From: Opitutia bacterium ISCC 52
GTDB lineage: Bacteria; Verrucomicrobiota; Verrucomicrobiia; Opitutales; UBA2995
Reading direction: 5' to 3'
Assembly (NCBI GenBank): GCA_014529675.2
Contig: CP076040.1
Span: 4,173,894-4,237,893, forward strand
Length of the DNA: 64,000 nucleotides
In this document: positions 1-64,000 of the stretch, piece after piece
How the letters are laid out: each line of letters opens with the position of its first letter
Position numbering within the stretch: the first letter of the stretch is position 1
Made by a program: the position numbers and the translations under genes
The notes under the pieces: generated by a model
What the model saw: the letters and a program-made list of their open reading frames with translations, nothing else
What the model was told of the DNA's origin: nothing
Databases searched by the model: none

Positions 1-227
1 CCCCCGTATACAACCGCGTTGTTACCCGTGATTGCAATGAGGATAGAATTCTTCTCCAAACGTAGCGCGGTTTGGGTAATGGGTTTTTCAATGTCTACGC
101 CTGGTTCTTCTACAAACACAGTCGTGACGATAAAGAAAATTAACAGGATGAATACCATATCAATCATCGGTGAGATGTTGATATCGTTAAGATCCTCTGC
201 AGCGGCTATTGATTTACGTCCTTTCAT
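1..227 (-). CDS. ExbD/TolR-type biopolymer transport protein, set B (partial, 3' end outside window)
   Basis: Proton-channel partner of an ExbB-type motor in the inner membrane. About 75 residues are visible. A short cytoplasmic N-terminus precedes one membrane helix that carries the family's key aspartate in the motif [20 protein letters not shown], and the start of the periplasmic domain follows. The stop codon lies beyond the left edge. Its start is 4 nt after the stop of the ExbB gene at 232-870, so the two are translationally linked. It closely resembles the ExbD at 4703-5119 (same helix and a similar VEE..V linker), so the two are paralogues from the duplication of this locus. Confidence 0.9.
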
Positions 228-231
228 GGAA

Positions 232-870
232 TTAGGCCTCCTGCGTTGATGGAGTTAAAGATCCGTTGGTTGTTTTTTGCGTTTTTTGCAGCATCAAACT
301 CTCTAATCTTACGAGAAAAGCGGAATATTGGTTTCGTTTTTTCTGGATCATGGAAACTAACAAGTATCCAGGAATCGCGATGATCAATCCCGTCTGGGTA
401 GTAATGAGAGCCTCTGAAATACCTTCAGCGACGAGATCAATGGTCTTACCGGATCCACTGGCGAGCCCCTTAAAGGTCGCCAACATACCAATAACAGTTC
501 CCAGCAGCCCCATGAGTGGCGAGACAGTCACGAGGATGTTTAAAAACATAAGGCGGGCATCTACAACGGGGAGTGAAGCACTCGAAATTTCTAAAAATCG
601 ATTCCGAATTTCGTCCGGGTCTCCTTGTCCCTCTTCTTTTACGTAGCTGATTACTTCTCCTACGTGGCCATGTCCTTGTTCAGGATCATCGATCCAAGTT
701 TCATAGGTAGCTTCAGTAATTTTATTATGATTACCTCGCATGAAGAAGAGAATCAACTCCATGGCGGAGAAGAAAATGATAAAGGCCAAGAAAACAAGCG
801 GAATCATGACCCAGCCACCGCTGAACCAGACTGCCGAAATTTCGTCAAATGTTACTCCGAGAACAAACAT
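232..870 (-). CDS. ExbB/TolQ/MotA-family proton channel protein, set B
   Basis: A 212-residue three-helix inner-membrane protein. ExbB pentamers around an ExbD dimer convert proton flow into work on a TonB partner. The first helix lies near residues 18-44. A cytoplasmic loop of about 80 residues follows. Then come the two conserved helices, with the family signature [19 protein letters not shown] and, after it, [23 protein letters not shown]. It sits 12 nt after the larger TtpC-like gene and 4 nt before exbD. It is the only short ExbB in this locus; set A has none. Confidence 0.9.
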
Positions 871-882
871 GTTTTATGCCGA

Positions 883-2286
883 TTAGTTTTTGTGTGGTAA
901 GCCGTTCACAAGTCCAACGGCGGTGCGTTCCATACTCCCGAGAACACCCTTGGACATTCTGGAGAGAAGCGCATGAGCAATCAAAGTGGGTATCGCGATA
1001 ACCAAACCAAATTCGGTAGTGATCAAAGCTTCAGAAATACCCGATGAAAGTTGAGTCGCATCTCCAGTCCCGAAGATGGTGATCAACTTGAAAGTATTAA
1101 TCATACCCGTTACAGTTCCTAGCAGTCCAAGAAGCGGAGCGGTAGCAGCTGTAACAGCGATAAAAGGCAAGAAGCGCTCAAGTTTGGGCTGAGTGCTCAA
1201 CATTCTTTCGTAGAGAATCTCTTCAATAAGATCTTCATCTGAGTCAATGTGCTCCAAAGCAGCGACCAGCATATCACCAACAGGACCTTTAATGCCACGG
1301 GCATAGGCCAAAGCATCATCAGGGCGGTCGCTATTTAAATGCTCCAGGATAACCTCTAAATCTTTGATTTTGCCCTTCTTAACAGAAACAATCTCGAAGA
1401 CTTTGAAAATGGAGATTAAAAAGGCAGCCGCAGCAATGATGAGGATAGGCCACATGACCAAACCACCTTTTTTAATGTGCTCTGGAAGAGACTCCGTTAA
1501 GTTTCTAATGTCGAGTGCCTGGCCTAATTTGACATCCAAGAATAAGGTGCCTTGACCGGTTGTGGTTACATCCGCCATTTCCTTCTCAGGTGCAAAGGGC
1601 TTGGTAAGGATTTTTTCCAATTTTGCGCCGGCGATGTCATTACCAGCAGAGAGAGGGTTGATACTAACTAAACCAGAACTGCTTGCCGAATCGGAAAACA
1701 ATCCAATGGGACCTATAATAGCATAGTTTCCATCAATGATGGTTCCATCAGCCAGTTCGCATTTCCCTTGGAACTTGTATCCACCTACTGATTTAAACAA
1801 GCGATCAAACGAAGTATTAACAGCATCGATTTGAGCTTGGAAACGATCTAAAAGCGGAACTTCACGAACATCTTGAATCTCAATAGCACTGTCAGCCACT
1901 TCTTTATAAAGCTGAACTTCACCCACGTGAATATTCACTCCAATAAATTCCTTAATGTAGTTTCCGAGAGCAGTATGCAAGTAGTCGATCTGGGTCACTA
2001 GCTCCTCAGATCTCGTACCCATCTCGGCCTTCACACGGTTGGCACCGGACGCTTCTTCAACCACTTTGTCACGCTCGATTGTCAATTCGATCTTTTGGTC
2101 TTCCAGATTGTTGATCTCTTTTGCCAATGGAATCTTCCCAGCAGCAATGTCATTTCTTAGCTGGGTCAATTCGGTAAGTGCTCGTTCCAAGTCACCGGCT
2201 GTCGTATTGGCAGCGGTGGTGGCACGATCTTGGGCTGAGAGCGTGAATAGCGGTATCAGCAGACTGATAATAAGAAGCTTTTTCAT
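883..2286 (-). CDS. TtpC-like MotA/TolQ/ExbB protein with periplasmic coiled-coil extension, set B
   Basis: Large ExbB-family protein of 467 residues. A signal-type helix (MKKLLIISLLIPLFTLSAQ) leads a long periplasmic part rich in coiled coil (about residues 30-125). A beta-rich segment follows, then the first conserved membrane helix near 275-300. The ExbB signature helices come last, with APLLGLLGTVTGMINTFKL and SEALITTEFGLVIAIPTLI. In vibrios, TtpC is the accessory ExbB-like subunit of the TonB2 system, and the upstream DUF3450 gene matches that arrangement. The start at 2286 gives a clean signal sequence. An in-frame ATG at 2310 would add eight residues. Neither has a clear ribosome binding site. 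The C-terminal 170 residues are nearly identical in pattern to 5153-6529. Confidence 0.85.
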   Translation of the reverse strand: MKKLLIISLLIPLFTLSAQDRATTAANTTAGDLERALTELTQLRNDIAAGKIPLAKEINNLEDQKIELTIERDKVVEEASGANRVKAEMGTRSEELVTQIDYLHTALGNYIKEFIGVNIHVGEVQLYKEVADSAIEIQDVREVPLLDRFQAQIDAVNTSFDRLFKSVGGYKFQGKCELADGTIIDGNYAIIGPIGLFSDSASSSGLVSINPLSAGNDIAGAKLEKILTKPFAPEKEMADVTTTGQGTLFLDVKLGQALDIRNLTESLPEHIKKGGLVMWPILIIAAAAFLISIFKVFEIVSVKKGKIKDLEVILEHLNSDRPDDALAYARGIKGPVGDMLVAALEHIDSDEDLIEEILYERMLSTQPKLERFLPFIAVTAATAPLLGLLGTVTGMINTFKLITIFGTGDATQLSSGISEALITTEFGLVIAIPTLIAHALLSRMSKGVLGSMERTAVGLVNGLPHKN

Positions 2287-2333
2287 AGAAAGTATTGTTT
2301 TGGAAGTCATTTTTATTCGCCGACTGGGTAGTT

Positions 2334-3116
2334 CTATTCTTGCAGGGATACTGGAACACTAACGAAAAGAGCTGGCTTGCGATTATCCGCCACAAGAATG
2401 GCATCGTTCACTGCCTGAGCAATTTCTGGTCTTTCGATCCATTCCCAGCCTTTACCAACAACGGGATACCCATAACCGGCAGTGGTCATGGCTTCATCAG
2501 AAAAATAAGCTTGTCCGAAGCCTATGTATAGAGTTCGCACCTCAACTGTTTCTCCATTTGCTTCCCGGAGTTCACTACTCAGATTGATCGTTTTATTGAA
2601 GTACTCGACGTTCCTCAATATGGAGAGCACGTTCTGAATGCGTTCTTCTAGAGGTATTTCAACAATTCTGTCCAACGTTGGATCTGGGATGCGGCGCATT
2701 TGCGTAGCCACTTTTTCTATAAATACGGCAGGGAAAACGGAGGATAACTCGATCAACTTAGCTTCAAAGACTGGAACAGCCTTCTCAACGATGGCAATGG
2801 CAGCTTCGTATTCAGTAATTTCAGCTGATAGTTTTTTCTCATTGTCGCCTTGTGAGGAAATATCCTCACGAGCAACAGCGATGGCAGACGTGAGAGATTC
2901 AATCTCTGCCTTCATGAAATCAATACTCTCGTTGAGCGTTTTCTCTTCAGCCATCCATTCGGTTCTCTCCTCAGCAATAATCTGACGAGTTTCAACCCAC
3001 TGCTTTAAGGTTACACGCGCGTTCTCGAGTTCTTCTGCCCCTTGAACTCCGGCCCAGCTACCTAAGAGCGTAATGATCGCGAACAATGGGATTTTAAATT
3101 TTTTAGTGGTGGTCAT
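2334..3116 (-). CDS. DUF3450-family periplasmic coiled-coil protein, set B
   Basis: A 260-residue exported protein. It has an N-terminal signal peptide (hydrophobic to about residue 26, ending GVQGAEE), then a coiled coil over roughly residues 27-120, and a C-terminal domain with the DUF3450 pattern (YIGFGQAYFSDE, then AGYGYP and W.WIERPEI). DUF3450 genes sit directly upstream of ttpC in vibrio TonB2 clusters, as here (gap 47 nt to the TtpC-like start). Its molecular role is not established; a periplasmic partner of the TtpC coiled coil is an inference. It is the paralogue of 6572-7336. Confidence 0.8.
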   Translation of the reverse strand: MTTTKKFKIPLFAIITLLGSWAGVQGAEELENARVTLKQWVETRQIIAEERTEWMAEEKTLNESIDFMKAEIESLTSAIAVAREDISSQGDNEKKLSAEITEYEAAIAIVEKAVPVFEAKLIELSSVFPAVFIEKVATQMRRIPDPTLDRIVEIPLEERIQNVLSILRNVEYFNKTINLSSELREANGETVEVRTLYIGFGQAYFSDEAMTTAGYGYPVVGKGWEWIERPEIAQAVNDAILVADNRKPALFVSVPVSLQE

Positions 3117-3167
3117 TTCTGTGTTTTCCGGGGAAATGGGTTAATACGTAAGGATCGAAAGTAGAAT

Positions 3168-4556
3168 TTAATTAGCGACAGCGCGATAAACATTTCGGGC
3201 AGCGACGAGGTATTCTTCTACTTCGTCTCTTGGATCAATGTTTTGAGCACGCTCCAAAGCACGGATGGATTCGCGGTATTTTTCGTGGGCCATCAGCGCC
3301 TTACCGTAATGGTAAAGAGCCTTGGATTCATAAATGCTGATGCTTTGAGCTCTTTCGTAGAGAAACTCAGCTTTTTCAAAGTCACCGGCCGAAGAATAGT
3401 AATCTGCTAGAAGTATAAGCACTTCTCCATCCAATGGATTTTCAGCCGCCATCTCTTCCAAAGTGGGAATGATGGCGGCAGTAGCCTGCCCCGATTCAGC
3501 CTGAATCTTCGCTTGTAGTTTCCTTACTTCGAAAGACTGTTTGCTATCCAGACTATTGCCGTAGGTCTTTTGAATCTCAGTTAGTACCTCATTGGCAGCA
3601 TCAGTGAACCCTGCTTCAATGAGGGTAGCCGCTGCATCAAGAGGCTTCTCTACATTGAGACGTCCTTGTTTAGAAATAGCATCTTTGTAAGCTCCTAAGG
3701 CTGCTTCAACAAAGTCATTTTCAACATAGATGTCTCCTAAAGCGACCAGGTTTTCTGCTGAAATTTGTCCCAAGCGACGAAGCACTTCATAATTAGAAGC
3801 AGCGGAAAGATTGTCTCCTAGCCCCATGTAGGCATCTGCCTGGAGTCGCCAGTATTCAGCTTGCTCAGGAGCACCTTCGATCAAGCGGTCAAAAAGTCCA
3901 ACCGCATCCTGAAATTTACGCTGATGAAGAATACTTCTAGCGAGTCCGTATTCCCAATCTTCGTTTTCCACTTCATAGATTAAAGCAGAGCGGTAGGATG
4001 TTTCGGCTGCAATATACTGTTCCTTCTCAAAAAAGAGATACGCAAGGATCGCATAAATGTTCTTATCTACAGCGCCCAGTTTCACCGCTTGTGTGAAGTG
4101 GACGAGCGTCTTATCCAAGTTGCCCAACTGGAAATAGAGAAAACCGATATTCTCATGCGCACGGAGGAAATCCTTATGCTTCTTTATGGCATTTTCGTAG
4201 CTCTGAACCGCCTGTTGCAGTTGTCCGTCCTGATAATACATGTTTGCCAGTATCATATCAAACGAGGCGCCGGAATCGGGCAATTGAGTCTTTTCAACCA
4301 ACATTGCTTTTGCGGCAGCTCGATCAGTTTGCAGAACTAACAACAGTTCTTCTTCGATGTAAGTCTTGTCTACCGGAGACACGCGAGGCTCTATGGTTAT
4401 CCGTGGAGCATAGGTTCCAATGAAACGATCGACAAAGTCAGGGTTGTTCCACGGATTGGACTCCGGCACCTGGGCATCGGTGAATGAGAATCCGAGGGCA
4501 CTAAACGCAACCAGAAGGATCGAGAATGGTTTGGATTTTTTAATTTGGCGTAACAT
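3168..4556 (-). CDS. Exported TPR-repeat protein of the TonB2-type locus
   Basis: A 462-residue protein with a signal peptide (hydrophobic stretch about residues 10-28, SILLVAFSALGFSFTDA) and many tetratricopeptide repeats. Clear examples have the pattern A..NIGFLYFQLGNLDKTLVHFTQA and A.LYHYGKALMAHEKYRESIRALE. TPR proteins close the TonB2-type clusters of vibrios and are needed there for uptake by a proposed protein-protein role. It follows a degraded tonB fragment and precedes the set B DUF3450 gene by 51 nt, so it may serve both sets. No enzymatic motif is visible. Confidence 0.8.
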   Translation of the reverse strand: MLRQIKKSKPFSILLVAFSALGFSFTDAQVPESNPWNNPDFVDRFIGTYAPRITIEPRVSPVDKTYIEEELLLVLQTDRAAAKAMLVEKTQLPDSGASFDMILANMYYQDGQLQQAVQSYENAIKKHKDFLRAHENIGFLYFQLGNLDKTLVHFTQAVKLGAVDKNIYAILAYLFFEKEQYIAAETSYRSALIYEVENEDWEYGLARSILHQRKFQDAVGLFDRLIEGAPEQAEYWRLQADAYMGLGDNLSAASNYEVLRRLGQISAENLVALGDIYVENDFVEAALGAYKDAISKQGRLNVEKPLDAAATLIEAGFTDAANEVLTEIQKTYGNSLDSKQSFEVRKLQAKIQAESGQATAAIIPTLEEMAAENPLDGEVLILLADYYSSAGDFEKAEFLYERAQSISIYESKALYHYGKALMAHEKYRESIRALERAQNIDPRDEVEEYLVAARNVYRAVAN

Positions 4557-4568
4557 GTGAACTAAGAG

Positions 4569-4702
4569 TTATCGTCTTGTAGATAAAGAGAGCGGAATAT
4601 GAACCCGAGCTTCACGGCCTTGCTGGCACGCACTCTGGATTTTGATTTCCATTGGTTAGTAGCTTCGAGAGCTGATTTTGTGAAATATTGAGCATAGAGG
4701 AT
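4569..4702 (-). pseudogene. Fossil of a TonB C-terminal domain with a frameshift
   Basis: The gap between exbD (stop 4703-4705) and the TPR gene (start 4556) is not empty. Read on the minus strand directly after the exbD stop, one frame gives a segment ending YFTKSALEATNQWK, which matches the F.+aALEA..+W+ core of TonB C-termini. The overlapping next frame gives IKIQSACQQGREARVHIPL and then SLSTRR and a stop at 4569-4571, matching the W.f.PA...G.p.+v.+.IP..f.l end of the same domain. Adding one A in the A-run at 4646-4648 joins both halves into one reading. Everything upstream of the last ~45 codons is gone. In TonB2-type operons tonB lies exactly here, between exbD and the TPR gene. Confidence 0.65.
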
Positions 4703-5119
4703 TTAGTCAGTGGCAGAAGAAAGGCTGATAATATCGGCTCCCCCTAAACGGGCTTCATCCATAACGCTGACAACGAGTCCAGCATTCGCGGCGTCTTGAG
4801 CCTCCACAACAACGGGAGCTTCAGGGTCAGCAGCGAGTACTTGACTCACTTTGGGGCGAACAGAGCCGAGGGCTACTTTTTCGCCGTTGTAGAAGATCTG
4901 ATTGTTTTTATCTACGCGAATGTTGACGGATTCCTTATCTTCGTCTTGTGGCTCGGGCTGGTCTACAGGATTAGGACGATCAACGCCAAATCCAGACTCC
5001 TCCACAAATACCGTCGTAACGATAAAGAAGATTAAGAGAATGAAAACCATATCAATCATCGGAGAGATGTTGATATCGTTATTGTCGTCGCCGCCTGAAA
5101 GTGATTTGCGATTTCTCAT
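4703..5119 (-). CDS. ExbD/TolR-type biopolymer transport protein, set A
   Basis: A complete ExbD of 138 residues. It has an acidic cytoplasmic N-terminus, a single membrane helix with the proton-relay aspartate ([20 protein letters not shown]), and a periplasmic domain with the usual V.V....I...G..V....V......P..PVVV pattern. It lies 33 nt downstream of the set A TtpC-like gene. No short ExbB gene intervenes, so the TtpC-like protein may be its only ExbB partner unless it shares the set B ExbB. The stop codon is followed in the same frame by the tonB fossil. Confidence 0.92.
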   Translation of the reverse strand: MRNRKSLSGGDDNNDINISPMIDMVFILLIFFIVTTVFVEESGFGVDRPNPVDQPEPQDEDKESVNIRVDKNNQIFYNGEKVALGSVRPKVSQVLAADPEAPVVVEAQDAANAGLVVSVMDEARLGGADIISLSSATD

Positions 5120-5152
5120 GTCTGTGGGAGAACGATTGAGCTGGTTTGCTTA

Positions 5153-6529
5153 TTATTTTCTGCCTGGCAAACCATTGATAAATCCAATCGCGGTTCGTTC
5201 CATACTACTAAGAACACCCTTGGATTTACGTGAGAGCAAGGCATGGAAAATCAGAGACGGAATCGCCACAATCAAACCGAATTGAGTAGTGATTAAAGCT
5301 TCTGAAATACCTGTTGATAGTGATTTTGCATCACCCGTTCCAAAAATGGTAATCAATTTAAAGGTGGTAATCATACCCATTACCGTTCCAAGCAGTCCTA
5401 AAAGAGGTGCAGTCGCAGCGGTAACAGCGATGAAAGGGAGGAAGCGTTCCAGCTTAGGTTGGGCTTCGATCATCTTTTCATAGAGGATTTCCTCTACATG
5501 ATCCTTGTCTTTGTGATGATTGTTAACGGCAGCCGTTAGAAGCGCTCCTACAGGACCTTTAATCTTCTGAGCATATCCTAAGGCTTCATCTTTATTTCCA
5601 TTGTTGAGTGCCTCGATAATGAAAGCCAAGTCCTGAGGACGAGCACGGCGAACACCAGAGATCTCTATAAATTTAAACAGGGCAATCAACAAGGCGATAC
5701 CGGCCATGGTGAGAATAGCGATCATTGCCTTACCACCCTTTTTTACGATCTCAACAAAGGTGTCTTTGGCCTCTTCGATCTGGACCGCGGCACCAAGCGT
5801 CATATCGTAGGGGAGAGATCCAGACCCATTAGAGGAGAACTCTGAAATCAATGGATCGTATAATTCGCCTACGCTACTAACTGAGGGCTGGGCTGAGCCG
5901 AACTCGCGAGAAGCGATACCAGCTACATTGTCTTCAGGGCGGGCGAAATAAACGATGGGGCCCACCATAGTGTATGTGCCTTCCTTAAGACGACCACCGG
6001 GAACAACCCCTTTACCTTGGAACTGGTGACCTCCAACCAAGTTTTCCAATCTACCTATGGCTTGCTCAACTACTTTCAATTGAGTGCTGAAACGATCTGA
6101 AGCAGATAAGTTAATATCTTCAGTAGTAAGTTTGGCGTTTCCAACGCTTTCAGCGTATATCTGGCTTTCACTGATATGAAGGCGATTGTCAAAAGAGCGG
6201 ATATACTCCCCCATCAAACTACTCATATAAGCGTTGGTGTCATCTAGCAAATCAACCTCATTACGGAGGGAGCCAAGATCACGGTCAGTGTTGTCGCGGC
6301 GACGTAAAATACGATCGCGATCAGCGCGGAGGGCGAATGCAGCGTCTTTAAGACGACTTTCTTCAGCCTGAAGCGGTTGGCGTTCAACAACGATTTGTTC
6401 CTTCAAGGCTTCTAACTGCTCAATTGAGGCGTTTAAGTTTGCTTTAACGGAGCCAGAGACCGAATCGAATGTTTGAGCTGAAGCAGCGGAGATCGCACTT
6501 AGCAATAGGATGGAAATTAGTTTTTTCAT
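5153..6529 (-). CDS. TtpC-like MotA/TolQ/ExbB protein with periplasmic coiled-coil extension, set A
   Basis: A 458-residue paralogue of 883-2286 with the same layout. A signal peptide (MKKLISILLLSAISAASAQ) is followed by a periplasmic coiled coil to about residue 115, a G(G/Y).(Q/K)FQGK motif near residue 170, a membrane helix near 265-290 and the ExbB signature helices ([38 protein letters not shown]). The last ~170 residues differ from set B at only scattered positions, while the periplasmic half has diverged much more. It follows DUF3450 set A by 42 nt. Expected role: ExbB-like channel subunit of a TonB2-type motor. Confidence 0.85.
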   Translation of the reverse strand: MKKLISILLLSAISAASAQTFDSVSGSVKANLNASIEQLEALKEQIVVERQPLQAEESRLKDAAFALRADRDRILRRRDNTDRDLGSLRNEVDLLDDTNAYMSSLMGEYIRSFDNRLHISESQIYAESVGNAKLTTEDINLSASDRFSTQLKVVEQAIGRLENLVGGHQFQGKGVVPGGRLKEGTYTMVGPIVYFARPEDNVAGIASREFGSAQPSVSSVGELYDPLISEFSSNGSGSLPYDMTLGAAVQIEEAKDTFVEIVKKGGKAMIAILTMAGIALLIALFKFIEISGVRRARPQDLAFIIEALNNGNKDEALGYAQKIKGPVGALLTAAVNNHHKDKDHVEEILYEKMIEAQPKLERFLPFIAVTAATAPLLGLLGTVMGMITTFKLITIFGTGDAKSLSTGISEALITTQFGLIVAIPSLIFHALLSRKSKGVLSSMERTAIGFINGLPGRK

Positions 6530-6571
6530 GCGGAAATAATTGTAGAGAATTGCTGAGTTCTTCTTGAAATA

Positions 6572-7336
6572 TTATTTAGCGGGTAAGACCACAAATTCAG
6601 CGGGGATTTCACTCTTAAATACACGAATGGCGCGGTCGACGTCTTCGAGGATGGTGGCATCTTCTGTCCAGGTCCACCCCTTCTCAATGTCAACCGTTCC
6701 GTATCCTGCCAGTCCTTGATCTCGGTTCGCATAATACGCACGACCAAGTCCGATGTAGATCACGTTTAAGCTAACCGTGCTACTACCGACTTTTCTGGCT
6801 TCGGTAAATACGTGGATTCCATTATTGAAAACCTCCATTTGGTCGAGAAGACCCACAATGTTTAGCATGCGCTCTCCCAAGCTAGCCCGAATCTCGCTTT
6901 CTGGCGTGTTCCGATCAGGAATGCGGTTGGTCAGACTTTCCAGGTCACTTTTCTTCTCCTGGGGGAGTGCATTGGCGAGCTTGGTTACGCGTTGTTCATA
7001 CCCACGAATAACAGTAGCTACTACTGCAGATGCTTCTTTAAGTTCCTCGATCTGCCCGTTCAAGCTGATCCGGTCCTTTTCGGCCTGCGTAGATTGCGCT
7101 TCCATCTCTTCAATCCCGACTTCCAAAAGCTCGATCTCGAGTTCTAGCAACTCGACAGCATCGAGTAAGGATTGCTTCTGGATGCGCCAACGCGATTGTT
7201 CATTGGCTATTTCCTGGCGGGACTGAACGAGTTCCTGGAAAATATTCCGAGTTTCTTCTAGTTTGGACTGCCCCCAGCTCAGGGTTGTGAGGCCTACTAG
7301 GGCAACTGATGCGATCGCAAGTAATCTCTTGGTCAT
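6572..7336 (-). CDS. DUF3450-family periplasmic coiled-coil protein, set A
   Basis: A 254-residue exported protein and first gene of the duplicated locus. The start at 7336 is chosen because it yields a good signal peptide (MTKRLLAIASVALVGLTTLS ending in WGQS). An upstream ATG at 7459 would prepend 41 residues with no signal-like character. A coiled coil spans about residues 25-110. The C-terminal DUF3450 pattern is present (YIGLGRAYYANRD, LAGYGTVDIEKGW). It is clearly related to 2334-3116. No Shine-Dalgarno site is visible; the promoter should lie in 7337-7500 but no convincing -35/-10 pair was found. Confidence 0.8.
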   Translation of the reverse strand: MTKRLLAIASVALVGLTTLSWGQSKLEETRNIFQELVQSRQEIANEQSRWRIQKQSLLDAVELLELEIELLEVGIEEMEAQSTQAEKDRISLNGQIEELKEASAVVATVIRGYEQRVTKLANALPQEKKSDLESLTNRIPDRNTPESEIRASLGERMLNIVGLLDQMEVFNNGIHVFTEARKVGSSTVSLNVIYIGLGRAYYANRDQGLAGYGTVDIEKGWTWTEDATILEDVDRAIRVFKSEIPAEFVVLPAK

Positions 7337-7813
7337 AAGAAGTGTCAAAAAGGTCGAAGTTAAGTAAAAACCGATTCGATGTATAGATTTTTTTAAATAA
7401 ATGTAAGAAAGAGAATTGAAGCTAGAAAAACGCCCGTTACTCAACGGTTTCAGACCCATTTGAATCGCCTAAGTGATTAGACGACCTTACCGAAAAATTT
7501 AAATTTGGAGTGTACTGATCCGATTCAATTGAATAACTGACATTAACGAGAAGAAAGAAAGGAATGGTTTTAGCAAGTATCATCTTTCATTGATTGGGAA
7601 TATAATGGCTTTCCCTGATGCAGAATCTGGGGGTTTCATTTCAGCAAGAATACAGCCACATTCTGAAATCATAAGGATTGTATGTATTTTTCTACTAAAC
7701 GTATCTACTGATCAAAATATTAACCCAAGGCTACTAATATAATAGTAAGCATTTGCCTGGCAGGAAATTCTAGTTACATTCTAGAGACAGAATTACCTGA
7801 TTCGATAATCCAT
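7337..7813. other. Non-coding divergent intergenic region
   Basis: This 477-nt AT-rich spacer separates the leftward DUF3450 gene from the rightward kdsB and holds no supported gene. Visible elements are a perfect 12-bp palindrome ATTCAATTGAAT near 7523, an AT palindrome AAATTTAAATTT near 7497, and two perfect TATAAT hexamers at 7601-7606 and 7738-7743 on the plus strand. Neither hexamer has a good -35 at 16-18 bp. The second lies 70 nt before kdsB and is the better candidate -10. Promoters for both genes must be here, so the assignment is tentative. Confidence 0.4.
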
Positions 7814-8563
7814 ATGACTCAAGATTCACAAACCGCCATTATCGTTCCCGCTCGACTGGCAAGCACTCGCTTTCCCCAAAAGCTGCTCCATCAAATTAAA
7901 GGTAAGAGCCTATTGATTCATGTAGCAGAGAGGATCCGATCAGAGATTCCTGAATTTCCATTGATTTTCGCAGTTGATGACGAACGCCTGCAGAAAGAAC
8001 TGAGCCAGGCGGGATTTGAAAGCTTAATGACTTCCAATACCCACACCAGCGGAACAGACAGGCTCGCAGAGGCGAATAGAATGGTGGGGGCCAAATACGT
8101 AATTAATATACAAGGCGATGAACCGCTGGTCACTGCCGATCAAATTCGGAAGTTAGCTTCAAAAGTTCAAGGCGGTGCCACGATGGCCACTCTAGCTACC
8201 GTGTTTCTTAAGCCAGAAGATTTTAAAGACCCCAATCAGGTGAAGGTTGTCATTGGTAAGGACCAGAATGCCCTCTATTTTTCAAGAGCCCCTCTACCCT
8301 ACTTTAGAGATGAGGACGGTTCTCCTTCAGAAGACAGCCTGGCTCACCACCTCTGTTACCTACATCTCGGAATGTATGCGTATGAGGCGGAATTCCTGGA
8401 AACATTTGCAGCTCTTCCGCCAGGGCGCTTGGAACAGCTAGAAAAGTTAGAACAACTTAGGGTACTGGAAAACGGCTACCCGATTGCAGTAGGTATGACC
8501 TCCGATCCGTCGGTGGGCGTCGATACCCTAGAAGATGCAGAACGTTTTGGTGCTCTTATCTAA
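7814..8563 (+). CDS. kdsB: 3-deoxy-manno-octulosonate cytidylyltransferase (CMP-Kdo synthetase)
   Basis: Cytoplasmic enzyme that activates Kdo with CTP to CMP-Kdo for the inner core of lipopolysaccharide. At 249 residues it has the normal family length. The nucleotide-binding start [17 protein letters not shown] carries the expected P.R..S.R.P.K motif at residues 11-24. NIQGDEPLV (about residues 97-105) gives the catalytic/metal aspartate. The late motif [15 protein letters not shown] also fits. It stands alone on the plus strand and converges with carA, overlapping it tail to tail by 4 nt. Its presence indicates an LPS-bearing outer membrane. Confidence 0.95.
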
Positions 8564-9714
8564 GAGTTCTTTTCCACCAAATGGTAAAAGTCGTCGAATA
8601 AAGGATCCGAATCATGAGGACCTGGTGAAGCCTCAGGGTGATATTGCACAGAAAATACTGGCAAATCTTTATGGCGTAACCCTTCTACCGTTTCGTCATT
8701 TAAATTCACCTCAGTAACAATCGCCCCTCGATTTTCCAAATCCTCCTTAGTCGAGGCAAAACCGTGATTTTGGGAGGTGATTGAAACCTTTCCGGTCTCT
8801 AGGTTCTTTACGGGCTGATTTGCACCGCGGTGACCAAATTTGAGTTTAAAGGTTTCTGCTCCTAAAGCGTGGGTAATCATTTGATGTCCCAAACAGATAC
8901 CAAATGTGGGCAGACGCTCTATCAGTTGAGAAACGGTCTTATGCACATATGTAACAGCAGCAGGGTCACCAGGACCGTTTGAAAGAAACAGTCCGTCTGC
9001 CTGAAGCTCTAATACTTCTTCAGCCGTAGTGGTGGCCGGAACGACTTCCACATCAAAACCGTGATAGCGGAGCTTACGATAAATGTTGAACTTTGCCCCG
9101 AGATCAAAAGCCACGACTCGCTTAGTGGGACGATCGAGGGCAGCAGGTTCTAAAATAGTACCTGGAACAGTAAATGGGGTCTTATCTGAGCCATCCTTAT
9201 CCCATAAAAAGGGCTCTTTGCAGGTGACTTCCTTTACATAATCCGCACCCACCAGACCGGGCCACTCCTTGGCTTTGGCGATAGCTTCCTCATCACTTAG
9301 GGCTTCCGTAGACAGACAGGCCTTCAATGCTCCGTGGACTCGAAGACATTTCGTAATGGTTCGCGTATCCACGCCAGACAACCCTGGAATGCCGTTTCGT
9401 GACAGGTAGGTATGGAGATCTTCTCTACTCCGCCAGTTGCTTGATAAAGGACTGAGATCCCGAACAACAAATCCTGAGACCTTGGGTCCCGAAGATTCTT
9501 CATCATCTGGGCAGATCCCATAATTCCCAATTTGGGGAGCCGTCATAGTAATAATCTGGCCGAAATACGATGGGTCGGTTAGTATTTCTTGATACCCGGT
9601 CATGCTGGTGTTGAACACCGCTTCGCCGAGAACCGTTTTTTCACTACCAAAAGAAATCCCACGAAAGACGTTTCCGTCTTCAAACGCTAATACACCGGTC
9701 CTATTTTTAGACAT
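8560..9714 (-). CDS. carA: Carbamoyl-phosphate synthase small (glutaminase) subunit
   Basis: Class I glutamine amidotransferase subunit that hydrolyses glutamine and feeds ammonia to CarB for carbamoyl phosphate, the precursor of arginine and pyrimidines. At 384 residues it has standard length. The N-terminal CarA domain ([11 protein letters not shown] near residues 40-50) is followed by the GATase domain with nucleophile Cys274 in FGICLGHQ and His359/Glu361 in QYHPE. carB is not in the window. It is divergent from the kamA-like gene (128-nt spacer) and convergent with kdsB. Confidence 0.97.
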
Positions 9715-9842
9715 TAGCGCATTAGCAAAAGAGCTGTTGTAAGGTCTGCAATCAATTTCTTACTAAGAGGCATAGTTTTGTTTCACATTGATTTTTTAGA
9801 AGGGTTTCACAGCCTCTTCCTTATCTAATTTTCTTCGTTCTA

Positions 9843-11030
9843 ATGTCTCAAAATAATCGATCAAATTCCTGGTTCCAAGGGCAAGGCCTCTGGGAGGACA
9901 CCCCCAGTGAGGACTGGAAGAACTGGGGCTGGCAGCTTCGCAACCGTATTACACGCCTGGACCAACTCGAATCGTTAATGACTCTTACCCAGGAGGAAAA
10001 GGAAGGTTGCGAGCATGCCAATGAGAAGCTCGCACTGGCGATCACACCCTATTTTTTCAATCTCATTGACCGTGAAGACAAGGATTGCCCTTTACGGAAA
10101 CAGCTCATTCCACGCAAAAATGAGATGACGGTCGCTTCCTGGGAAACGTTGGATCCTCTCGCAGAAGACAGCCATTTGGTGGTACCAGGCCTGGTTCATC
10201 GCTACCCGGATCGCGCTCTCTTTCTAGTAACCGATCGCTGTGCCGCCTATTGCCGCTACTGCACACGCAGTCGTTTGGTTAGCAACAGCCAGGGTTATGA
10301 CTTCCACCCCCAAATCGAGCAGGCATTCGAATACCTGCAAAATACTCCACAAATTCGGGACGTACTTATCAGCGGAGGTGACCCCCTACTCCTTTCAGAC
10401 AAGAAAATCGATTACTTGCTCGGGCGTTTGAAAGAGATCGAGCACATCGAATTCGTCAGAATTGGTTCTCGGATACCCGTTTTCCTGCCCCAACGAATCA
10501 CCCCGGAACTGTGCCAAATTTTTCTAAAGCATGAACCTCTATGGATGAGCATACACGTTAACCATCCAAGCGAATGCACCGAAGAACTCAAGGAAGCCAC
10601 TGGAAGATTGGCTCGTGCCGGCGTGCCCTTGGGTAATCAGTCCGTTCTTTTGAGCGGAGTGAATGACGATGTGGATACCATGAAGGATTTGGTCCATCGG
10701 CTACTCCAGATGCGAGTACGCCCCTACTATCTATATCAGCTGGACGCGATTACCGGAAGCAGTCACTTCAAGGTAGATATCAAGAAAGGCATAGAAATTA
10801 TCCAGGGCCTTCGAGGCCACACAACGGGCTATGCGATTCCACAATATGTTATCGATGCTCCCCAAGGAGGCGGAAAGATCCCTATCAATCCCGACTATGT
10901 GGAATGTATCAATGACGATGAAATCGTCCTGAAGAATTTCGAAGGAAAGATCTTTCGCTATTCCACCGACACATTGGAATCTCCTAAGAAAGGTTCGAAA
11001 CCGGATTTCCCGACAGAGCTCTACGCCTGA
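9843..11030 (+). CDS. KamA-family radical SAM lysine 2,3-aminomutase-like protein
   Basis: A 395-residue radical SAM/PLP enzyme. The cluster-binding cysteines are C133, C137 and C140 in RCAAYCRYCTRSR. The motif SGGDPLLLSD (about 179-188) follows, and the PLP-lysine candidate is K345 in DAPQGGGKIP, as in lysine 2,3-aminomutases. The family moves an amino group from C2 to C3 of lysine or related amino acids. Length and the extended N-terminus resemble KamA more than the shorter EpmB that modifies EF-P. Neither efp nor a beta-lysine acetyltransferase (ablB) lies in the window, so the pathway (osmolyte, fermentation or EF-P) is undecided. Confidence 0.85.
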   Translation: MSQNNRSNSWFQGQGLWEDTPSEDWKNWGWQLRNRITRLDQLESLMTLTQEEKEGCEHANEKLALAITPYFFNLIDREDKDCPLRKQLIPRKNEMTVASWETLDPLAEDSHLVVPGLVHRYPDRALFLVTDRCAAYCRYCTRSRLVSNSQGYDFHPQIEQAFEYLQNTPQIRDVLISGGDPLLLSDKKIDYLLGRLKEIEHIEFVRIGSRIPVFLPQRITPELCQIFLKHEPLWMSIHVNHPSECTEELKEATGRLARAGVPLGNQSVLLSGVNDDVDTMKDLVHRLLQMRVRPYYLYQLDAITGSSHFKVDIKKGIEIIQGLRGHTTGYAIPQYVIDAPQGGGKIPINPDYVECINDDEIVLKNFEGKIFRYSTDTLESPKKGSKPDFPTELYA

Positions 11031-11057
11031 GAAAAGGGGAAACTTGTCTTAGGCAAA

Positions 11058-12080
11058 TTACACCAGGTAGTTTAGCAATAGAAACGCCAGGTAGGTTCCC
11101 ACCAGCAGGCCACCAACCCAACGGCTTAAGTGAGTATCGCATACTTTGATTCCAATTCGGAAAATGATCAGTAGTACGAGCATAACTGGAAAATGCGTGG
11201 TGAAGAAATCCTTCGGGACGGCCAGCCCAGCCGGTGTTACCGCAGCAGCAGCTCCTGCCACAAAAAGCACATTCAGTATATCTGCTCCTATCACATTTCC
11301 AATCGCGAGCTCACCTTGTCCTTTTCGAATTGAGCTGAGCACCGTTACCAGCTCCGGTAACGAAGTACCAAACGCGACTAGCGAGGCGGCAATCACACTT
11401 TCTGGCACATTGAGCCGATAAGCCAACTCCTCGGCACAGATGATCAGAACCTTGGACGTAAGAATCACGACCGCAATAGCACCTGCCATGATCAAAAGAT
11501 CTTTAGTGATAGTCTGCCAGGTAAGCTTCTCATCCTTACCATTGCTTTCCCTGTTTTCTGCCTTCATGGCTGTCCGGTAACTCCAGAAAAAGTAAACTCC
11601 CAGCAGTCCGACAAAAAGAAAACCAGCTGCCTGGATCATCCGACCGCCAGTGGAGAACATTCCACTCAAGTGGGAATAGGGCAAACAAACCAAAATTAAT
11701 AATACGCCGGATCCCACCTGAATCCAGCCTTGCCGATTCACCACACGCCGATCCAAGGGTAGTGGTTTGATCAACGCGCCCAATCCAAGAATCAGACCGG
11801 TATCGCAAATGATGGAACCCACCGCATTGCCCAACGCCATTCCTGGATTTCCTTCAATCGCAGCAAAGACAGACACAGAAGCCTCCGGCAAGGTGGTACC
11901 GAGGCTTACAACCGTGGCTCCAATGAGCGCTTTCGGTACACCTGCGCTGTGAGAAATCTCAACTGCCTTGTCTACGAGTGAGTCGGCACCTCTTGCTAAG
12001 AGTACTACCATGACTGCAAGAATGGCAAAGAGCAGTAGAGTTGACTGAGCAACTAGAAATTCATGTAAGGCGGCTTCCAT
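11058..12080 (-). CDS. Calcium/sodium antiporter (CaCA superfamily, YrbG-like)
   Basis: A 340-residue inner-membrane cation exchanger with about ten membrane helices arranged as two inverted repeats. The ion-binding alpha repeats are recognisable. The first is GATVVSLGTTLPEASVSV, continuing to GNAVGSI, at about residues 53-88. The second is AASLVAFGTSLPELVTVL, continuing to GNVIGADILN, at about 228-268. Both carry the essential acidic residue in the TLPE/SLPE motif. Family members extrude Ca2+ against Na+ or H+; the exact ions cannot be read from sequence. It is convergent with the kamA-like gene (27 nt apart) and a terminator and tRNA lie upstream. Confidence 0.9.
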   Translation of the reverse strand: MEAALHEFLVAQSTLLLFAILAVMVVLLARGADSLVDKAVEISHSAGVPKALIGATVVSLGTTLPEASVSVFAAIEGNPGMALGNAVGSIICDTGLILGLGALIKPLPLDRRVVNRQGWIQVGSGVLLILVCLPYSHLSGMFSTGGRMIQAAGFLFVGLLGVYFFWSYRTAMKAENRESNGKDEKLTWQTITKDLLIMAGAIAVVILTSKVLIICAEELAYRLNVPESVIAASLVAFGTSLPELVTVLSSIRKGQGELAIGNVIGADILNVLFVAGAAAAVTPAGLAVPKDFFTTHFPVMLVLLIIFRIGIKVCDTHLSRWVGGLLVGTYLAFLLLNYLV

Positions 12081-12158
12081 ATACGGCGCTGAAAGCTACA
12101 GATAACCTTCCATTTGAAAAGAATTATTGGATCCTTTTTTTATCCAGAGGCTGTACAC

Positions 12159-12184
12159 AAAAAAGTCCCGTCATGGACGAGAAC
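12159..12184 (-). terminator. Rho-independent terminator after tRNA-Gly
   Basis: On the minus strand a 7-bp stem (TCTCGTC / GACGGGA, one G-T pair) with a CAT loop is followed by C and six T. It is 35 nt past the tRNA 3' end and would end transcripts coming from the two-component/tRNA-Gly side. Confidence 0.7.
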
Positions 12185-12218
12185 TTGAAATTCCAATTTG
12201 AATAGCACTCCACTGAAG

Positions 12219-12294
12219 TGGAGCGGGCGATGAGATTCGAACTCACGACCCCAACCTTGGCAAGGTTGTGCTCTACCAACTGAGCTACGCCCGC
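12219..12294 (-). tRNA. tRNA-Gly(GCC)
   Basis: A 76-nt cloverleaf on the minus strand. The acceptor stem is GCGGGCG/CGCCCGC, the D arm GCTCAGTTGGTAGAGC, the anticodon stem ACCTT/AAGGT with loop anticodon GCC, and the T loop TTCGAAT. CCA is encoded at 12219-12221. It lies 27 nt after the end of the interrupted binding-protein gene and could be cotranscribed. A perfect inverted repeat (CTCCACT, 2-nt gap, AGTGGAG) at 12208-12223 overlaps the CCA end. Confidence 0.97.
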
Positions 12295-12321
12295 AAATTG
12301 AAGGAGCAGAGTAAGATTAAA

Positions 12322-13197
12322 TTAAATTTCCAAGTCAAACTCTAAAAGAGCCTGTTTTTGTAGGTTCTCTGGAACCGGTACAAAGCCAGAATCCTTGAGG
12401 ATTTCCTGCTGGTCTGAGTCTAGAAAAGCCTTCAAATAAGCCAGCACTTTAGGATCCGTTTTGTCAGCCACTGCTAAATACAAAGGCAATCGTAGTGGAT
12501 AATCTCCATAAAACAAACTCTCAGGAGAGGGAGGGTAACCCACACTCTCATCCGTTTTTATCCAGCTCAGAGATCTTAACCCACGAGAAGAATCAGGTAA
12601 CTGAGACATAATCAGCAGATTGGCAGAACTGGCCAGGTAAGGATCCTCAATTCGCTCCCCCATTGTGCCGTAGTTCTCCGGAATCTCATTGTCGAAAAAC
12701 TGATTAGCCAAAATGGGGGAGGATGGATCCGTTTCCTCGACATCGAAGCTTACAAAGATCAAACGATTCGTCCATTTCGGCTCATTAGAAATAAGACTGC
12801 CCCACTCGGACTTCAAACCATCCTTGGTCCTCCGCAAAACCTCAGTAATTTCAGTCTCCTTCAACTCAGTCATAGGGTTGTCTTCCTGAACAGCGAAGTA
12901 GATGCCCTAGAATCCCAACGGAATAACCTGTAAGCCCTCAAGTGTTTGGAACTCATCCGGTCTCTGTAGGACAAAAGCGACATCCGCTAATCCCTCTTTT
13001 AGCTTAAGGGTCCCAAGCAGGCTACCACTCATCCGGTAGTGGACGCCGTAATTCCCAATCCGCTCCCCGTTGCCTTCCAACTGAAGTGCGAATCCGACAA
13101 AGTTACTGCCAGCCACTTTTATCGTCTGAGAATCAGCAGATCTTAAAACTAACGAAAGAGCTAAAAAGGATAGAACCAAGTGAAAACAAGCTTTCAT
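12322..13197 (-). pseudogene. PstS-like periplasmic binding protein gene interrupted by an in-frame TAG
   Basis: The minus strand reads as one protein of about 291 codons with a single amber codon at 12907-12909. The first part (96 codons) has a signal peptide (hydrophobic to about residue 23, ending SADSQ) and a PBP start TIKVAGSNFVGFALQL. It ends VIPLGF. After TAG the same frame continues GIYFAVQEDNPM through 194 more codons to a PBP-like C-terminus (YPLRLPLYLAVADK, KAFLDSDQQEILKDSGFVPV). The join PLGF-x-GIYFAVQEDNP is what an intact phosphate-type PBP would show. The frame is otherwise open, so this is a recent nonsense mutation, a sequencing error, or readthrough. An ATG at 12873 could start a signal-less fragment. 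It is the last gene of the kinase/regulator operon, 10 nt after the regulator. Confidence 0.8.
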
Positions 13198-13207
13198 GAA
13201 ACGGATC

Positions 13208-14581
13208 TTATCCTCCCGCTCTTCCTGTGGTGTCCAACTCAGGCCATTGGACTAATTTTCGATGGAGCGTCCTCCGAGATATTCCCATCAGTTCCGCTGC
13301 CTTGGTCCGGTTTCCTTTGGCTTGTAGTAGGGCTTTTCTCAGCAAGTGCTTTTCGTTTTCCTCGACCGATAGGTTCGATTGAACTCCTTCAGATTGTACA
13401 CTCACAGGTGCTCCTTCACGAAACCGGTTATCCAGATCATACTCAGTAATGGTGCCACCAAGATGCAGTACTACCGTATTCTCGGCAAAATTTCTCAACT
13501 CACGGATGTTACCAGGCCACTTGTAATCTTGTAAGACCCTAATCGCAGCCGCATCAAAATCAGGCAACGGAACACCATTATCTTTGGCGTAGTATTTTAG
13601 GAAATGGCTCAATAATAAGGGAATGTCTTGTTGGCGTTCGCGGAGAGGTGGCAGGAAAATAGAAACAACGTTTAGCCGGTAATAAAGGTCCTCACGAAAA
13701 TCCCCATTCTCAACCAATTGCTTTAAATTCTGATTAGTGGCGCACACAAGACGCACGTCTACCTCGATGGGCTTTATACTCCCTACTCGTTCAAACGTTT
13801 TCGATTCTAGAAAACGAAGGAGCTTAACCTGGGTAGCGGCATCGATCTCCCCAATTTCGTCCAGAAAGAGCGTTCCATTATGAGAAGCCTCAAAGCGCCC
13901 TACCCGTTTTTCAATGGCACCGGTAAAGGCTCCTTTTTCATGACCAAACAGCTCACTCTCCAAAAGGTTCGTGGGCAAGGCAGCACAATTGACCGCTACA
14001 AATGCTTTACGAGAGCGGTCACTATTCTGGTGGATGGCTTGCGCTATCAATTCCTTACCAGTGCCCGTTTCTCCCTCAACTAATACCGTGGCCTTCGAAG
14101 GGGCGACTAACTTTACCCGTTCAATTACAACCTCGAGAGCAGCCGAATTTCCAATGATCCCCTTGAAACTAAATTTTTGATCCAGCCGCTGGTGCAACTC
14201 TTTGTTCTCAACCTGAATCTGCTTAGAGTTTATGGCTCGCTTGATCAAAATCTCAAGACGCTCGAGATTCACCGGCTTGGTCAGGAAATCGAATGCTCCC
14301 CGCTTCATCGCTTCAACGGCTGTCTCTACATTTCCGTAGGCAGTCATCATGATGCAAATGGGCTTCTGAGACATGGTGAGGGAATAATCAATGACCTTCA
14401 GCCCAGATTTTCCTGACATCCGTAAGTCCGTAAGCACGACGTCAAAAGGCTGACTGTCTAACAAATTGAAGGCCTGGTCAGCATCACTAGCCAAATACAC
14501 ATCGTAGTCATCTTCCAAAGCCATCTGCAGCCCCTCGCGGGTGTGCTTTTCGTCGTCAACAATGAGGATGGATGCAGGCAT
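13208..14581 (-). CDS. NtrC-family sigma-54-dependent response regulator
   Basis: A 457-residue three-domain activator. The receiver domain (1-120) has acidic residues VDDE at 8-11, the phospho-acceptor Asp52 in LTDLRM and Lys102 in FLTKP. The AAA+ domain (about 135-375) has Walker A GETGTGKE at 170-177, the sigma-54 contact loop GAFTGA at 217-222 and Walker B LFLDEIGE near 238. A Fis-type helix-turn-helix lies at the C-terminus (NRTKAAELMGISRRTLHRKL). It is encoded 21 nt after its partner kinase. It should activate RpoN promoters in response to that kinase; targets are unknown and no -24/-12 site was located here. Confidence 0.95.
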   Translation of the reverse strand: MPASILIVDDEKHTREGLQMALEDDYDVYLASDADQAFNLLDSQPFDVVLTDLRMSGKSGLKVIDYSLTMSQKPICIMMTAYGNVETAVEAMKRGAFDFLTKPVNLERLEILIKRAINSKQIQVENKELHQRLDQKFSFKGIIGNSAALEVVIERVKLVAPSKATVLVEGETGTGKELIAQAIHQNSDRSRKAFVAVNCAALPTNLLESELFGHEKGAFTGAIEKRVGRFEASHNGTLFLDEIGEIDAATQVKLLRFLESKTFERVGSIKPIEVDVRLVCATNQNLKQLVENGDFREDLYYRLNVVSIFLPPLRERQQDIPLLLSHFLKYYAKDNGVPLPDFDAAAIRVLQDYKWPGNIRELRNFAENTVVLHLGGTITEYDLDNRFREGAPVSVQSEGVQSNLSVEENEKHLLRKALLQAKGNRTKAAELMGISRRTLHRKLVQWPELDTTGRAGG

Positions 14582-14602
14582 GATTCAATCGATTGATAAT
14601 AT

Positions 14603-15793
14603 TCACAACGGATCTCGGCTCTGAGGCAAGAGCCGAACACGCCGGTGTTTCTTTGGGAACTTTAGGGTAATGGCAGTGCCCAGACCTGACTTGCTGTCGA
14701 TGGCTACCTGACCTCCATGCTCACGCAGGATTCGGTTAACAATCATCAACCCCAATCCGCTGCCAGAGGACTTAGTGGAGTAGTAAGGCTGAAATACACT
14801 CGCCAGTTCTTCCTTGTCTATCCCCTCCCCTGTGTCTGCAAAAATAGTGAAGAAGTAATCATCATCGGAGCGCGTTTGAATCCGCAAGGTCCCGCCTTCC
14901 TGCATAGCCTCATGAGCATTTTTGATAATATTGAAGAAGACTTGCTTCATCTGATTGGTATCTCCGGCAATCACCGGAGCTTCATCTCCGACTTCCATCT
15001 CCACCGACACTTTCGAGTTGAGCAGTTCCTGCTCCTGTACCTGGAGAACCGATTCGATGACCTCCATCAAGTTCATATCCTTTAGGTCGGGAGGAGAAGG
15101 CCGTATTGCTTCCAGAAAATTTGTGATGATACCATCCTGCCGCTCAACTTCTCCGCTACAAATTTCCAGGGAACGCTCAAGTTTCTCACGCACACTATCA
15201 TCTTCAACCTTATCCAATAATCGCTCCATGAGCTGCAAATGGATGGTCAGTGAGTTGAGCGGATTGCCCAGTTCATGGGCTACTCCGGCTGCTAATAAAA
15301 AGATAGAAGAAATCTTCTCCGACTCGATCTTCTCCTCGGTCGACATGACTTCTTTGGTAATGTCCGATAAAATCACTACGAAGTGCGGATCCATATCTTC
15401 GAAGCCTTCAATCGGAACCATGTATACCCGAACATAACGATGCTCTGGATAAGTCATTTCAATTTCCCGAGTTACGGAAGATTGATCATCCACTTCGGGC
15501 TCTTCCCCATCCATATTTATAACAGGAGCAATATCGGGTATCCATTTCCACAATACGGCCGACCCGATATCCGCTTCTTTCAACCCGACCATCTTCATGC
15601 CCTCTGCATTAGTGTACTCAACCACTCCTTCTCGGGTGATGACCAAGATGCCTTCACGCACGGTGTTAATGATGCTTTCGAACAACTCCCGTTCACCAGC
15701 CAAGCGGTTAATCAAGTTCTGCAAATTGGTCTCATCCAAATGATCCAATTGGCCCAATACTCGATCCAAAGGGGAATGTCGCTTTTCACTCAT
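14603..15793 (-). CDS. Cytosolic PAS-domain sensor histidine kinase (NtrB-like)
   Basis: A 396-residue kinase without membrane helices. An N-terminal helical stretch is followed by a PAS domain (about 33-150, INTVREGILVITREGVVEYTNAEG). The dimerisation/phosphorylation domain has His173 in AAGVAHELGNPLNSL. The ATPase domain has the N box IIKNAHEAMQEGG, the G1 box DTGEGIDKEEL and the G2 box GSGLGLMIVNR. It precedes the sigma-54 regulator and the binding-protein gene in one operon. The PAS domain implies an intracellular or relayed signal, and the periplasmic binding protein next door may be a target or input; both points are inference. Confidence 0.93.
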   Translation of the reverse strand: MSEKRHSPLDRVLGQLDHLDETNLQNLINRLAGERELFESIINTVREGILVITREGVVEYTNAEGMKMVGLKEADIGSAVLWKWIPDIAPVINMDGEEPEVDDQSSVTREIEMTYPEHRYVRVYMVPIEGFEDMDPHFVVILSDITKEVMSTEEKIESEKISSIFLLAAGVAHELGNPLNSLTIHLQLMERLLDKVEDDSVREKLERSLEICSGEVERQDGIITNFLEAIRPSPPDLKDMNLMEVIESVLQVQEQELLNSKVSVEMEVGDEAPVIAGDTNQMKQVFFNIIKNAHEAMQEGGTLRIQTRSDDDYFFTIFADTGEGIDKEELASVFQPYYSTKSSGSGLGLMIVNRILREHGGQVAIDSKSGLGTAITLKFPKKHRRVRLLPQSRDPL

Positions 15794-15907
15794 GCACTTT
15801 GAGAATAGTCAGATTGATGAAGAATCTCGAAAACCATTTTATTCCTCCTAGTAACGATACTCTTATTGAGATTGCCAAGTCTTTTAGGGGTAACAACTGT
15901 GCCACCA

Positions 15908-16645
15908 ATGTCTGAAACCACCAGCTCCAAGCCCATGCCAAAGAGGGAGAACCTGCTTCTTATCCTGGCCTTCAATATTGCCATCCCATTGTTCATACTG
16001 ACCAAGCTGAGTGATCCGGAACGCCTGGGCCCAGTCAACGCACTGATCGTTGGACTCGCCTTCCCCTTCGGATACGGAGTCTGGGACCTACTAAATCGCA
16101 AACAGATTAACTTTGTATCCATACTTGGAATTATCAGCGTGGGCCTAAGCGGTACCTTCGGCCTGGTAGAAGTGGATCCTTATTGGCTGGCAGTAAAGGA
16201 AGCTTCGATCCCGGCTGTTATTGGTATTATGGTACTGGTAACTTTTCGTACCCGTAGACCCCTGATTAAAACCTTCCTCTACAACCCGCAGGTTCTAAAT
16301 ACAGAACTCATTGACCAGAAGTTGGAAGAAACGGGTAGTCAACGCCAGTTCACCAAAATCTTTGCCTTCTGCAATTGGCTCCTCGTGGTCTCCTTTGCCA
16401 TGAGTTCGATACTGAATTTTATGCTGGCTCGAATCATTGTCACCACACACCCCGCTGATGATTTAGCTGCTTTCAATGCAGAGTTAGGCAAAATGAATGC
16501 ACTAAGTTGGCCCGTCATCGCTATACCCAGCACCGTCATTATGATGGTGGCTCTTTGGAAGTTGATCAATGGCCTCACTCACCTGACAGGCCTAAAGCTC
16601 GAAGACATGATGCACGAACCTCAAAAGAAAAAGACCAAGGAGTAA
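15908..16645 (+). CDS. VC0807-like multi-helix membrane protein
   Basis: A 245-residue inner-membrane protein with about six hydrophobic segments, for example LLLILAFNIAIPLFILTKLS and VNALIVGLAFPFGYGVWDLL near the N-terminus, and WPVIAIPSTVIMMVALWKLI near the C-terminus. The pattern of short loops and an 'FxKIFAFCNWLLV' segment resembles proteins annotated as the VC0807 family, whose function is unknown. The start at 15908 (MSETTSS) is preferred over an ATG 42 nt upstream, which would add an unlikely leader. It is divergent from the histidine kinase and convergent with gltA. Confidence 0.7.
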   Translation: MSETTSSKPMPKRENLLLILAFNIAIPLFILTKLSDPERLGPVNALIVGLAFPFGYGVWDLLNRKQINFVSILGIISVGLSGTFGLVEVDPYWLAVKEASIPAVIGIMVLVTFRTRRPLIKTFLYNPQVLNTELIDQKLEETGSQRQFTKIFAFCNWLLVVSFAMSSILNFMLARIIVTTHPADDLAAFNAELGKMNALSWPVIAIPSTVIMMVALWKLINGLTHLTGLKLEDMMHEPQKKKTKE

Positions 16646-16647
16646 GG

Positions 16648-16665
16648 ATCCGCCGCTAAGCGGAT
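16648..16665. terminator. Possible bidirectional terminator hairpin
   Basis: ATCCGC and GCGGAT form a 6-bp inverted repeat around CGCTAA in the 38-nt gap between the convergent VC0807-like gene and gltA. Neither flank has a real T-run, so only the placement argues for termination. Confidence 0.35.
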
Positions 16666-16683
16666 ACGATTATCCTTTAATCC

Positions 16684-17970
16684 TTAACGTTCCTCAGCAG
16701 GAACAAAGTGTTGGTCTACCTTACCGGTGTATACCTGACGAGGACGATGAATGCGATTGGATCCTGTAGCAATTTCTCGCCAGTTAGCAATCCAGCCAGG
16801 CATACGCCCAATGGCAAACATCACCGTAAACATCTCTACTGGAATGCCTACGGCTTTCAAAATCAGTCCGCTGTAAAAATCAACATTCGGATAAAGCTTC
16901 CGTTTCACGAAATACTCATCCTCCAAAGCAGCTTTCTCAAGGTGACGAGCGATATCCAACAATGGATCATCATGCCCCAAGCTGTTTAAAATTTTCTCGG
17001 CTGCATCCCCTAGAATCTTGGCCCGCGGGTCATAATTCTTATAGACGCGGTGACCGAATCCCATCAGTCGTGCTTTACCGGTTTTGGCGTCTTCAATAAA
17101 CTTTGATCCATCGTCGCCGGAATCATGAATGGCCTGCAGCATTTTTACCACGGCGGTGTTCGCTCCGCCATGGAGTGGTCCCCAAAGTGCGGAAACACCC
17201 GCAGACACAGAAGCAAACAAATTGGCTCCACCACTTGCCACCATACGAACGGTAGAAGTTGAGCAGTTTTGCTCATGATCGGCATGCAATAAGAAGAATA
17301 GATCCATTGCCTTTGCGATCTCTGGAGTTGGCTCATAGTCTTTTTCCTCCGTCGAAAACATCATATGGAGAAAGTCATCCACGTACGGTGCATCTAAGCG
17401 TGGTTCGACAAAGGGCAATCCCTTACTCATTCGATAACTCATCGCCGCAATGGTCCGAACTTTGGAAATCAAGAGTGCAGCTGCCTGGTCAAAATGTTCT
17501 AAATCTTGCTGACGATCATTGCTGGTCATCTCCTTGTGGTAACAACCAGCCCCATTGAGCATGGCACTAAGAACAGCCATCGGGTGAGCGTCGGATGGAA
17601 ATCCATTGAAATGATGACGGAAATCATCAGGCATCGCAGCATTGCTAGCCACTTGCTGACTAAAGTGAGCATATTCTTCCTTACTTGGTAGATGCCCGTA
17701 GATAACAAGAAAAGCAGTACCTAGAAAAGAAGCATTACCAGCCAGCTCTTCTATGGGAATTCCGCGGTGCCGCAAAATACCTACTTCACCATTGATGAAG
17801 GTGATATCACTTAAGCAAGAGCCTGTATTCCCATACCCATCATCGTAGGTGATGTAACCAGAGTCGGCGCGGAGCTTGCGGACATCGATCGCTTTTTCAC
17901 CCTCGGTACCACAAATAACGGGGTATTCATATGAATTACCATCAGTGGTAATGGTCGCTGTTTCTGACAT
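16684..17970 (-). CDS. gltA: Citrate synthase (type II)
   Basis: Condenses oxaloacetate and acetyl-CoA to citrate, the entry step of the TCA cycle. 428 residues from the chosen start MSETATITT at 17970. An ATG at 18039 would add 23 residues and overlap hisH, so it is less likely. Catalytic elements are visible: [16 protein letters not shown], the histidine in [26 protein letters not shown], and the aspartate in NVDFYSGL. The N-terminal YDPG/Y-type domain with [14 protein letters not shown] suggests the hexameric, NADH-sensitive type. It lies 55 nt after hisH and is the last gene before a convergent neighbour. Confidence 0.95.
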
Positions 17971-18025
17971 TTCTAAACGCTGATTCTTAGGATTCCGTGC
18001 AAAGAGGGAAGATGCTAACCACTCA

Positions 18026-18655
18026 TTAGGCATTTTCAACTACTTTCAGAAAATTTTGGTATAGTTGAAGCCCTTTTTTCTGACTCTTCTCGGGGTGAAA
18101 CTGAGTAGCCACACAATTCCCTCGCTTAATACCGCTTGTGAATGGGCCTCCATAGTCGGATCTAAAAAAGGATGCCTCCTCGTTTTCGGGGGCTAAGAAG
18201 TAACTGTGTACAAAATAAAATTGGTCTACTTCCGATACTAATCCATCAACGATAGGGTCGCTAGGATCCAAAAAGGTAGCTGCATTCCAACCCATGTGCG
18301 GAACCTTATACTCCGGTGGAAGTTGAAACCGCTTTACCTGGCCAGGAAAAATACCCAGTCCATCGACGGCCCCTTCTTCGGAATAGTCGTAGAGGGCCTG
18401 AAATCCCAAGCATACTCCAAAAAAGGGTCGATCTTCTGAGATCCACCCTTTGACCAAATCGATCAGATTGCAGGCCCGAAGCCCATCGATACAATCACCT
18501 AGAGCTCCTACACCTGGTAGCACCAAGCCCGATGCATCACCCATTTGCTCGGGAGATGTGATCAGGTTTACCTCGGCACCGCAGGCTTCAAATGCTTTGG
18601 AAACACTACGGAGGTTTCCCATTCCGTAGTCTGTAACTGCGAGTTTAGTTTTCAT
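18026..18655 (-). CDS. hisH: Imidazole glycerol phosphate synthase, glutamine amidotransferase subunit
   Basis: Class I glutaminase of histidine biosynthesis; it passes ammonia to HisF to form imidazole glycerol phosphate. 209 residues, normal length. The N-terminal start [13 protein letters not shown] is typical. Nucleophile Cys82 is in FFGVCLGFQ, and His187/Glu189 are in QFHPEKSQ. It is encoded 9 nt after hisB. hisF, hisA, hisG and hisI/E are not in the window, so the pathway is split between loci. Confidence 0.96.
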
Positions 18656-18664
18656 CGGTTCCCA

Positions 18665-19264
18665 CTAAGTCAATTTGTCCTTAGTCGAAGGAAGCTGGCC
18701 TTCCGTTCTTGGATCCACCGATGTCGCCACGTCGAGAGCTTTGGCAAAACACTTGAATAACGCCTCCACAATGTGGTGCGGCTCATCCCCATATTCAATC
18801 TTCAGGTGAATATTTGCACTCAAATTGTTTACCACTGCCTGGAAAAACTCACGAATCAGTACGATGTTGAAATCACGGATATAATTGGTCGGCGATTCAA
18901 CCTGGTATTTAAGAAACGGGCGGTTGCTCAGATCCAAAGCTACACGTGCCAAGGTCTCATCCATGGGCAAGATAAAGAAACCGTAGCGACGGATTCCAAG
19001 CTTATCACCCAACGCCTGTTTGATGGCATCGCCCAAAACGATACCCACATCCTCAACCATATGGTGATAATCAACCTCGATGTCACCCTTTGCAATCAGC
19101 TTGAGATCAAACAAACCGTGCTTGGCGAACAAGTTGAGCATGTGGTCGAAGAACGGGATACCCGTATCTACCTCAAACTCGCCGGAACCATCCAGATTGA
19201 TGGTCAGTGCAATATCGGTCTCCGCTGTTTTGCGGGAGATTGAGACTATGCGTTTTTCAGCCAT
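18665..19264 (-). CDS. hisB: Imidazoleglycerol-phosphate dehydratase
   Basis: Manganese-dependent dehydratase converting imidazole glycerol phosphate to imidazole acetol phosphate. 199 residues, the monofunctional form without the histidinol phosphatase domain. Metal-binding signatures are present: [12 protein letters not shown] (about 39-50), [15 protein letters not shown] (about 65-79) and [17 protein letters not shown] near the C-terminus. The start overlaps the end of hisC by 19 nt, indicating translational coupling within hisD-hisC-hisB-hisH. Confidence 0.97.
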
Positions 19265-20346
19265 TGGTCGATTGTATCATTTAGAGTTTCCATCTCGGAT
19301 TCTGAGCCCACGCTGATTCTTAGGAAAGAATCGGTTCGAGTATCGTTTCCGAAATATCGTACGAGAATTTTCTCCCCGAAGAGAAAGTCAAACAGGGATT
19401 TTGCAACCTCTGGACCCGTTTCCCCTCGAGAATTTACAGGTTGTGTAAAAATCAGGTTGGCCTGAGACGGGTAAGAAAACCAGCCGAGGCCTTCCCACCG
19501 CTTTTGGCAACGGTCCCGAGTATCTTTGATTTTCCCGGTCAATCCATCGTAATATTCGACATCGGAAAGGGCAGCCAATCCAGCGACCTGGGAGATCCGA
19601 TTAACGTTGTAACTGTCACGCACCTTATCGAGAAGGTCGATGAGCTCAGGATTCCCCAAAAGATATCCCACCCGCATTCCAGCCAGGCTGTGCGATTTGG
19701 AGAAAGTCCGCGTTACGCAAAGGTTGGGGAATTCTTCCACGAGGGAAATTGCCGTTTCTTCGGCGAAAGCCCCATAAGCTTCATCCACAACCAAGATTCC
19801 ATCATATTGCTCGGCTAAGCTCCGAATAGTGTCGGTGGTGAATCCAACTCCAGTAGGTGCATTGGGTGAAGTCAGGAAAAACAGATTGGCCCCGCAGTTA
19901 GCGACCTCCTCCACTGGCAAGGTCATGCTAGAGTCAAAGCCCACCGAAACTTGTTTCGCATTTTGAATGGCCAGCAAAACAGGGTAGAGAGAATAGCTCG
20001 GCACCATGTATCCGGCGCTTTTTTCTTCATCGCAGAAGCTACGAATCAAGAGATTCAGAATTTCATCAGATCCATTTCCTACGAATGCCCAATCCCCACT
20101 GGGGAGATGGAAATGCTGTGCCAACTCCTCGCGTAAGGTGGCGCAGATTGGATTCGGATACTTACGCAATGGATCCCCAGCTTCCTTCGCAATCGCTTCA
20201 GCGACACGCGGGCTCGGCGGATAGGGGTTCTCATTGGTGTTCAGTTTGATCCAATCCGCATCCTGTGGTTGTTTTCCGGGTACGTAGGCGTGCAACGCCT
20301 GCACATGCGCAAGCGCCCGGTCGGATAATGACGGATTCGATTTCAT
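19246..20346 (-). CDS. hisC: Histidinol-phosphate aminotransferase
   Basis: PLP-dependent class I/II aminotransferase acting on imidazole acetol phosphate. 366 residues. [12 protein letters not shown] near residue 35 is the family's substrate-binding start. The aspartate of VVDEAYGAF (about 187-195) contacts the PLP ring. The Schiff-base lysine is K217 in [16 protein letters not shown]. It follows hisD by 21 nt and overlaps hisB by 19 nt. Confidence 0.96.
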
Positions 20347-20367
20347 AGTTACGATTTATAAAGCTCG

Positions 20368-21663
20368 TTACTTTGCCCGAATAGATACAGATCTGCCGTG
20401 GGCGTCGAGTTTTTCTAAACGCGCAAATACCTCAATAGTGTTTGCGGCTTTCTTCACATGACTCTGCTCGTAACGCACGACACTACTTCTTCGAAAGAAG
20501 TCACTTACAGTCAGACCGCTTAAATAGCGCCCCACCCTGCCAGTCGGCAATTCGTGGCTTGGACCGGCAGTAAAGTCGCCCAATGCTGTAGCTGAGTAAT
20601 GTCCTTGAAGAATAGCACCTGCAGTTGTGATCCGTTGAGTCATGGACGCTATCCGTGAGGAGTCGACCTGTAGCTCCATGTGTTCAGGAGCAATAAAGTT
20701 AGCAACGTCGATCGCGGCATTCAGATTAGGCACTTCAACAATCGCAAAATTCTTTTTCAGCACACGACTAATTGCCTCCTTGTGTGACAGTGATGGAAGT
20801 TGAGACGTAATCGAACTCAAGGCCGCTTCGATCAGCTTCTTTGAAGAAGAAACTAGATAGACCTTCTCCTTACCTGACCCATGCTCAGCTTGTGCTAGAA
20901 GATCTGCTGCGACAAAGGACGGCTTTGCAGATGAGTCCGCAATGACCATCACCTCACTGGGTCCTGGTAGAAGATCAATACCGACTCGTCCAAAGAGTTG
21001 CCGTTTAGCTTCGTTTACGAATGCATTTCCAGGGCCATAAATTTTGTCGACAGGAGTGACGCTTTTTGTGCCAAACGCCATGGCGGCGACCGCTTGAGCG
21101 CCACCAATCTTGTAAACTTCTTTGATCCCACAAAGAGAAAGTACTCCTGCCATGGCGGGGGCAATACCGCCCTCTTTATTAGGAGGCGTACACACACAAA
21201 TTTGCGGGACCTTGGCGATTTTGGCCAAAGTGGCTGTCATGATAACAGTGGAAACAAGTGGCACACTTCCACCAGGCACATAAAGCCCCACTCGTTGAAT
21301 AGGGTAATAACGCTCCCCTACCGTCGCTCCATGCGGATTTTTCTTGGACCAATTCTTTGGCAGGGACTCACGGTTGTAAGCCTTAACACAACGAATGGAT
21401 TCTTTGAGTGCCGTGCGGTCCTTAGCGGAAAGACTGCTTTCGCCAGCCTTCAACTCGGACTCCGAAACTTTCAAGGTACGAGGATTCAATTTCGCCCCGT
21501 CCAATCGCTCTGTTATGGCGAAGACGGCTTTGTCACCTCGCTTTTGGATATCTCCAATAATATCAGCAACAATGGCCTCAACTTTCGAGGATCCAGCAGC
21601 ATCTTCAGCGAACGCAGCCAGCCGTTTAAAAAAGCTGGGTGTACCATACTTGAATCTAGGCAT
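20368..21663 (-). CDS. hisD: Histidinol dehydrogenase
   Basis: NAD-dependent zinc enzyme for the last two steps of histidine synthesis. 431 residues, normal length. Recognisable parts are RVGLYVPGG (NAD-binding region), YKIGGAQAVAAMAFGT, KIYGPGNAFVNEAKR, and the zinc/catalytic segment LLAQAEHGSGK (Gln and His ligands). The C-terminal HELPTGRVGRYLSGL and a further zinc histidine are also typical. Its start codon abuts the stop of the LolA-like gene (21664-21666), so the two are certainly cotranscribed. Confidence 0.97.
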   Translation of the reverse strand: MPRFKYGTPSFFKRLAAFAEDAAGSSKVEAIVADIIGDIQKRGDKAVFAITERLDGAKLNPRTLKVSESELKAGESSLSAKDRTALKESIRCVKAYNRESLPKNWSKKNPHGATVGERYYPIQRVGLYVPGGSVPLVSTVIMTATLAKIAKVPQICVCTPPNKEGGIAPAMAGVLSLCGIKEVYKIGGAQAVAAMAFGTKSVTPVDKIYGPGNAFVNEAKRQLFGRVGIDLLPGPSEVMVIADSSAKPSFVAADLLAQAEHGSGKEKVYLVSSSKKLIEAALSSITSQLPSLSHKEAISRVLKKNFAIVEVPNLNAAIDVANFIAPEHMELQVDSSRIASMTQRITTAGAILQGHYSATALGDFTAGPSHELPTGRVGRYLSGLTVSDFFRRSSVVRYEQSHVKKAANTIEVFARLEKLDAHGRSVSIRAK

Positions 21664-22449
21664 CTATTTTTCCCTCAACGAGGGCAGCGGAGGCTGGGTA
21701 AAGAGTGAATCGTCAAAGACGGGATTCACTTCGATTTTGTTAAATTCAAGATGACTAATCTGCTCATCCCCTCTGAAGGTGATTAAATACTTTGGGAATC
21801 TGATGCCACTTACCATCAATTCTCCCTGTTCTTGAATGCGTTCCCCATTTTCGATTTCGGATAACAGCAATTCTCCTGTTTCTTCATCAAAATAACGGAC
21901 AAATATAGCCGCCCCATAGAGGATTTTAACAACTTCAACGGGCTTACCATCGAGATCCTCTTTGCCAAGGTACTCAATCTTCCGTCCGTAGTTCGTCTTG
22001 GTTGAAAAGAAATTCAAACCTTCGTAGGTATTCGCGCGCAACCGTTTCAAGCGGGCCACATCCACCGGCATCAGAGCATAAACTTCCGGATTATCCGTTT
22101 TGAAGCGTTTAAGCCAACCTTCGTAATCGTTCAGCCCAAATTCATCGACCATTCCGTTATCGTGTTGGATAGACTGCATCAGCTTGTATGGCTGCTGTAA
22201 ACTAATGGAAATCTTTCCAGTCTTACCGTCCGGATTGGTGATCGTTCCTTCGAAGCGCAAGGACCTTACGCCGTTAAGTGTTGGTTCATCGGAAATGAAC
22301 TGGCGGGCCTTTTTTAGAATGGCTTCTGCTTGTGGATCTAGATTGGCCTTAAGCACCTGACCACCGACTGAAGCAAATACCGCACACAACGCAAAGAGGC
22401 GCCGGAACCCAATCGGGAGAACTAGAACGGATTTGATATCGAACTTCAT
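21664..22449 (-). CDS. Putative LolA-like periplasmic protein
   Basis: A 261-residue exported protein, with the start at 22449 (MKFDIKSVLV) chosen because it places a hydrophobic signal segment near residues 7-30. An ATG at 22497 is also possible. The mature part opens with a helix (AEAILKKARQFI) and continues as alternating strands (LRFEGTITNPDGKTGKISIS, LQQPYKLMQS). This resembles the half-barrel of LolA/LppX lipoprotein carriers. Catalytic residues are not expected. It lies directly upstream of hisD with no spacer, which may be positional only. The function is inferred from fold pattern, so treat as tentative. Confidence 0.55.
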   Translation of the reverse strand: MKFDIKSVLVLPIGFRRLFALCAVFASVGGQVLKANLDPQAEAILKKARQFISDEPTLNGVRSLRFEGTITNPDGKTGKISISLQQPYKLMQSIQHDNGMVDEFGLNDYEGWLKRFKTDNPEVYALMPVDVARLKRLRANTYEGLNFFSTKTNYGRKIEYLGKEDLDGKPVEVVKILYGAAIFVRYFDEETGELLLSEIENGERIQEQGELMVSGIRFPKYLITFRGDEQISHLEFNKIEVNPVFDDSLFTQPPLPSLREK

Positions 22450-22517
22450 AACAGAATCACAGGAATCGAACGCTATAGGACTCCATAATCCAAACAATGT
22501 TCAACCCAAATCGCACA

Positions 22518-24056
22518 CTATTCCCACTCGATCGTGCTAGGGGGCTTAGAGCTAATATCGAGGACCACTCGGTTCACCCCTTTGACCTCATTTATGATGC
22601 GGTTGGAGATCTTGGCCAATAAGTCGTGATCCAACTTAGCCCAATCAGCAGTCATGGCATCCACACTTTCCACTATTCTCAGCGCGATGACGTTGTCGTA
22701 GGTTCTTTCATCACCCATAACTCCAACCGTTCGCACAGGTAGAAAAACAGCAAAGGATTGCCACACTTTGTAGTAAAGATCCGCAGCTTTCATCTCTTCG
22801 AGTAAGATAGCATCTGCTTCTCGCAGAACGACCAACTTATCTTCAGTAATGTCTCCTAAAACGCGGACTGCGAGGCCGGGCCCAGGAAATGGTTGCCGCC
22901 AAACCACGCTGTCAGGCAATCCAAGACTCTTACCGAGTAGCCGAACTTCATCTTTAAATAGTTGGTTCAGCGGCTCTAAGATCTTCAACTTCATCCGCTC
23001 CGGCAGGCCGCCCACATTGTGGTGACTTTTAATCAGCGAAGCTGGATTTCCATCAATGGGAACACTCTCAATGATATCGGGATAAATAGTTCCCTGAGCC
23101 AGGAAATCAACGGTACCGATATTCTCTACCTCGTCCTCGAATACATCAATGAAGGTATTGCCGATGATCTTCCGTTTTTGCTCCGGGTCAGTCACACCCG
23201 CCAAGCGCTCAAGGAACAAATCAGCGGAATCAGCGACGACCAGGTTAATTTGGAAATGATCTCCGTAGAGCTTCGCAACCGCCTCGCGCTCATCTTTACG
23301 AAGCAACCCGTTGTCCACAAACACACAAGTTAGTTGGGATCCGATTGCGTCATGAATCAGTTTCGCGGCAACCGAACTATCAACACCACCGCTAAGTCCC
23401 AAGATAACCTTCTTGTCTCCCACAGTCTCACGAATACTCGAAATAGAACTTTCGATGTAGCTTTCCATCGTCCAGTCCCCTTCACACTTACAGATATCGA
23501 AAACAAAATTCCGGATAATGTCAGTCCCTTGCTCGGTGTGAAAAACTTCCGGATGAAATTGAAGACCGAAGAATTGCCGATCAATGTCCTGAATGGCTGC
23601 GAAATCGCTGTTTTCGGTGGTGGCAACGGGTTTGAATCCTTCAGGCAGCACCGTCAGCTTGTCACCGTGGGAGTTCCAAACCTGTATGGATTTATTGACC
23701 CCATTAAAGAGCGGACTCTCGCCTGTGATATTCAAAGTACCTTTCCCATATTCTCGCTCTTCGCTGTGCTCAGCCTTTCCGCCAAGCAGATATCCTAGCA
23801 ACTGGATCCCATAACAGATTCCCAAAACGGGAACTCCTAAGTCGAAGATAGCGTTATCCGGATGCGGAGCATTATCCGCAAAAACGGAAGAAGGACCCCC
23901 GGATAAAATGACACCCTTTATCCCCTCTTTTTTTAACTCCTCTGCTGAAGTTGAGAAAGGCAACACCTTCGAATATACCTGACACTCTCTCAATCGTCGG
24001 GCGATGACTTGTGTATATTGGGAACCAAAATCAAGAACGGCTACTACTTCGGCCAT
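22518..24056 (-). CDS. guaA: GMP synthase (glutamine-hydrolysing)
   Basis: Converts XMP to GMP with glutamine and ATP. 512 residues in three domains. The GATase domain has nucleophile Cys81 in LGICYGIQ and His168/Glu170 in LQFHPEV. The ATP pyrophosphatase domain has the P-loop LSGGVDSS near 221-228. The C-terminal dimerisation domain ends with the usual IEWE motif after [13 protein letters not shown]. It starts 2 nt after the stop of the small zinc-ribbon gene. guaB is not in the window. Confidence 0.98.
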
Positions 24057-24058
24057 GG

Positions 24059-24292
24059 CTAAAATTGTAAATGTGTATTTTTAAATTCGCAGCGGGGACA
24101 GTTCGATTGCTTCACACCCATCTTGTCTGCATAAATTTTGCTGCATTTGACGCAGTGAAAAACGGTTTTGGAACGTTCCGACTGATATAGATTTTTATCC
24201 CTGAAGTCATAGTAAGCCCACAGACCTATCACCGTTCCTATTCCTATAAGAAGGTAGATTAGAAATCCATCTGCTAGTGTGATCGGGATCAT
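24059..24292 (-). CDS. Small membrane protein with a C-terminal zinc ribbon
   Basis: A 77-residue protein with one N-terminal membrane helix (about residues 6-26, [20 protein letters not shown]). A short linker precedes a predicted zinc ribbon with two CxxC pairs, CVKC and CPRC, 18 residues apart. The start at 24292 is preferred because an ATG at 24301 would fall inside the rplQ terminator. It ends 2 nt before guaA and so shares its transcript. No family is recognised; the ribbon may bind zinc for protein contact or redox control. Confidence 0.7.
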
Positions 24293-24296
24293 TGTA

Positions 24297-24327
24297 AACA
24301 CAAACGCGCCCGAAGATCAGGCGCGTT
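24297..24327 (-). terminator. Terminator of the alpha (rplQ) operon
   Basis: Minus strand: AACGCGCC and GGCGCGTT form a perfect 8-bp GC-rich stem with a 9-nt loop, followed by TGTGTTT. It lies 36 nt past the rplQ stop and closes the long ribosomal transcript. Confidence 0.75.
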
Positions 24328-24362
24328 GTGGGAAAGTGTTTCTTTTGAAGAGTATGCCAAGT

Positions 24363-24956
24363 TTACTTCTTGGTTTCTTCCTCCTCGTCAGCCGCGTCTT
24401 CTTCAGCGGCAAGTGCTTCTTCAGCCTCGGCTTTTGCTTCAGGAGCTTCTTCAGCTTCCGCAGCGGGTGTTTCCTCCACTTCGGCAGCTGGCTCTTCAGC
24501 AACAACTTCCTCTGCCACTTCTTCTACTGCTTTTTCTTCAGCAGCTTTCTTGGCAGTCTTTTTGGCCTTCTTTTTTCTCTTCTTGCCGTAACCTTCGTCT
24601 GCAGCAGGAATCAATTCGATCAATGCCATTTCAGCAGCATCACCTACACGTGTACCAATCTTATAGATACGTGTGTAACCACCTTGGCGGTCTTTGAATT
24701 CTTCAACCTTCTCATTGAAGAGAAGTTGAACCGCTTCTTTATTTCGAAGACGGGAAGCAGCCAAACGACGATCAGCGAGTGTTCCGTTTTTAGCTAAGGT
24801 AATGATCTTTTCAATAAAAGGACGTAGAGCCTTGGCCTTCGCCAAAGTCGTCTTGATACGACCTTCTTTAATAAGAGCGAGAGCCAGGTTGGCCATGAGG
24901 GCCGGGCGATGGGCCTTCTTTACCCCTAATTCGTGTCTGTGTTTTAAATGGCGCAT
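24363..24956 (-). CDS. rplQ: 50S ribosomal protein L17 with acidic C-terminal tail
   Basis: L17 sits near the exit tunnel of the large subunit. The core (about residues 1-120) is standard, beginning MRHLKHRHELGVKKAHRPAL and including LRPFIEKIITLAKNGTLADRR. It is followed by a basic stretch (GKKRKKKAKKTAKK) and then about 60 residues that are almost only Ala, Glu, Pro and Val. The total of 197 residues compares with about 120-130 usual in bacteria. The tail resembles the N-terminal extension of S11 in the same operon. It is the last gene of the alpha operon, 21 nt after rpoA. Confidence 0.95.
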   Translation of the reverse strand: MRHLKHRHELGVKKAHRPALMANLALALIKEGRIKTTLAKAKALRPFIEKIITLAKNGTLADRRLAASRLRNKEAVQLLFNEKVEEFKDRQGGYTRIYKIGTRVGDAAEMALIELIPAADEGYGKKRKKKAKKTAKKAAEEKAVEEVAEEVVAEEPAAEVEETPAAEAEEAPEAKAEAEEALAAEEDAADEEEETKK

Positions 24957-24977
24957 TGCGGATGGTCTCCAGAAAAC

Positions 24978-25976
24978 TTAGTCTATGCGGGAATCGAGAA
25001 GACGCTCATCGATTTTCATTCCCAGGGATAGACCCAGCTGTTCCAGTTTTGCTTTAATTTCGTTGAGTGATTTCTTACCGAAGTTGCGGTACTTCAGCAT
25101 TTCCTGCTCTGACTTCATAGCCAACTCACCAACGGTGGTAATGTTAGCATTGTTCAAGCAGTTCGCGGCACGAACCGAGAGCTCGATTTCATTGACGCTC
25201 ATGTTGAGAAGCTTGCGGAGCTTGTTTTGCTCTTCACTTACTTCAGAACCTTCACTTTCAAATTCAACATCATCATCACTCACCTTATCGAATACTTCGA
25301 GGTGGTGCTTTAGGATGGAAGCTGCGTGCTTAACTGCATCGTCCGGAGAAATCCGTCCGTCGGTTGAAATTTCGAGGATCAACTTATCGTAGTCGGTCAT
25401 TTGACCTACACGGGTGTTTTCCACGTTATACTTTACCAAGCGAACAGGGCTATAAAGACAATCGATTGGGATTACACCGATAGGATCGTCCTCAGTCTTG
25501 TTTTCCTCACCTGGCACATAGCCACGACCTACCTTAACTTCTATTTCAGCAAAGAAGCGACGCTCAGCATCGAGGGTGCAGATAACCTGCTCTGGATTGA
25601 TAATCTCAATATTCGCATCGGGCTGAATATCGGCAGCTGTCACTTGTCCTTCTTTGGTGACGTCAAGGAGAAGCTTAACCGACTCACGCTTGTGATTGAT
25701 GAGCAGAATCTTCTTCAGGTTCAACACCACATCGGTGATGTCCTCAACGATTCCTTCAATACTCTGGAATTCGTGACTGACACCTTCAATCTTGATTGAA
25801 GAAATAGCGGCTCCTTCAATAGAACTGAGAAGCACACGCCGCAATGAGTTACCAATGGTGTGACCATAACCACCTTCAAAAGGCTCGGCTATGAACTTGG
25901 CATATGTATCAGTTGCGCTCTCATCATCTTTGGTGAGGCGGTTTGGGATTTCGAATTTTCCTAATCGAGTGGCCAT
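24978..25976 (-). CDS. rpoA: DNA-directed RNA polymerase alpha subunit
   Basis: 332 residues, normal length. The N-terminal dimerisation domain includes GYGHTIGNSLRRVLLSS (about 36-52), the assembly signature. After an acidic linker (about 235-255), the C-terminal domain shows the two helix-hairpin-helix elements ELSVRAANCLNNANITTVGEL and KYRNFGKKSLNEIKAKL that bind UP-element DNA and activators. It lies between rpsD and rplQ as in most bacteria. Confidence 0.98.
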   Translation of the reverse strand: MATRLGKFEIPNRLTKDDESATDTYAKFIAEPFEGGYGHTIGNSLRRVLLSSIEGAAISSIKIEGVSHEFQSIEGIVEDITDVVLNLKKILLINHKRESVKLLLDVTKEGQVTAADIQPDANIEIINPEQVICTLDAERRFFAEIEVKVGRGYVPGEENKTEDDPIGVIPIDCLYSPVRLVKYNVENTRVGQMTDYDKLILEISTDGRISPDDAVKHAASILKHHLEVFDKVSDDDVEFESEGSEVSEEQNKLRKLLNMSVNEIELSVRAANCLNNANITTVGELAMKSEQEMLKYRNFGKKSLNEIKAKLEQLGLSLGMKIDERLLDSRID

Positions 25977-26017
25977 GGAACAAACGTATGTAAATGTTAT
26001 AGTACCTCCGCTAAAGA

Positions 26018-26626
26018 TTAGCGGTTGTAGAATTCAACAATGAGCTGCTCATTGATGCCTACCTCAATCTCGTCGCGAGTAGGTAGACGGTTTATTTTTC
26101 CTTTAAAAGTATCTTCGGCTAGAGTCATCCAGTCAGGAATCGTCCGTGCGCGAGTTTCGTCGAGGGCACGCGTTGCCAATTGGCGGGAAGAGACGGCGTC
26201 TTTAACTTCAATCTCATCACCAGCTTCAACTTGGTAACTCGGAATGTCCACCTTGTGGCCATTTACTTTGATGTGGCCGTGGTTGACAAACTGACGAGCA
26301 CCCGAGCGAGTCTTGGCCAAGTTCAAGCGATAGATTACATTGTCCAAACGAGTCTCAAGCCTTTGAAGGAACACTTCACCGGTAACACCCTTGGCGCTCT
26401 TAGCTTGCTCAAAAGTACGGCGGAACTGTTTCTCCGTCATGCCATACATGTAACGAAGCTTTTGCTTTTCATTTAGACCGATAGAGTAATCACTCTGCTT
26501 GCGGCGAAGACGGGGACCGTGAACCCCGGGAGGATAGCTTTTGCGCTCAAAAGCTTTGTTAGGTGGAAAAATCGCCATTCCAAAACGGCGATTTATTCGA
26601 GTCGTGGGTCCTGTGTAACGAGCCAT
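26018..26626 (-). CDS. rpsD: 30S ribosomal protein S4
   Basis: Primary 16S rRNA-binding protein and assembly nucleator. 202 residues with the S4 RNA-binding domain visible at about 90-155 (RLETRLDNVIYRLNLAKTRSGARQFVNHGHIKVN). The N-terminus MARYTGPTTRINRRFGM lacks the four-cysteine zinc motif found in some S4 forms. In many bacteria S4 represses its own operon; no such leader structure was identified here. It is encoded 22 nt after rpsK. Confidence 0.98.
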   Translation of the reverse strand: MARYTGPTTRINRRFGMAIFPPNKAFERKSYPPGVHGPRLRRKQSDYSIGLNEKQKLRYMYGMTEKQFRRTFEQAKSAKGVTGEVFLQRLETRLDNVIYRLNLAKTRSGARQFVNHGHIKVNGHKVDIPSYQVEAGDEIEVKDAVSSRQLATRALDETRARTIPDWMTLAEDTFKGKINRLPTRDEIEVGINEQLIVEFYNR

Positions 26627-26648
26627 ACTTTAAAGGTATATAGATAGA

Positions 26649-27410
26649 TTAAACGCGGCGGCGCTTGGGTGGACGACATCCGTTGTGCGGAACAGGTGTC
26701 TTATCAATAATTGAAACAATGATCATTCCTAGAGCTTGAAGGGCACGAACGGCAGAATCTCTTCCCATGCCTGGGCCTTTCAAATGAACTTCAACTTCCT
26801 TCAATCCGTGAGCCATTGCAGCGCGGGTTGCATCTTGAGTGACAACCTGAGCAGCGTAAGCCGTAGATTTGCGGGAACCGCGGAAATTACATTTACCGGC
26901 ACTACTCCAGGAAATAACGTTCCCCTTCATGTCGGTCACAGAAACTTTAGTATTATTAAAAGAAGCTACCACGTGTACGATACCGTGCGTGATGTTCTTA
27001 CTACCTTTGGCACGACGAACCTTAATGTCACCAAGATCGTCACCCATTAAATCTGCGACGGTAGTATCTTCCTTTTTCTCCTCAGCTTTTGCTTCGCCTT
27101 CACCTTCTGGAGCTTCCGCCTTCGCCTCTTCCTTCTTGGGTTCTGCTTCTTTTGCGGGAGCTTTTTCAGCTTTCGGTTTTTCAGCCGGAGCTTCTTCGGC
27201 AGCAGGTGCTTCTTCGGCTTTAGCTTCCTCGACGGGAGCCTCTTCCTTCACTTCTTCAGCCTTGGCTTCCTCAACGGGAGCTTCTTCGGCAGCCGGAGCT
27301 TCCTCTTTTACTTCTGCAGCGGGTGCTTCTTCCTTTGCTTCAGCAGCAGGTGCTTTGGCTTGGGGTTCTTCAACCTTTTCTTCTTCGTTTTCGGGTTTTT
27401 CAGCGCTCAT
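26649..27410 (-). CDS. rpsK: 30S ribosomal protein S11 with long acidic N-terminal extension
   Basis: The C-terminal ~120 residues are a normal S11 ([34 protein letters not shown] and the terminal [11 protein letters not shown]), part of the mRNA platform of the small subunit. In front lies an extension of about 120 residues made of short repeats of Ala, Glu, Lys and Pro (EEAPAAE, KAEEAP, VKEEAPV). The total of 253 residues compares with about 130 usual. The extension is in frame without a stop and begins 16 nt after rpsM. An internal ATG at 27047 (MGDDLGDIK, residue 122) could also start a nearly normal S11. No Shine-Dalgarno site marks either start. Confidence 0.9.
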
Positions 27411-27426
27411 ATTCTAAGCAAATTAA

Positions 27427-27798
27427 TTATTTGGACATAACGCCCACGGTGCGGCGGCCGCCTTTTCGAGTTCTAGCATTGGTGCTGGTGCGCTGACCAC
27501 GGACGGGAAGTCCGCGACGATGCCGATGTCCACGGTAACATTGGATGGCTTGCAGACGCTTCATATTAGCAGCAATATCTCGGCGTAGATCTCCTTCCGT
27601 CATCCACTGATTGCGGATAATGATCTCAGAAATCTGGTTAATTTGCTCCTCAGTAAGTTCTTGGGAGCGGTGCGCAGGATCGAGCTTCAGCTCATCAAGG
27701 ATCTGCTTGGCGCGGGTAGGGCCGATGCCGTAAATATAACGCAATGCGTACTCTGTACGCTTGTTATTTGGAATGTCTACACCTAGTAATCGAGGCAT
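27427..27798 (-). CDS. rpsM: 30S ribosomal protein S13
   Basis: Head protein of the small subunit contacting the P-site tRNA and L5. 123 residues. [20 protein letters not shown] at the N-terminus, the helix-hairpin-helix segment [14 protein letters not shown] and the basic C-terminus [15 protein letters not shown] are typical. It follows map by 65 nt. The rpmJ (L36) gene that often precedes rpsM is not there. Confidence 0.98.
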
Positions 27799-27863
27799 TG
27801 CTTTTTAGTTGTTTGGAAATTGTGAAAAGTGGCCAAAATAACAGCTGTTTTTTGTTTGAAAAG

Positions 27864-28631
27864 CTATTTTTTCGGTAAAGTTAATATTTCTGCACCGCCC
27901 TGTGTTATAAGGACCGTGTGCTCAAAATGGGCGGATGGTTTGCCATCCACAGTGACTGCGGTCCAGCCGTCTGAAAGCACGCGAACACTGGGATTCCCGA
28001 GATTGACCATCGGCTCAATTGCCAAGGTCATTCCTGGTTTTAGTTTGTCTCCTTTGCCCTTGCGACCGTAGTTGGGAATTTGCGGTTCTTCGTGCATGGA
28101 GCGTCCCACACCGTGTCCGACGAAATCTCTCACGATCGATAAACCTCGTGATTCGATATATGTCTGCACCGCATTAGAGATGTCCCCTACCCGTCCTCCG
28201 GCTTTTGCAACCCGAATGGCGTGATCAAGTGACTTCTTGGTTTCAGTTACTAAAAATTGAACTTCTTCTGGAGCTTCGCCCACGATGACCGTGTTCGCAT
28301 TGTCTCCGATAAATCCGTTGTAGCTGATGACTACATCCACAGAAACCACATCACCAGACTTAATCGTCCGACGCATACTGCCGATTCCATGAACAACTTC
28401 TTCGTTAACCGAAATGCATAAATAACCAGGATAGACCTTACTACCGTTACGATAATTGTAACAGGCACTGGTCGCACCCAGTTCTTGCATGAACCGTTTC
28501 CCAGCTTGGTCGAGGTCGTAGGTACTAACCCCCGCTTCGACGAGCTGAGTGACTTTATAAAGAACAGTGGCTGCCACCTCACAGGCCTCCCTCATTTTAA
28601 GGATTTCGGCACTGTTTTTGACGGGAATCAT
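27864..28631 (-). CDS. map: Methionine aminopeptidase, type I
   Basis: Removes the initiator methionine from new proteins. 255 residues, normal length. The five metal ligands are visible: the aspartates in VSVDVVISYNGFIGDNANT (two), the histidine in HGVGRSMHEEP, the glutamate in LAIEPMVN and the glutamate in HFEHTVLI. It sits between secY and rpsM, the standard spc/alpha position. The 65 nt to rpsM hold a 10-bp palindrome AACAGCTGTT but no convincing terminator. Confidence 0.97.
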   Translation of the reverse strand: MIPVKNSAEILKMREACEVAATVLYKVTQLVEAGVSTYDLDQAGKRFMQELGATSACYNYRNGSKVYPGYLCISVNEEVVHGIGSMRRTIKSGDVVSVDVVISYNGFIGDNANTVIVGEAPEEVQFLVTETKKSLDHAIRVAKAGGRVGDISNAVQTYIESRGLSIVRDFVGHGVGRSMHEEPQIPNYGRKGKGDKLKPGMTLAIEPMVNLGNPSVRVLSDGWTAVTVDGKPSAHFEHTVLITQGGAEILTLPKK

Positions 28632-28670
28632 AGATTCAATGTCAGGCAGAAATAAACGAACATAGTGCGA

Positions 28671-30179
28671 TCAGAGCACAAAACTGCGTAGAACCCATGA
28701 AATGATTCCCACGACAAAAATAAGTCCCAGCACAACCATCAATGGCTTCAGGTTACCCATGTCAGCTGATGATGCGAGTTGGGGACGGGATTTTTTTGCA
28801 GGATTGCGACCACGAATGCGTCCTTTTTTGAGGAAGCCATCGTAGTGGCGCTGCAACAAATAAGTTTCCACTTGCTGAAGGACCTGCAGAATTACACCAA
28901 CAGTAATCAACATACCAGTGCCACCAAAGAAGTTAGCGATCTGGAATGGAACGTTGATGGTAAAAAGTAGCACGTCCGGAAAAACTGCGATGACCGTCAG
29001 AAAGACAGCACCGGCAAATGTCAGGCGCGTCATAACAAAGTCCAGGAACTTTGCGGTAGGCTCACCAGGACGAACACCTGGAATGTAGCCACCACCCTTT
29101 TTCAAATCATCAGCAATTTGGATAGGCTTGAACATGACCGATACCCAGAAATAACTGAAGATCAGGATGAGGAAGCCAAAAATGAAATAGTAAGAAACGG
29201 TTCCTTGGACAAACCAGGCAGACACACTACCGAGGAATTGTAAGGAATCAAAACTCGCAGCCAGAGATGAAAAGATCTGCTGTGGGAACATCAAAATCGC
29301 ACTGGCAAAGATCACCGGCATAACCCCGGAGTAATTGACCTTCAATGGTAGGAAAGAACTTTGGCCACCATAGACCTTACGACCTACTACGCGCTTAGCA
29401 TACTGGACCGGGATCTTACGCATGGCTTGAATCACAGCTACCAACCCTGCGGTCACGACCAGCAGGAGCACTAACATGGCCGCGAGCTCCGGAATCTCGA
29501 TACGATTGGTTCCGATCGGAGCAAAGACCATACGCCATAGCGTCATGAGAGCATTCGGCAGGTCAGCGATAATACCAACCATAATCAAGAGCGAGACACC
29601 CTGACCTATCCCCTTCTCAGTAATCTGTTCACCCAACCACATCATGATGATGGTTCCGGTCGTGAGAATAATAACTGAGTTAAAGACAAACCAACCACCG
29701 TCGTTTAGGATGATGGATCCATAGGTGCTGGTATCAAATCCTGAGAACAAGCCTCCTGGATTCTTAAGACCGATAATAAGAAGGACGCCTTGAACCAGAC
29801 AGATGACAATCGTCGCCAAGCGAGTGTATTGAGTGATCTTCTGACGGCCAACATCACCCTCGCGTGCAAGACGAGCCAATGAAGGTACCACAGCCGTCAT
29901 CAACTGAAAGATAATTGAAGCCGAGATGTAGGGCATAATGCCCAAGGCAAACACAGCACCTTTTAGCAGAGCTCCACCCGTAAACATGTTGTAGAGTCCA
30001 AGTACTCCAGCTGATCCCGAGGCCGTTTGAGCAGCAAAGAAATCCTGCAAAGGAGTCGGGTCGACACCAGGCAACGGAATGTTGGCCCCGATACGGGCAA
30101 CAAACAGCATAGACAACGTATAAAAAATCTTATTACGCAGCTCCGGGATCTTAAAACTATTTGAAAAGGCGGATAACAT
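28671..30179 (-). CDS. secY: Protein translocase subunit SecY
   Basis: Central channel of the Sec translocon with ten membrane helices. 502 residues, longer than the ~440 typical of enterobacteria, mainly by larger periplasmic loops and a C-terminal basic stretch. The N-terminus has RNKIFYTLSMLFVARIGANIPLPG. The plug region and the conserved GIGQGVSLLIMVGI segment are present, as is GGYIPGVRPGEPTAKFLD near the cytoplasmic loop 5. It starts 20 nt after rplO. Its partner secE is at 53617. Confidence 0.98.
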   Translation of the reverse strand: MLSAFSNSFKIPELRNKIFYTLSMLFVARIGANIPLPGVDPTPLQDFFAAQTASGSAGVLGLYNMFTGGALLKGAVFALGIMPYISASIIFQLMTAVVPSLARLAREGDVGRQKITQYTRLATIVICLVQGVLLIIGLKNPGGLFSGFDTSTYGSIILNDGGWFVFNSVIILTTGTIIMMWLGEQITEKGIGQGVSLLIMVGIIADLPNALMTLWRMVFAPIGTNRIEIPELAAMLVLLLVVTAGLVAVIQAMRKIPVQYAKRVVGRKVYGGQSSFLPLKVNYSGVMPVIFASAILMFPQQIFSSLAASFDSLQFLGSVSAWFVQGTVSYYFIFGFLILIFSYFWVSVMFKPIQIADDLKKGGGYIPGVRPGEPTAKFLDFVMTRLTFAGAVFLTVIAVFPDVLLFTINVPFQIANFFGGTGMLITVGVILQVLQQVETYLLQRHYDGFLKKGRIRGRNPAKKSRPQLASSADMGNLKPLMVVLGLIFVVGIISWVLRSFVL

Positions 30180-30199
30180 CTAGGTTAGAGGGTGAGGCG

Positions 30200-30646
30200 T
30201 TAAGAGAGAACGATCGCTTCTCCGCCTGCTTTTTCGATTTTCTCTTTAGCAGATGCAGAGAATTTGTGAGCGCTCACCTTGAGTGCTTTTTCCAGGTCAC
30301 CCGTTCCGAGGATCTTTACCAGCTTTGAATCAGGGCGGAGGATACCAGCTTTGGCCATGGTCTCAGGAGTCGCTTCCGACTCATCACCCAATTTAGCCAA
30401 ATCACCGACATTTACTACTTCGTACTGGGTGGTAAACTGTGCATTACTGAAACCGCGATGTGGCAGCTTCCGGTAAAGAGGCATTTGTCCACCTTCAAAA
30501 CCGATGGGAATACCTCCACCACTACGAGACTTCTGTCCCTTATGGCCCTTGCCGCAAGTTTTGCCGAGGCCGGAACTTTCTCCATTGCCTAGACGTTTTT
30601 TACGGTGAACGGCACCTGGTGTATTTGTAAGATTATGTAATCTCAT
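30200..30646 (-). CDS. rplO: 50S ribosomal protein L15
   Basis: Large-subunit assembly protein, 148 residues. The glycine-rich basic N-terminus (KKRLGNGESSGLGKTCGKGHKGQKSRSGG) is the extended arm that penetrates 23S rRNA; the globular part ends with AGGEAIVLS. It follows rpsE by only 23 nt, leaving no space for the rpmD (L30) gene that usually sits between them. Confidence 0.97.
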   Translation of the reverse strand: MRLHNLTNTPGAVHRKKRLGNGESSGLGKTCGKGHKGQKSRSGGGIPIGFEGGQMPLYRKLPHRGFSNAQFTTQYEVVNVGDLAKLGDESEATPETMAKAGILRPDSKLVKILGTGDLEKALKVSAHKFSASAKEKIEKAGGEAIVLS

Positions 30647-30669
30647 GATTGAAATTGCTTCAGTGTTAA

Positions 30670-31143
30670 TTAGCTACGGAGTGCAGCAATCTGTTCCTTA
30701 GAACGCAGTTGTCTCAATCCATCCATAGTCGCATTGATCATGGCACGGTGGTTGTTTGAACCAAGAGACTTGGAAAGGATGTTTTTAATTCCAACGGCTT
30801 CGAGCACTGCACGTACCCCACCACCAGCAATAACACCGGTTCCGGGACCCGCAGGTCGGAGAATCACTTTTCCACCACCAGAAACACCGATAACAGCGTG
30901 TGGGATGGTATCGTCGCGCAAAGGAATGGAGACCATATTCTTGTGAGCCTTTTCAGTGCCTTTACGAATAGCTTCAGGAACTTCCTTTGCTTTTCCCATT
31001 CCAACACCGACGCGGCCTTGGAGGTCACCACTGACAACAGTGGATGAAAAACTGAAACGACGTCCGCCCTTTACAACTTTGGCGCAACGGTTGATGTGGA
31101 CAACTTTATCGACCAATTCTGGTGCTTCTTCTGGAGTAGCCAT
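30670..31143 (-). CDS. rpsE: 30S ribosomal protein S5
   Basis: Small-subunit protein at the mRNA entry and accuracy centre. 157 residues. The double-stranded RNA-binding-like N-domain has [20 protein letters not shown]. The C-domain has [27 protein letters not shown] and [18 protein letters not shown]. It is encoded 18 nt after rplR. Confidence 0.98.
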
Positions 31144-31161
31144 AATAAATTCTTTCTAAAA

Positions 31162-31524
31162 TTAGAATGCTAGACCACCCTCCCGAGCAGCTTCAGCAAA
31201 TGCTTTAACACAACCGTGGTAGATGCGACCACTTCGGTCAAATACAACACTCTCAACACCAGCCTTCTTGGCCTTTTCAGCTACAAGCTTACCGACGGAT
31301 TGAGCACCTTCAACATTCGCTTTCAATTTGTCGGCCTTTAGGTCTTTGCCCAAAGAGGAAACAAAAACGATAGTCTTACCAGCTTCATCGTCGATGACTT
31401 GGCCGTAAATGTGTTTGTTGCTTAGGTGGACAGCCAAACGAGGACGCTCTTCATTACCCGAAATTTTCTTACGAATACGCCAGCGACGTTTTTGCTGTTG
31501 GATAGATTTTTTATTCGTTTTCAT
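31162..31524 (-). CDS. rplR: 50S ribosomal protein L18
   Basis: 5S rRNA-binding protein of the central protuberance, 120 residues. [21 protein letters not shown] and the C-terminal [26 protein letters not shown] are typical. The N-terminal basic arm ([12 protein letters not shown]) binds 5S rRNA. It lies between rplF and rpsE with short gaps. Confidence 0.97.
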
Positions 31525-31541
31525 GCTCAGGATTCTCTCAC

Positions 31542-32081
31542 TTATTTACCGGCTGTTTTACCTTCCTTGCGGCGTACGTATTCGCCAACAATCTTCACAC
31601 CCTTGCCCTTATATGGCTCTGGCGGATAGAAGGCACGGATGGATGCGGCCACTTCACCAACGAGTTGCTTATCGATACCTTCGACCTTCAACTTGGTGTT
31701 CTCGGTTACGGTGATTTTGATTCCTTCCGGGATGTCGTAGATACAAGGGTGAGAATAGCCGAGATTCATATCCAGCTTATTACCACTCAATGCAGCACGA
31801 AAACCGACTCCACTGATTTCAAGGTCCTTGCTATAACCGGTGGTTACACCATTCACCATATTGGCTATCAGTGCACGAGCGGTGCCATACATTGCACGGG
31901 CGAACCGAGAATTGTTAGAGGGTTCCACAGAAACGGTTGCATCTTCTTGGGAGATGGATACCGCATTCGGGAACTGATGAGAAAGTTTTCCCTTAGGTCC
32001 TTCAACCGATACCATATTGGCTTCGATTGAAACGGTCACTTTTTCAGGAATGTCTACAGGTAATTTTCCAATTCTACTCAT
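31542..32081 (-). CDS. rplF: 50S ribosomal protein L6
   Basis: 179 residues from [15 protein letters not shown], the standard start. An ATG 42 nt upstream overlaps rpsH and is rejected. A good Shine-Dalgarno sequence AAGGAG lies 6 nt before the chosen start, one of the few clear ones in this cluster. The two L6 repeats and the C-terminal rRNA-contact motif [13 protein letters not shown] are present. L6 lies near the factor-binding site of the large subunit. Confidence 0.97.
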
Positions 32082-32091
32082 TGTTTTCTCC

Positions 32092-32484
32092 TTACCAGAC
32101 TTTGCAGACAAGTTCCCCGCCAACGTTTTGCTGACGAGCTTGGTAATCGGTCATCAAACCACGAGAAGTGGTAAGAATTCCAGCACCCATTCCACCCAAT
32201 ACTTTGGGCACTTCAGAAGCAGCGAAATAGAGGCGACGGCCGGGACGGCTGTAACGCTCAATTGAAGTGATGGCGGATTCGCCATTCACGTATTTCAGCT
32301 CTACCTTCAGGTATTTTTTGTTACCGGGAGCTTCAATATCCTCGAAGCCTTTGATGTAGCCGCTTTCTTTAAGAATGCGTGCAATTCCCAGTTTCATTTT
32401 GGAATGCTGAACCTCGATGGATTCTTTCTCTGCTGTGAAGGAATTCCTTATTTGTGTTAAAAAATCTGCGATCGGATCTGTCAT
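32092..32484 (-). CDS. rpsH: 30S ribosomal protein S8
   Basis: Binds the central domain of 16S rRNA. 130 residues. N-terminus DPIADFLTQIRNS; C-terminal signature GILTTSRGLMTDYQARQQNVGGELVCKVW. In enterobacteria S8 represses the spc operon; no leader mimic was examined here. It follows rpsN by 54 nt. Confidence 0.98.
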   Translation of the reverse strand: MTDPIADFLTQIRNSFTAEKESIEVQHSKMKLGIARILKESGYIKGFEDIEAPGNKKYLKVELKYVNGESAITSIERYSRPGRRLYFAASEVPKVLGGMGAGILTTSRGLMTDYQARQQNVGGELVCKVW

Positions 32485-32538
32485 GATTGATTAAGTGTTT
32501 GGTTGGATGATATCCGTATTCCCAACGTGTTTGATTAA

Positions 32539-32844
32539 TTACCAGGATGATTTAGTGACACCTGGGATGCGACCGGCCAATGCCATTTCGCGAAAAGTGA
32601 TACGAGAAAGACCAAAACGTCCCAAATAAGCACGGGGACGACCGGTTACATTACAACGGTTGCGGAGGCGCACTTTGGAAGAATTCCGTGGCAACTTGCA
32701 AAGCTTGCGTTGCGCATCCCAGAATTCCTCATCTGTGGTTTCCGAGCTGGCGAGAATCTTTTTAAGTTCTGCTCGCTTGGAAGCATATTTTGCCACCATG
32801 CGCTCGCGTTTTTTGTTACGATGAATAGCTGATATTTTTGCCAT
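32539..32844 (-). CDS. rpsN: 30S ribosomal protein S14 (zinc-free form)
   Basis: 101-residue S14 of the long form. The C-terminal core [21 protein letters not shown] is present, but the paired CxxC zinc motifs of the short form are absent. Located between rplE (11 nt gap) and rpsH as usual in the spc operon. Confidence 0.97.
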
Positions 32845-32855
32845 AATACAAAGGG

Positions 32856-33404
32856 TTAAGCGTTGCGCTTGCGGAAAGGCATTCCAAGAAGAGTTAGAAG
32901 TTCACCACCTTCATCGTCATCTTTTGCTGATGTTACGATGCAGACGTCCATACCGACCGTGTGCTTGTGAGTATCCACATTGATCTCTGGGAATATGGTG
33001 TGGTCAGTAATACCAAGAGTGAAATTACCACGGCCATCCAACTTCTTATTGATACCACGAAAGTCACGAATCAGTGGTAGCGATACCGTAATCAGGCGAT
33101 AAAGAAATTCCCACATGCTGTTTCCACGCAGAGTGACTTTAACACCGACAGGCATACCTTCGCGGAGTTTGAAGTTAGAAATACTTTTGCGAGCAAGAGT
33201 GATGACAGGTTTCTGCCCCGTGATCAGGCCATAATCCTTCGCAATATCGTTAATGACATTCTTGTCGTTGTTAGTGCCAACGCCCGTATTCAGAACGATC
33301 TTTTCAAGCTTGGGAACTTGCATCACGTTCTTATAACCGCGGCTTTTCATAAGCGCGGGAACGATTTGCTCGCTGTAGGTAGTTTTTAATTCTGGTTGAT
33401 TCAT
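32856..33404 (-). CDS. rplE: 50S ribosomal protein L5
   Basis: 5S rRNA-binding protein that bridges to S13 and the P-site tRNA. 182 residues. Signatures are KIVLNTGVG near residue 34, [23 protein letters not shown] and IFPEINVD. It is preceded by a 97-nt gap after rplX, longer than usual here. That gap shows only short GC hairpin pieces (GCCGTCGGG...CCGGC) and no open reading frame. Confidence 0.97.
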
Positions 33405-33501
33405 TTTTGCTTTTTGCCGGACTTTTAACCCGACGGCTAAACGTTAGAGCCCTGTAGAAAAGTGGTGGAGAAAGACAAAGTTCAGTAGCCTTGGCAAGGG
33501 G

Positions 33502-33750
33502 TTATTTGGACTGTCGCGAGTTATAGCGCGACTCTTCCATCAGATTGGAAATATGAAGACTCGCTTCACGCTCAATTATACCGCCTGGATCTTCCTGGCT
33601 GGCCGCCTTCTGGTGACGTTTTACCATATTGAGTCCTTCAACAATCGCACGGTTCTTACCCTTTACGATCTGTAGGACTTTGCCGGATTTACCTTTTTGG
33701 CTTCCGCTAATGACGACAACGGTGTCTCCCGTTTTAATATGCGTTTTCAT
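33502..33750 (-). CDS. rplX: 50S ribosomal protein L24
   Basis: Early assembly initiator of the large subunit. 82 residues with a KOW motif at the N-terminus ([25 protein letters not shown]), followed by [10 protein letters not shown]. Its start codon abuts the rplN stop codon. It is slightly shorter than the ~100-residue average, the C-terminal tail being reduced. Confidence 0.95.
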
Positions 33751-34116
33751 TTATAAAACTTCCGGTGCTAGAGAAATGATTTTCATGAAGCGCTTGCGGC
33801 GCAGTTCACGGGCAACAGGTCCGAAGATACGGGTGCCCTTTGGGTTTTTGTTGGCATCGATTAGTACAATCGCGTTGCTGTCGAAACGAAGATAGCTACC
33901 GTCAGCGCGACGGATGGGTGCCCGAGTCCGAACGACTACGCCACGGACGACTTCGCCTTTTTTCACAGAAGCGTCGGTGGAGCTCTCCTTAATGTGGCAT
34001 ACAATAACGTCGCCGACACTGGCCGTTTTCTTCATTTGGCCAAGACGACGAATCATCTTTGCCTTTTTGGCGCCGGTGTTATCCGCGATTTCTACACTAC
34101 TTAGAAGCTGTATCAT
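33751..34116 (-). CDS. rplN: 50S ribosomal protein L14
   Basis: Intersubunit-bridge protein, 121 residues. The start [19 protein letters not shown], the basic [20 protein letters not shown] and the end [23 protein letters not shown] are diagnostic. It is encoded 26 nt after rpsQ and directly abuts rplX. Confidence 0.98.
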
Positions 34117-34142
34117 TATAAATATCCTCTATAAATAGAAGG

Positions 34143-34412
34143 TTAGTCCAGAACCGGAGCTACGTGAAGCACTCGGGTGATGCGCCAACGCTTTAGCTTA
34201 CTCAGTGGACGTGTTTCCATGATTTCCACCTTGTCGCCAGGTTTGGTTTCGTTCTGCTCGTCGTGAGCGTGGAGTACGGTCTTACGATTGATCACCTTAT
34301 GGAATCGTGGGTGAGGAATCTTATAGGCAACCGTTACTTTAACCGACTTGTCGCCGGAACGGCTGCTTACAACTCCTTGTAAAAGTTTTCTGCTATTTCT
34401 TTCTTCAGACAT
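34143..34412 (-). CDS. rpsQ: 30S ribosomal protein S17
   Basis: Primary 16S rRNA-binding OB-fold protein, 89 residues. RKLLQGVVSSRSGDKSVKVTV at the N-terminus and GDKVEIMETRPLSKLKRWRITRVL at the C-terminus are typical. It follows rpmC by 13 nt. Confidence 0.97.
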   Translation of the reverse strand: MSEERNSRKLLQGVVSSRSGDKSVKVTVAYKIPHPRFHKVINRKTVLHAHDEQNETKPGDKVEIMETRPLSKLKRWRITRVLHVAPVLD

Positions 34413-34425
34413 GACAATGCTTCTC

Positions 34426-34626
34426 CTAGTTGGCGGCTGCGGCAGCGCGCTCTTTCAAAATGGTTTCCATGCGAGCAATGTCCCTGCGCAGTTCAAGTAA
34501 CTGAGAGGGGGCTTCTACTTGCCCGGCTTGCTTACGTAGGCGCAAATTCATCAACTCCTGACGAGTATCTCGCACCTTCTTTTCAATTTCCTGTTCTGAC
34601 AGGTCTCTAATTTCTTTGGCTTTCAT
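34426..34626 (-). CDS. rpmC: 50S ribosomal protein L29
   Basis: 66-residue two-helix protein near the tunnel exit. The start at 34626 (MKAKEIRDLSEQEIEKK) gives the canonical L29 length and lies 11 nt after the rplP stop. A longer reading from 34671 overlaps rplP and is rejected. The conserved LMNLRLRKQAGQVEAPSQLLELRRDIARMET core is intact except for normal variation. Confidence 0.97.
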   Translation of the reverse strand: MKAKEIRDLSEQEIEKKVRDTRQELMNLRLRKQAGQVEAPSQLLELRRDIARMETILKERAAAAAN

Positions 34627-34637
34627 GGTACTAACTC

Positions 34638-35057
34638 CTACTCCGCTATTTCGCGGACAACAAAACGACATTTGAATGGCAGCTTACCATCGGCGAGGCG
34701 AAGGCCTTCGCGAGCAAGTGATTCACTGACTCCACCTACTTCGTAAAGCATGGTGCCTGGTTTGATAACTGCAACCCAGTGATCAACCGCTCCCTTACCC
34801 TTACCCATCCGTACTTCTAATGGCTTCTTGGTAACAGGCTTCTGAGGAAATACACGGATCCACACTTTACCTTTTCTTTTGAGGTGACGAGTTACAGCAA
34901 CACGAGCAGCTTCAATCTGCTGTGAGGTCATGGCTCCACGCTCAAGGGATTGGATTCCGAAATCACCGAAGGAAAGTGTGTTTCCTTTTTGGGCGATCCC
35001 CTTAACACGACCTTTGTGCTGCTTGCGATATTTGGTTCTAGATGGAAGTAAAGGCAT
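34638..35057 (-). CDS. rplP: 50S ribosomal protein L16
   Basis: Organises the A-site tRNA and peptidyl-transferase region. 139 residues. Start [20 protein letters not shown], central [21 protein letters not shown] and [20 protein letters not shown] are all standard. It follows rpsC by 21 nt. Confidence 0.98.
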
Positions 35058-35078
35058 GATTCAAATTCTCCTTATCGA

Positions 35079-35711
35079 TTACGACTGTTCTTCGTTTTCT
35101 TTTAATACCCAGCACTTAACACCAATGATACCGTAAACGGTGTTGGCTTCAGCGAAACCGTAGTCGATGTCTTCGCGAAGGGTGTGCAATGGAACACGGC
35201 CTTTTTTGACCATTTCTGCACGGGCAATATCAGCGCCACCGAGACGACCAGCGACACGAATCTTAATTCCTTGAGCACCTAAGCTATCTGCGATTTGGAC
35301 CGCCTTCTTCATGGCACGGCGGAAAGATATACGACGCTCCAACTGAAGGGCTACGTTCTCAGCAATCAATTGAGCTTCCAACTCAGGCTTCTTAATCTCC
35401 TGAATGTCGAGCATCACTTCGCGCTTCACTAGCTTGTTGAGCTGGGCCTTGAGTTTTTCAAGCTCTTGTCCCTTGCGGCCAATAACGATACCTGGACGAG
35501 CCGTGTAAATCTTTACGCGAATACGGTTCGATGCACGCTCGATAAAAATACGAGGCACGGAGGCATATTTCAGCTTAGCCGTTAGGGCTTTGCGGATATG
35601 GTAATCTTCTTCCAGGCAGCTGCTGAAGTTTTTCTTATCGGCATACCAACGCGATTCCCAGTTGCGGCGAACTGCGAGGCGAAAACCAATTGGATGTGTC
35701 TTTTGTCCCAT
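35079..35711 (-). CDS. rpsC: 30S ribosomal protein S3
   Basis: Small-subunit protein of the mRNA entry channel. 210 residues. Start [16 protein letters not shown] domain at about 60-110 with the IGRKG loop ([12 protein letters not shown]); C-terminal domain with [32 protein letters not shown] and [14 protein letters not shown]. It lies 18 nt after rplV. Confidence 0.98.
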
Positions 35712-35729
35712 GATGCGTGTGTCTCTAAA

Positions 35730-36065
35730 TTATTGGTTGTCCGACAATACAATGCGGATGTGGCTAGTGCGTTTCTTATAGGGCTTGGCGGAACCACGGG
35801 CACCTGCACGAAAACGCTTCAGGCTTGGGCCTTCTTCGATGATTGCTTTGCTGATGATGAGCTGGTCACCTGACAGGTTGTTGTTGTTCTCTGCATTCGC
35901 GATTGCGGAGTGCAAGGTCTTACCAACAAGACGAGCCGCCTTGCGGGGGATGAACTTCAACAGTTGCTCTGCTTCAGCCGCGGGACGGCCTTGGATCTCG
36001 CGAGTTACTTCGCGAGCCTTTTTAGGTGATATGAGCACGTATTTGGTGAGTGCCTGGACTTCCAT
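35730..36065 (-). CDS. rplV: 50S ribosomal protein L22
   Basis: 111-residue protein whose loop lines the peptide exit tunnel. YVLISPKKAREVTREIQGRPA, the AIANAENNNNLS segment and the beta-hairpin GPSLKRFRAGARGSAKPYKKRTSHI are typical. It is separated from rpsS by the non-ribosomal gene 36078-36419, with a 12-nt gap, an unusual break in the S10 operon. Confidence 0.97.
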   Translation of the reverse strand: MEVQALTKYVLISPKKAREVTREIQGRPAAEAEQLLKFIPRKAARLVGKTLHSAIANAENNNNLSGDQLIISKAIIEEGPSLKRFRAGARGSAKPYKKRTSHIRIVLSDNQ

Positions 36066-36077
36066 GATTTCTATCGT

Positions 36078-36419
36078 TTAAAGTGTTCTTAATTTCGGTG
36101 TAGCTCGATCTCCGAGAGCGAATGCTTTGTTCGGGCTAATTGAAGTGATGAGTGCTACTGAACAATCGCTTTGGGAGCGGGTGACCAACAATTCTCCAAT
36201 CTTTCGCTCATTGCGAAAAACAGAGAGAACCATTCCACGTTCGATGCCTTGTTGGAGCCCACCACTGATAGCGACGAGGTCCGCCAGATCTCCAGCCTCA
36301 ATGGCGGAGATAAGCATTTGCCCTGAAGCATCCTGAGAATTTGAATACAGCACTGCGGAACCGGCTCCGTAAATCAGAGCAGCTACTATCAGCGAACGTA
36401 TCCAAAGAATCAGTTTCAT
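36078..36419 (-). CDS. Unknown membrane-anchored or exported protein inserted in the S10 operon
   Basis: A 113-residue protein lying between rpsS (7-nt gap) and rplV (12-nt gap), a place where no gene is expected. An N-terminal hydrophobic segment at about residues 6-25 (WIRSLIVAALIYGAGSAVLY) predicts a signal peptide or anchor. The rest is a small domain with alternating strands (GLQQGIERGMVLSVFRNER, then KIGELLVTRSQSD and CSVALITSIS). The pattern G...GM.L.V.R....IG.L.V......S.A.I resembles the small beta-barrel domains of some secreted bacterial proteins, but no family is named with confidence. Being cotranslated with ribosomal genes, it should be highly expressed. Confidence 0.75.
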   Translation of the reverse strand: MKLILWIRSLIVAALIYGAGSAVLYSNSQDASGQMLISAIEAGDLADLVAISGGLQQGIERGMVLSVFRNERKIGELLVTRSQSDCSVALITSISPNKAFALGDRATPKLRTL

Positions 36420-36426
36420 GCTAAAG

Positions 36427-36696
36427 TTATTTCTTGGTCATTCCTCCGTGGCCTTTAAAAGTGCGAGTAGGAGAAAATTCACCGAGTTTGTGACCGACCA
36501 TATTTTCTGTCACATAGACCGGTAGAAAAGACCGACCGTTGTGCACATTGATGGTAAGACCAACAAAGTCAGGAGTGATGGTTGACCGGCGAGACCAGGT
36601 GTTCAGTCCCTTGCGGGAGTCTGTTTTCTGAGCTACCATGACCCGGTCCATGAGTTTGGGGTCTACAAAAAATCCTTTTTTGAGTGAACGTGCCAT
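36427..36696 (-). CDS. rpsS: 30S ribosomal protein S19
   Basis: Head protein forming a complex with S13. 89 residues. [19 protein letters not shown] at the start, [19 protein letters not shown] in the middle and [17 protein letters not shown] at the end are diagnostic. It is encoded 5 nt after rplB; the gene that follows it is not rplV but the unknown 36078-36419. Confidence 0.98.
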
Positions 36697-36701
36697 AAGT
36701 T

Positions 36702-37544
<843 letters not shown>

Positions 37545-37563
37545 TTGAAAATAACGTTATCGG

Positions 37564-37854
37564 TTATACGATTTCGATGGTGTCACCTTCCTTCAGAGAA
37601 ACGATAGCTCTCTTGATGGATGCCTTTTGGCCAAACTTGCCACGGCGACGGCGATCACTCTTTCGCTTACCTTTGCGGTTGAGGATGTTTACGCGGGTTA
37701 CAGACACATTGAATGTCTTCTCTACCGCATGTTTCACAGATATACGGTCCGCATCCGGAAATACATCAAAAGTGTATTGTCCCAAATTAGAGGACAGGAT
37801 GTTGGATTTCTCCGTAATACTAAATTCTTTCAATATTTGGTCGGCAGGTTTCAT
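37564..37854 (-). CDS. rplW: 50S ribosomal protein L23
   Basis: Docking site for trigger factor and SRP at the tunnel exit. 96 residues. ITEKSNILSSNLGQYTFDVFPDA and the VNILNRKGKRKSDRRRRGK extended loop fit L23. The start overlaps the rplD stop by 4 nt (ATGA), which means coupled translation. Confidence 0.96.
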   Translation of the reverse strand: MKPADQILKEFSITEKSNILSSNLGQYTFDVFPDADRISVKHAVEKTFNVSVTRVNILNRKGKRKSDRRRRGKFGQKASIKRAIVSLKEGDTIEIV

Positions 37855-38486
37855 GAATTGTCGGCCTCCATACGTTGCATGAGAATAGCGAGAGCAGCTT
37901 CGGTCAGGACGATCGTGCCATAAAGCGCGAGCTGCAATGTATTCAGGTTAGCGGCATCTTCACGATCGACGCCTGCGATGTTGCGAGCAGCCAGGTGAAT
38001 CGTATCAGAAATCTCGGCATCGACGAGCAGGATGGATCCGCGCTCAGGAGCAATTTGCTTAAGCACATCTACAACCAGCTTGGTCTTTGGCTCGGATACC
38101 TTGAATTCATTGATTACCACCAGTGATTCATCAACCACACGGTCGAAAAGGGCGCGCTGGAATGCCAGAGCTTTCACCTTCTTATTGACCTTCTTGGAAT
38201 AATCCCGGGGCTTAGGACCCATGGCTACACCACCACCAGTCATGATTGGCGAGCGGCTACTACCCTGACGAGCCATACCCGTTCCTTTTTGGCGAAAAGG
38301 CTTTTTACCACCTCCGCTTACATCGGCTCGAGTCTTGGTCTTGTGAGTGCCATAGCGTTTGTTGGCGCGAATAGCAGTGATAACCTCCTTGACCGCTTGA
38401 GTGCCTTTTGAGCCTTCAAAGGTTGGACCGGCGAATTCTTTTTCGCCGCTGGAAGTTCCGTCTGATTTAAAAGTCTTCAATTTCAT
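37851..38486 (-). CDS. rplD: 50S ribosomal protein L4
   Basis: 211 residues; its long loop reaches the exit tunnel. The loop sequence KTRADVSGGGKKPFRQKGTGMARQGSSRSP is nearly invariant in L4. In E. coli L4 represses the S10 operon; whether it does so here is not visible. It follows rplC by 16 nt. Confidence 0.97.
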   Translation of the reverse strand: MKLKTFKSDGTSSGEKEFAGPTFEGSKGTQAVKEVITAIRANKRYGTHKTKTRADVSGGGKKPFRQKGTGMARQGSSRSPIMTGGGVAMGPKPRDYSKKVNKKVKALAFQRALFDRVVDESLVVINEFKVSEPKTKLVVDVLKQIAPERGSILLVDAEISDTIHLAARNIAGVDREDAANLNTLQLALYGTIVLTEAALAILMQRMEADNS

Positions 38487-38502
38487 CGTTTAAGTGCTCC
38501 TG

Positions 38503-39147
38503 TTAGGCTTTCTTAACGCGGGTTTTCTTGGACGTACGGATAAGGACCTCAGATCCGTTGAAGCCAGGGGTGCTGCCCTTGACCAGGATGAGGTTCTTGT
38601 CTTCGTAGATCTTAACGATCTGCAAGTTTTGTACGGTACGACGTTTGTTACCCATGTGGCCCGGCATGATCTGGCCCTTGAACACGTGTCCAGGATCCTG
38701 ACAGAGTCCGATAGAACCCACGCGTCGGTGAAACATAGAACCGTGAGAAGCAGGACCTCCCTTGGTGTTCCAACGTTTAACCACCCCTTGGAAACCACGG
38801 CCTTTAGTGGTACCAACAATATCCACCTTCTTGCCTTCTTCAAAACCACTCACAGTCAGCGTGTCGCCGATGTTGTGACCAGGGGCTTCCTTACAGCGAA
38901 CTTCTTTCAAAACAGAAAGACCTTCCTGGGAAGCTTTGGCGAGGTGGCCATTCTGGCCAGCCGACATGTTTTTAGCCTTTTTGCGAGGGAAGCCGATTTG
39001 GATGGCGTTGTAGCCATCGGATTCCTCGGTCTTGACCTGAGTTACTGGACAAGGTCCAGCTTCGAATACGGTGACGGGAACTAGACGATTTTCTTCGTCA
39101 TAGACCTGCGTCATCCCAAGTTTTTTACCAATGAGTGTGTGTAGCAT
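38503..39147 (-). CDS. rplC: 50S ribosomal protein L3
   Basis: Early assembly protein near the peptidyl-transferase centre. 214 residues. Start MLHTLIGKKLGMTQVYDEE; loop motif TTKGRGFQGVVKRWNTKGGPASHGS; and RVGSIGLCQDPGHVFKGQIMPGHMG. A 92-nt gap separates it from rpsJ; it holds small inverted repeats (AGTAG-GA-CTACT, GGAGCTCC) but no gene. Confidence 0.98.
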   Translation of the reverse strand: MLHTLIGKKLGMTQVYDEENRLVPVTVFEAGPCPVTQVKTEESDGYNAIQIGFPRKKAKNMSAGQNGHLAKASQEGLSVLKEVRCKEAPGHNIGDTLTVSGFEEGKKVDIVGTTKGRGFQGVVKRWNTKGGPASHGSMFHRRVGSIGLCQDPGHVFKGQIMPGHMGNKRRTVQNLQIVKIYEDKNLILVKGSTPGFNGSEVLIRTSKKTRVKKA

Positions 39148-39239
39148 TTTTTAAGCGGTAGGCGGAACCGGAGCTCCCTTTTCAGTAGTCCTACTTTAAT
39201 GATGTGAAATTAAGTTACTTCAGTACTCGGATTTAAAAA

Positions 39240-39548
39240 TTAAACGTTGATTGAAATATCCACTCCAGATGGAAGATTCAGCTTCTTAAGCTCGTCGACC
39301 GTCTGAGCAGTAGGCTCAACGATATCGATGAGGCGCTTGTGCGTGCGGATTTCAAATTGCTCCATGGATTTCTTATTTACGTGCGGAGAACGGTTCACAG
39401 AGAACTTCTCAATATGAACGGGAAGAGGAACTGGGCCAGAAACCCGTGCTCCGGACCGCTTGGCAGTCTCCACTATATCCTGGGCGGAAGAATCGATTAC
39501 TCGGTAATCGAATCCCTTAAGTCTGATGCGTATTTTTTGAGCGGACAT
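39240..39548 (-). CDS. rpsJ: 30S ribosomal protein S10
   Basis: 102 residues, also the NusE partner of NusB in antitermination. [21 protein letters not shown] at the N-terminus and the loop [21 protein letters not shown] are diagnostic. It follows fusA by 5 nt, so the str and S10 groups are one operon. Confidence 0.98.
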
Positions 39549-39553
39549 ATAAA

Positions 39554-41707
39554 TTAAGTGCGAACGGGTTCGCGATAGGTAGTTTGTGTAATAGACTCTA
39601 AGAGGCTGGTGGGCACTTCCTCAAAATGTGAGGGCTCCATGGAGTAATTTGCCCGGCCTTTGGAAAGCGATCGTACATCGGTCGCATAACCAAACATCGC
39701 CTCTAATGGTACCATGGAAGAAATAATGCAAGCATTCGTTTTCGTTTCCATGTTTTGAATGCGACCCCGGCGACGATTTAAGTCGCCCATAACCTCTCCT
39801 TGGTAATCTTCCGGAGTGGTTACTTCTACGCTCATGATAGGCTCAAGCAATATGGGGCCTGCATTCTTCATGGCATCACGGAAAGCAAAAATACCAGCCA
39901 TTTTGAAAGCCATTTCGGAGGAATCGACGTCGTGGTAGGACCCATCGACGATGCGCACTTTGAAATCGATTACCGGGTAGGCAGCGACGACACCATTTTT
40001 GGCAGCTTCGTAGATGCCATCCATAGTTGGCTTAATAAATTCTTTAGGAATCGCACCGCCTACAATTTCGGAAACGACTTCGACTCCGGCACCTTGTTTG
40101 TTGGGCTCAATCTCAATGACAGCATGACCGTATTGGCCTTTACCACCGGATTGGCGGACAAACTTACCTTCACCACGCGCACTATTCGAAATAGTTTCGC
40201 GGTAAGCGATTTCGGGCTTTCCGGCTCGGGCTTGTACTTTGAATTCACGGAACAAACGATCGCGGATAATCTCGAGGTGAAGCTCACCCATACCTGCAAT
40301 CAGCGTCTGCCCGGTTTCTTCATTGCTGGAAACTTGGAAAGTTGGATCTTCGTCCGAAAGACGACTTAACGCCATCGACATTTTTTCCTGATCGGCCGTA
40401 GTGTTAGGCTCGATGGACATAGAAATTACGGGTTCTGGGAATGTGGGAGGCTCAAGAGCTACATCCAGTGATTTTTCGCAAAGCGTATCACCGGTCTTCA
40501 CATTTTTCACTCCGATCATGGCACAGATGTCTCCGGAGTAGGCTACATCAATATCGTCGCGGGCGTCAGCCTTCATGATTAAAAGGCGACTAACGCGCTC
40601 CATCTTGCGAGTGCGAGGATTATAGACCTGTGTTCCCTTTTCCAGCTTGCCGGAGTAAACGCGGAAAAATACCAGTTTCCCAACAAATGGATCTGTCCAG
40701 AGCTTGAAAGCCAACCCAGCAAACTTGCTGCTGTCATCTGGGCCAAGTTCCACATCTTCCTCCTTCGAATTATGTCCGCTCATCGGAGGTAGGTCCAAAG
40801 GTGAAGGAAGGTAATTCACAACCGCATCGAGTAAAGATTGAACACCTTTGTTTTTGAATGCGGATCCAGGGATGACCCCAATAAATTGAATAGAAGTAGT
40901 CGCCTTTCGCAGCGCTATTTTAAGCTCATCTTCTTCGAGCTCTTCACCACCTAGGTATTTTTCAGCGACCACATCGTCGAAATCTGAAACAGCTTCGATC
41001 AGGGTTTCACGGTGGGTATCAGCCTGCTCGCGCAAGTCAGCTGGAATATCATTCACGTCGAACCTTACGCCAAGTGCATCTGACTCATCAAAGTAGATCG
41101 CTTTCATCGACACCAAGTCGATAAGGCCGACAAAGTCTTCTTCTGCACCGATGGGGAGAAATAATGCATGAGCGTTAGCACCCAGCTTATCGCGCATTTC
41201 CTCAATCACCGCAAAGAAGTCGGCTCCGACTCGGTCCATTTTGTTAATAAACGCGATCCGAGGCACACTATACTTATCGGCTTGGCGCCACACAGTTTCG
41301 GACTGAGGTTGAACACCACCCACTGCGCAAAATACAGCTACAGCTCCGTCAAGAACTCGAAGCGAACGCTCAACTTCGGCGGTAAAGTCTACGTGACCAG
41401 GAGTGTCGATAATGTTGATGCGATGCTCTTGACCATTAAAAGGGCCTTGTTTGGTTTCCCAAGCACAAGAGATGGCAGCCGAGGTGATAGTAATACCACG
41501 CTCACGTTCCTGCGCCATCCAATCGGTCACAGCTGTGCCTTCATGAACTTCGCCAATTTTGTGAACAACCCCGGTATAGTAGAGTATACGCTCTGTGGTC
41601 GTTGTCTTTCCCGCATCGATATGGGCAGCTATGCCGATGTTCCGAGTACGCTCCAAAGGAAACTCGCGCTTGGGCGAATTCTTTGAAGATATGTCGGAAA
41701 AACCCAT
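39554..41707 (-). CDS. fusA: Elongation factor G
   Basis: GTPase that drives translocation. 717 residues, slightly longer than the ~700 usual because of a short N-terminal leader before [20 protein letters not shown] (P-loop near residues 28-36). Further G motifs are DTPGHVDF and [10 protein letters not shown]. Domains II-V follow, with domain IV ending in the tip region [13 protein letters not shown]. It lies between rpsG (9 nt) and rpsJ (5 nt). Confidence 0.98.
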
Positions 41708-41716
41708 AGTTACTCC

Positions 41717-42190
41717 TTACCAGCGAAGGTGCGCGAACGCACGATTGGCCTGGGCCATGCGATGGGTATCTTCACGTTTCTTAACGACCACACCGGTACT
41801 GTTGTAGGCATCTACAATCTCGAGCGCGAGGGCCTCGGTGAAAGGCACACCCTTCCGACTCTTAGCCGCTTGGATCAACCAGCGAAATGCCAGACTCTGC
41901 TGACGCTCGAAAGAAATCTCTACTGGAACCTGATAGGTAGCACCACCCACACGACGACTCTTAACTTCCAGGCGTGGACGGATGTTTTCCAAGGCTCCCA
42001 AAATGAGATCGATAGGATCACCCTTCTCCAGCTTTTCAGCTACGAGTTCAAAGGCTCCATATACGATTTTTTGCGCAATGGATTTTTTTCCAGAACGCAT
42101 AACCATATTGGTTAGATTACTAACCAGCGTGCTGTTGTAACGAGGATCGGGAATGGGTACCCGTTTTACTGCTCTGCGACGACGTGACAT
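41717..42190 (-). CDS. rpsG: 30S ribosomal protein S7
   Basis: Primary binder of the 16S 3' major domain, 157 residues. MSRRRRAVKRVPIPDPRYNS at the start, LENIRPRLEVKSRRVGGATYQVP and the C-terminal KKREDTHRMAQANRAFAHLRW are typical. It follows rpsL by 10 nt. Confidence 0.98.
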   Translation of the reverse strand: MSRRRRAVKRVPIPDPRYNSTLVSNLTNMVMRSGKKSIAQKIVYGAFELVAEKLEKGDPIDLILGALENIRPRLEVKSRRVGGATYQVPVEISFERQQSLAFRWLIQAAKSRKGVPFTEALALEIVDAYNSTGVVVKKREDTHRMAQANRAFAHLRW

Positions 42191-42200
42191 AGTATAAAGC

Positions 42201-42575
42201 TTATGATTTTGGACGTTTTACCCCGTATTTCGAACGGCTACGGCGGCGTTTATCCACACTCAAACAGTCCAAAGTTCCACGCACGATGTGGTAACGCACA
42301 CCGGGTAAATCCTTCACACGACCACCGCGAACCAGCACGATACTGTGCTCCTGAAGGTTGTGACCTTCGTCGGGGATGTAGGCGATGATTTCATGACCGT
42401 TGGTCAAGCGAACCTTGGCAACCTTGCGGATAGCAGAGTTCGGTTTTTTAGGTGTACGGGTCATTACTTGGACACAAACTCCACGGCGAAATGGGTTTGA
42501 ATCCAAGGCTGGCGATTTGGATTTGGTCTTAACGACCTTCCTGCCTTTGCGAACTAACTGGTTAATGGTGGGCAT
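42201..42575 (-). CDS. rpsL: 30S ribosomal protein S12
   Basis: Decoding-centre protein, 124 residues. [20 protein letters not shown] at the start. The accuracy loops [18 protein letters not shown] and [20 protein letters not shown] carry wild-type lysines at the streptomycin-resistance positions, so the sequence looks streptomycin-sensitive at this locus (inference). First gene of the str group, behind its own promoter. Confidence 0.98.
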
Positions 42576-42608
42576 TGTATATGGTACAAATTTTGCGAAA
42601 AGAGGTGG

Positions 42609-42636
42609 AAAGTATCACCCTGCAGTTGTTAATCAA
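42609..42636 (-). promoter_or_regulatory. Predicted sigma-70 promoter of the str-S10 superoperon
   Basis: Minus strand: -35 TTGATT (42631-42636), a 16-bp spacer, then -10 TACTTT (42609-42614) with an upstream TG one base away (extended -10). The predicted transcript start is about 25 nt before the rpsL ATG. It follows the rpoC terminator, which supports an independent start here. Confidence 0.5.
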
Positions 42637-42757
42637 GTATTAATTTGGCGTTTTTTCGGATAGAAATTCAGCTTCCTTCAATTCGAAGGAATCCAAGTAT
42701 CTATCGGGCTTTGCGCCGCTGAATGGTGCTCTAAGAAAGCGCTGATAAAATGACTGA

Positions 42758-42783
42758 GGCAGACCCCTTATAAAGGGCCTGCC
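42758..42783 (-). terminator. Probable terminator after rpoC
   Basis: An inverted repeat GGCAG...CTGCC with an inner CCCTT-ATA-AAGGG stem lies 31 nt past the rpoC stop. On the minus strand it is followed by TCAGTCATTTTATC, a weak T-tract, so termination may be partial. Confidence 0.5.
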
Positions 42784-42813
42784 CCAACCGGTAAAAATGG
42801 TTAAGAAAAAACC

Positions 42814-45800
42814 TTAGCCAACTTCTTCATCCGAGTCGTCATCAGACACGAATTCGTTGCCGAAGGTATCAATTTTCATGTTCCGATACTTAGGCAGTCC
42901 GGTTCCCGCAGGAATCAAGTGACCCATGATGACGTTTTCCTTAAATCCGGTGAGGTCGTCGACCTTTCCGAGAGTAGAAGCGTCAGTCAAAACACGGGTT
43001 GTTTCCTGGAAAGAAGCAGCAGAAATGAAACTCTCGGTCTCAATAGAGGCCTTGGTAATACCAAGGAGAATAGGTTCCCCTTCAGCAGGCTTACCACCAG
43101 CTTCGATGATCCGTTCATTTTCCACCATAAAGGTTTTCCGTTCGATTTGCTCACCCCAGAAGAATTCAGTATCCCCTGGATCGGAAATGCGAACTTTCCT
43201 AAGCATTTGGGAGATAATGACTTCGATGTGCTTATCGTTAATCGTAACACCCTGCATGCGATATACCTTCTGGATTTCAGAGAGCAGGAATTCCTGTAAG
43301 GCTGTAGGCCCGAGAATATCAAGAATCTCATGTGGATCGGCTGAACCTTCAGTCAGGTGCTGGCCTTTGTAAACACGGTCGCCCACCTGGACAATGATGT
43401 GCTTACCATGAGCGATCAGATGATCTTTTTCTTGGCCTGATTCTTCGTCAGATACCACGAGGCGTTTTTTGCCGCGAACACTGGTTCCAAAAGAAACAAT
43501 ACCGTCGATCTTGGCCATTTCCGTAGCTTCCTTCGGACGGCGAGCTTCGAAGAGCTCGGCAACCCGTGGAAGACCACCGGTAATATCCATGGTCTTGGAC
43601 GCCTGACGTGGAGTCTTCGCAATCAAAGTTCCAGCTGTAATGGTGTCACCCTCCCCTACTGCGACCTGTGCTGCGGTCGGAATTGCGTAGGTTGCGATGG
43701 CTTTTCCAGAATCATCCTGAATCTCAAGTTGAGGATTCAAATCTTCCTTGTGCTCAGTGATTACTACACCGATCCGGCCAGTTGATTCGTCCAGCTCCTT
43801 TTTGATAGTTACACCAGGAATCATGTCGCGGTAGACGATATGACCTGCTTTTTCAGAAAGAATAGGCACATTGTGCGGATCCCATTGAGCCAAGGTAGCT
43901 CCTGCTTTAATCTCAGAACCGTCCTCGAGTTGGATTACGGCTCCTACTGGGATGGCGTAATTTTCGAGTTCTTTATCGTTCTTATCGAGAATCTGGATAG
44001 ATCCAGTCTTGTTCAATACCACGTGCACACCTTTGCCAACTTCTACGAAGCGCAGGCCGGTGAACTTAGCAAATCCGTCGTTACGAACCTGGATGTCATT
44101 GCTCTTGGACAAGTTCGATGCAATTCCACCGATGTGGAAAGTACGCATGGTCAACTGAGTTCCAGGTTCACCAATAGATTGGGCTGCGATGATTCCTACA
44201 GATGATCCCATTTCCACAGTCTTATTTGTGGCAGGATTGATTCCGTAACTGCGGGCCGTAATTCCGTTGATGCCGCGGCAAGTCAAAGGTGATAGAATCT
44301 TAACACGTTCGATTCCCAACTCCGCGATGCGCTTGCCCATCGCCTCAGTTACCATTTCGGCTTCTTCAACAAGCACTTCATCCGGGTTCAATGGGTTGCG
44401 AACTTCTTGAGCCACACAGCGACCGATAATACGATCTTGGAGTGGCACGATCTCCTCATCACCTTCACGAATATCACGCTTCCAGATACCGTCACGTTGT
44501 CCGTCATCATCTTCAGAGATAATCACGTCCATGGCCACATCACAAAGCTTACGAGTCAGGTAACCAGCATCTGCAGTCTTAAGAGCCGTATCTGCGAGTC
44601 CCTTACGAGCACCGTGAGTAGAGATAAAGTATTCGAGAACTGAAAGACCTTCCTTAAAGGAGGAAAGAATCGGACGTTCGATAATTTCACCAGATGGTTT
44701 AGCCATCAATCCACGAGTTCCGCACAACTGACGAACCTGTTGACGGTTACCACGAGCACCGGAATCCATCATTAAGTAAACTGGGTTTGGTTCAGCCTTA
44801 CCATTGTTGTCGTCCAAACCTTCGAAGGTTGCCTTCTGAATTTGGTCGGTTGCTCCGGTCCAGATATCGATGATCTTGTTGTAGCGCTCACCTTGGGTAA
44901 TGATACCCTTGCGGTATTGCTCTTCAACTTCATCAATCTTGGAACGAGCATCTCCAACGATGCTGTCTTTGCTTTCAGGAATGATCATATCGCTCACACC
45001 CATGGAAATACCAGCGGTGGTTGCGATATCGAAACCGAGTTCCTTTAGATCATCGAGAACCTCAATGGTCTTTTCCTTACCAGAGACCTGGTAGGTAGAC
45101 AAAATGATATCACCCAACTTGGACTTAGGCACGGCGACGTTGATGAAACCTAATTCTTTTGGCCAAATCTGGTTGAACATGATCCGTCCAACTGTGGTCC
45201 GAATGATCTTACGCTTATTATTACCGTATATCGTTTCCGGACCTTCAAAGTCTGGATTTACCAGATCAATCCAGTCGTGCTTATTCAGGATACCGTCTGC
45301 TTCAGCGAGAAGAATCTCATCCACTTCAGAAGCGAGAGGAACTCGTTGGCCTTCAGCAGGTTTTGTGCGAGGCTCGAGAGTCACATAGTAGGCTCCCATA
45401 ACAACGTCCTGTGAAGGAGTCAGCGCAGGTTTACCACTCGAAGGAAGGAAGATATTGTTGGTAGCAAGCATGAGGAGCTTACACTCCATAATCGCTTCCA
45501 AAGACAATGGAACGTGTACCGCCATTTGGTCACCATCGAAGTCAGCATTGTAAGCCGCACAAACGAGTGGGTGAACACGGATAGCATCTCCCTCAATCAA
45601 GACAGGCTCGAAAGCTTGGATTGAAAGACGGTGAAGCGTTGGAGCACGATTCAAAAGAACAGGGTGACCAGCGGTTACTTCTTCAAGAATATCCCATACT
45701 TCCGGAGTCCGTTTCTCGATCATCTTGCGAGCACCGCGAACCGTGTGCACAAATCCGAGCTCTTTCAATCGACGGATAATAAAGGGTTCGAAGAGCACCA

Positions 45801-46926
45801 AAGCCATCTTCTTAGGAAGACCACATTGGCTGAGCTTTAGATCAGGACCAATAACGATCACAGAACGACCAGAATAGTCTACGCGCTTACCGAGCAAGTT
45901 TTGACGGAAACGACCTTGCTTACCTTTGAGCATGTCACTCAAAGATTTTAGAGGACGATTTCCAGCACCGGTTACGGCACGGCCGTGACGGCCATTGTCG
46001 AACATCGCATCGACCGCTTCTTGCAACATGCGCTTTTCGTTATTGATAATAACGTCTGGCGTCTTGAGCTGCATGAGGTTTTTCAAACGGTTGTTCCGGT
46101 TGATTACTCGGCGGTATAAATCATTCAAGTCAGAGGTCGCGAAGCGGCCACCTTCCAACGGAACCAAAGGACGCAAGTCGGGAGGAATGACTGGAAGAAC
46201 TTCAAGAACCATCCACTCGGGACGAGTGTCACTATTAATAAACCCTCCAATAAGCTTCAAGCGTTTGGAGATCTTCTTCTTAATCTGCTTGGAGCGAGTG
46301 TTTTGCATCGCTTCGTGCAGCTCGTCCACCATGGGCTCGAGAACAGCATTGGTCAAAACGTCGCGGATAGCTTCTGCACCCATCTTCGCGTTGAACGCAT
46401 CTTCACCATACTCATCGATCGCGTCCTGGTATTCAGACTCGGTAAGTAGCTGCTTCTCTTCGAGAGGAGTCTTACCGGCATCGGTCACCATATAGTTCTC
46501 ATAGTAAATAACGCGCTCAAGATTACGAGCGGTCATGTCGAGCATGAGACCGATGCGACTAGGCATACTCTTTAGGAACCAAATGTGAGTAACCGGAACA
46601 GCCAACTCGATGTGTCCCATGCGATCGCGTCGTACCCGTGAAACGGTTACTTCAACCCCACAACGATCACAGACAACACCCTTGTATTTGATACGCTTGT
46701 ATTTGCCACAGGCGCATTCGTAATCCCGAACGGGACCAAAAATGCGTTGGCAAAACAGGCCACCTGGTTCGGGTTTAAAAGTCCTGTAATTGATGGTTTC
46801 CGGATTCTTTACTTCACCACGCGACCACGAGCGGATGGTGTCAGGGGACGCTAAGGTGATCTTGACGGAGTCAAGCTGGTTTTCTCGGTCAAATCCGAGA
46901 ACTTCTTTTGCTTCTTGTGTGCTCAT
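42814..46926 (-). CDS. rpoC: DNA-directed RNA polymerase beta' subunit
   Basis: Catalytic clamp subunit, 1370 residues. The N-terminal zinc ribbon is [19 protein letters not shown]. The rudder/lid region follows. The active-site magnesium motif [12 protein letters not shown] is at about residue 463. The trigger loop and bridge helix lie around [21 protein letters not shown], and the C-terminal clamp near the end has [14 protein letters not shown]. It is encoded 20 nt after rpoB. No insertion of unusual size is apparent. Confidence 0.99.
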
Positions 46927-46946
46927 TCTGGGTAGTGGCGTAAAAG

Positions 46947-49900
46947 TTAAATTCCAGCTTTGGCTTGGTTTTCGAGACGAATGTCGAGACAGAGACTTTG
47001 CATCTCCTTAATCAGGACGTTGAACGACTGCGGAGTGCCCGCACTGAGTGAGTTGTCACCCTTCACAAGATTTTCGTAAATCTTGGTCCGGCCTTGAACA
47101 TCATCAGACTTTACAGTGAGTAGCTCCTGCAAGGTGTAGGCGGCACCGTATGCTTCAAGTGCCCATACCTCCATCTCACCGAAACGCTGACCACCATATT
47201 GGGCTTTACCACCCAATGGCTGTTGCGTGATGAGTGAGTATGGACCCACCGCACGAGCGTGAATTTTGGATGCAACCAAGTGATTCAGCTTCATCATGTA
47301 GATGTGCCCAACAACCACCTCTTGGTCGAGAGGCTCGCCAGTTCTACCATTAAAGAGCTGGCTCTTGCCGTGTTCCGGAACTCCAGCCTGCTTACAGTGC
47401 TCACGGATTCCAGCTTCGTCTATACCGTCGAAAACGGGAGTGGCGATCTTGATGCCAAGCTTGTGGCACGCATAACCGAGGTGCGTCTCCAATACCTGTC
47501 CCACGTTCATTCGGGAAGGAACTCCCAATGGGTTTAGGCAGATTTCAATGGGTGTTCCATCAGAAAGGTAAGGCATATCTTCCTCGGGAACAATCTTGGC
47601 AACAACACCCTTGTTTCCGTGACGACCAGCCATCTTGTCACCGACTTGAAGCTTACGCTTGGTGGCGATGTAGACTTTCACCTGCTTGATGACACCTGAA
47701 TCAACTTCTGTGCCAGATTCGATAGTGGCAATCTTGCGCTCGCGCTCCTCTTCGAGCTCGTCGAACTTAGCCTGGAAGGAATTGATGATCTCCAGGATCT
47801 TGATACGAACTGGAGACGGATCGATTTCCACATGTTTCGCAACAGCGGCGAGACGTCGAAGCAAGGTCTTGGTGATCTTGCGGTTTGCCGGGATGATAAT
47901 TTCACCAGACTCACCGTTCACTACATCGAGAGGGATCTTTTCACCGAGCAGAATGTTGGAAAGAGCCTCAGTGAGGTTTTCTTTCAACCGGTCAGCTTCA
48001 TTACGGTATTCCTCATTGATCTGCTTGGTCTGACGACGACGATCAGATGGACTTAGAGTTTCCGTTTCCCCGTCAATTCGGGTGGAAACTTTTACATCCA
48101 TAACGATACCGGTCACACCAGAAGGGACGACCAAGGAGGTATCCTTAACATCGGCCGCTTTCTCACCGAAAATTGCACGAAGCAATTTCTCTTCTGGAGC
48201 AAGCTCAGTTTCACTCTTTGGCGTAATTTTACCAACAAGAATGTCACCAGGCTTAACCTCAGCGCCTACACGGATAACACCGTCGTGGTTGAGGTTCTTG
48301 AGTGCTTCCTCACCTACGTTTGGAATATCTCGAGTGATTTCTTCAGGTCCGAGCTTAGTGTCGCGGGCGGTGACTTCTTTTTCCTCAATATGGATGGAAG
48401 TAAAGATGTCCTGCTTGAGCACTTTTTCACTGATGAGGATCGCATCCTCAAAGTTATAACCATGCCATGGCATGAAGGCTACCAATACGTTTCGACCGAG
48501 GGCGAGTTCGCCTTGCTCGGTGCAAGCACCATCAGCGATCACATCTCCGACTTTCAACTTCTGGCCTTTCTTAACGATGGGTTTTTGGTTGAAGCAAGTT
48601 CCAGCATTGGAACGCATGAACTTACGGAGCTCGTAGACGTAGATGTCTTTCTTCGGATCAGATGCAGGATTGCGAGCTAGCTTAACCGGTAATTCTCCAT
48701 CGGGAGTAGTAATGACTCGGCGGGAATCCACTGAGGCAACAATACCGTCATGCTCAGCAAGTGCAACCGTCTTAGAATCTTGAGCAACCTTACTTTCGAT
48801 TCCAGTTCCTACATAAGGAGCTTGAGTGCGAAGTAGAGGCACACCTTGACGTTGCATATTGGAACCCATCAATGCGCGGTTCGCATCATCGTGCTCGAGG
48901 AATGGGATCAAACCTGCAGCAACAGAAACGAGCTGCTTCGGTGATACGTCCATGTAGTGAAGCACGTTAGGATCCGCTTCAAAGAAGTTGTCACCCTGGC
49001 GTGCGGTTACCGCTTCAGTAAAATTGCCCTTATCATCAATTTTAGAATTCGCCTGCGCTATAATCATACCTTCTTCTTCATCGGCAGTAACGTAGCGAAC
49101 TTCTTCAGTGACTTTACCATCTTTAACCACCCGATAAGGGGTTTCGATGAAACCAAATTCATTGATCCGAGAGAACACACTTAAGGAATTGATCAAACCA
49201 ATGTTTGGACCTTCAGGTGTTTCAATGGGACAAATACGACCGTAGTGAGACGGGTGAACGTCACGCACTTCGAAACCGGCTCGCTCACGATTCAAACCTC
49301 CAGGCCCGAGAGCACTCAAACGACGTTTGTGAGTGATTTCAGCCAACGGATTGATCTGATCCATAAATTGGGACAGCTGACTTCGGGCGAAGAAGTCACG
49401 GATAACCGTACTCAGCGCCTTGGGATTGATCAGCTTTTGCGGCGTAATTGAATCTACGCTTTGATCGTAAAGGGTCATACGCTCACGAACCAGGCGTTCA
49501 GTACGAGCCAGGCCGATACGGCATTGGTTAGCCAACAGCTCACCAACGGTGCGCACACGGCGACTACCTAAGTGATCGATGTCATCAACCACGCCTTCGC
49601 CCTTCTTCAATTTGATGAGGTAACGAGTCGCTTCTACGATATCCTCAACCATAACGATCCGCATATCCAGATCGGTATTGAGAGTAAGCTTCTGGTTGAT
49701 CTTGTAACGACCCACGCGACCGAGGTCATAGCGCTTTGGATCTTGGAACAGGCGTTTCAACAAGGCCTTGGCGTTTGCCGTTGTAGGAGGCTCACCAGGG
49801 CGGAGACGCTTATAAATTTCTTTCAGGGCTTCCTCTTCATTGCGAGTAGGATCCTTTTTCAGTGCACGAATGATTGCTCCTTCATCCACAGAAGTGTCGA

Positions 49901-50717
49901 TCACCCGTATAGCAGAGACTTCTGACTCTTCGAACTGGCGAATGATACTCTTGGTCAACGGCTCAAACGCACGCGCCAAAACTACACCTTGTCCAGCATC
50001 GATGATGTCTTCGACCAAGGTCAGGTTACTTACGCTGTCCATCTTCAGTGCTTTACCGATATCCAGGTCTTGGATAGAATAAAACAGATCGAGCAATTCT
50101 ACATCAGAACCATAACCCATTGCTCTGAGCAATGTGGTAATGAGGAATTTACGACGACGACGGCGACGGTCGAGGAATACATATAGCAGATCATTGTTGT
50201 CGAACTGCACTTCGAGCCAGGTTCCGCGATCGGGAATGATACGGAATGAGTGGAGCAACTTACCGCTGGTGTGAGGCGCTGTTTCAAACGCGATACCAGG
50301 GGAGCGGTGCAATTGGCTTACAACTACGCGCTCAGCGCCATTGATGATGAAAGATCCACGCTCGGTAATGTGCGGAATTTCACCCATGTAAATTTCTTCG
50401 TCCTTGATCTGGTCTTCTTCACGAAGGCGCAATTTCACGTAGAGAGATATGGAATACGTAACACCTTCCCGGATACATTCCATTTCCGTGTACTTGGGTC
50501 CAACAATGTTGTAGGACACGTACTCCAGAACGGATTTTCCATCGTAACTTTCGATGGGAAAGATCTCGCGAAACACAGCTTCCAGTCCTGTGGGCTTGCG
50601 CTTGGATGGAGCGCATTCCTGCTGTGTATATTCCTTAAAGGAATCAATTTGATTCTGAATGAGGTTAGGAGCGGAAATAACCTCCTGAAGTTTACCGAAA
50701 CTTATGCGATCAGACAT
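46947..50717 (-). CDS. rpoB: DNA-directed RNA polymerase beta subunit
   Basis: 1256 residues, starting [20 protein letters not shown]. The rifampicin-binding region reads [20 protein letters not shown] and [20 protein letters not shown], i.e. a wild-type rifampicin pocket by residue pattern. Near the C-terminus [17 protein letters not shown] and the clamp segment [20 protein letters not shown] are conserved. It lies 142 nt after rplL, behind a strong hairpin (50784-50832) that should reduce its transcription relative to the ribosomal genes. Confidence 0.99.
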
Positions 50718-50783
50718 ATTATAAACCGGGATGACGGTGGTTAGAAAAAAGAAACAACCCTAGAGTCAGGGAAGAATTTAAGC

Positions 50784-50832
50784 AAAAAGAGACGGCAGGC
50801 TTGGCTGGGTAGCCAAACCTGACCCGTCTCTT
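50784..50832 (-). terminator. Strong attenuator between rplL and rpoB
   Basis: Minus strand: AAGAGACGG and CCGTCTCTT (9 bp) enclose CAGGTTTGGCT and AGCCAAGCCTG (11 pairs, one G-T), with a 2-nt bulge and an ACCC loop. The stem runs directly into TTTTT. This is the strongest terminator-like hairpin in the window and sits where enterobacteria also place an attenuator. Confidence 0.8.
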
Positions 50833-50859
50833 GAAAGAAGATTATAAAGGTAAATCAGA

Positions 50860-51246
50860 TTACTTGATTTCGACTTTAGCACCGGCAGCTTCGAGCTTCT
50901 TCTGAATTTCAGCAGCTTCGTCTTTGGACACGCCTTCCTTAACAGGTTTTGGAGCGCCTTCAACGAGGTCTTTTGCTTCCTTGAGTCCGAGGCCGGTGAT
51001 GGCGCGAACTTCCTTAATAGAAGCAATCTTGTTATCGCCAGGTGCGGCAAAGATAACATCGAATTCAGTTTTCTCTTCAGCGGCTTCGCCTCCACCACCA
51101 CCGGCGGCGGGTGCTGCAGCTACTGCGACAGGTGCGGCTGCGCTAACTCCCCATTTATCTTCGAGGTCTTTAACGAGCGATGCGATTTCAACGACAGACT
51201 GGCCGGAAAGCCAATCGATTACTTGATCTTTAGTGATATCAGACAT
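50860..51246 (-). CDS. rplL: 50S ribosomal protein L7/L12
   Basis: Stalk protein that recruits translation factors. 128 residues. The N-terminal dimer domain ([21 protein letters not shown]) is joined by an Ala/Gly-rich hinge (about 35-58) to the C-terminal domain with [22 protein letters not shown] good Shine-Dalgarno AAGGAG lies 6 nt upstream. The 111-nt gap after rplJ has a small hairpin GTTTC-TACC-GAAAC but no gene. Confidence 0.98.
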
Positions 51247-51357
51247 GTTTAACTCCTTGGCAGATTAGTGTTTCGGTAGAAACGTTTAAGAGAGATCTCC
51301 TAATATACCTGTTGAATTAGTATTGGTTTGATTCCGGATGGATCCGAAATTGTGAAA

Positions 51358-51876
51358 TTAGTTGTCACCCTCCTGGTCGGCTTTGGCTTGCAGAACATTG
51401 ACCACGCTGGTCGGAACCGCATTAAGCACAGATACCATTTGAGTGGCTGGCTGGTTAAGAAGTCCAAGCAATTGAGCCTTGAGGACTTCGATGGATGGTA
51501 AGTCAGATAGAACCTTAACGTCTTCTGCGGTCAGAGTCTTGTCACCCAATACACCCACTTTAACGTCGTTCTTATCCTTGGCCTTACAGAATTTTCTTAG
51601 AACTTTGGCAACTCCAGAAGGATCGTTTCCTCCAACAACAATTGCTGTTGGGCCTGCGAGCCATTCTTTAAGATCGGGAAGATCACGATCTTTCGCTGCT
51701 ACATCGAGAACGCTGTTCTTAACCACGTGAAACTCTGCGCCTTCTTTAGCAAGTGTTTCGCGAAGCTCACTCGTTTCTTCTACAGTGATGCGCTCGAAGT
51801 TGGTCAGGAATACGTAGTCTGACTTCTCAAGGTGGGATCCGGCTTCTTCAACCAGGTATTTCTTTTCGTCTCTCAT
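51358..51876 (-). CDS. rplJ: 50S ribosomal protein L10
   Basis: Stalk base protein that anchors L7/L12, 172 residues. RDEKKYLVEEAGSHLEKSDYVFLTN and FHVVKNSVLDVAAKD fit the rRNA-binding domain, and the C-terminal helix holds the L12 sites. It lies only 12 nt after rplA, so the separate L10 leader that E. coli uses for autoregulation is missing. Confidence 0.97.
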   Translation of the reverse strand: MRDEKKYLVEEAGSHLEKSDYVFLTNFERITVEETSELRETLAKEGAEFHVVKNSVLDVAAKDRDLPDLKEWLAGPTAIVVGGNDPSGVAKVLRKFCKAKDKNDVKVGVLGDKTLTAEDVKVLSDLPSIEVLKAQLLGLLNQPATQMVSVLNAVPTSVVNVLQAKADQEGDN

Positions 51877-51888
51877 AGTCAGGTAGGT

Positions 51889-52581
51889 TTAAGACTCTAT
51901 GTATTTGGAAGTATCGACTTTGACTCCGGGGCTCATAGTAGAGGAGACGGAGAGATTTAGGATAAACTTACCGTGGAATTTATCTGGCTTAGCTTTTACC
52001 ACTGTGTCGATCACGGTTTCGATGTTTTCCTTGATCTTGTCAGCCTCGAATGAGCGCTTACCGACAGACACAGCCATATTAGCAGACTTGTCCATTTTGT
52101 ATTCCACACGACCGGCCTTCACTTCGTTGATGGCCTTGGCAACATCATCAGTAACGGTGCCGGACTTGGGATTTGGCATAAGACCACGGGGTCCAAGTAC
52201 GCGGGCAATGGCACGAACTTTCTTCATCGCAGCGGGTGTCGCCACAGCCACATCGAAGTCCATCCAACCACCTTTGACCTTTTCGATCAGTTCATCGAGA
52301 CCGGCATAATCGGCCCCGGCAGCCGTAGCCGTTTCATCATCTTCTGTGAATACTATAACCGTCACCTTCTTACCACTTCCGTTGGGAAGTGATACGGTGC
52401 CACGTATCATTTGGTCGCTTTGGCGGGGATCTACTCCCAAGCGGAAAGACAGTTCAACCGTCTCGTCGAACTTTGCTTCGGAAAATCCCTTTAAAATCGT
52501 GATCGCTTCATCGAGCTCGTAGGACTTAAGGGCCTCAACGGTCTCGGAAGATTTTCTGTATCGTTTGCTCTGAATAGCCAT
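51889..52581 (-). CDS. rplA: 50S ribosomal protein L1
   Basis: Mobile stalk protein at the E site, 230 residues. ELSFRLGVDPRQSDQMIRGTVSLP and VLGPRGLMPNPKSGTVTDDV are diagnostic. In many bacteria L1 represses the rplK-rplA mRNA. It follows rplK by 20 nt. Confidence 0.98.
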   Translation of the reverse strand: MAIQSKRYRKSSETVEALKSYELDEAITILKGFSEAKFDETVELSFRLGVDPRQSDQMIRGTVSLPNGSGKKVTVIVFTEDDETATAAGADYAGLDELIEKVKGGWMDFDVAVATPAAMKKVRAIARVLGPRGLMPNPKSGTVTDDVAKAINEVKAGRVEYKMDKSANMAVSVGKRSFEADKIKENIETVIDTVVKAKPDKFHGKFILNLSVSSTMSPGVKVDTSKYIES

Positions 52582-52601
52582 GATATTTCGTTCCTCTGGG
52601 G

Positions 52602-53027
52602 TTATCCTTCTAATTCGATTCCCATGCTGCGAGCGGTACCGGCTATAATCTTGATAGCCGCCTCGTCGTCGTTGGCATTGAGGTCGTTTTGTTTGATTTT
52701 TACGATCTCGAGCACTTGTGCCCGTGTGACCTTACCCACCTTGTTCCGGTTGGGTTCACCTGAACCCTTTGCGAGGCCTGCTGCTTTCTTTAGAAGAATA
52801 GCAGCTGGCGGCGATTTCAGAATAAAGGTGAAAGACCGGTCCGCATATACGGTGATCACAACTGGGAAAATGGTCCCCGCCTGATCTTTGGTCTTTGCAT
52901 TAAACTCTTTACAGAATCCCATGATATTCACACCAGCAGCACCTAAAGCAGGTCCAACTGGGGGAGCGGGGTTAGCCGCGCCAGCAGGGAGCTGTAAACG
53001 TATCGTTCCTGTTATTTTTTTAGCCAT
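52602..53027 (-). CDS. rplK: 50S ribosomal protein L11
   Basis: GTPase-centre protein, 141 residues. The N-terminal proline-rich loop [24 protein letters not shown] and the C-terminal rRNA-binding [27 protein letters not shown] are typical. It lies 5 nt after nusG. Confidence 0.98.
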
Positions 53028-53032
53028 TTAGC

Positions 53033-53605
53033 TTAGTCAGTATTCTTTTCCACCTGCCAGTATTCGAGTTCGACAGGTGTAAAACGTCCAAAGATGGAAA
53101 CTGAAACCTTCAGTTTGCCCTTCTCCGGATCAATTTCATCAATTTTCCCATTCAGATTGAGGAAAGGTCCATCGGTGATTTTCACTTCTTCACCAATTTC
53201 ATGCGCTACCTTAGGTACTTCCTTACCTTCGGCCTCTTCAACGTGAGAGATGATGCGATCAATTTCTGACTTCTTAAGTGCACTTGGATTTTCACCACCC
53301 ACGAAGCCGATCACACCGGTTGCGCCTTTTATAAAATAATACGGCTTATTCAGGAGAATGCCATTCTCGTCGTACAGTCTCATGTGCACGAATACGTAAC
53401 CAGGGTAGAGTTTTCGCGTCTTGCTGGTCTTTTTACCCTGCTTTACTTCAGAAACCGTTTCGGTAGGTAGCAGAACGTCGAGGAGAAATTCCTCCATCTC
53501 TTCCTGCTTTTTGTATTTATCAAGGTACAGCTTTGCTTGGTTCTCTTTATTAGAAAGAGTCTGCAAAACATACCATGCGGCATTGGACTGGGTAGTTTCT
53601 GTCAT
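53033..53605 (-). CDS. nusG: Transcription termination/antitermination factor NusG
   Basis: 190 residues. The NGN domain starts AAWYVLQTLSNKENQAKLYLD and includes YPGYVFVHMRL. The KOW motif EVKITDGPFLNLNGKIDEID is near the C-terminus. It binds RNA polymerase and links it to Rho or the ribosome. It lies 11 nt after secE. Confidence 0.97.
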   Translation of the reverse strand: MTETTQSNAAWYVLQTLSNKENQAKLYLDKYKKQEEMEEFLLDVLLPTETVSEVKQGKKTSKTRKLYPGYVFVHMRLYDENGILLNKPYYFIKGATGVIGFVGGENPSALKKSEIDRIISHVEEAEGKEVPKVAHEIGEEVKITDGPFLNLNGKIDEIDPEKGKLKVSVSIFGRFTPVELEYWQVEKNTD

Positions 53606-53616
53606 AGCAACTTAGA

Positions 53617-53823
53617 TCAACCGCGAACCCAATCAGTGAAGAGGTTAACAACTTGGAAGAGTGAAAAATCCGCAATACCGATAAATGCGCCCAGCAGAAC
53701 GACGGCAACTAACACCACAATTGTGGATTCACGGAGTTCGCGCAGAGTCGGCCAGGTGGCCTTCTTCAACTCGAGGATGGTTTCACCCCAGAAAATTCGA
53801 ATACTGCGGAATGGATTTTTCAT
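53617..53823 (-). CDS. secE: Protein translocase subunit SecE
   Basis: 68-residue single-helix SecE. The amphipathic segment ELKKATWPTLRELRESTIVV with the conserved K..WP motif precedes the membrane helix (about 35-60). It clamps SecY. It lies between tRNA-Trp and nusG, the standard arrangement. Confidence 0.96.
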   Translation of the reverse strand: MKNPFRSIRIFWGETILELKKATWPTLRELRESTIVVLVAVVLLGAFIGIADFSLFQVVNLFTDWVRG

Positions 53824-53834
53824 AGACTTTTATT

Positions 53835-53910
53835 TGGCAGGACAGGAGGGACTCGAACCCCCAACCGACGGTTTTGGAGACCGCAACTCTACCAATTGAG
53901 CTACTGTCCT
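53835..53910 (-). tRNA. tRNA-Trp(CCA)
   Basis: A 76-nt cloverleaf with acceptor stem AGGACAG/CTGTCCT, D arm GCTCAATTGGTAGAGT, anticodon loop CTCCAAA (anticodon CCA), T loop TTCGAGT and encoded CCA at 53835-53837. Between tuf and secE, as in many bacteria. Confidence 0.97.
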
Positions 53911-53939
53911 ATATACCAGCTTGTAAATTAGACAGGTAA

Positions 53940-53969
53940 GCCGGGAACCCGTTTTTGCGAGTTCCCGGC
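53940..53969 (-). terminator. Hairpin after tuf
   Basis: GCCGGGAAC and GTTCCCGGC form a perfect 9-bp stem, 21 nt past the tuf stop and 29 nt before tRNA-Trp. No T-run follows on the minus strand, so it may be an mRNA-end or processing structure rather than a full terminator. Confidence 0.5.
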
Positions 53970-53990
53970 CCAGTTGAAAGGGTTAATAAA

Positions 53991-55181
53991 TTATTCGATG
54001 ATATCAGTGATACGTCCGGCACCGATGGTGCGGCCACCTTCACGGATCGCAAAACGCTGACCTTTTTCCATCGCGATGGGTTGGATCAACTCAACATCGA
54101 GTCCGAGGTTATCACCGGGCATTACCATCTCAACGCCGTCCGGAAGCTTTACGTTTCCGGTTACGTCGGTGGTTCTGAAGTAGAACTGAGGACGGTAGCC
54201 ATCGAAGAAAGGAGTGTGACGTCCACCTTCATCCTTACTGAGGACGTAGATTTCTGCTTTACCCTTCTTGTGTGGGTTGATGGTTCCAGGCTGAGCAAGA
54301 ACTTGTCCACGCTGAACAGCTTCTTTTTCGATACCACGGAGAAGAACACCTACGTTGTCACCCGCTTGACCTTGGTCGAGCAGCTTGCGGAACATTTCCA
54401 CTCCAGTAACAACTGTGCTTTGAGTGTCTTTCAATCCAACGATTTCGATGGTGTCACCTACTGTGACGATTCCACGCTCGATACGACCGGTAACAACAGT
54501 TCCGCGACCAGTGATGGAGAAAACGTCTTCAATGGACATTAGGAAGGGCTGATCGATGTCACGAACAGGCTCTGGAATGTCATTATCAACTGCGTCCAGT
54601 AGATTCTGGATTGCTTCGAGACCTTCAGGTTTTCCTTCCAGGGCTGCGGTTGCAGATCCACGGATAATTGAGATATTGTCGCCGTCGAACTCATACTTGG
54701 AGAGAAGTTCACGAACTTCCATCTCAACAAGCTCCAAGAGCTCTTCGTCATCAATAAGGTCAACCTTATTGAGGAACACAACAATGTTTGGAACACCTAC
54801 CTGACGAGCGAGCAGGATGTGCTCACGCGTCTGTGGCATAGGTCCGTCAGCTGCGCTTACGACCAAAATAGCTCCGTCCATTTGGGCGGCACCAGTGATC
54901 ATATTCTTAACGAAGTCAGCGTGACCCGGGCAGTCAACGTGAGCATAGTGTCTATTTTCAGACTCATACTCAACGTGAGCAACTGCGATCGTAACGATTT
55001 TAGAATCGTCACGAACAGTTCCACCTTTGGCAATGTCCGCATAGGACTTCATTTCTGCTAGCCCTTTGCTGGCTTGCACAGAAAGTAAAGCTGTAGTTAG
55101 AGTCGTTTTACCGTGGTCAACGTGACCAATGGTTCCGACGTTTACGTGTGGTTTTGTTCTTTCGAATGTTCCCTTAGCCAT
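53991..55181 (-). CDS. tuf: Elongation factor Tu
   Basis: Delivers aminoacyl-tRNA to the ribosome. 396 residues. GTPase motifs are [15 protein letters not shown] (residues 18-32), [20 protein letters not shown] and [10 protein letters not shown]. The C-terminal barrels contain [19 protein letters not shown] and the end region [16 protein letters not shown]. Its start lies 62 nt after tRNA-Thr. Only one tuf copy is in the window. Confidence 0.99.
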
Positions 55182-55243
55182 GGGTGGTGTTCGGTCAAGG
55201 TTTGGTGATTAGTGATGTATAATTTTGAAGATCTTCTCTTGAA

Positions 55244-55319
<76 letters not shown>

Positions 55320-55361
55320 ACACTATCTAAATAAGAATCGTGTGAAGAAAATAGAGGCGGG

Positions 55362-55391
55362 AAAATGGCAAAAAGGAAATTGGGTCGTCAA
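55362..55391 (-). promoter_or_regulatory. Candidate promoter of the tRNA-Thr/tuf transcript
   Basis: Minus strand: TTGACG (55386-55391) with an 18-bp spacer to CATTTT (55362-55367). The -10 is poor. The same stretch folds as an inverted repeat (GGCAAA...TTTGCC enclosing GGGT/ACCC), which could end the upstream TonB-like transcript. Confidence 0.3.
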
Positions 55392-55420
55392 CCCTTTATT
55401 TGCCTTTTTTCCAAAGGATT

Positions 55421-56167
55421 TCAAAGCCCGATTCTAATGTATAAATATCCGGTGGTTCCCACAAGGAGTGGATGGACCCTTTCCAGGATAAAATCGCGGA
55501 CGAAATCGTCCGTTATTTCGCTGCCACTTGGGTTGACCAATAAGGGATTCCCTGCGAGCCCGTAGTCGGTGATTGAAATGGAGAATTCGGCGGGATTGAG
55601 CGGGAATTCAACGGGTTGCTCTGAATCAAATCCAATGAAAGTATTGAGCACTGGTTTCCCCAGGGAAGTTTTTGCCTCTACGTACAACCCAAGAGGTCGT
55701 GTTTCGACCTTCACTCGTGTTTCGGTGGCAAACTCAGAAACAAAATCCCGAGATACTGGCTGTAAGAGCTCCAAAGCAGTTCCTGCACCTGGGTTGAGCT
55801 CGCTGTCTAGCAATAGAAGAGAATCGTCCCAGCGGATGTCGGCCGGGAAAGAAGCTGCCAACTGCACTTCAGGTTCCCAAATACTGGCGTCCGTCTTGAT
55901 TGGGCCGGAGTAATTGCGGTCTGTGGGCAAAAAGATGGGTTCAGAATCGAACAAATAAGCTTGTTGCTCCAATTTATCACTCTCCATGGGGAATCCTTCA
56001 GGTTGGAATACCACAAAACTCTTTTCTGCTAAGCGATTGGCTGGCTCATCCAAGTCCCAGTTAAAAAGATAGAAGGCCCCGGCGTGAACGACCACTGCCA
56101 CGATGACAAAAACAAATACCCAGCGTTTGTAGCCAGGGTGCTTTTGAATCTCCTCCTTCTTGCTCAT
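55421..56167 (-). CDS. TonB-like envelope protein of the right Exb locus
   Basis: A 248-residue protein with a short basic N-terminus and one membrane helix at about residues 15-35 (RWVFVFVIVAVVVHAGAFYL), then a periplasmic part. Its C-terminus (PSGSEITDDFVRDFILERVH, then PLLVGTTGYLYIRIGL) has the length and pattern of a TonB C-terminal domain. A Pro-rich spanning region is missing. It follows exbD with an ATGA overlap, the position of tonB in such operons. Energy transducer is therefore a context-based call. No close family recognised. Confidence 0.55.
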   Translation of the reverse strand: MSKKEEIQKHPGYKRWVFVFVIVAVVVHAGAFYLFNWDLDEPANRLAEKSFVVFQPEGFPMESDKLEQQAYLFDSEPIFLPTDRNYSGPIKTDASIWEPEVQLAASFPADIRWDDSLLLLDSELNPGAGTALELLQPVSRDFVSEFATETRVKVETRPLGLYVEAKTSLGKPVLNTFIGFDSEQPVEFPLNPAEFSISITDYGLAGNPLLVNPSGSEITDDFVRDFILERVHPLLVGTTGYLYIRIGL

Positions 56168-56607
56168 TGAAACGTCGGTAGATCTATTGCCTCTTTCTCG
56201 CCCGCAACATGGACCTTGGAAAAGCCAGCTTTTTTAGCCTCCCCACTGATTTGGAAGAAGGTGTCCATTTTAATGTCAGGATCAAGACGTAGGAGCAAAA
56301 CTGCGTTTTCCTTTCCTTGAAGGTACTCGCGCGCTTTTTCCTCAAATTGGTTTAGTTTCAGATTTTGCCCCTCAAACAGTAACATGTTGTCACGTTTCAC
56401 GGTGAGCACCGACGTAACGTTGATACCGCTAACCAGGCTTTCGTTGACCTCGAAATCTATCACAACTCCCTTGGGGACCACAAAGGGAGAGCTGAAGATT
56501 CCAAAAAACACAACAATGACCAGAATATCTATGATAGGTACCACCTCGAGGTCGGACTTGGGCTTGGTACGAATGAATCGTTCCAGTTCAAGCGGTTGGC
56601 TAAGCAT
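56164..56607 (-). CDS. ExbD/TolR-like protein, right locus
   Basis: 147 residues from the start at 56607, which overlaps the exbB stop by 8 nt. A longer start at 56637 would lie deep in exbB. One membrane helix with the channel aspartate (VVPIIDILVIVVFFGIFSS) precedes a periplasmic domain. It has diverged from both left-locus ExbD proteins (IIDILV instead of MIDMVF), so it belongs to a different Exb lineage. Confidence 0.85.
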   Translation of the reverse strand: MLSQPLELERFIRTKPKSDLEVVPIIDILVIVVFFGIFSSPFVVPKGVVIDFEVNESLVSGINVTSVLTVKRDNMLLFEGQNLKLNQFEEKAREYLQGKENAVLLLRLDPDIKMDTFFQISGEAKKAGFSKVHVAGEKEAIDLPTFQ

Positions 56608-57274
56608 CTTTTTGCCCCTCCTTCGCTGGTGCCGCACCTGCCTCGGCTTCTCGCAAATCTCGCATGAGGAATTTCAACATTTCGTTTCCGGTCCACTCCA
56701 TATCGCGGACTAAGGCGCGTACACGGCCATGTAGGAAGTGAAACCCAATAAAGGCGAGTACCGCTATAGCCAGTCCACACGCCGTTGTAATGAGGGACTG
56801 CCACATCCCATTGGATAGAACAGTCGCATCTGAGTAATTACCTGACTGTTCCATATCATAGAAGGTTTGAGCCAAGCCGAGCACCGTACCCAATAAACCC
56901 ACTAATGGAGCTGATTTTGCCAGGGCAGCCAAGGTGCCGAGTCTTTTCTCCAGAACAGGAATCTCAACCAAAGCCGCTTCTTGGATTTCGTAGCGTATTT
57001 TTTCTTCGTCCTCCCCATAGTGAAGGAGACTAGCTTTGACCAGGCTTGGAACCGGCCCAGGCGTTTCCTCACAAAGAGTCAGCGCTTCCACCAATCGTTG
57101 TTTCCGTACGATATTCTTAATACCGGTTACAAACTCGGAGGAACGTATCTGACCACGGTGCAGAAATAACACCCGCTCAATAAAGATCAGAAAGCAGACC
57201 AGGCTCATCAACAAGAGGACCCACATCATCGGCCCTCCTTTTTCCAATAAACTTAGATCTATTCCTTCCATCAT
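56600..57274 (-). CDS. ExbB/TolQ-like proton channel, right locus
   Basis: 224 residues with three helices: the first at about 16-36 (MMWVLLLMSLVCFLIFIERV), then the signature APLVGLLGTVLGLAQTFYDM near 123-142 and SLITTACGLAIAVLAFIGFH near 165-184. It overlaps the upstream TPR gene by 4 nt (ATGA) and exbD by 8 nt, giving a tightly coupled TPR-exbB-exbD-tonB-like operon. Confidence 0.9.
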   Translation of the reverse strand: MMEGIDLSLLEKGGPMMWVLLLMSLVCFLIFIERVLFLHRGQIRSSEFVTGIKNIVRKQRLVEALTLCEETPGPVPSLVKASLLHYGEDEEKIRYEIQEAALVEIPVLEKRLGTLAALAKSAPLVGLLGTVLGLAQTFYDMEQSGNYSDATVLSNGMWQSLITTACGLAIAVLAFIGFHFLHGRVRALVRDMEWTGNEMLKFLMRDLREAEAGAAPAKEGQKDA

Positions 57275-59883
57275 TTAACCCTTTTCTGAGCCAATCGGCT
57301 CAATTTACCCTCCGCAAGACTATTGAAAGGGAGTCCAAACTCCTGGATATAGGAGTAAACACGACGAGCAGCGTCAACGTCACCCTGCTCTTCCAAGACC
57401 TCACCTAATGAAATAACAATTTTTGACATCCAGTATCGCCCAGTAGGTCCAAGCAAGTCGGACTGATCGGCATCGAGAAGAAACTGGTTAATGGCCAACC
57501 AATAGATTTCGACGACGCGATCAGGATTGCTTCGACGATCATAAGAAAATGCCCACATCCAACTCGCCTCTACTCGTAAATCAATCGGAAGCTCTGGTAG
57601 CTCAGCCAATCGCTCAAAACGTCCAATCGCCTGGTCAAGGCGCGCTTGGGAGGTATCAGTCTGGGCCAAAATGCATTTGGCCTGAGCCATCTCAACAATG
57701 TGCTTATCTTTGTGCTGCGGGAAATCCACCAACAATCGGTCGTAGACCACTTCCGCACCCCCAAAGTCGTTAAAGCGGCGAAGTAGGTTCCCCTGGTGAA
57801 GACGGCTGTAGAATACAAGCGGATGCTCGGCATGTTCCTCGGCTAAGCGATTGAGGATTTGATTCGCTTCCAGACGAGTCGCATCCGTTCCACGATTCAA
57901 AGCATTCAGAGCAGCTTCATAAAGCGCAACGGGTGTGAGTTCGCTCCCAGGGTAATTGTCCGCAAGCTCGATGTATCGCCGTTGGGCCTCTACCAGGAGA
58001 TTTTGCGATGCATAATATCTCGCTTCAGCCAAATAGCTCTGGGCCGCAGCCCGCGTACTTGGATAGTCACTGCGAACCGTCTCCATCAATTCCAATCCCT
58101 CTTCCTGCCGACCTGCAAAGATAAGCGCTTGCCCTTCCAGAATATTGGTAAGCGTCGAAACATCGATTCCCGTAGCCGGATCGATCGCTCCCTCGGCTGC
58201 CGTTAATCCAGCATACACTTCTCCAGCGAGAATGGGGGTCGCCTGGTAGTTTCCAGTCTGGAGAGATAATTGGCACCGGAACCAAAGCAGACGAATCCAC
58301 AGATCCACTGGCAGCAAGTCTCTGGCATCTTGAGTCAACCAGGAGTTGAGCACGTCGAATGCTTTATCTTGTTCTCCGGCAGAATGCAGGGCTGTCAGGT
58401 AATTCCAGAGTGCTCGCCATTTCTGAACAGGATCCAAGCTTCCATCCGTTTTGAAACTCTCCATGTGCCTGCCAGCCTCCTCTAGATTACCGGCACGAAT
58501 CTCGGAAAGCACCCATTGAAACAAAATCCCACCGCGATTCGCACCTACTTGCTGAATAGCAATACCATAGGATTCAGCGGCATCTCCGTAGTCACCCGCT
58601 TGAAAAAAGCAATCAGCCACCAACAACTGGAGCTGGTTCTGTTCATCTGGGTCGACAACCAGATTGCTCAATTCAATTAAAAGACCCGATGCGGTGCGAT
58701 ATCGCTGCCGCTGGAATGCGATGAGCACCAACAAGCGAGTTGCCGACTCCCGAAGTTCTACATCGGGATTTCGCTGGAGCAATGCCTCACAATCCGTTCC
58801 TGAAGCCTCATAGTCACCTTTCCTGTACAATAATTGGGCTCTATTATAAAAGATCTGATTGGCCAACTCCTGCGGAAACTGTCCTTGGTCCAGGGTATCA
58901 GTAAAATTGAGGAAGTAATCGATCTCTTCAACCGAAGACGCCACGGATACCAACTCTCTCAGGGCCCGCAAACGAAGTTCTGTCACAACGCCCACAGAAA
59001 CCAGATCTCTGAAGGCATCCGCACCAATCGTCGAGTCGTAGCCAGCTATAATTCCAAGGAGTAACAACAACTCGTCCCTTAAATCATAGTTGGCCTCACT
59101 TATACCAGGAAGGGTTTGTGTGATGGCCTGAGTCGCTTCGGAAAATCGATCCGACAAATAAAGCGCTATGACATACTCCTTGGTAAACTGGTATCCAGCT
59201 CGAATGTTTGAAGCCAAACCTTCATCCATTTTCGTTTTCAGATCCTCCAGATCATCCTCATCGAGAATATCACCATTCAGCAGGAGGCTCCTATATATAA
59301 TCAGGTCGACCTGGGAGCTTTGTTCAGGGGAAACAGATAGTAGGCGAGCCCGGTTCAGCAGAGAATCACCCTCTTCATTCTCCGATCTCTTTTCAATGAG
59401 GCCTAAAAGCAAATAATACCAGGCCAAGTCATACTCCTTTAGATCTTCAATGGTTATCTCCTCAAGGCCATCCTCGGCATCTTCGAAGTTACTATTGAAA
59501 AAGCTTACCAATGCCTGCCTTAAGGTTACCCTGGAATCCACATTGCCTTGGAAACTGGAGAGGGCTTGCTCCGCATCCTCCATCCGCCCCAAAGCGATAA
59601 AGGATGAGATTCGATTGAGCTCCATCTCATGGGTCCGGGGATCCTCTCCGTCAGCCCCAACCAAGAGCTGATCATAAAGCCCAATAGCAATGGAGGCCAG
59701 ACCTGACCTCAAGGCATTGTCTGCAGCCGCTTCCTGCCAAAGGCGTAAATTACCTGCTCGTTCAGCTCCTAAGTCTTTCTCCTCCACCAAAGGCACAGGC
59801 GTCATGAGCGGGTCCTGATTCTGCCCGAATAAAGTCAGCCATACCTGACTTAAAAAGCAGGCCACCAAAAGGACACGTTTCAT
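57271..59883 (-). CDS. Large exported TPR-repeat protein
   Basis: 870 residues with a signal peptide (MKRVLLVACFLSQVWLTLFG) and a long helical-repeat body. TPR-like units are visible at several points, for example AESYGIAIQQVGANRGGILF, ARYYASQNLLVEAQRRYIEL and VYDRLLVDFPQHKDKHIVEM. It resembles YbgF/CpoB-type and other periplasmic TPR scaffolds that accompany Tol/Exb motors, but is much longer. It is translationally coupled to exbB. Likely a periplasmic or outer-membrane partner of the motor; the substrate is unknown. Confidence 0.7.
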   Translation of the reverse strand: MKRVLLVACFLSQVWLTLFGQNQDPLMTPVPLVEEKDLGAERAGNLRLWQEAAADNALRSGLASIAIGLYDQLLVGADGEDPRTHEMELNRISSFIALGRMEDAEQALSSFQGNVDSRVTLRQALVSFFNSNFEDAEDGLEEITIEDLKEYDLAWYYLLLGLIEKRSENEEGDSLLNRARLLSVSPEQSSQVDLIIYRSLLLNGDILDEDDLEDLKTKMDEGLASNIRAGYQFTKEYVIALYLSDRFSEATQAITQTLPGISEANYDLRDELLLLLGIIAGYDSTIGADAFRDLVSVGVVTELRLRALRELVSVASSVEEIDYFLNFTDTLDQGQFPQELANQIFYNRAQLLYRKGDYEASGTDCEALLQRNPDVELRESATRLLVLIAFQRQRYRTASGLLIELSNLVVDPDEQNQLQLLVADCFFQAGDYGDAAESYGIAIQQVGANRGGILFQWVLSEIRAGNLEEAGRHMESFKTDGSLDPVQKWRALWNYLTALHSAGEQDKAFDVLNSWLTQDARDLLPVDLWIRLLWFRCQLSLQTGNYQATPILAGEVYAGLTAAEGAIDPATGIDVSTLTNILEGQALIFAGRQEEGLELMETVRSDYPSTRAAAQSYLAEARYYASQNLLVEAQRRYIELADNYPGSELTPVALYEAALNALNRGTDATRLEANQILNRLAEEHAEHPLVFYSRLHQGNLLRRFNDFGGAEVVYDRLLVDFPQHKDKHIVEMAQAKCILAQTDTSQARLDQAIGRFERLAELPELPIDLRVEASWMWAFSYDRRSNPDRVVEIYWLAINQFLLDADQSDLLGPTGRYWMSKIVISLGEVLEEQGDVDAARRVYSYIQEFGLPFNSLAEGKLSRLAQKRVK

Positions 59884-59930
59884 GTTACAGGACTATTACC
59901 AAGAGAGACGGGACGAACTAAGTTAAGAAC

Positions 59931-60302
59931 CTAGATATGGCGCGAGTCTTCTTCGTCTTTGGAAGAATACCCACTATCCTGTCGCTGGTGGTTCACTTCG
60001 TTCTTTTTAAGGTAAGCCTGGTAGACATCGTCGGGAGTCATACCCAGCACTTGCCCCAGGGAAATGAGAAAATGGAAGAGATCTACGACCTCGACCTTGG
60101 CATTTTGTTTATCGAATTCTTGATATTTTGCCCACCACTTCCAGGGAACCGAGTCGATGAGCTCTGCCAACTCCTGCTGCATAGCGCGCGTGTAATTGAG
60201 GACCCACTTGGTTTGCTCCTCCTCAGACATTCCATCCGTATTCACACCAATGCGCTTATTCAATTGGTCTTGTAGGCTAAAAATTTCATCGAGTTTATCC
60301 AT
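59931..60302 (-). CDS. dUTPase-like all-alpha NTP pyrophosphatase (dimeric dUTPase family)
   Basis: 123 residues from MDKLDEIFSLQDQLNKRIGV. Motifs of the all-alpha NTP-PPase superfamily are present: ELAEL (ExxE, metal binding), the SVPWKWWAK segment characteristic of dimeric dUTPases, and VEVVDLFHFLISLG (ExxD). Such enzymes hydrolyse dUTP to dUMP and PPi and keep uracil out of DNA. An ATG at 60404 would add 34 residues of unrelated character; an AGGAGG abuts that ATG with no spacing, so it is not clearly functional. It lies 47 nt before the TPR gene. MazG-like activity is the alternative. Confidence 0.7.
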   Translation of the reverse strand: MDKLDEIFSLQDQLNKRIGVNTDGMSEEEQTKWVLNYTRAMQQELAELIDSVPWKWWAKYQEFDKQNAKVEVVDLFHFLISLGQVLGMTPDDVYQAYLKKNEVNHQRQDSGYSSKDEEDSRHI

Positions 60303-60657
60303 GGGCTGAAGGTTTGGCCAAGCCACCACCCGGGGCAAGTCGAATTCAGTGATACTCTGCGATCCAGCCACATTGCCAGCGATATAGCTTAAAGTATCCC
60401 CCATCCTCCTGAAGGGAAACTAGTCTCCAATTCGAGGATTCCCCGATTATTACCTTGTAAAAAACAAGGGCATTTCTGAAAGATAAACCCTTTTAACCAA
60501 GGTCACCATCCGAATATCTGAGGATTCTAACAGGCACCCATAGAATGACTTGCACATCTGATATCTCATTCCCTACCTCTCAAAAGCCTTCGCTGCCTGC
60601 CTCCCACGTATGTGACCTCCTCAATACATCCAAAAACCATCAAGATAAGATCTTACC
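60303..60657. other. Divergent intergenic region
   Basis: This holds the possible N-terminal extension of the dUTPase-like gene (to 60404) and then 253 nt without a gene. A small perfect hairpin CCTTGT-AAAAA-ACAAGG lies at 60453-60469. No convincing promoter was seen for the plus-strand gene at 60658. Confidence 0.4.
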
Positions 60658-61554
60658 ATGCCCGAATTTGAAGAGGCCAAACCCGTTAATACCAAAACCG
60701 ATTACGATCTGAATTCTGAAGATTTTTCAGCTCCATCAAAGTCATCACAACCATCTGTTCCTACACCACCAAGACCCTCACAGAGTAATAACCCTGCTCC
60801 ACAAAGGCGATCCAGATACAAAAGCGAAAGGAAGCCGGCCCCTAAGAAGTCGGTGCCTCAGTCCAGTACTTCGTCACCGAGCAAGCCGGCTTCAGAGCCA
60901 CAGCCAAAGCAGGGGCAGAAAGCCAAAGACTCCGGGCAAAGCGCCCAAGAGCCTAAAAAGCGGGAGCAGAAACCACGCGCTCAACATCTGTCTGAGGACG
61001 GAGATAATCAAGGCAACGCCAAGAAACGACCACGTCGTAGACGGCCACAGAATCGTAATCGGAACCGCAACCGTTCAGACCAGAACGACCAGGACGATTC
61101 TAAAGGTCCAAGAAACCAGCGCCCTCGTAACCAACAGAATCGCTATGGGAATCGGGAACATGGACAACCCAGGCAAAACCGTAATAGAAATCCGAACCGG
61201 CGTAACCAACCTAGAAAGCCGGCCAAGAAAGGGTTTTTCGCATCGATCATTTCCAGCATAAAGGGTCTCTTTGGTATCAAAGAAGAGGAACCCAAGAAAC
61301 GATATCGTCATCGCGGTCCACGCAAACGTCGTCCAAGACGCCGCAAGAACCACAATCAAGGCAACCGTCCACAAGGCCAAGAAAACCACAAAGGCGGCAA
61401 CAAACCACACGCTAAGTCGGAGGGTGGTGGTGATCCAGAAAATGCTAAAAAACGGCCACGCCGCAGAAGCCGGAGACGCAATCGCCGCCCACAGCAAGAC
61501 AACCAGAATTCTGAAGCTTCTTCCAAACCGGAAAGTAAGCCCGAAGCCTCTTAA
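60658..61554 (+). CDS. Arg/Asn/Pro-rich disordered basic protein with an amphipathic helix
   Basis: 298 residues of extreme composition and clearly no globular domain. An acidic N-terminus (1-25) is followed by Ser/Pro/Lys-rich linker. A strongly basic block with NAKKRPRRRR (120-129) and NRNRNRNR repeats comes next. A short hydrophobic amphipathic segment FFASIISSIKGLFGI lies at 193-207, then a second Arg-rich half with another NAKKRPRRR. Proteins of this type bind RNA or scaffold RNA-processing complexes, but no homologue is recognised. It lies 21 nt before murA on the same strand. Confidence 0.75.
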   Translation: MPEFEEAKPVNTKTDYDLNSEDFSAPSKSSQPSVPTPPRPSQSNNPAPQRRSRYKSERKPAPKKSVPQSSTSSPSKPASEPQPKQGQKAKDSGQSAQEPKKREQKPRAQHLSEDGDNQGNAKKRPRRRRPQNRNRNRNRSDQNDQDDSKGPRNQRPRNQQNRYGNREHGQPRQNRNRNPNRRNQPRKPAKKGFFASIISSIKGLFGIKEEEPKKRYRHRGPRKRRPRRRKNHNQGNRPQGQENHKGGNKPHAKSEGGGDPENAKKRPRRRSRRRNRRPQQDNQNSEASSKPESKPEAS

Positions 61555-61575
61555 CCTCGAGCTTGTCTCAACCCT

Positions 61576-62880
61576 ATGGAAGTCATGCGAATCGAGGGTG
61601 GTAACACTCTCAGCGGAAACATCCCCGTAAGCGGGGCCAAAAACGCGGCCTTACCCATATTTGCCGCCACTTTACTCACCGGAGAAACATGCATTCTGAG
61701 GAATGTGCCCAACCTGAGCGATATCCGCTTCATGGCACAAATCCTTGAGCACCTGGGAGCGCAGGTAGAACAAGTGGATCCTACAACCTGGGAAATAACT
61801 GCCAAAGACATATCCCACCGGGCGCCTTATGATCTTGTCCGCAAAATGCGGGCCTCGGTCTGTCTCATGGGACCTTTGTCCGGTCGTCTGAAAAAGGCCG
61901 AGATATCGCTCCCAGGGGGCTGCGTCATCGGCCCACGCCCGATCGACATGCACATCAAAGGTTTCAGTGGCCTGGGCATAGATGTGACAGTCGACAAAGG
62001 ATACGTCTTTCTGGATGCGGCAAATGCCGAGGGGAAACCGATCTTCCTGGGAGGCCGTCATGGCAGCACAGTCACCGGAACGGCCAATGTACTCATGGCT
62101 GCTGTCCTTACACCCGGTAAGAGCGTCATCGAATGCGCCGCTTGCGAGCCGGAAGTTGTCGATCTCTGCAAGATGCTGGTTTCCATGGGGGCCGATATCG
62201 ATGGCATTGGGAGCCCTACCCTGACCATCAGAGGAGTCGAAAAACTCGGCGGTTGTGACTACACGATTTTGCCAGATCGAATTGAAGCCGGCACGTTTCT
62301 CATCGCCGGAGCCTTAGCAGGCGAGAATTTAACGGTAGATAACCTCCGCGTCTCCGACCAAGCAGCTCTGATTGATAAGCTCACGGAAGCGGGCGTACCG
62401 CTGACCATAAACTCCGAGACCTCCATTACCGTGAGCAAGAGCACTTCCCCTCTAAAACCGGTCGATGTGGTCACACACCCCCACCCTGGCTTCCCGACTG
62501 ACGTTCAGGCACAAATGAGTACGCTCATGGCCGTCACTCAGGGCATCAGCATCATCACTGAAAAGATTTTCCCAAACCGATTCATGCACGTGCCCGAACT
62601 TCAGCGCATGGGAGCGGACATCGCCATTGAAGGTCCCAATGCCATTGTAAAAGGCCAGGAAAAGCTTTCCGGTGCTCCGGTCATGGCTTCTGACCTCCGT
62701 GCCAGTGCGGCACTCATATTGGCAGGACTCGTTGCGGAAGGAACTACCTGGGTACTTCGTATCTATCACCTGGACCGCGGTTACGACAAAATTGATGAAA
62801 AACTAAGAGCAGTGGGTGCCGTCATTGATCGGCTACCAGAAAAAGACATGCCGCAAGATTTGAATCCTGAAGCAGCTTGA
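61576..62880 (+). CDS. murA: UDP-N-acetylglucosamine 1-carboxyvinyltransferase
   Basis: First committed step of peptidoglycan synthesis: transfers enolpyruvate from PEP to UDP-GlcNAc. 434 residues, normal length. K22/N23 in SGAKNAALP contact substrate. The catalytic Cys116 is in SLPGGCVIGPRPIDMH, the fosfomycin target. EPSP-synthase-fold repeats follow, with PDRIEAGTFLIAGALAG and FPTDVQAQMSTLM. It is followed 3 nt later by ruvB. Confidence 0.98.
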   Translation: MEVMRIEGGNTLSGNIPVSGAKNAALPIFAATLLTGETCILRNVPNLSDIRFMAQILEHLGAQVEQVDPTTWEITAKDISHRAPYDLVRKMRASVCLMGPLSGRLKKAEISLPGGCVIGPRPIDMHIKGFSGLGIDVTVDKGYVFLDAANAEGKPIFLGGRHGSTVTGTANVLMAAVLTPGKSVIECAACEPEVVDLCKMLVSMGADIDGIGSPTLTIRGVEKLGGCDYTILPDRIEAGTFLIAGALAGENLTVDNLRVSDQAALIDKLTEAGVPLTINSETSITVSKSTSPLKPVDVVTHPHPGFPTDVQAQMSTLMAVTQGISIITEKIFPNRFMHVPELQRMGADIAIEGPNAIVKGQEKLSGAPVMASDLRASAALILAGLVAEGTTWVLRIYHLDRGYDKIDEKLRAVGAVIDRLPEKDMPQDLNPEAA

Positions 62881-62883
62881 TCC

Positions 62884-63951
62884 TTGGACGACGAAAACTC
62901 AGACGTACCCGAAAAAGGAGTACACTTTATTCAAGACGCATTGGAGAATAAAAATACCTCTAGCGACAACAAGCTACGCCCACCCAGTTTCGAAGATTTT
63001 ACCGGCCAGGCCAAAACCCTGGAACGGCTCGAGATCATGGTCGGAGCTGCTCGCGATCGAGAGGATGCACTCAGCCATATTTTATTTAGCGGGCCTCCAG
63101 GCTTAGGTAAAACCACTTTGGCTTTGATTTTGGGGAATGAGATGGATCGTACGGTTCGCATCACCTCCGGACCCATCATTGAAAAGCCAGGCGATCTGGC
63201 AGGATTGCTCACCAACCTGGAAGAAGGTGATCTTCTCTTCATCGATGAGATTCATCGCATTTCCAAAACGGTAGAAGAGTACCTCTACTCGGCCATGGAA
63301 GATTTCCGGATCGATATCATGATCGACCAAGGACCGAATGCTCGCAGTGTTCGGTTGAACATTCCTAGGTTTACTTTGGTTGGCGCCACTACTCGCATGG
63401 GCATGCTCACAGCTCCATTGCGTAGCAGGTTCACTTTACAAACACGTCTCGATTACTACGACCATGCCGCGCTCAATTCAATTGTCATGCGCTCGTGCAA
63501 GCTCTTGGAGATTCCAGCAGAAGAAGAAGGCACTCAGGAAATCGCGAGGCGTGCCCGCGGAACACCAAGAATTGCAAACAACCTGGTGCATTTTGTCCGC
63601 GACTATGCCGAACAACGTGGCGATGGAATCATTAATTTGAAAATGGCACAAGCAGCACTTGAGCTGCTCGAGATCGACGACAATGGACTCGACGAAATGG
63701 ACAAACGTTTGATGAAAATCATGGCGAACAATTATCGTGGTGGTCCGGTTGGATTAGGAACCCTAGCCGTTGCGGTCGGCGAAGAAGAGGATACACTAGC
63801 TGAGGTCCATGAGCCCTTCCTCATTCAAGGAGGCTACATCCAACGCACTCCTCAAGGCCGTGTTCTGTCATCCAAAGGCTACCGAGCGATTGGTCTCTCA
63901 GATCTTACCAGCAAAAATACCGACGATTCCCAAGAGCAGTTCCATATCTAA
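62884..63951 (+). CDS. ruvB: Holliday junction branch migration helicase RuvB
   Basis: Hexameric AAA+ motor that drives branch migration with RuvA. 355 residues. Walker [10 protein letters not shown] (70-78), Walker [10 protein letters not shown] (about 116-124), sensor [17 protein letters not shown], and a C-terminal winged helix ([34 protein letters not shown]). No ATG occurs before the AAA+ core, so translation starts at TTG (62884, 3 nt after murA) or at the TTG at 62941 (residue 20). The N-terminal ~30 residues are poorly conserved, so either is possible. ruvA and ruvC are not in the window. Confidence 0.95.
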
Positions 63952-64000
63952 GGCACCAAAGGTAAAAAGGCTTTAAAAGCAGCCTCCGAACTCCATCTAG
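63952..64000. other. Right edge, no feature
   Basis: 49 nt after ruvB. A weak inverted repeat AGGCT/AGCCT is seen, but there is no T-run and no gene. Confidence 0.4.

Follow-up and report, generated by a model that had tools for sequence, protein, structure and literature searches.

The locus and its two motor operons

The window analysed here is a stretch of 64,000 bases (4173894-4237893) from a single-contig 4.8 Mb genome, coded G000 among its relatives. At its start lie two motor operons, here called set A and set B, with set B directly downstream of set A and in the same direction. The features are as follows, in window positions.

6572-7336, minus strand: set A DUF3450 protein, TtpB-like (PF11932, E = 2.3e-25)
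5153-6529, minus strand: set A ExbB/TtpC-like proton channel (PF01618, E = 9.4e-32)
4703-5119, minus strand: set A ExbD, intact, with a TAA stop (PF02472, E = 9.7e-27; dN/dS 0.035 against G005)
4702-4557, minus strand: 146-base gap separating exbD from the TPR gene, holding the tonB remnant
4685-4702, minus strand: candidate piece of the old exbD-tonB spacer and leader, ATCCTCTATGCTCAATAT; the large deletion would end near its 3' side
4610-4684, minus strand: tonB remnant part 1, 25 codons reading FTKSALEATNQWKSKSRVRASKAVK in the exbD frame (frameshift-tolerant profile alignment; Pfam TonB_C match together with part 2)
4608-4609, minus strand: point at which the TonB reading changes frame, common to the sister species G005
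4569-4607, minus strand: tonB remnant part 2, RVHIPLSLSTRR and the old tonB stop codon (4571-4569)
4557-4580, minus strand: old tonB end and TPR start region, AGACGATAACTCTTAGTTCAC before the ATG, the final 21 bases being the same in four species
3168-4556, minus strand: set A TPR protein, TtpD-like (TPR families; dN/dS 0.049 against G005)
1-3116, minus strand: set B DUF3450, ExbB/TtpC, second ExbB and ExbD

Set B continues just beyond the window edge with an intact tonB (L018:7030-7686) and a TPR gene (5631-7022), both on the minus strand, and holds the complete TonB2-type (Ttp) order DUF3450-TtpC-exbB-exbD-tonB-TPR. Set A departs from this order in having neither a small exbB nor an intact tonB: it carries one TtpC-like ExbB of 458 residues where set B has two ExbB proteins of 475 and 212 residues (window 232-6529), and the small ExbB of TonB2-type operons is missing from set A in all family members examined. 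The exbB, exbD and TPR genes of set A nevertheless give dN/dS values of 0.035-0.049, low enough to indicate a motor in use. Genome-wide, there are 12 TonB-dependent receptor barrel matches and 17 TonB_C matches.

A third motor cluster lies on the minus strand at window positions 55421-59883, with a TPR protein (59883-57271), a MotA/TolQ/ExbB-like protein (57274-56600) and an ExbD-like protein (56637-56164). The place of TonB is occupied there by a 248-residue protein (56167-55421) with one N-terminal membrane helix, in which a TonB C-terminus is not obvious by eye.

The gap holds the end of a tonB gene

A preliminary description of this DNA had reported two frame pieces after exbD, and both are present as written, ILYAQYFTKSALEATNQWKSKSRVRASKAVK... 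in the exbD frame and ...IKIQSACQQGREARVHIPLSLSTRR with its stop in the next. Their resemblance to a TonB C-terminus, also proposed there, is borne out by a profile of the last 62 TonB columns, built only from other families of the order and aligned to the gap with frame changes allowed. The gap scores 30.7 bits, against a mean of 10.4 (s.d. 1.6) and a maximum of 19.7 bits over 5000 dinucleotide shuffles of the same bases. The alignment path follows FTKSALEATNQWKSKSRVRASKAVK, changes frame, and then follows RVHIPLSLSTRR to the stop; the final few residues align only if the profile also includes the family's own TonBs. In G005 the gap reads FTKSALEATNQWKPKPRKHAGKAVK, then RVHIPLSLSIRR, and its profile score is higher than that of G000.

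Other comparisons gave lower scores. With the two parts joined at the late frame change, the G000 peptide matches Pfam TonB_C (PF03544) over profile positions 43-75 at 13.1 bits (E = 0.14), and the G005 remnant matches the same positions at 19.7 bits (E = 0.0012); neither reaches the curated cut-off of 24.6 bits, as expected for a 38-codon fragment. NCBIfam returned no match for the G000 remnant and TIGR01352 at E = 0.0039 for that of G005. At the DNA level, the remnant, trimmed of its final 25 bases, resembles the intact G004 gene only marginally, with 4 of 1000 shuffles equally good. As the Pfam match in G000 is weak when taken alone, the case is carried by the relatives and the shuffles, and, given the marginal DNA comparison, by the protein-level test and the common 3' end.

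The relatives are informative here. In G004, a member of the same genus, the same gap holds an intact tonB of 217 residues (L083:2065-2718); the preliminary description had placed the remnant at the tonB position of a TonB2-type operon and suggested looking for an intact copy in precisely this intergenic region. The last tonB bases, AGACGATAACTCTTAGTTCACATG, are identical in G000, G005, G001 and G004, and the final two codons of the remnant with its stop (AGACGATAA) are the same letters in the intact G004 gene. On the 5' side, ATGCTCAAT within the 4685-4702 piece would have its counterparts in ATGATCAAT (intact G004 leader) and ATGCTCA (G001 scar), a correspondence that is weak on its own owing to its shortness. 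A DNA search of the family for a second copy of the remnant returned the homologous gaps only.

Similarity to TonB above chance, an intact copy in place in G004, a broken frame, and the disappearance of the start and the bulk of the gene (about 38 of 217 codons, at its end, are left) together have the marks of a pseudogene. Judged by its sequence, the gap is the fossil of a tonB that once stood between exbD and the TPR gene. That it is unrelated non-coding DNA with a chance similarity, for which the shortness of the stretch and the weak Pfam score might speak, can be discarded, since none of the 5000 shuffles reaches the score and G004 has an intact tonB in the same place with identical final bases.

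Selection on the remnant

Between G000 and G005 the remnant has diverged by 7.5%, within the 3.9-8.7% of the other operon spacers, and the 25 TonB-like codons in the exbD frame differ by six amino-acid-changing substitutions and one silent one, on few sites. By this spacer-like divergence and the 6:1 ratio, constraint on the encoded residues appears to be absent, with the proviso of few sites, and as a protein the scar most likely does nothing.

This bears on the earlier suggestion that exbD might be read past its stop, or fused to the remnant, so that some ExbD molecules would gain a TonB-like tail. In G000 the exbD frame does stay open almost as far as the TPR gene, 47 codons beyond its stop; in G005 it is open for 41. 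However, both species have TAA as the stop, their extensions are of unequal length and end out of the TonB frame, and six of the seven differences in the TonB-like codons alter the residue, whereas exbD itself is strongly constrained. Such a tail would moreover be missing the greater part of the TonB domain and would come after a periplasmic one, and we regard readthrough as very improbable.

The 3' end has fared differently. The 21 bases before the TPR start, including the last old tonB codons, are identical in four species, which suggests constraint given that synonymous sites are saturated between G000 and two of these species, G001 and G004. We infer that the TPR gene has its start region in these bases, and this would account for the survival of the 3' part of tonB.

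Position of the frame change

The preliminary description had placed the break in the A-run at 4646-4648, and had allowed for a read error there. The best alignment instead keeps the exbD frame through WKSKSRVRASKAVK and shifts at about 4609-4608, where a nucleotide alignment with the intact G004 gene also places the change. When both joins are scored without gaps on the TonB profile, the late one reaches 36.6 bits and the A-run one 13.8, and the A-run-joined peptide has no TonB family match in Pfam, only a sub-threshold match to DUF3319. As G005, an independent assembly, carries the same frame change, it was inherited; with two assemblies in agreement, the idea of a sequencing error was dropped.

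A further element of that account, the loss by set A of its own TonB, holds for the operon, where none is left; it does not extend to the genome, which retains a solo TonB of the same subfamily about 0.7 Mb away, out of sight of a reader of the window. The combined reading, in which the break lies in the A-run, may stem from a sequencing error and leaves set A with no TonB to itself, has in its favour that both frame pieces exist and that the net frame change is equal. Against this stand the refuted break position, the frame change in G005 and the solo TonB, and the account as a whole is highly unlikely.

Repeated loss of the operon tonB

Eight genomes of the family were searched. The relatives are draft metagenome assemblies of Opitutales (Verrucomicrobiota), in which the absence of a gene may be an assembly gap. 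They can be arranged in a series: intact tonB (G004), leader and tail (G001), tail (G000 and G005, which share the same scar), and clean loss (G003, G006 and G007). The G001 scar differs from that of G000 in that the tonB leader and about nine first codons are joined to the last seven or so, and its leader matches that of G004 with a score of 29 (shuffle maximum 16). In G003 and G006, exbD and the TPR gene nearly abut, and in G007 tonB is absent from its place between them; set A was not found in the 75% complete assembly of G002. A tree built from the set A proteins pairs G001 with G004 as sisters (100/100). Unless G004 regained the gene, tonB was therefore lost in G001 independently of the loss in G000 and G005. 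The operon tonB has been lost several times within the family.

Beyond the family, of the 23 outgroup loci fetched from the order, 22 have tonB immediately upstream of the TPR gene; at the remaining locus the contig begins inside tonB. With this arrangement across the order, tonB is old and its loss recent. Plasmid records queried with set A ExbD contained only distant relatives, with less than 60% identity.

Several other tonB genes deserve a mention. G004 has a second set A-type tonB (L082:6488-7240, contig C614) with an in-frame TAG and without the common leader, which is either one more duplicate in decay or an artefact of assembly. G010, from a different family, carries two tandem tonB genes immediately upstream of the TPR gene (L045). 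In the draft genome G020, the tonB that precedes the TPR gene is spread across two frames (L046:682-1384) and may be a further case of a tonB breaking at its original site.

A solo TonB of the same subfamily

The solo TonB gene lies at 3450341-3450988 (3.45 Mb), between an enolase-superfamily gene and a short-chain dehydrogenase gene. It forms one clade with its counterparts in G005 and G001 and with the operon TonB of G004 (100/97), and this set A subfamily is sister to the set B TonBs (100/99). Its dN/dS of 0.058 indicates purifying selection.

The upstream sequence points the same way. The leader of the solo gene, GTTACCCCATGGTCAATCCCAACTTATTGAACATGGAA (in short GTTACCCCATGGTCAAT...TATTGAACATGGAA), matches the exbD-tonB spacer of G004 with a score of 22, where the maximum of 2000 shuffles is 15; the leader of the G001 solo tonB matches as well (18, maximum 15). 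No leader similarity was found for the set B tonB, and a search for a 3' flank common to the operon copy and the solo copy found none. Grouping with the operon tonB rather than with set B, together with a 38-base leader that none of the 2000 shuffles matches, identifies the solo gene as a relocated duplicate: an operon copy that departed with its leader. In G001 the leader sequence is found at both places, which argues for copying first and operon loss later. A solo copy with this leader was not found in the 88% complete assembly of G004, and G004 and the other species may represent opposite outcomes of one duplication.

The conserved leader (L083:2027-2064; L019:9990-10030; L080, before the solo start) contains a short frame that begins ATG(A/G)TCAAT and runs into the tonB start; this frame possibly serves coupled translation.

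A proposed history, and the TonB that serves set A

Very probably, then, the operon tonB was copied away, and the old copy was then deleted and decayed. The genus ancestor would have had set A in the order DUF3450 - ExbB/TtpC - ExbD - TonB - TPR, as G004 has today, and tonB with some 38 bases of leader would have been copied to another place on the chromosome. The order of the losses we infer as follows: in the line of G000 and G005, one deletion would have taken away about five sixths of the operon tonB, counted from its start, and the remaining piece would additionally have changed frame. The leftover would be non-coding filler, its 3' end kept for carrying the TPR start region. The set A motor is still kept up, and its coupling to the outer membrane most likely runs through the relocated solo TonB, possibly also through the set B TonB.

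Which TonB, then, would now serve set A? The solo TonB is the probable partner, and the physical or genetic link between the two is putative; the gene is about 0.7 Mb away, with neighbours of other roles. The main rival arm is the set B TonB, with the solo TonB serving something else. G003, G006 and G007 have set A and an intact set B TonB, and a TonB of the set A subfamily was not found in them, which suggests that set A can persist without one; set B also lies immediately downstream of set A, in the same direction. On the other hand, in G000 the solo TonB is more closely related to the lost protein than the set B TonB is, and it is under selection, and the ExbD proteins of the two sets are only 48% identical. 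Sharing of the set B TonB is thus possible, and the less likely arrangement. More doubtful still, no TonB at all may serve set A, which would then be a motor without need of one, passing the energy of ExbB-ExbD on via its DUF3450 and TPR partners. If true, this would explain repeated tonB loss in one family despite strong selection on the remaining operon.

If the solo TonB is the partner, as we favour, its common origin with the operon copy offers a testable pairing of TonB and motor. More broadly, related species here show the stepwise loss of the energy-transducing arm of a motor operon, the remainder of which is still under selection, and annotators may take from this that an exbB-exbD operon without tonB is not necessarily incomplete.

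Comparison with known systems

The TonB2 and TonB3 operons of Vibrio have the order ttpB-ttpC-exbB-exbD-tonB-ttpD, with ttpB2 (DUF3450) first and ttpD2 (TPR) after tonB2 (PMC6957404). Set A resembles the TonB2 operon in its leading DUF3450 gene, its TtpC-like ExbB, its ExbD and its closing TPR gene, and the scar lies exactly at the place of tonB2; unlike it, set A is without the second, small exbB, its tonB is dead, and a TonB would be needed from elsewhere. HasB of Serratia marcescens (PMC3602595) is one known example of a solo TonB encoded apart from exbB-exbD. As with HasB, our solo tonB is remote from any exbB-exbD pair and belongs to a genome that has several tonB genes; HasB, however, shares an operon with its receptor, whereas the solo tonB sits elsewhere and carries the leader of its source operon. 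In principle the present case is no different from gene relocation in which a duplicate arises and the old copy is lost: there is a copy elsewhere, a scar left behind, and a difference between sister species, G004 having kept the operon copy. The scar is ordinary gene erosion, an unusually clear and well-documented example of known processes.
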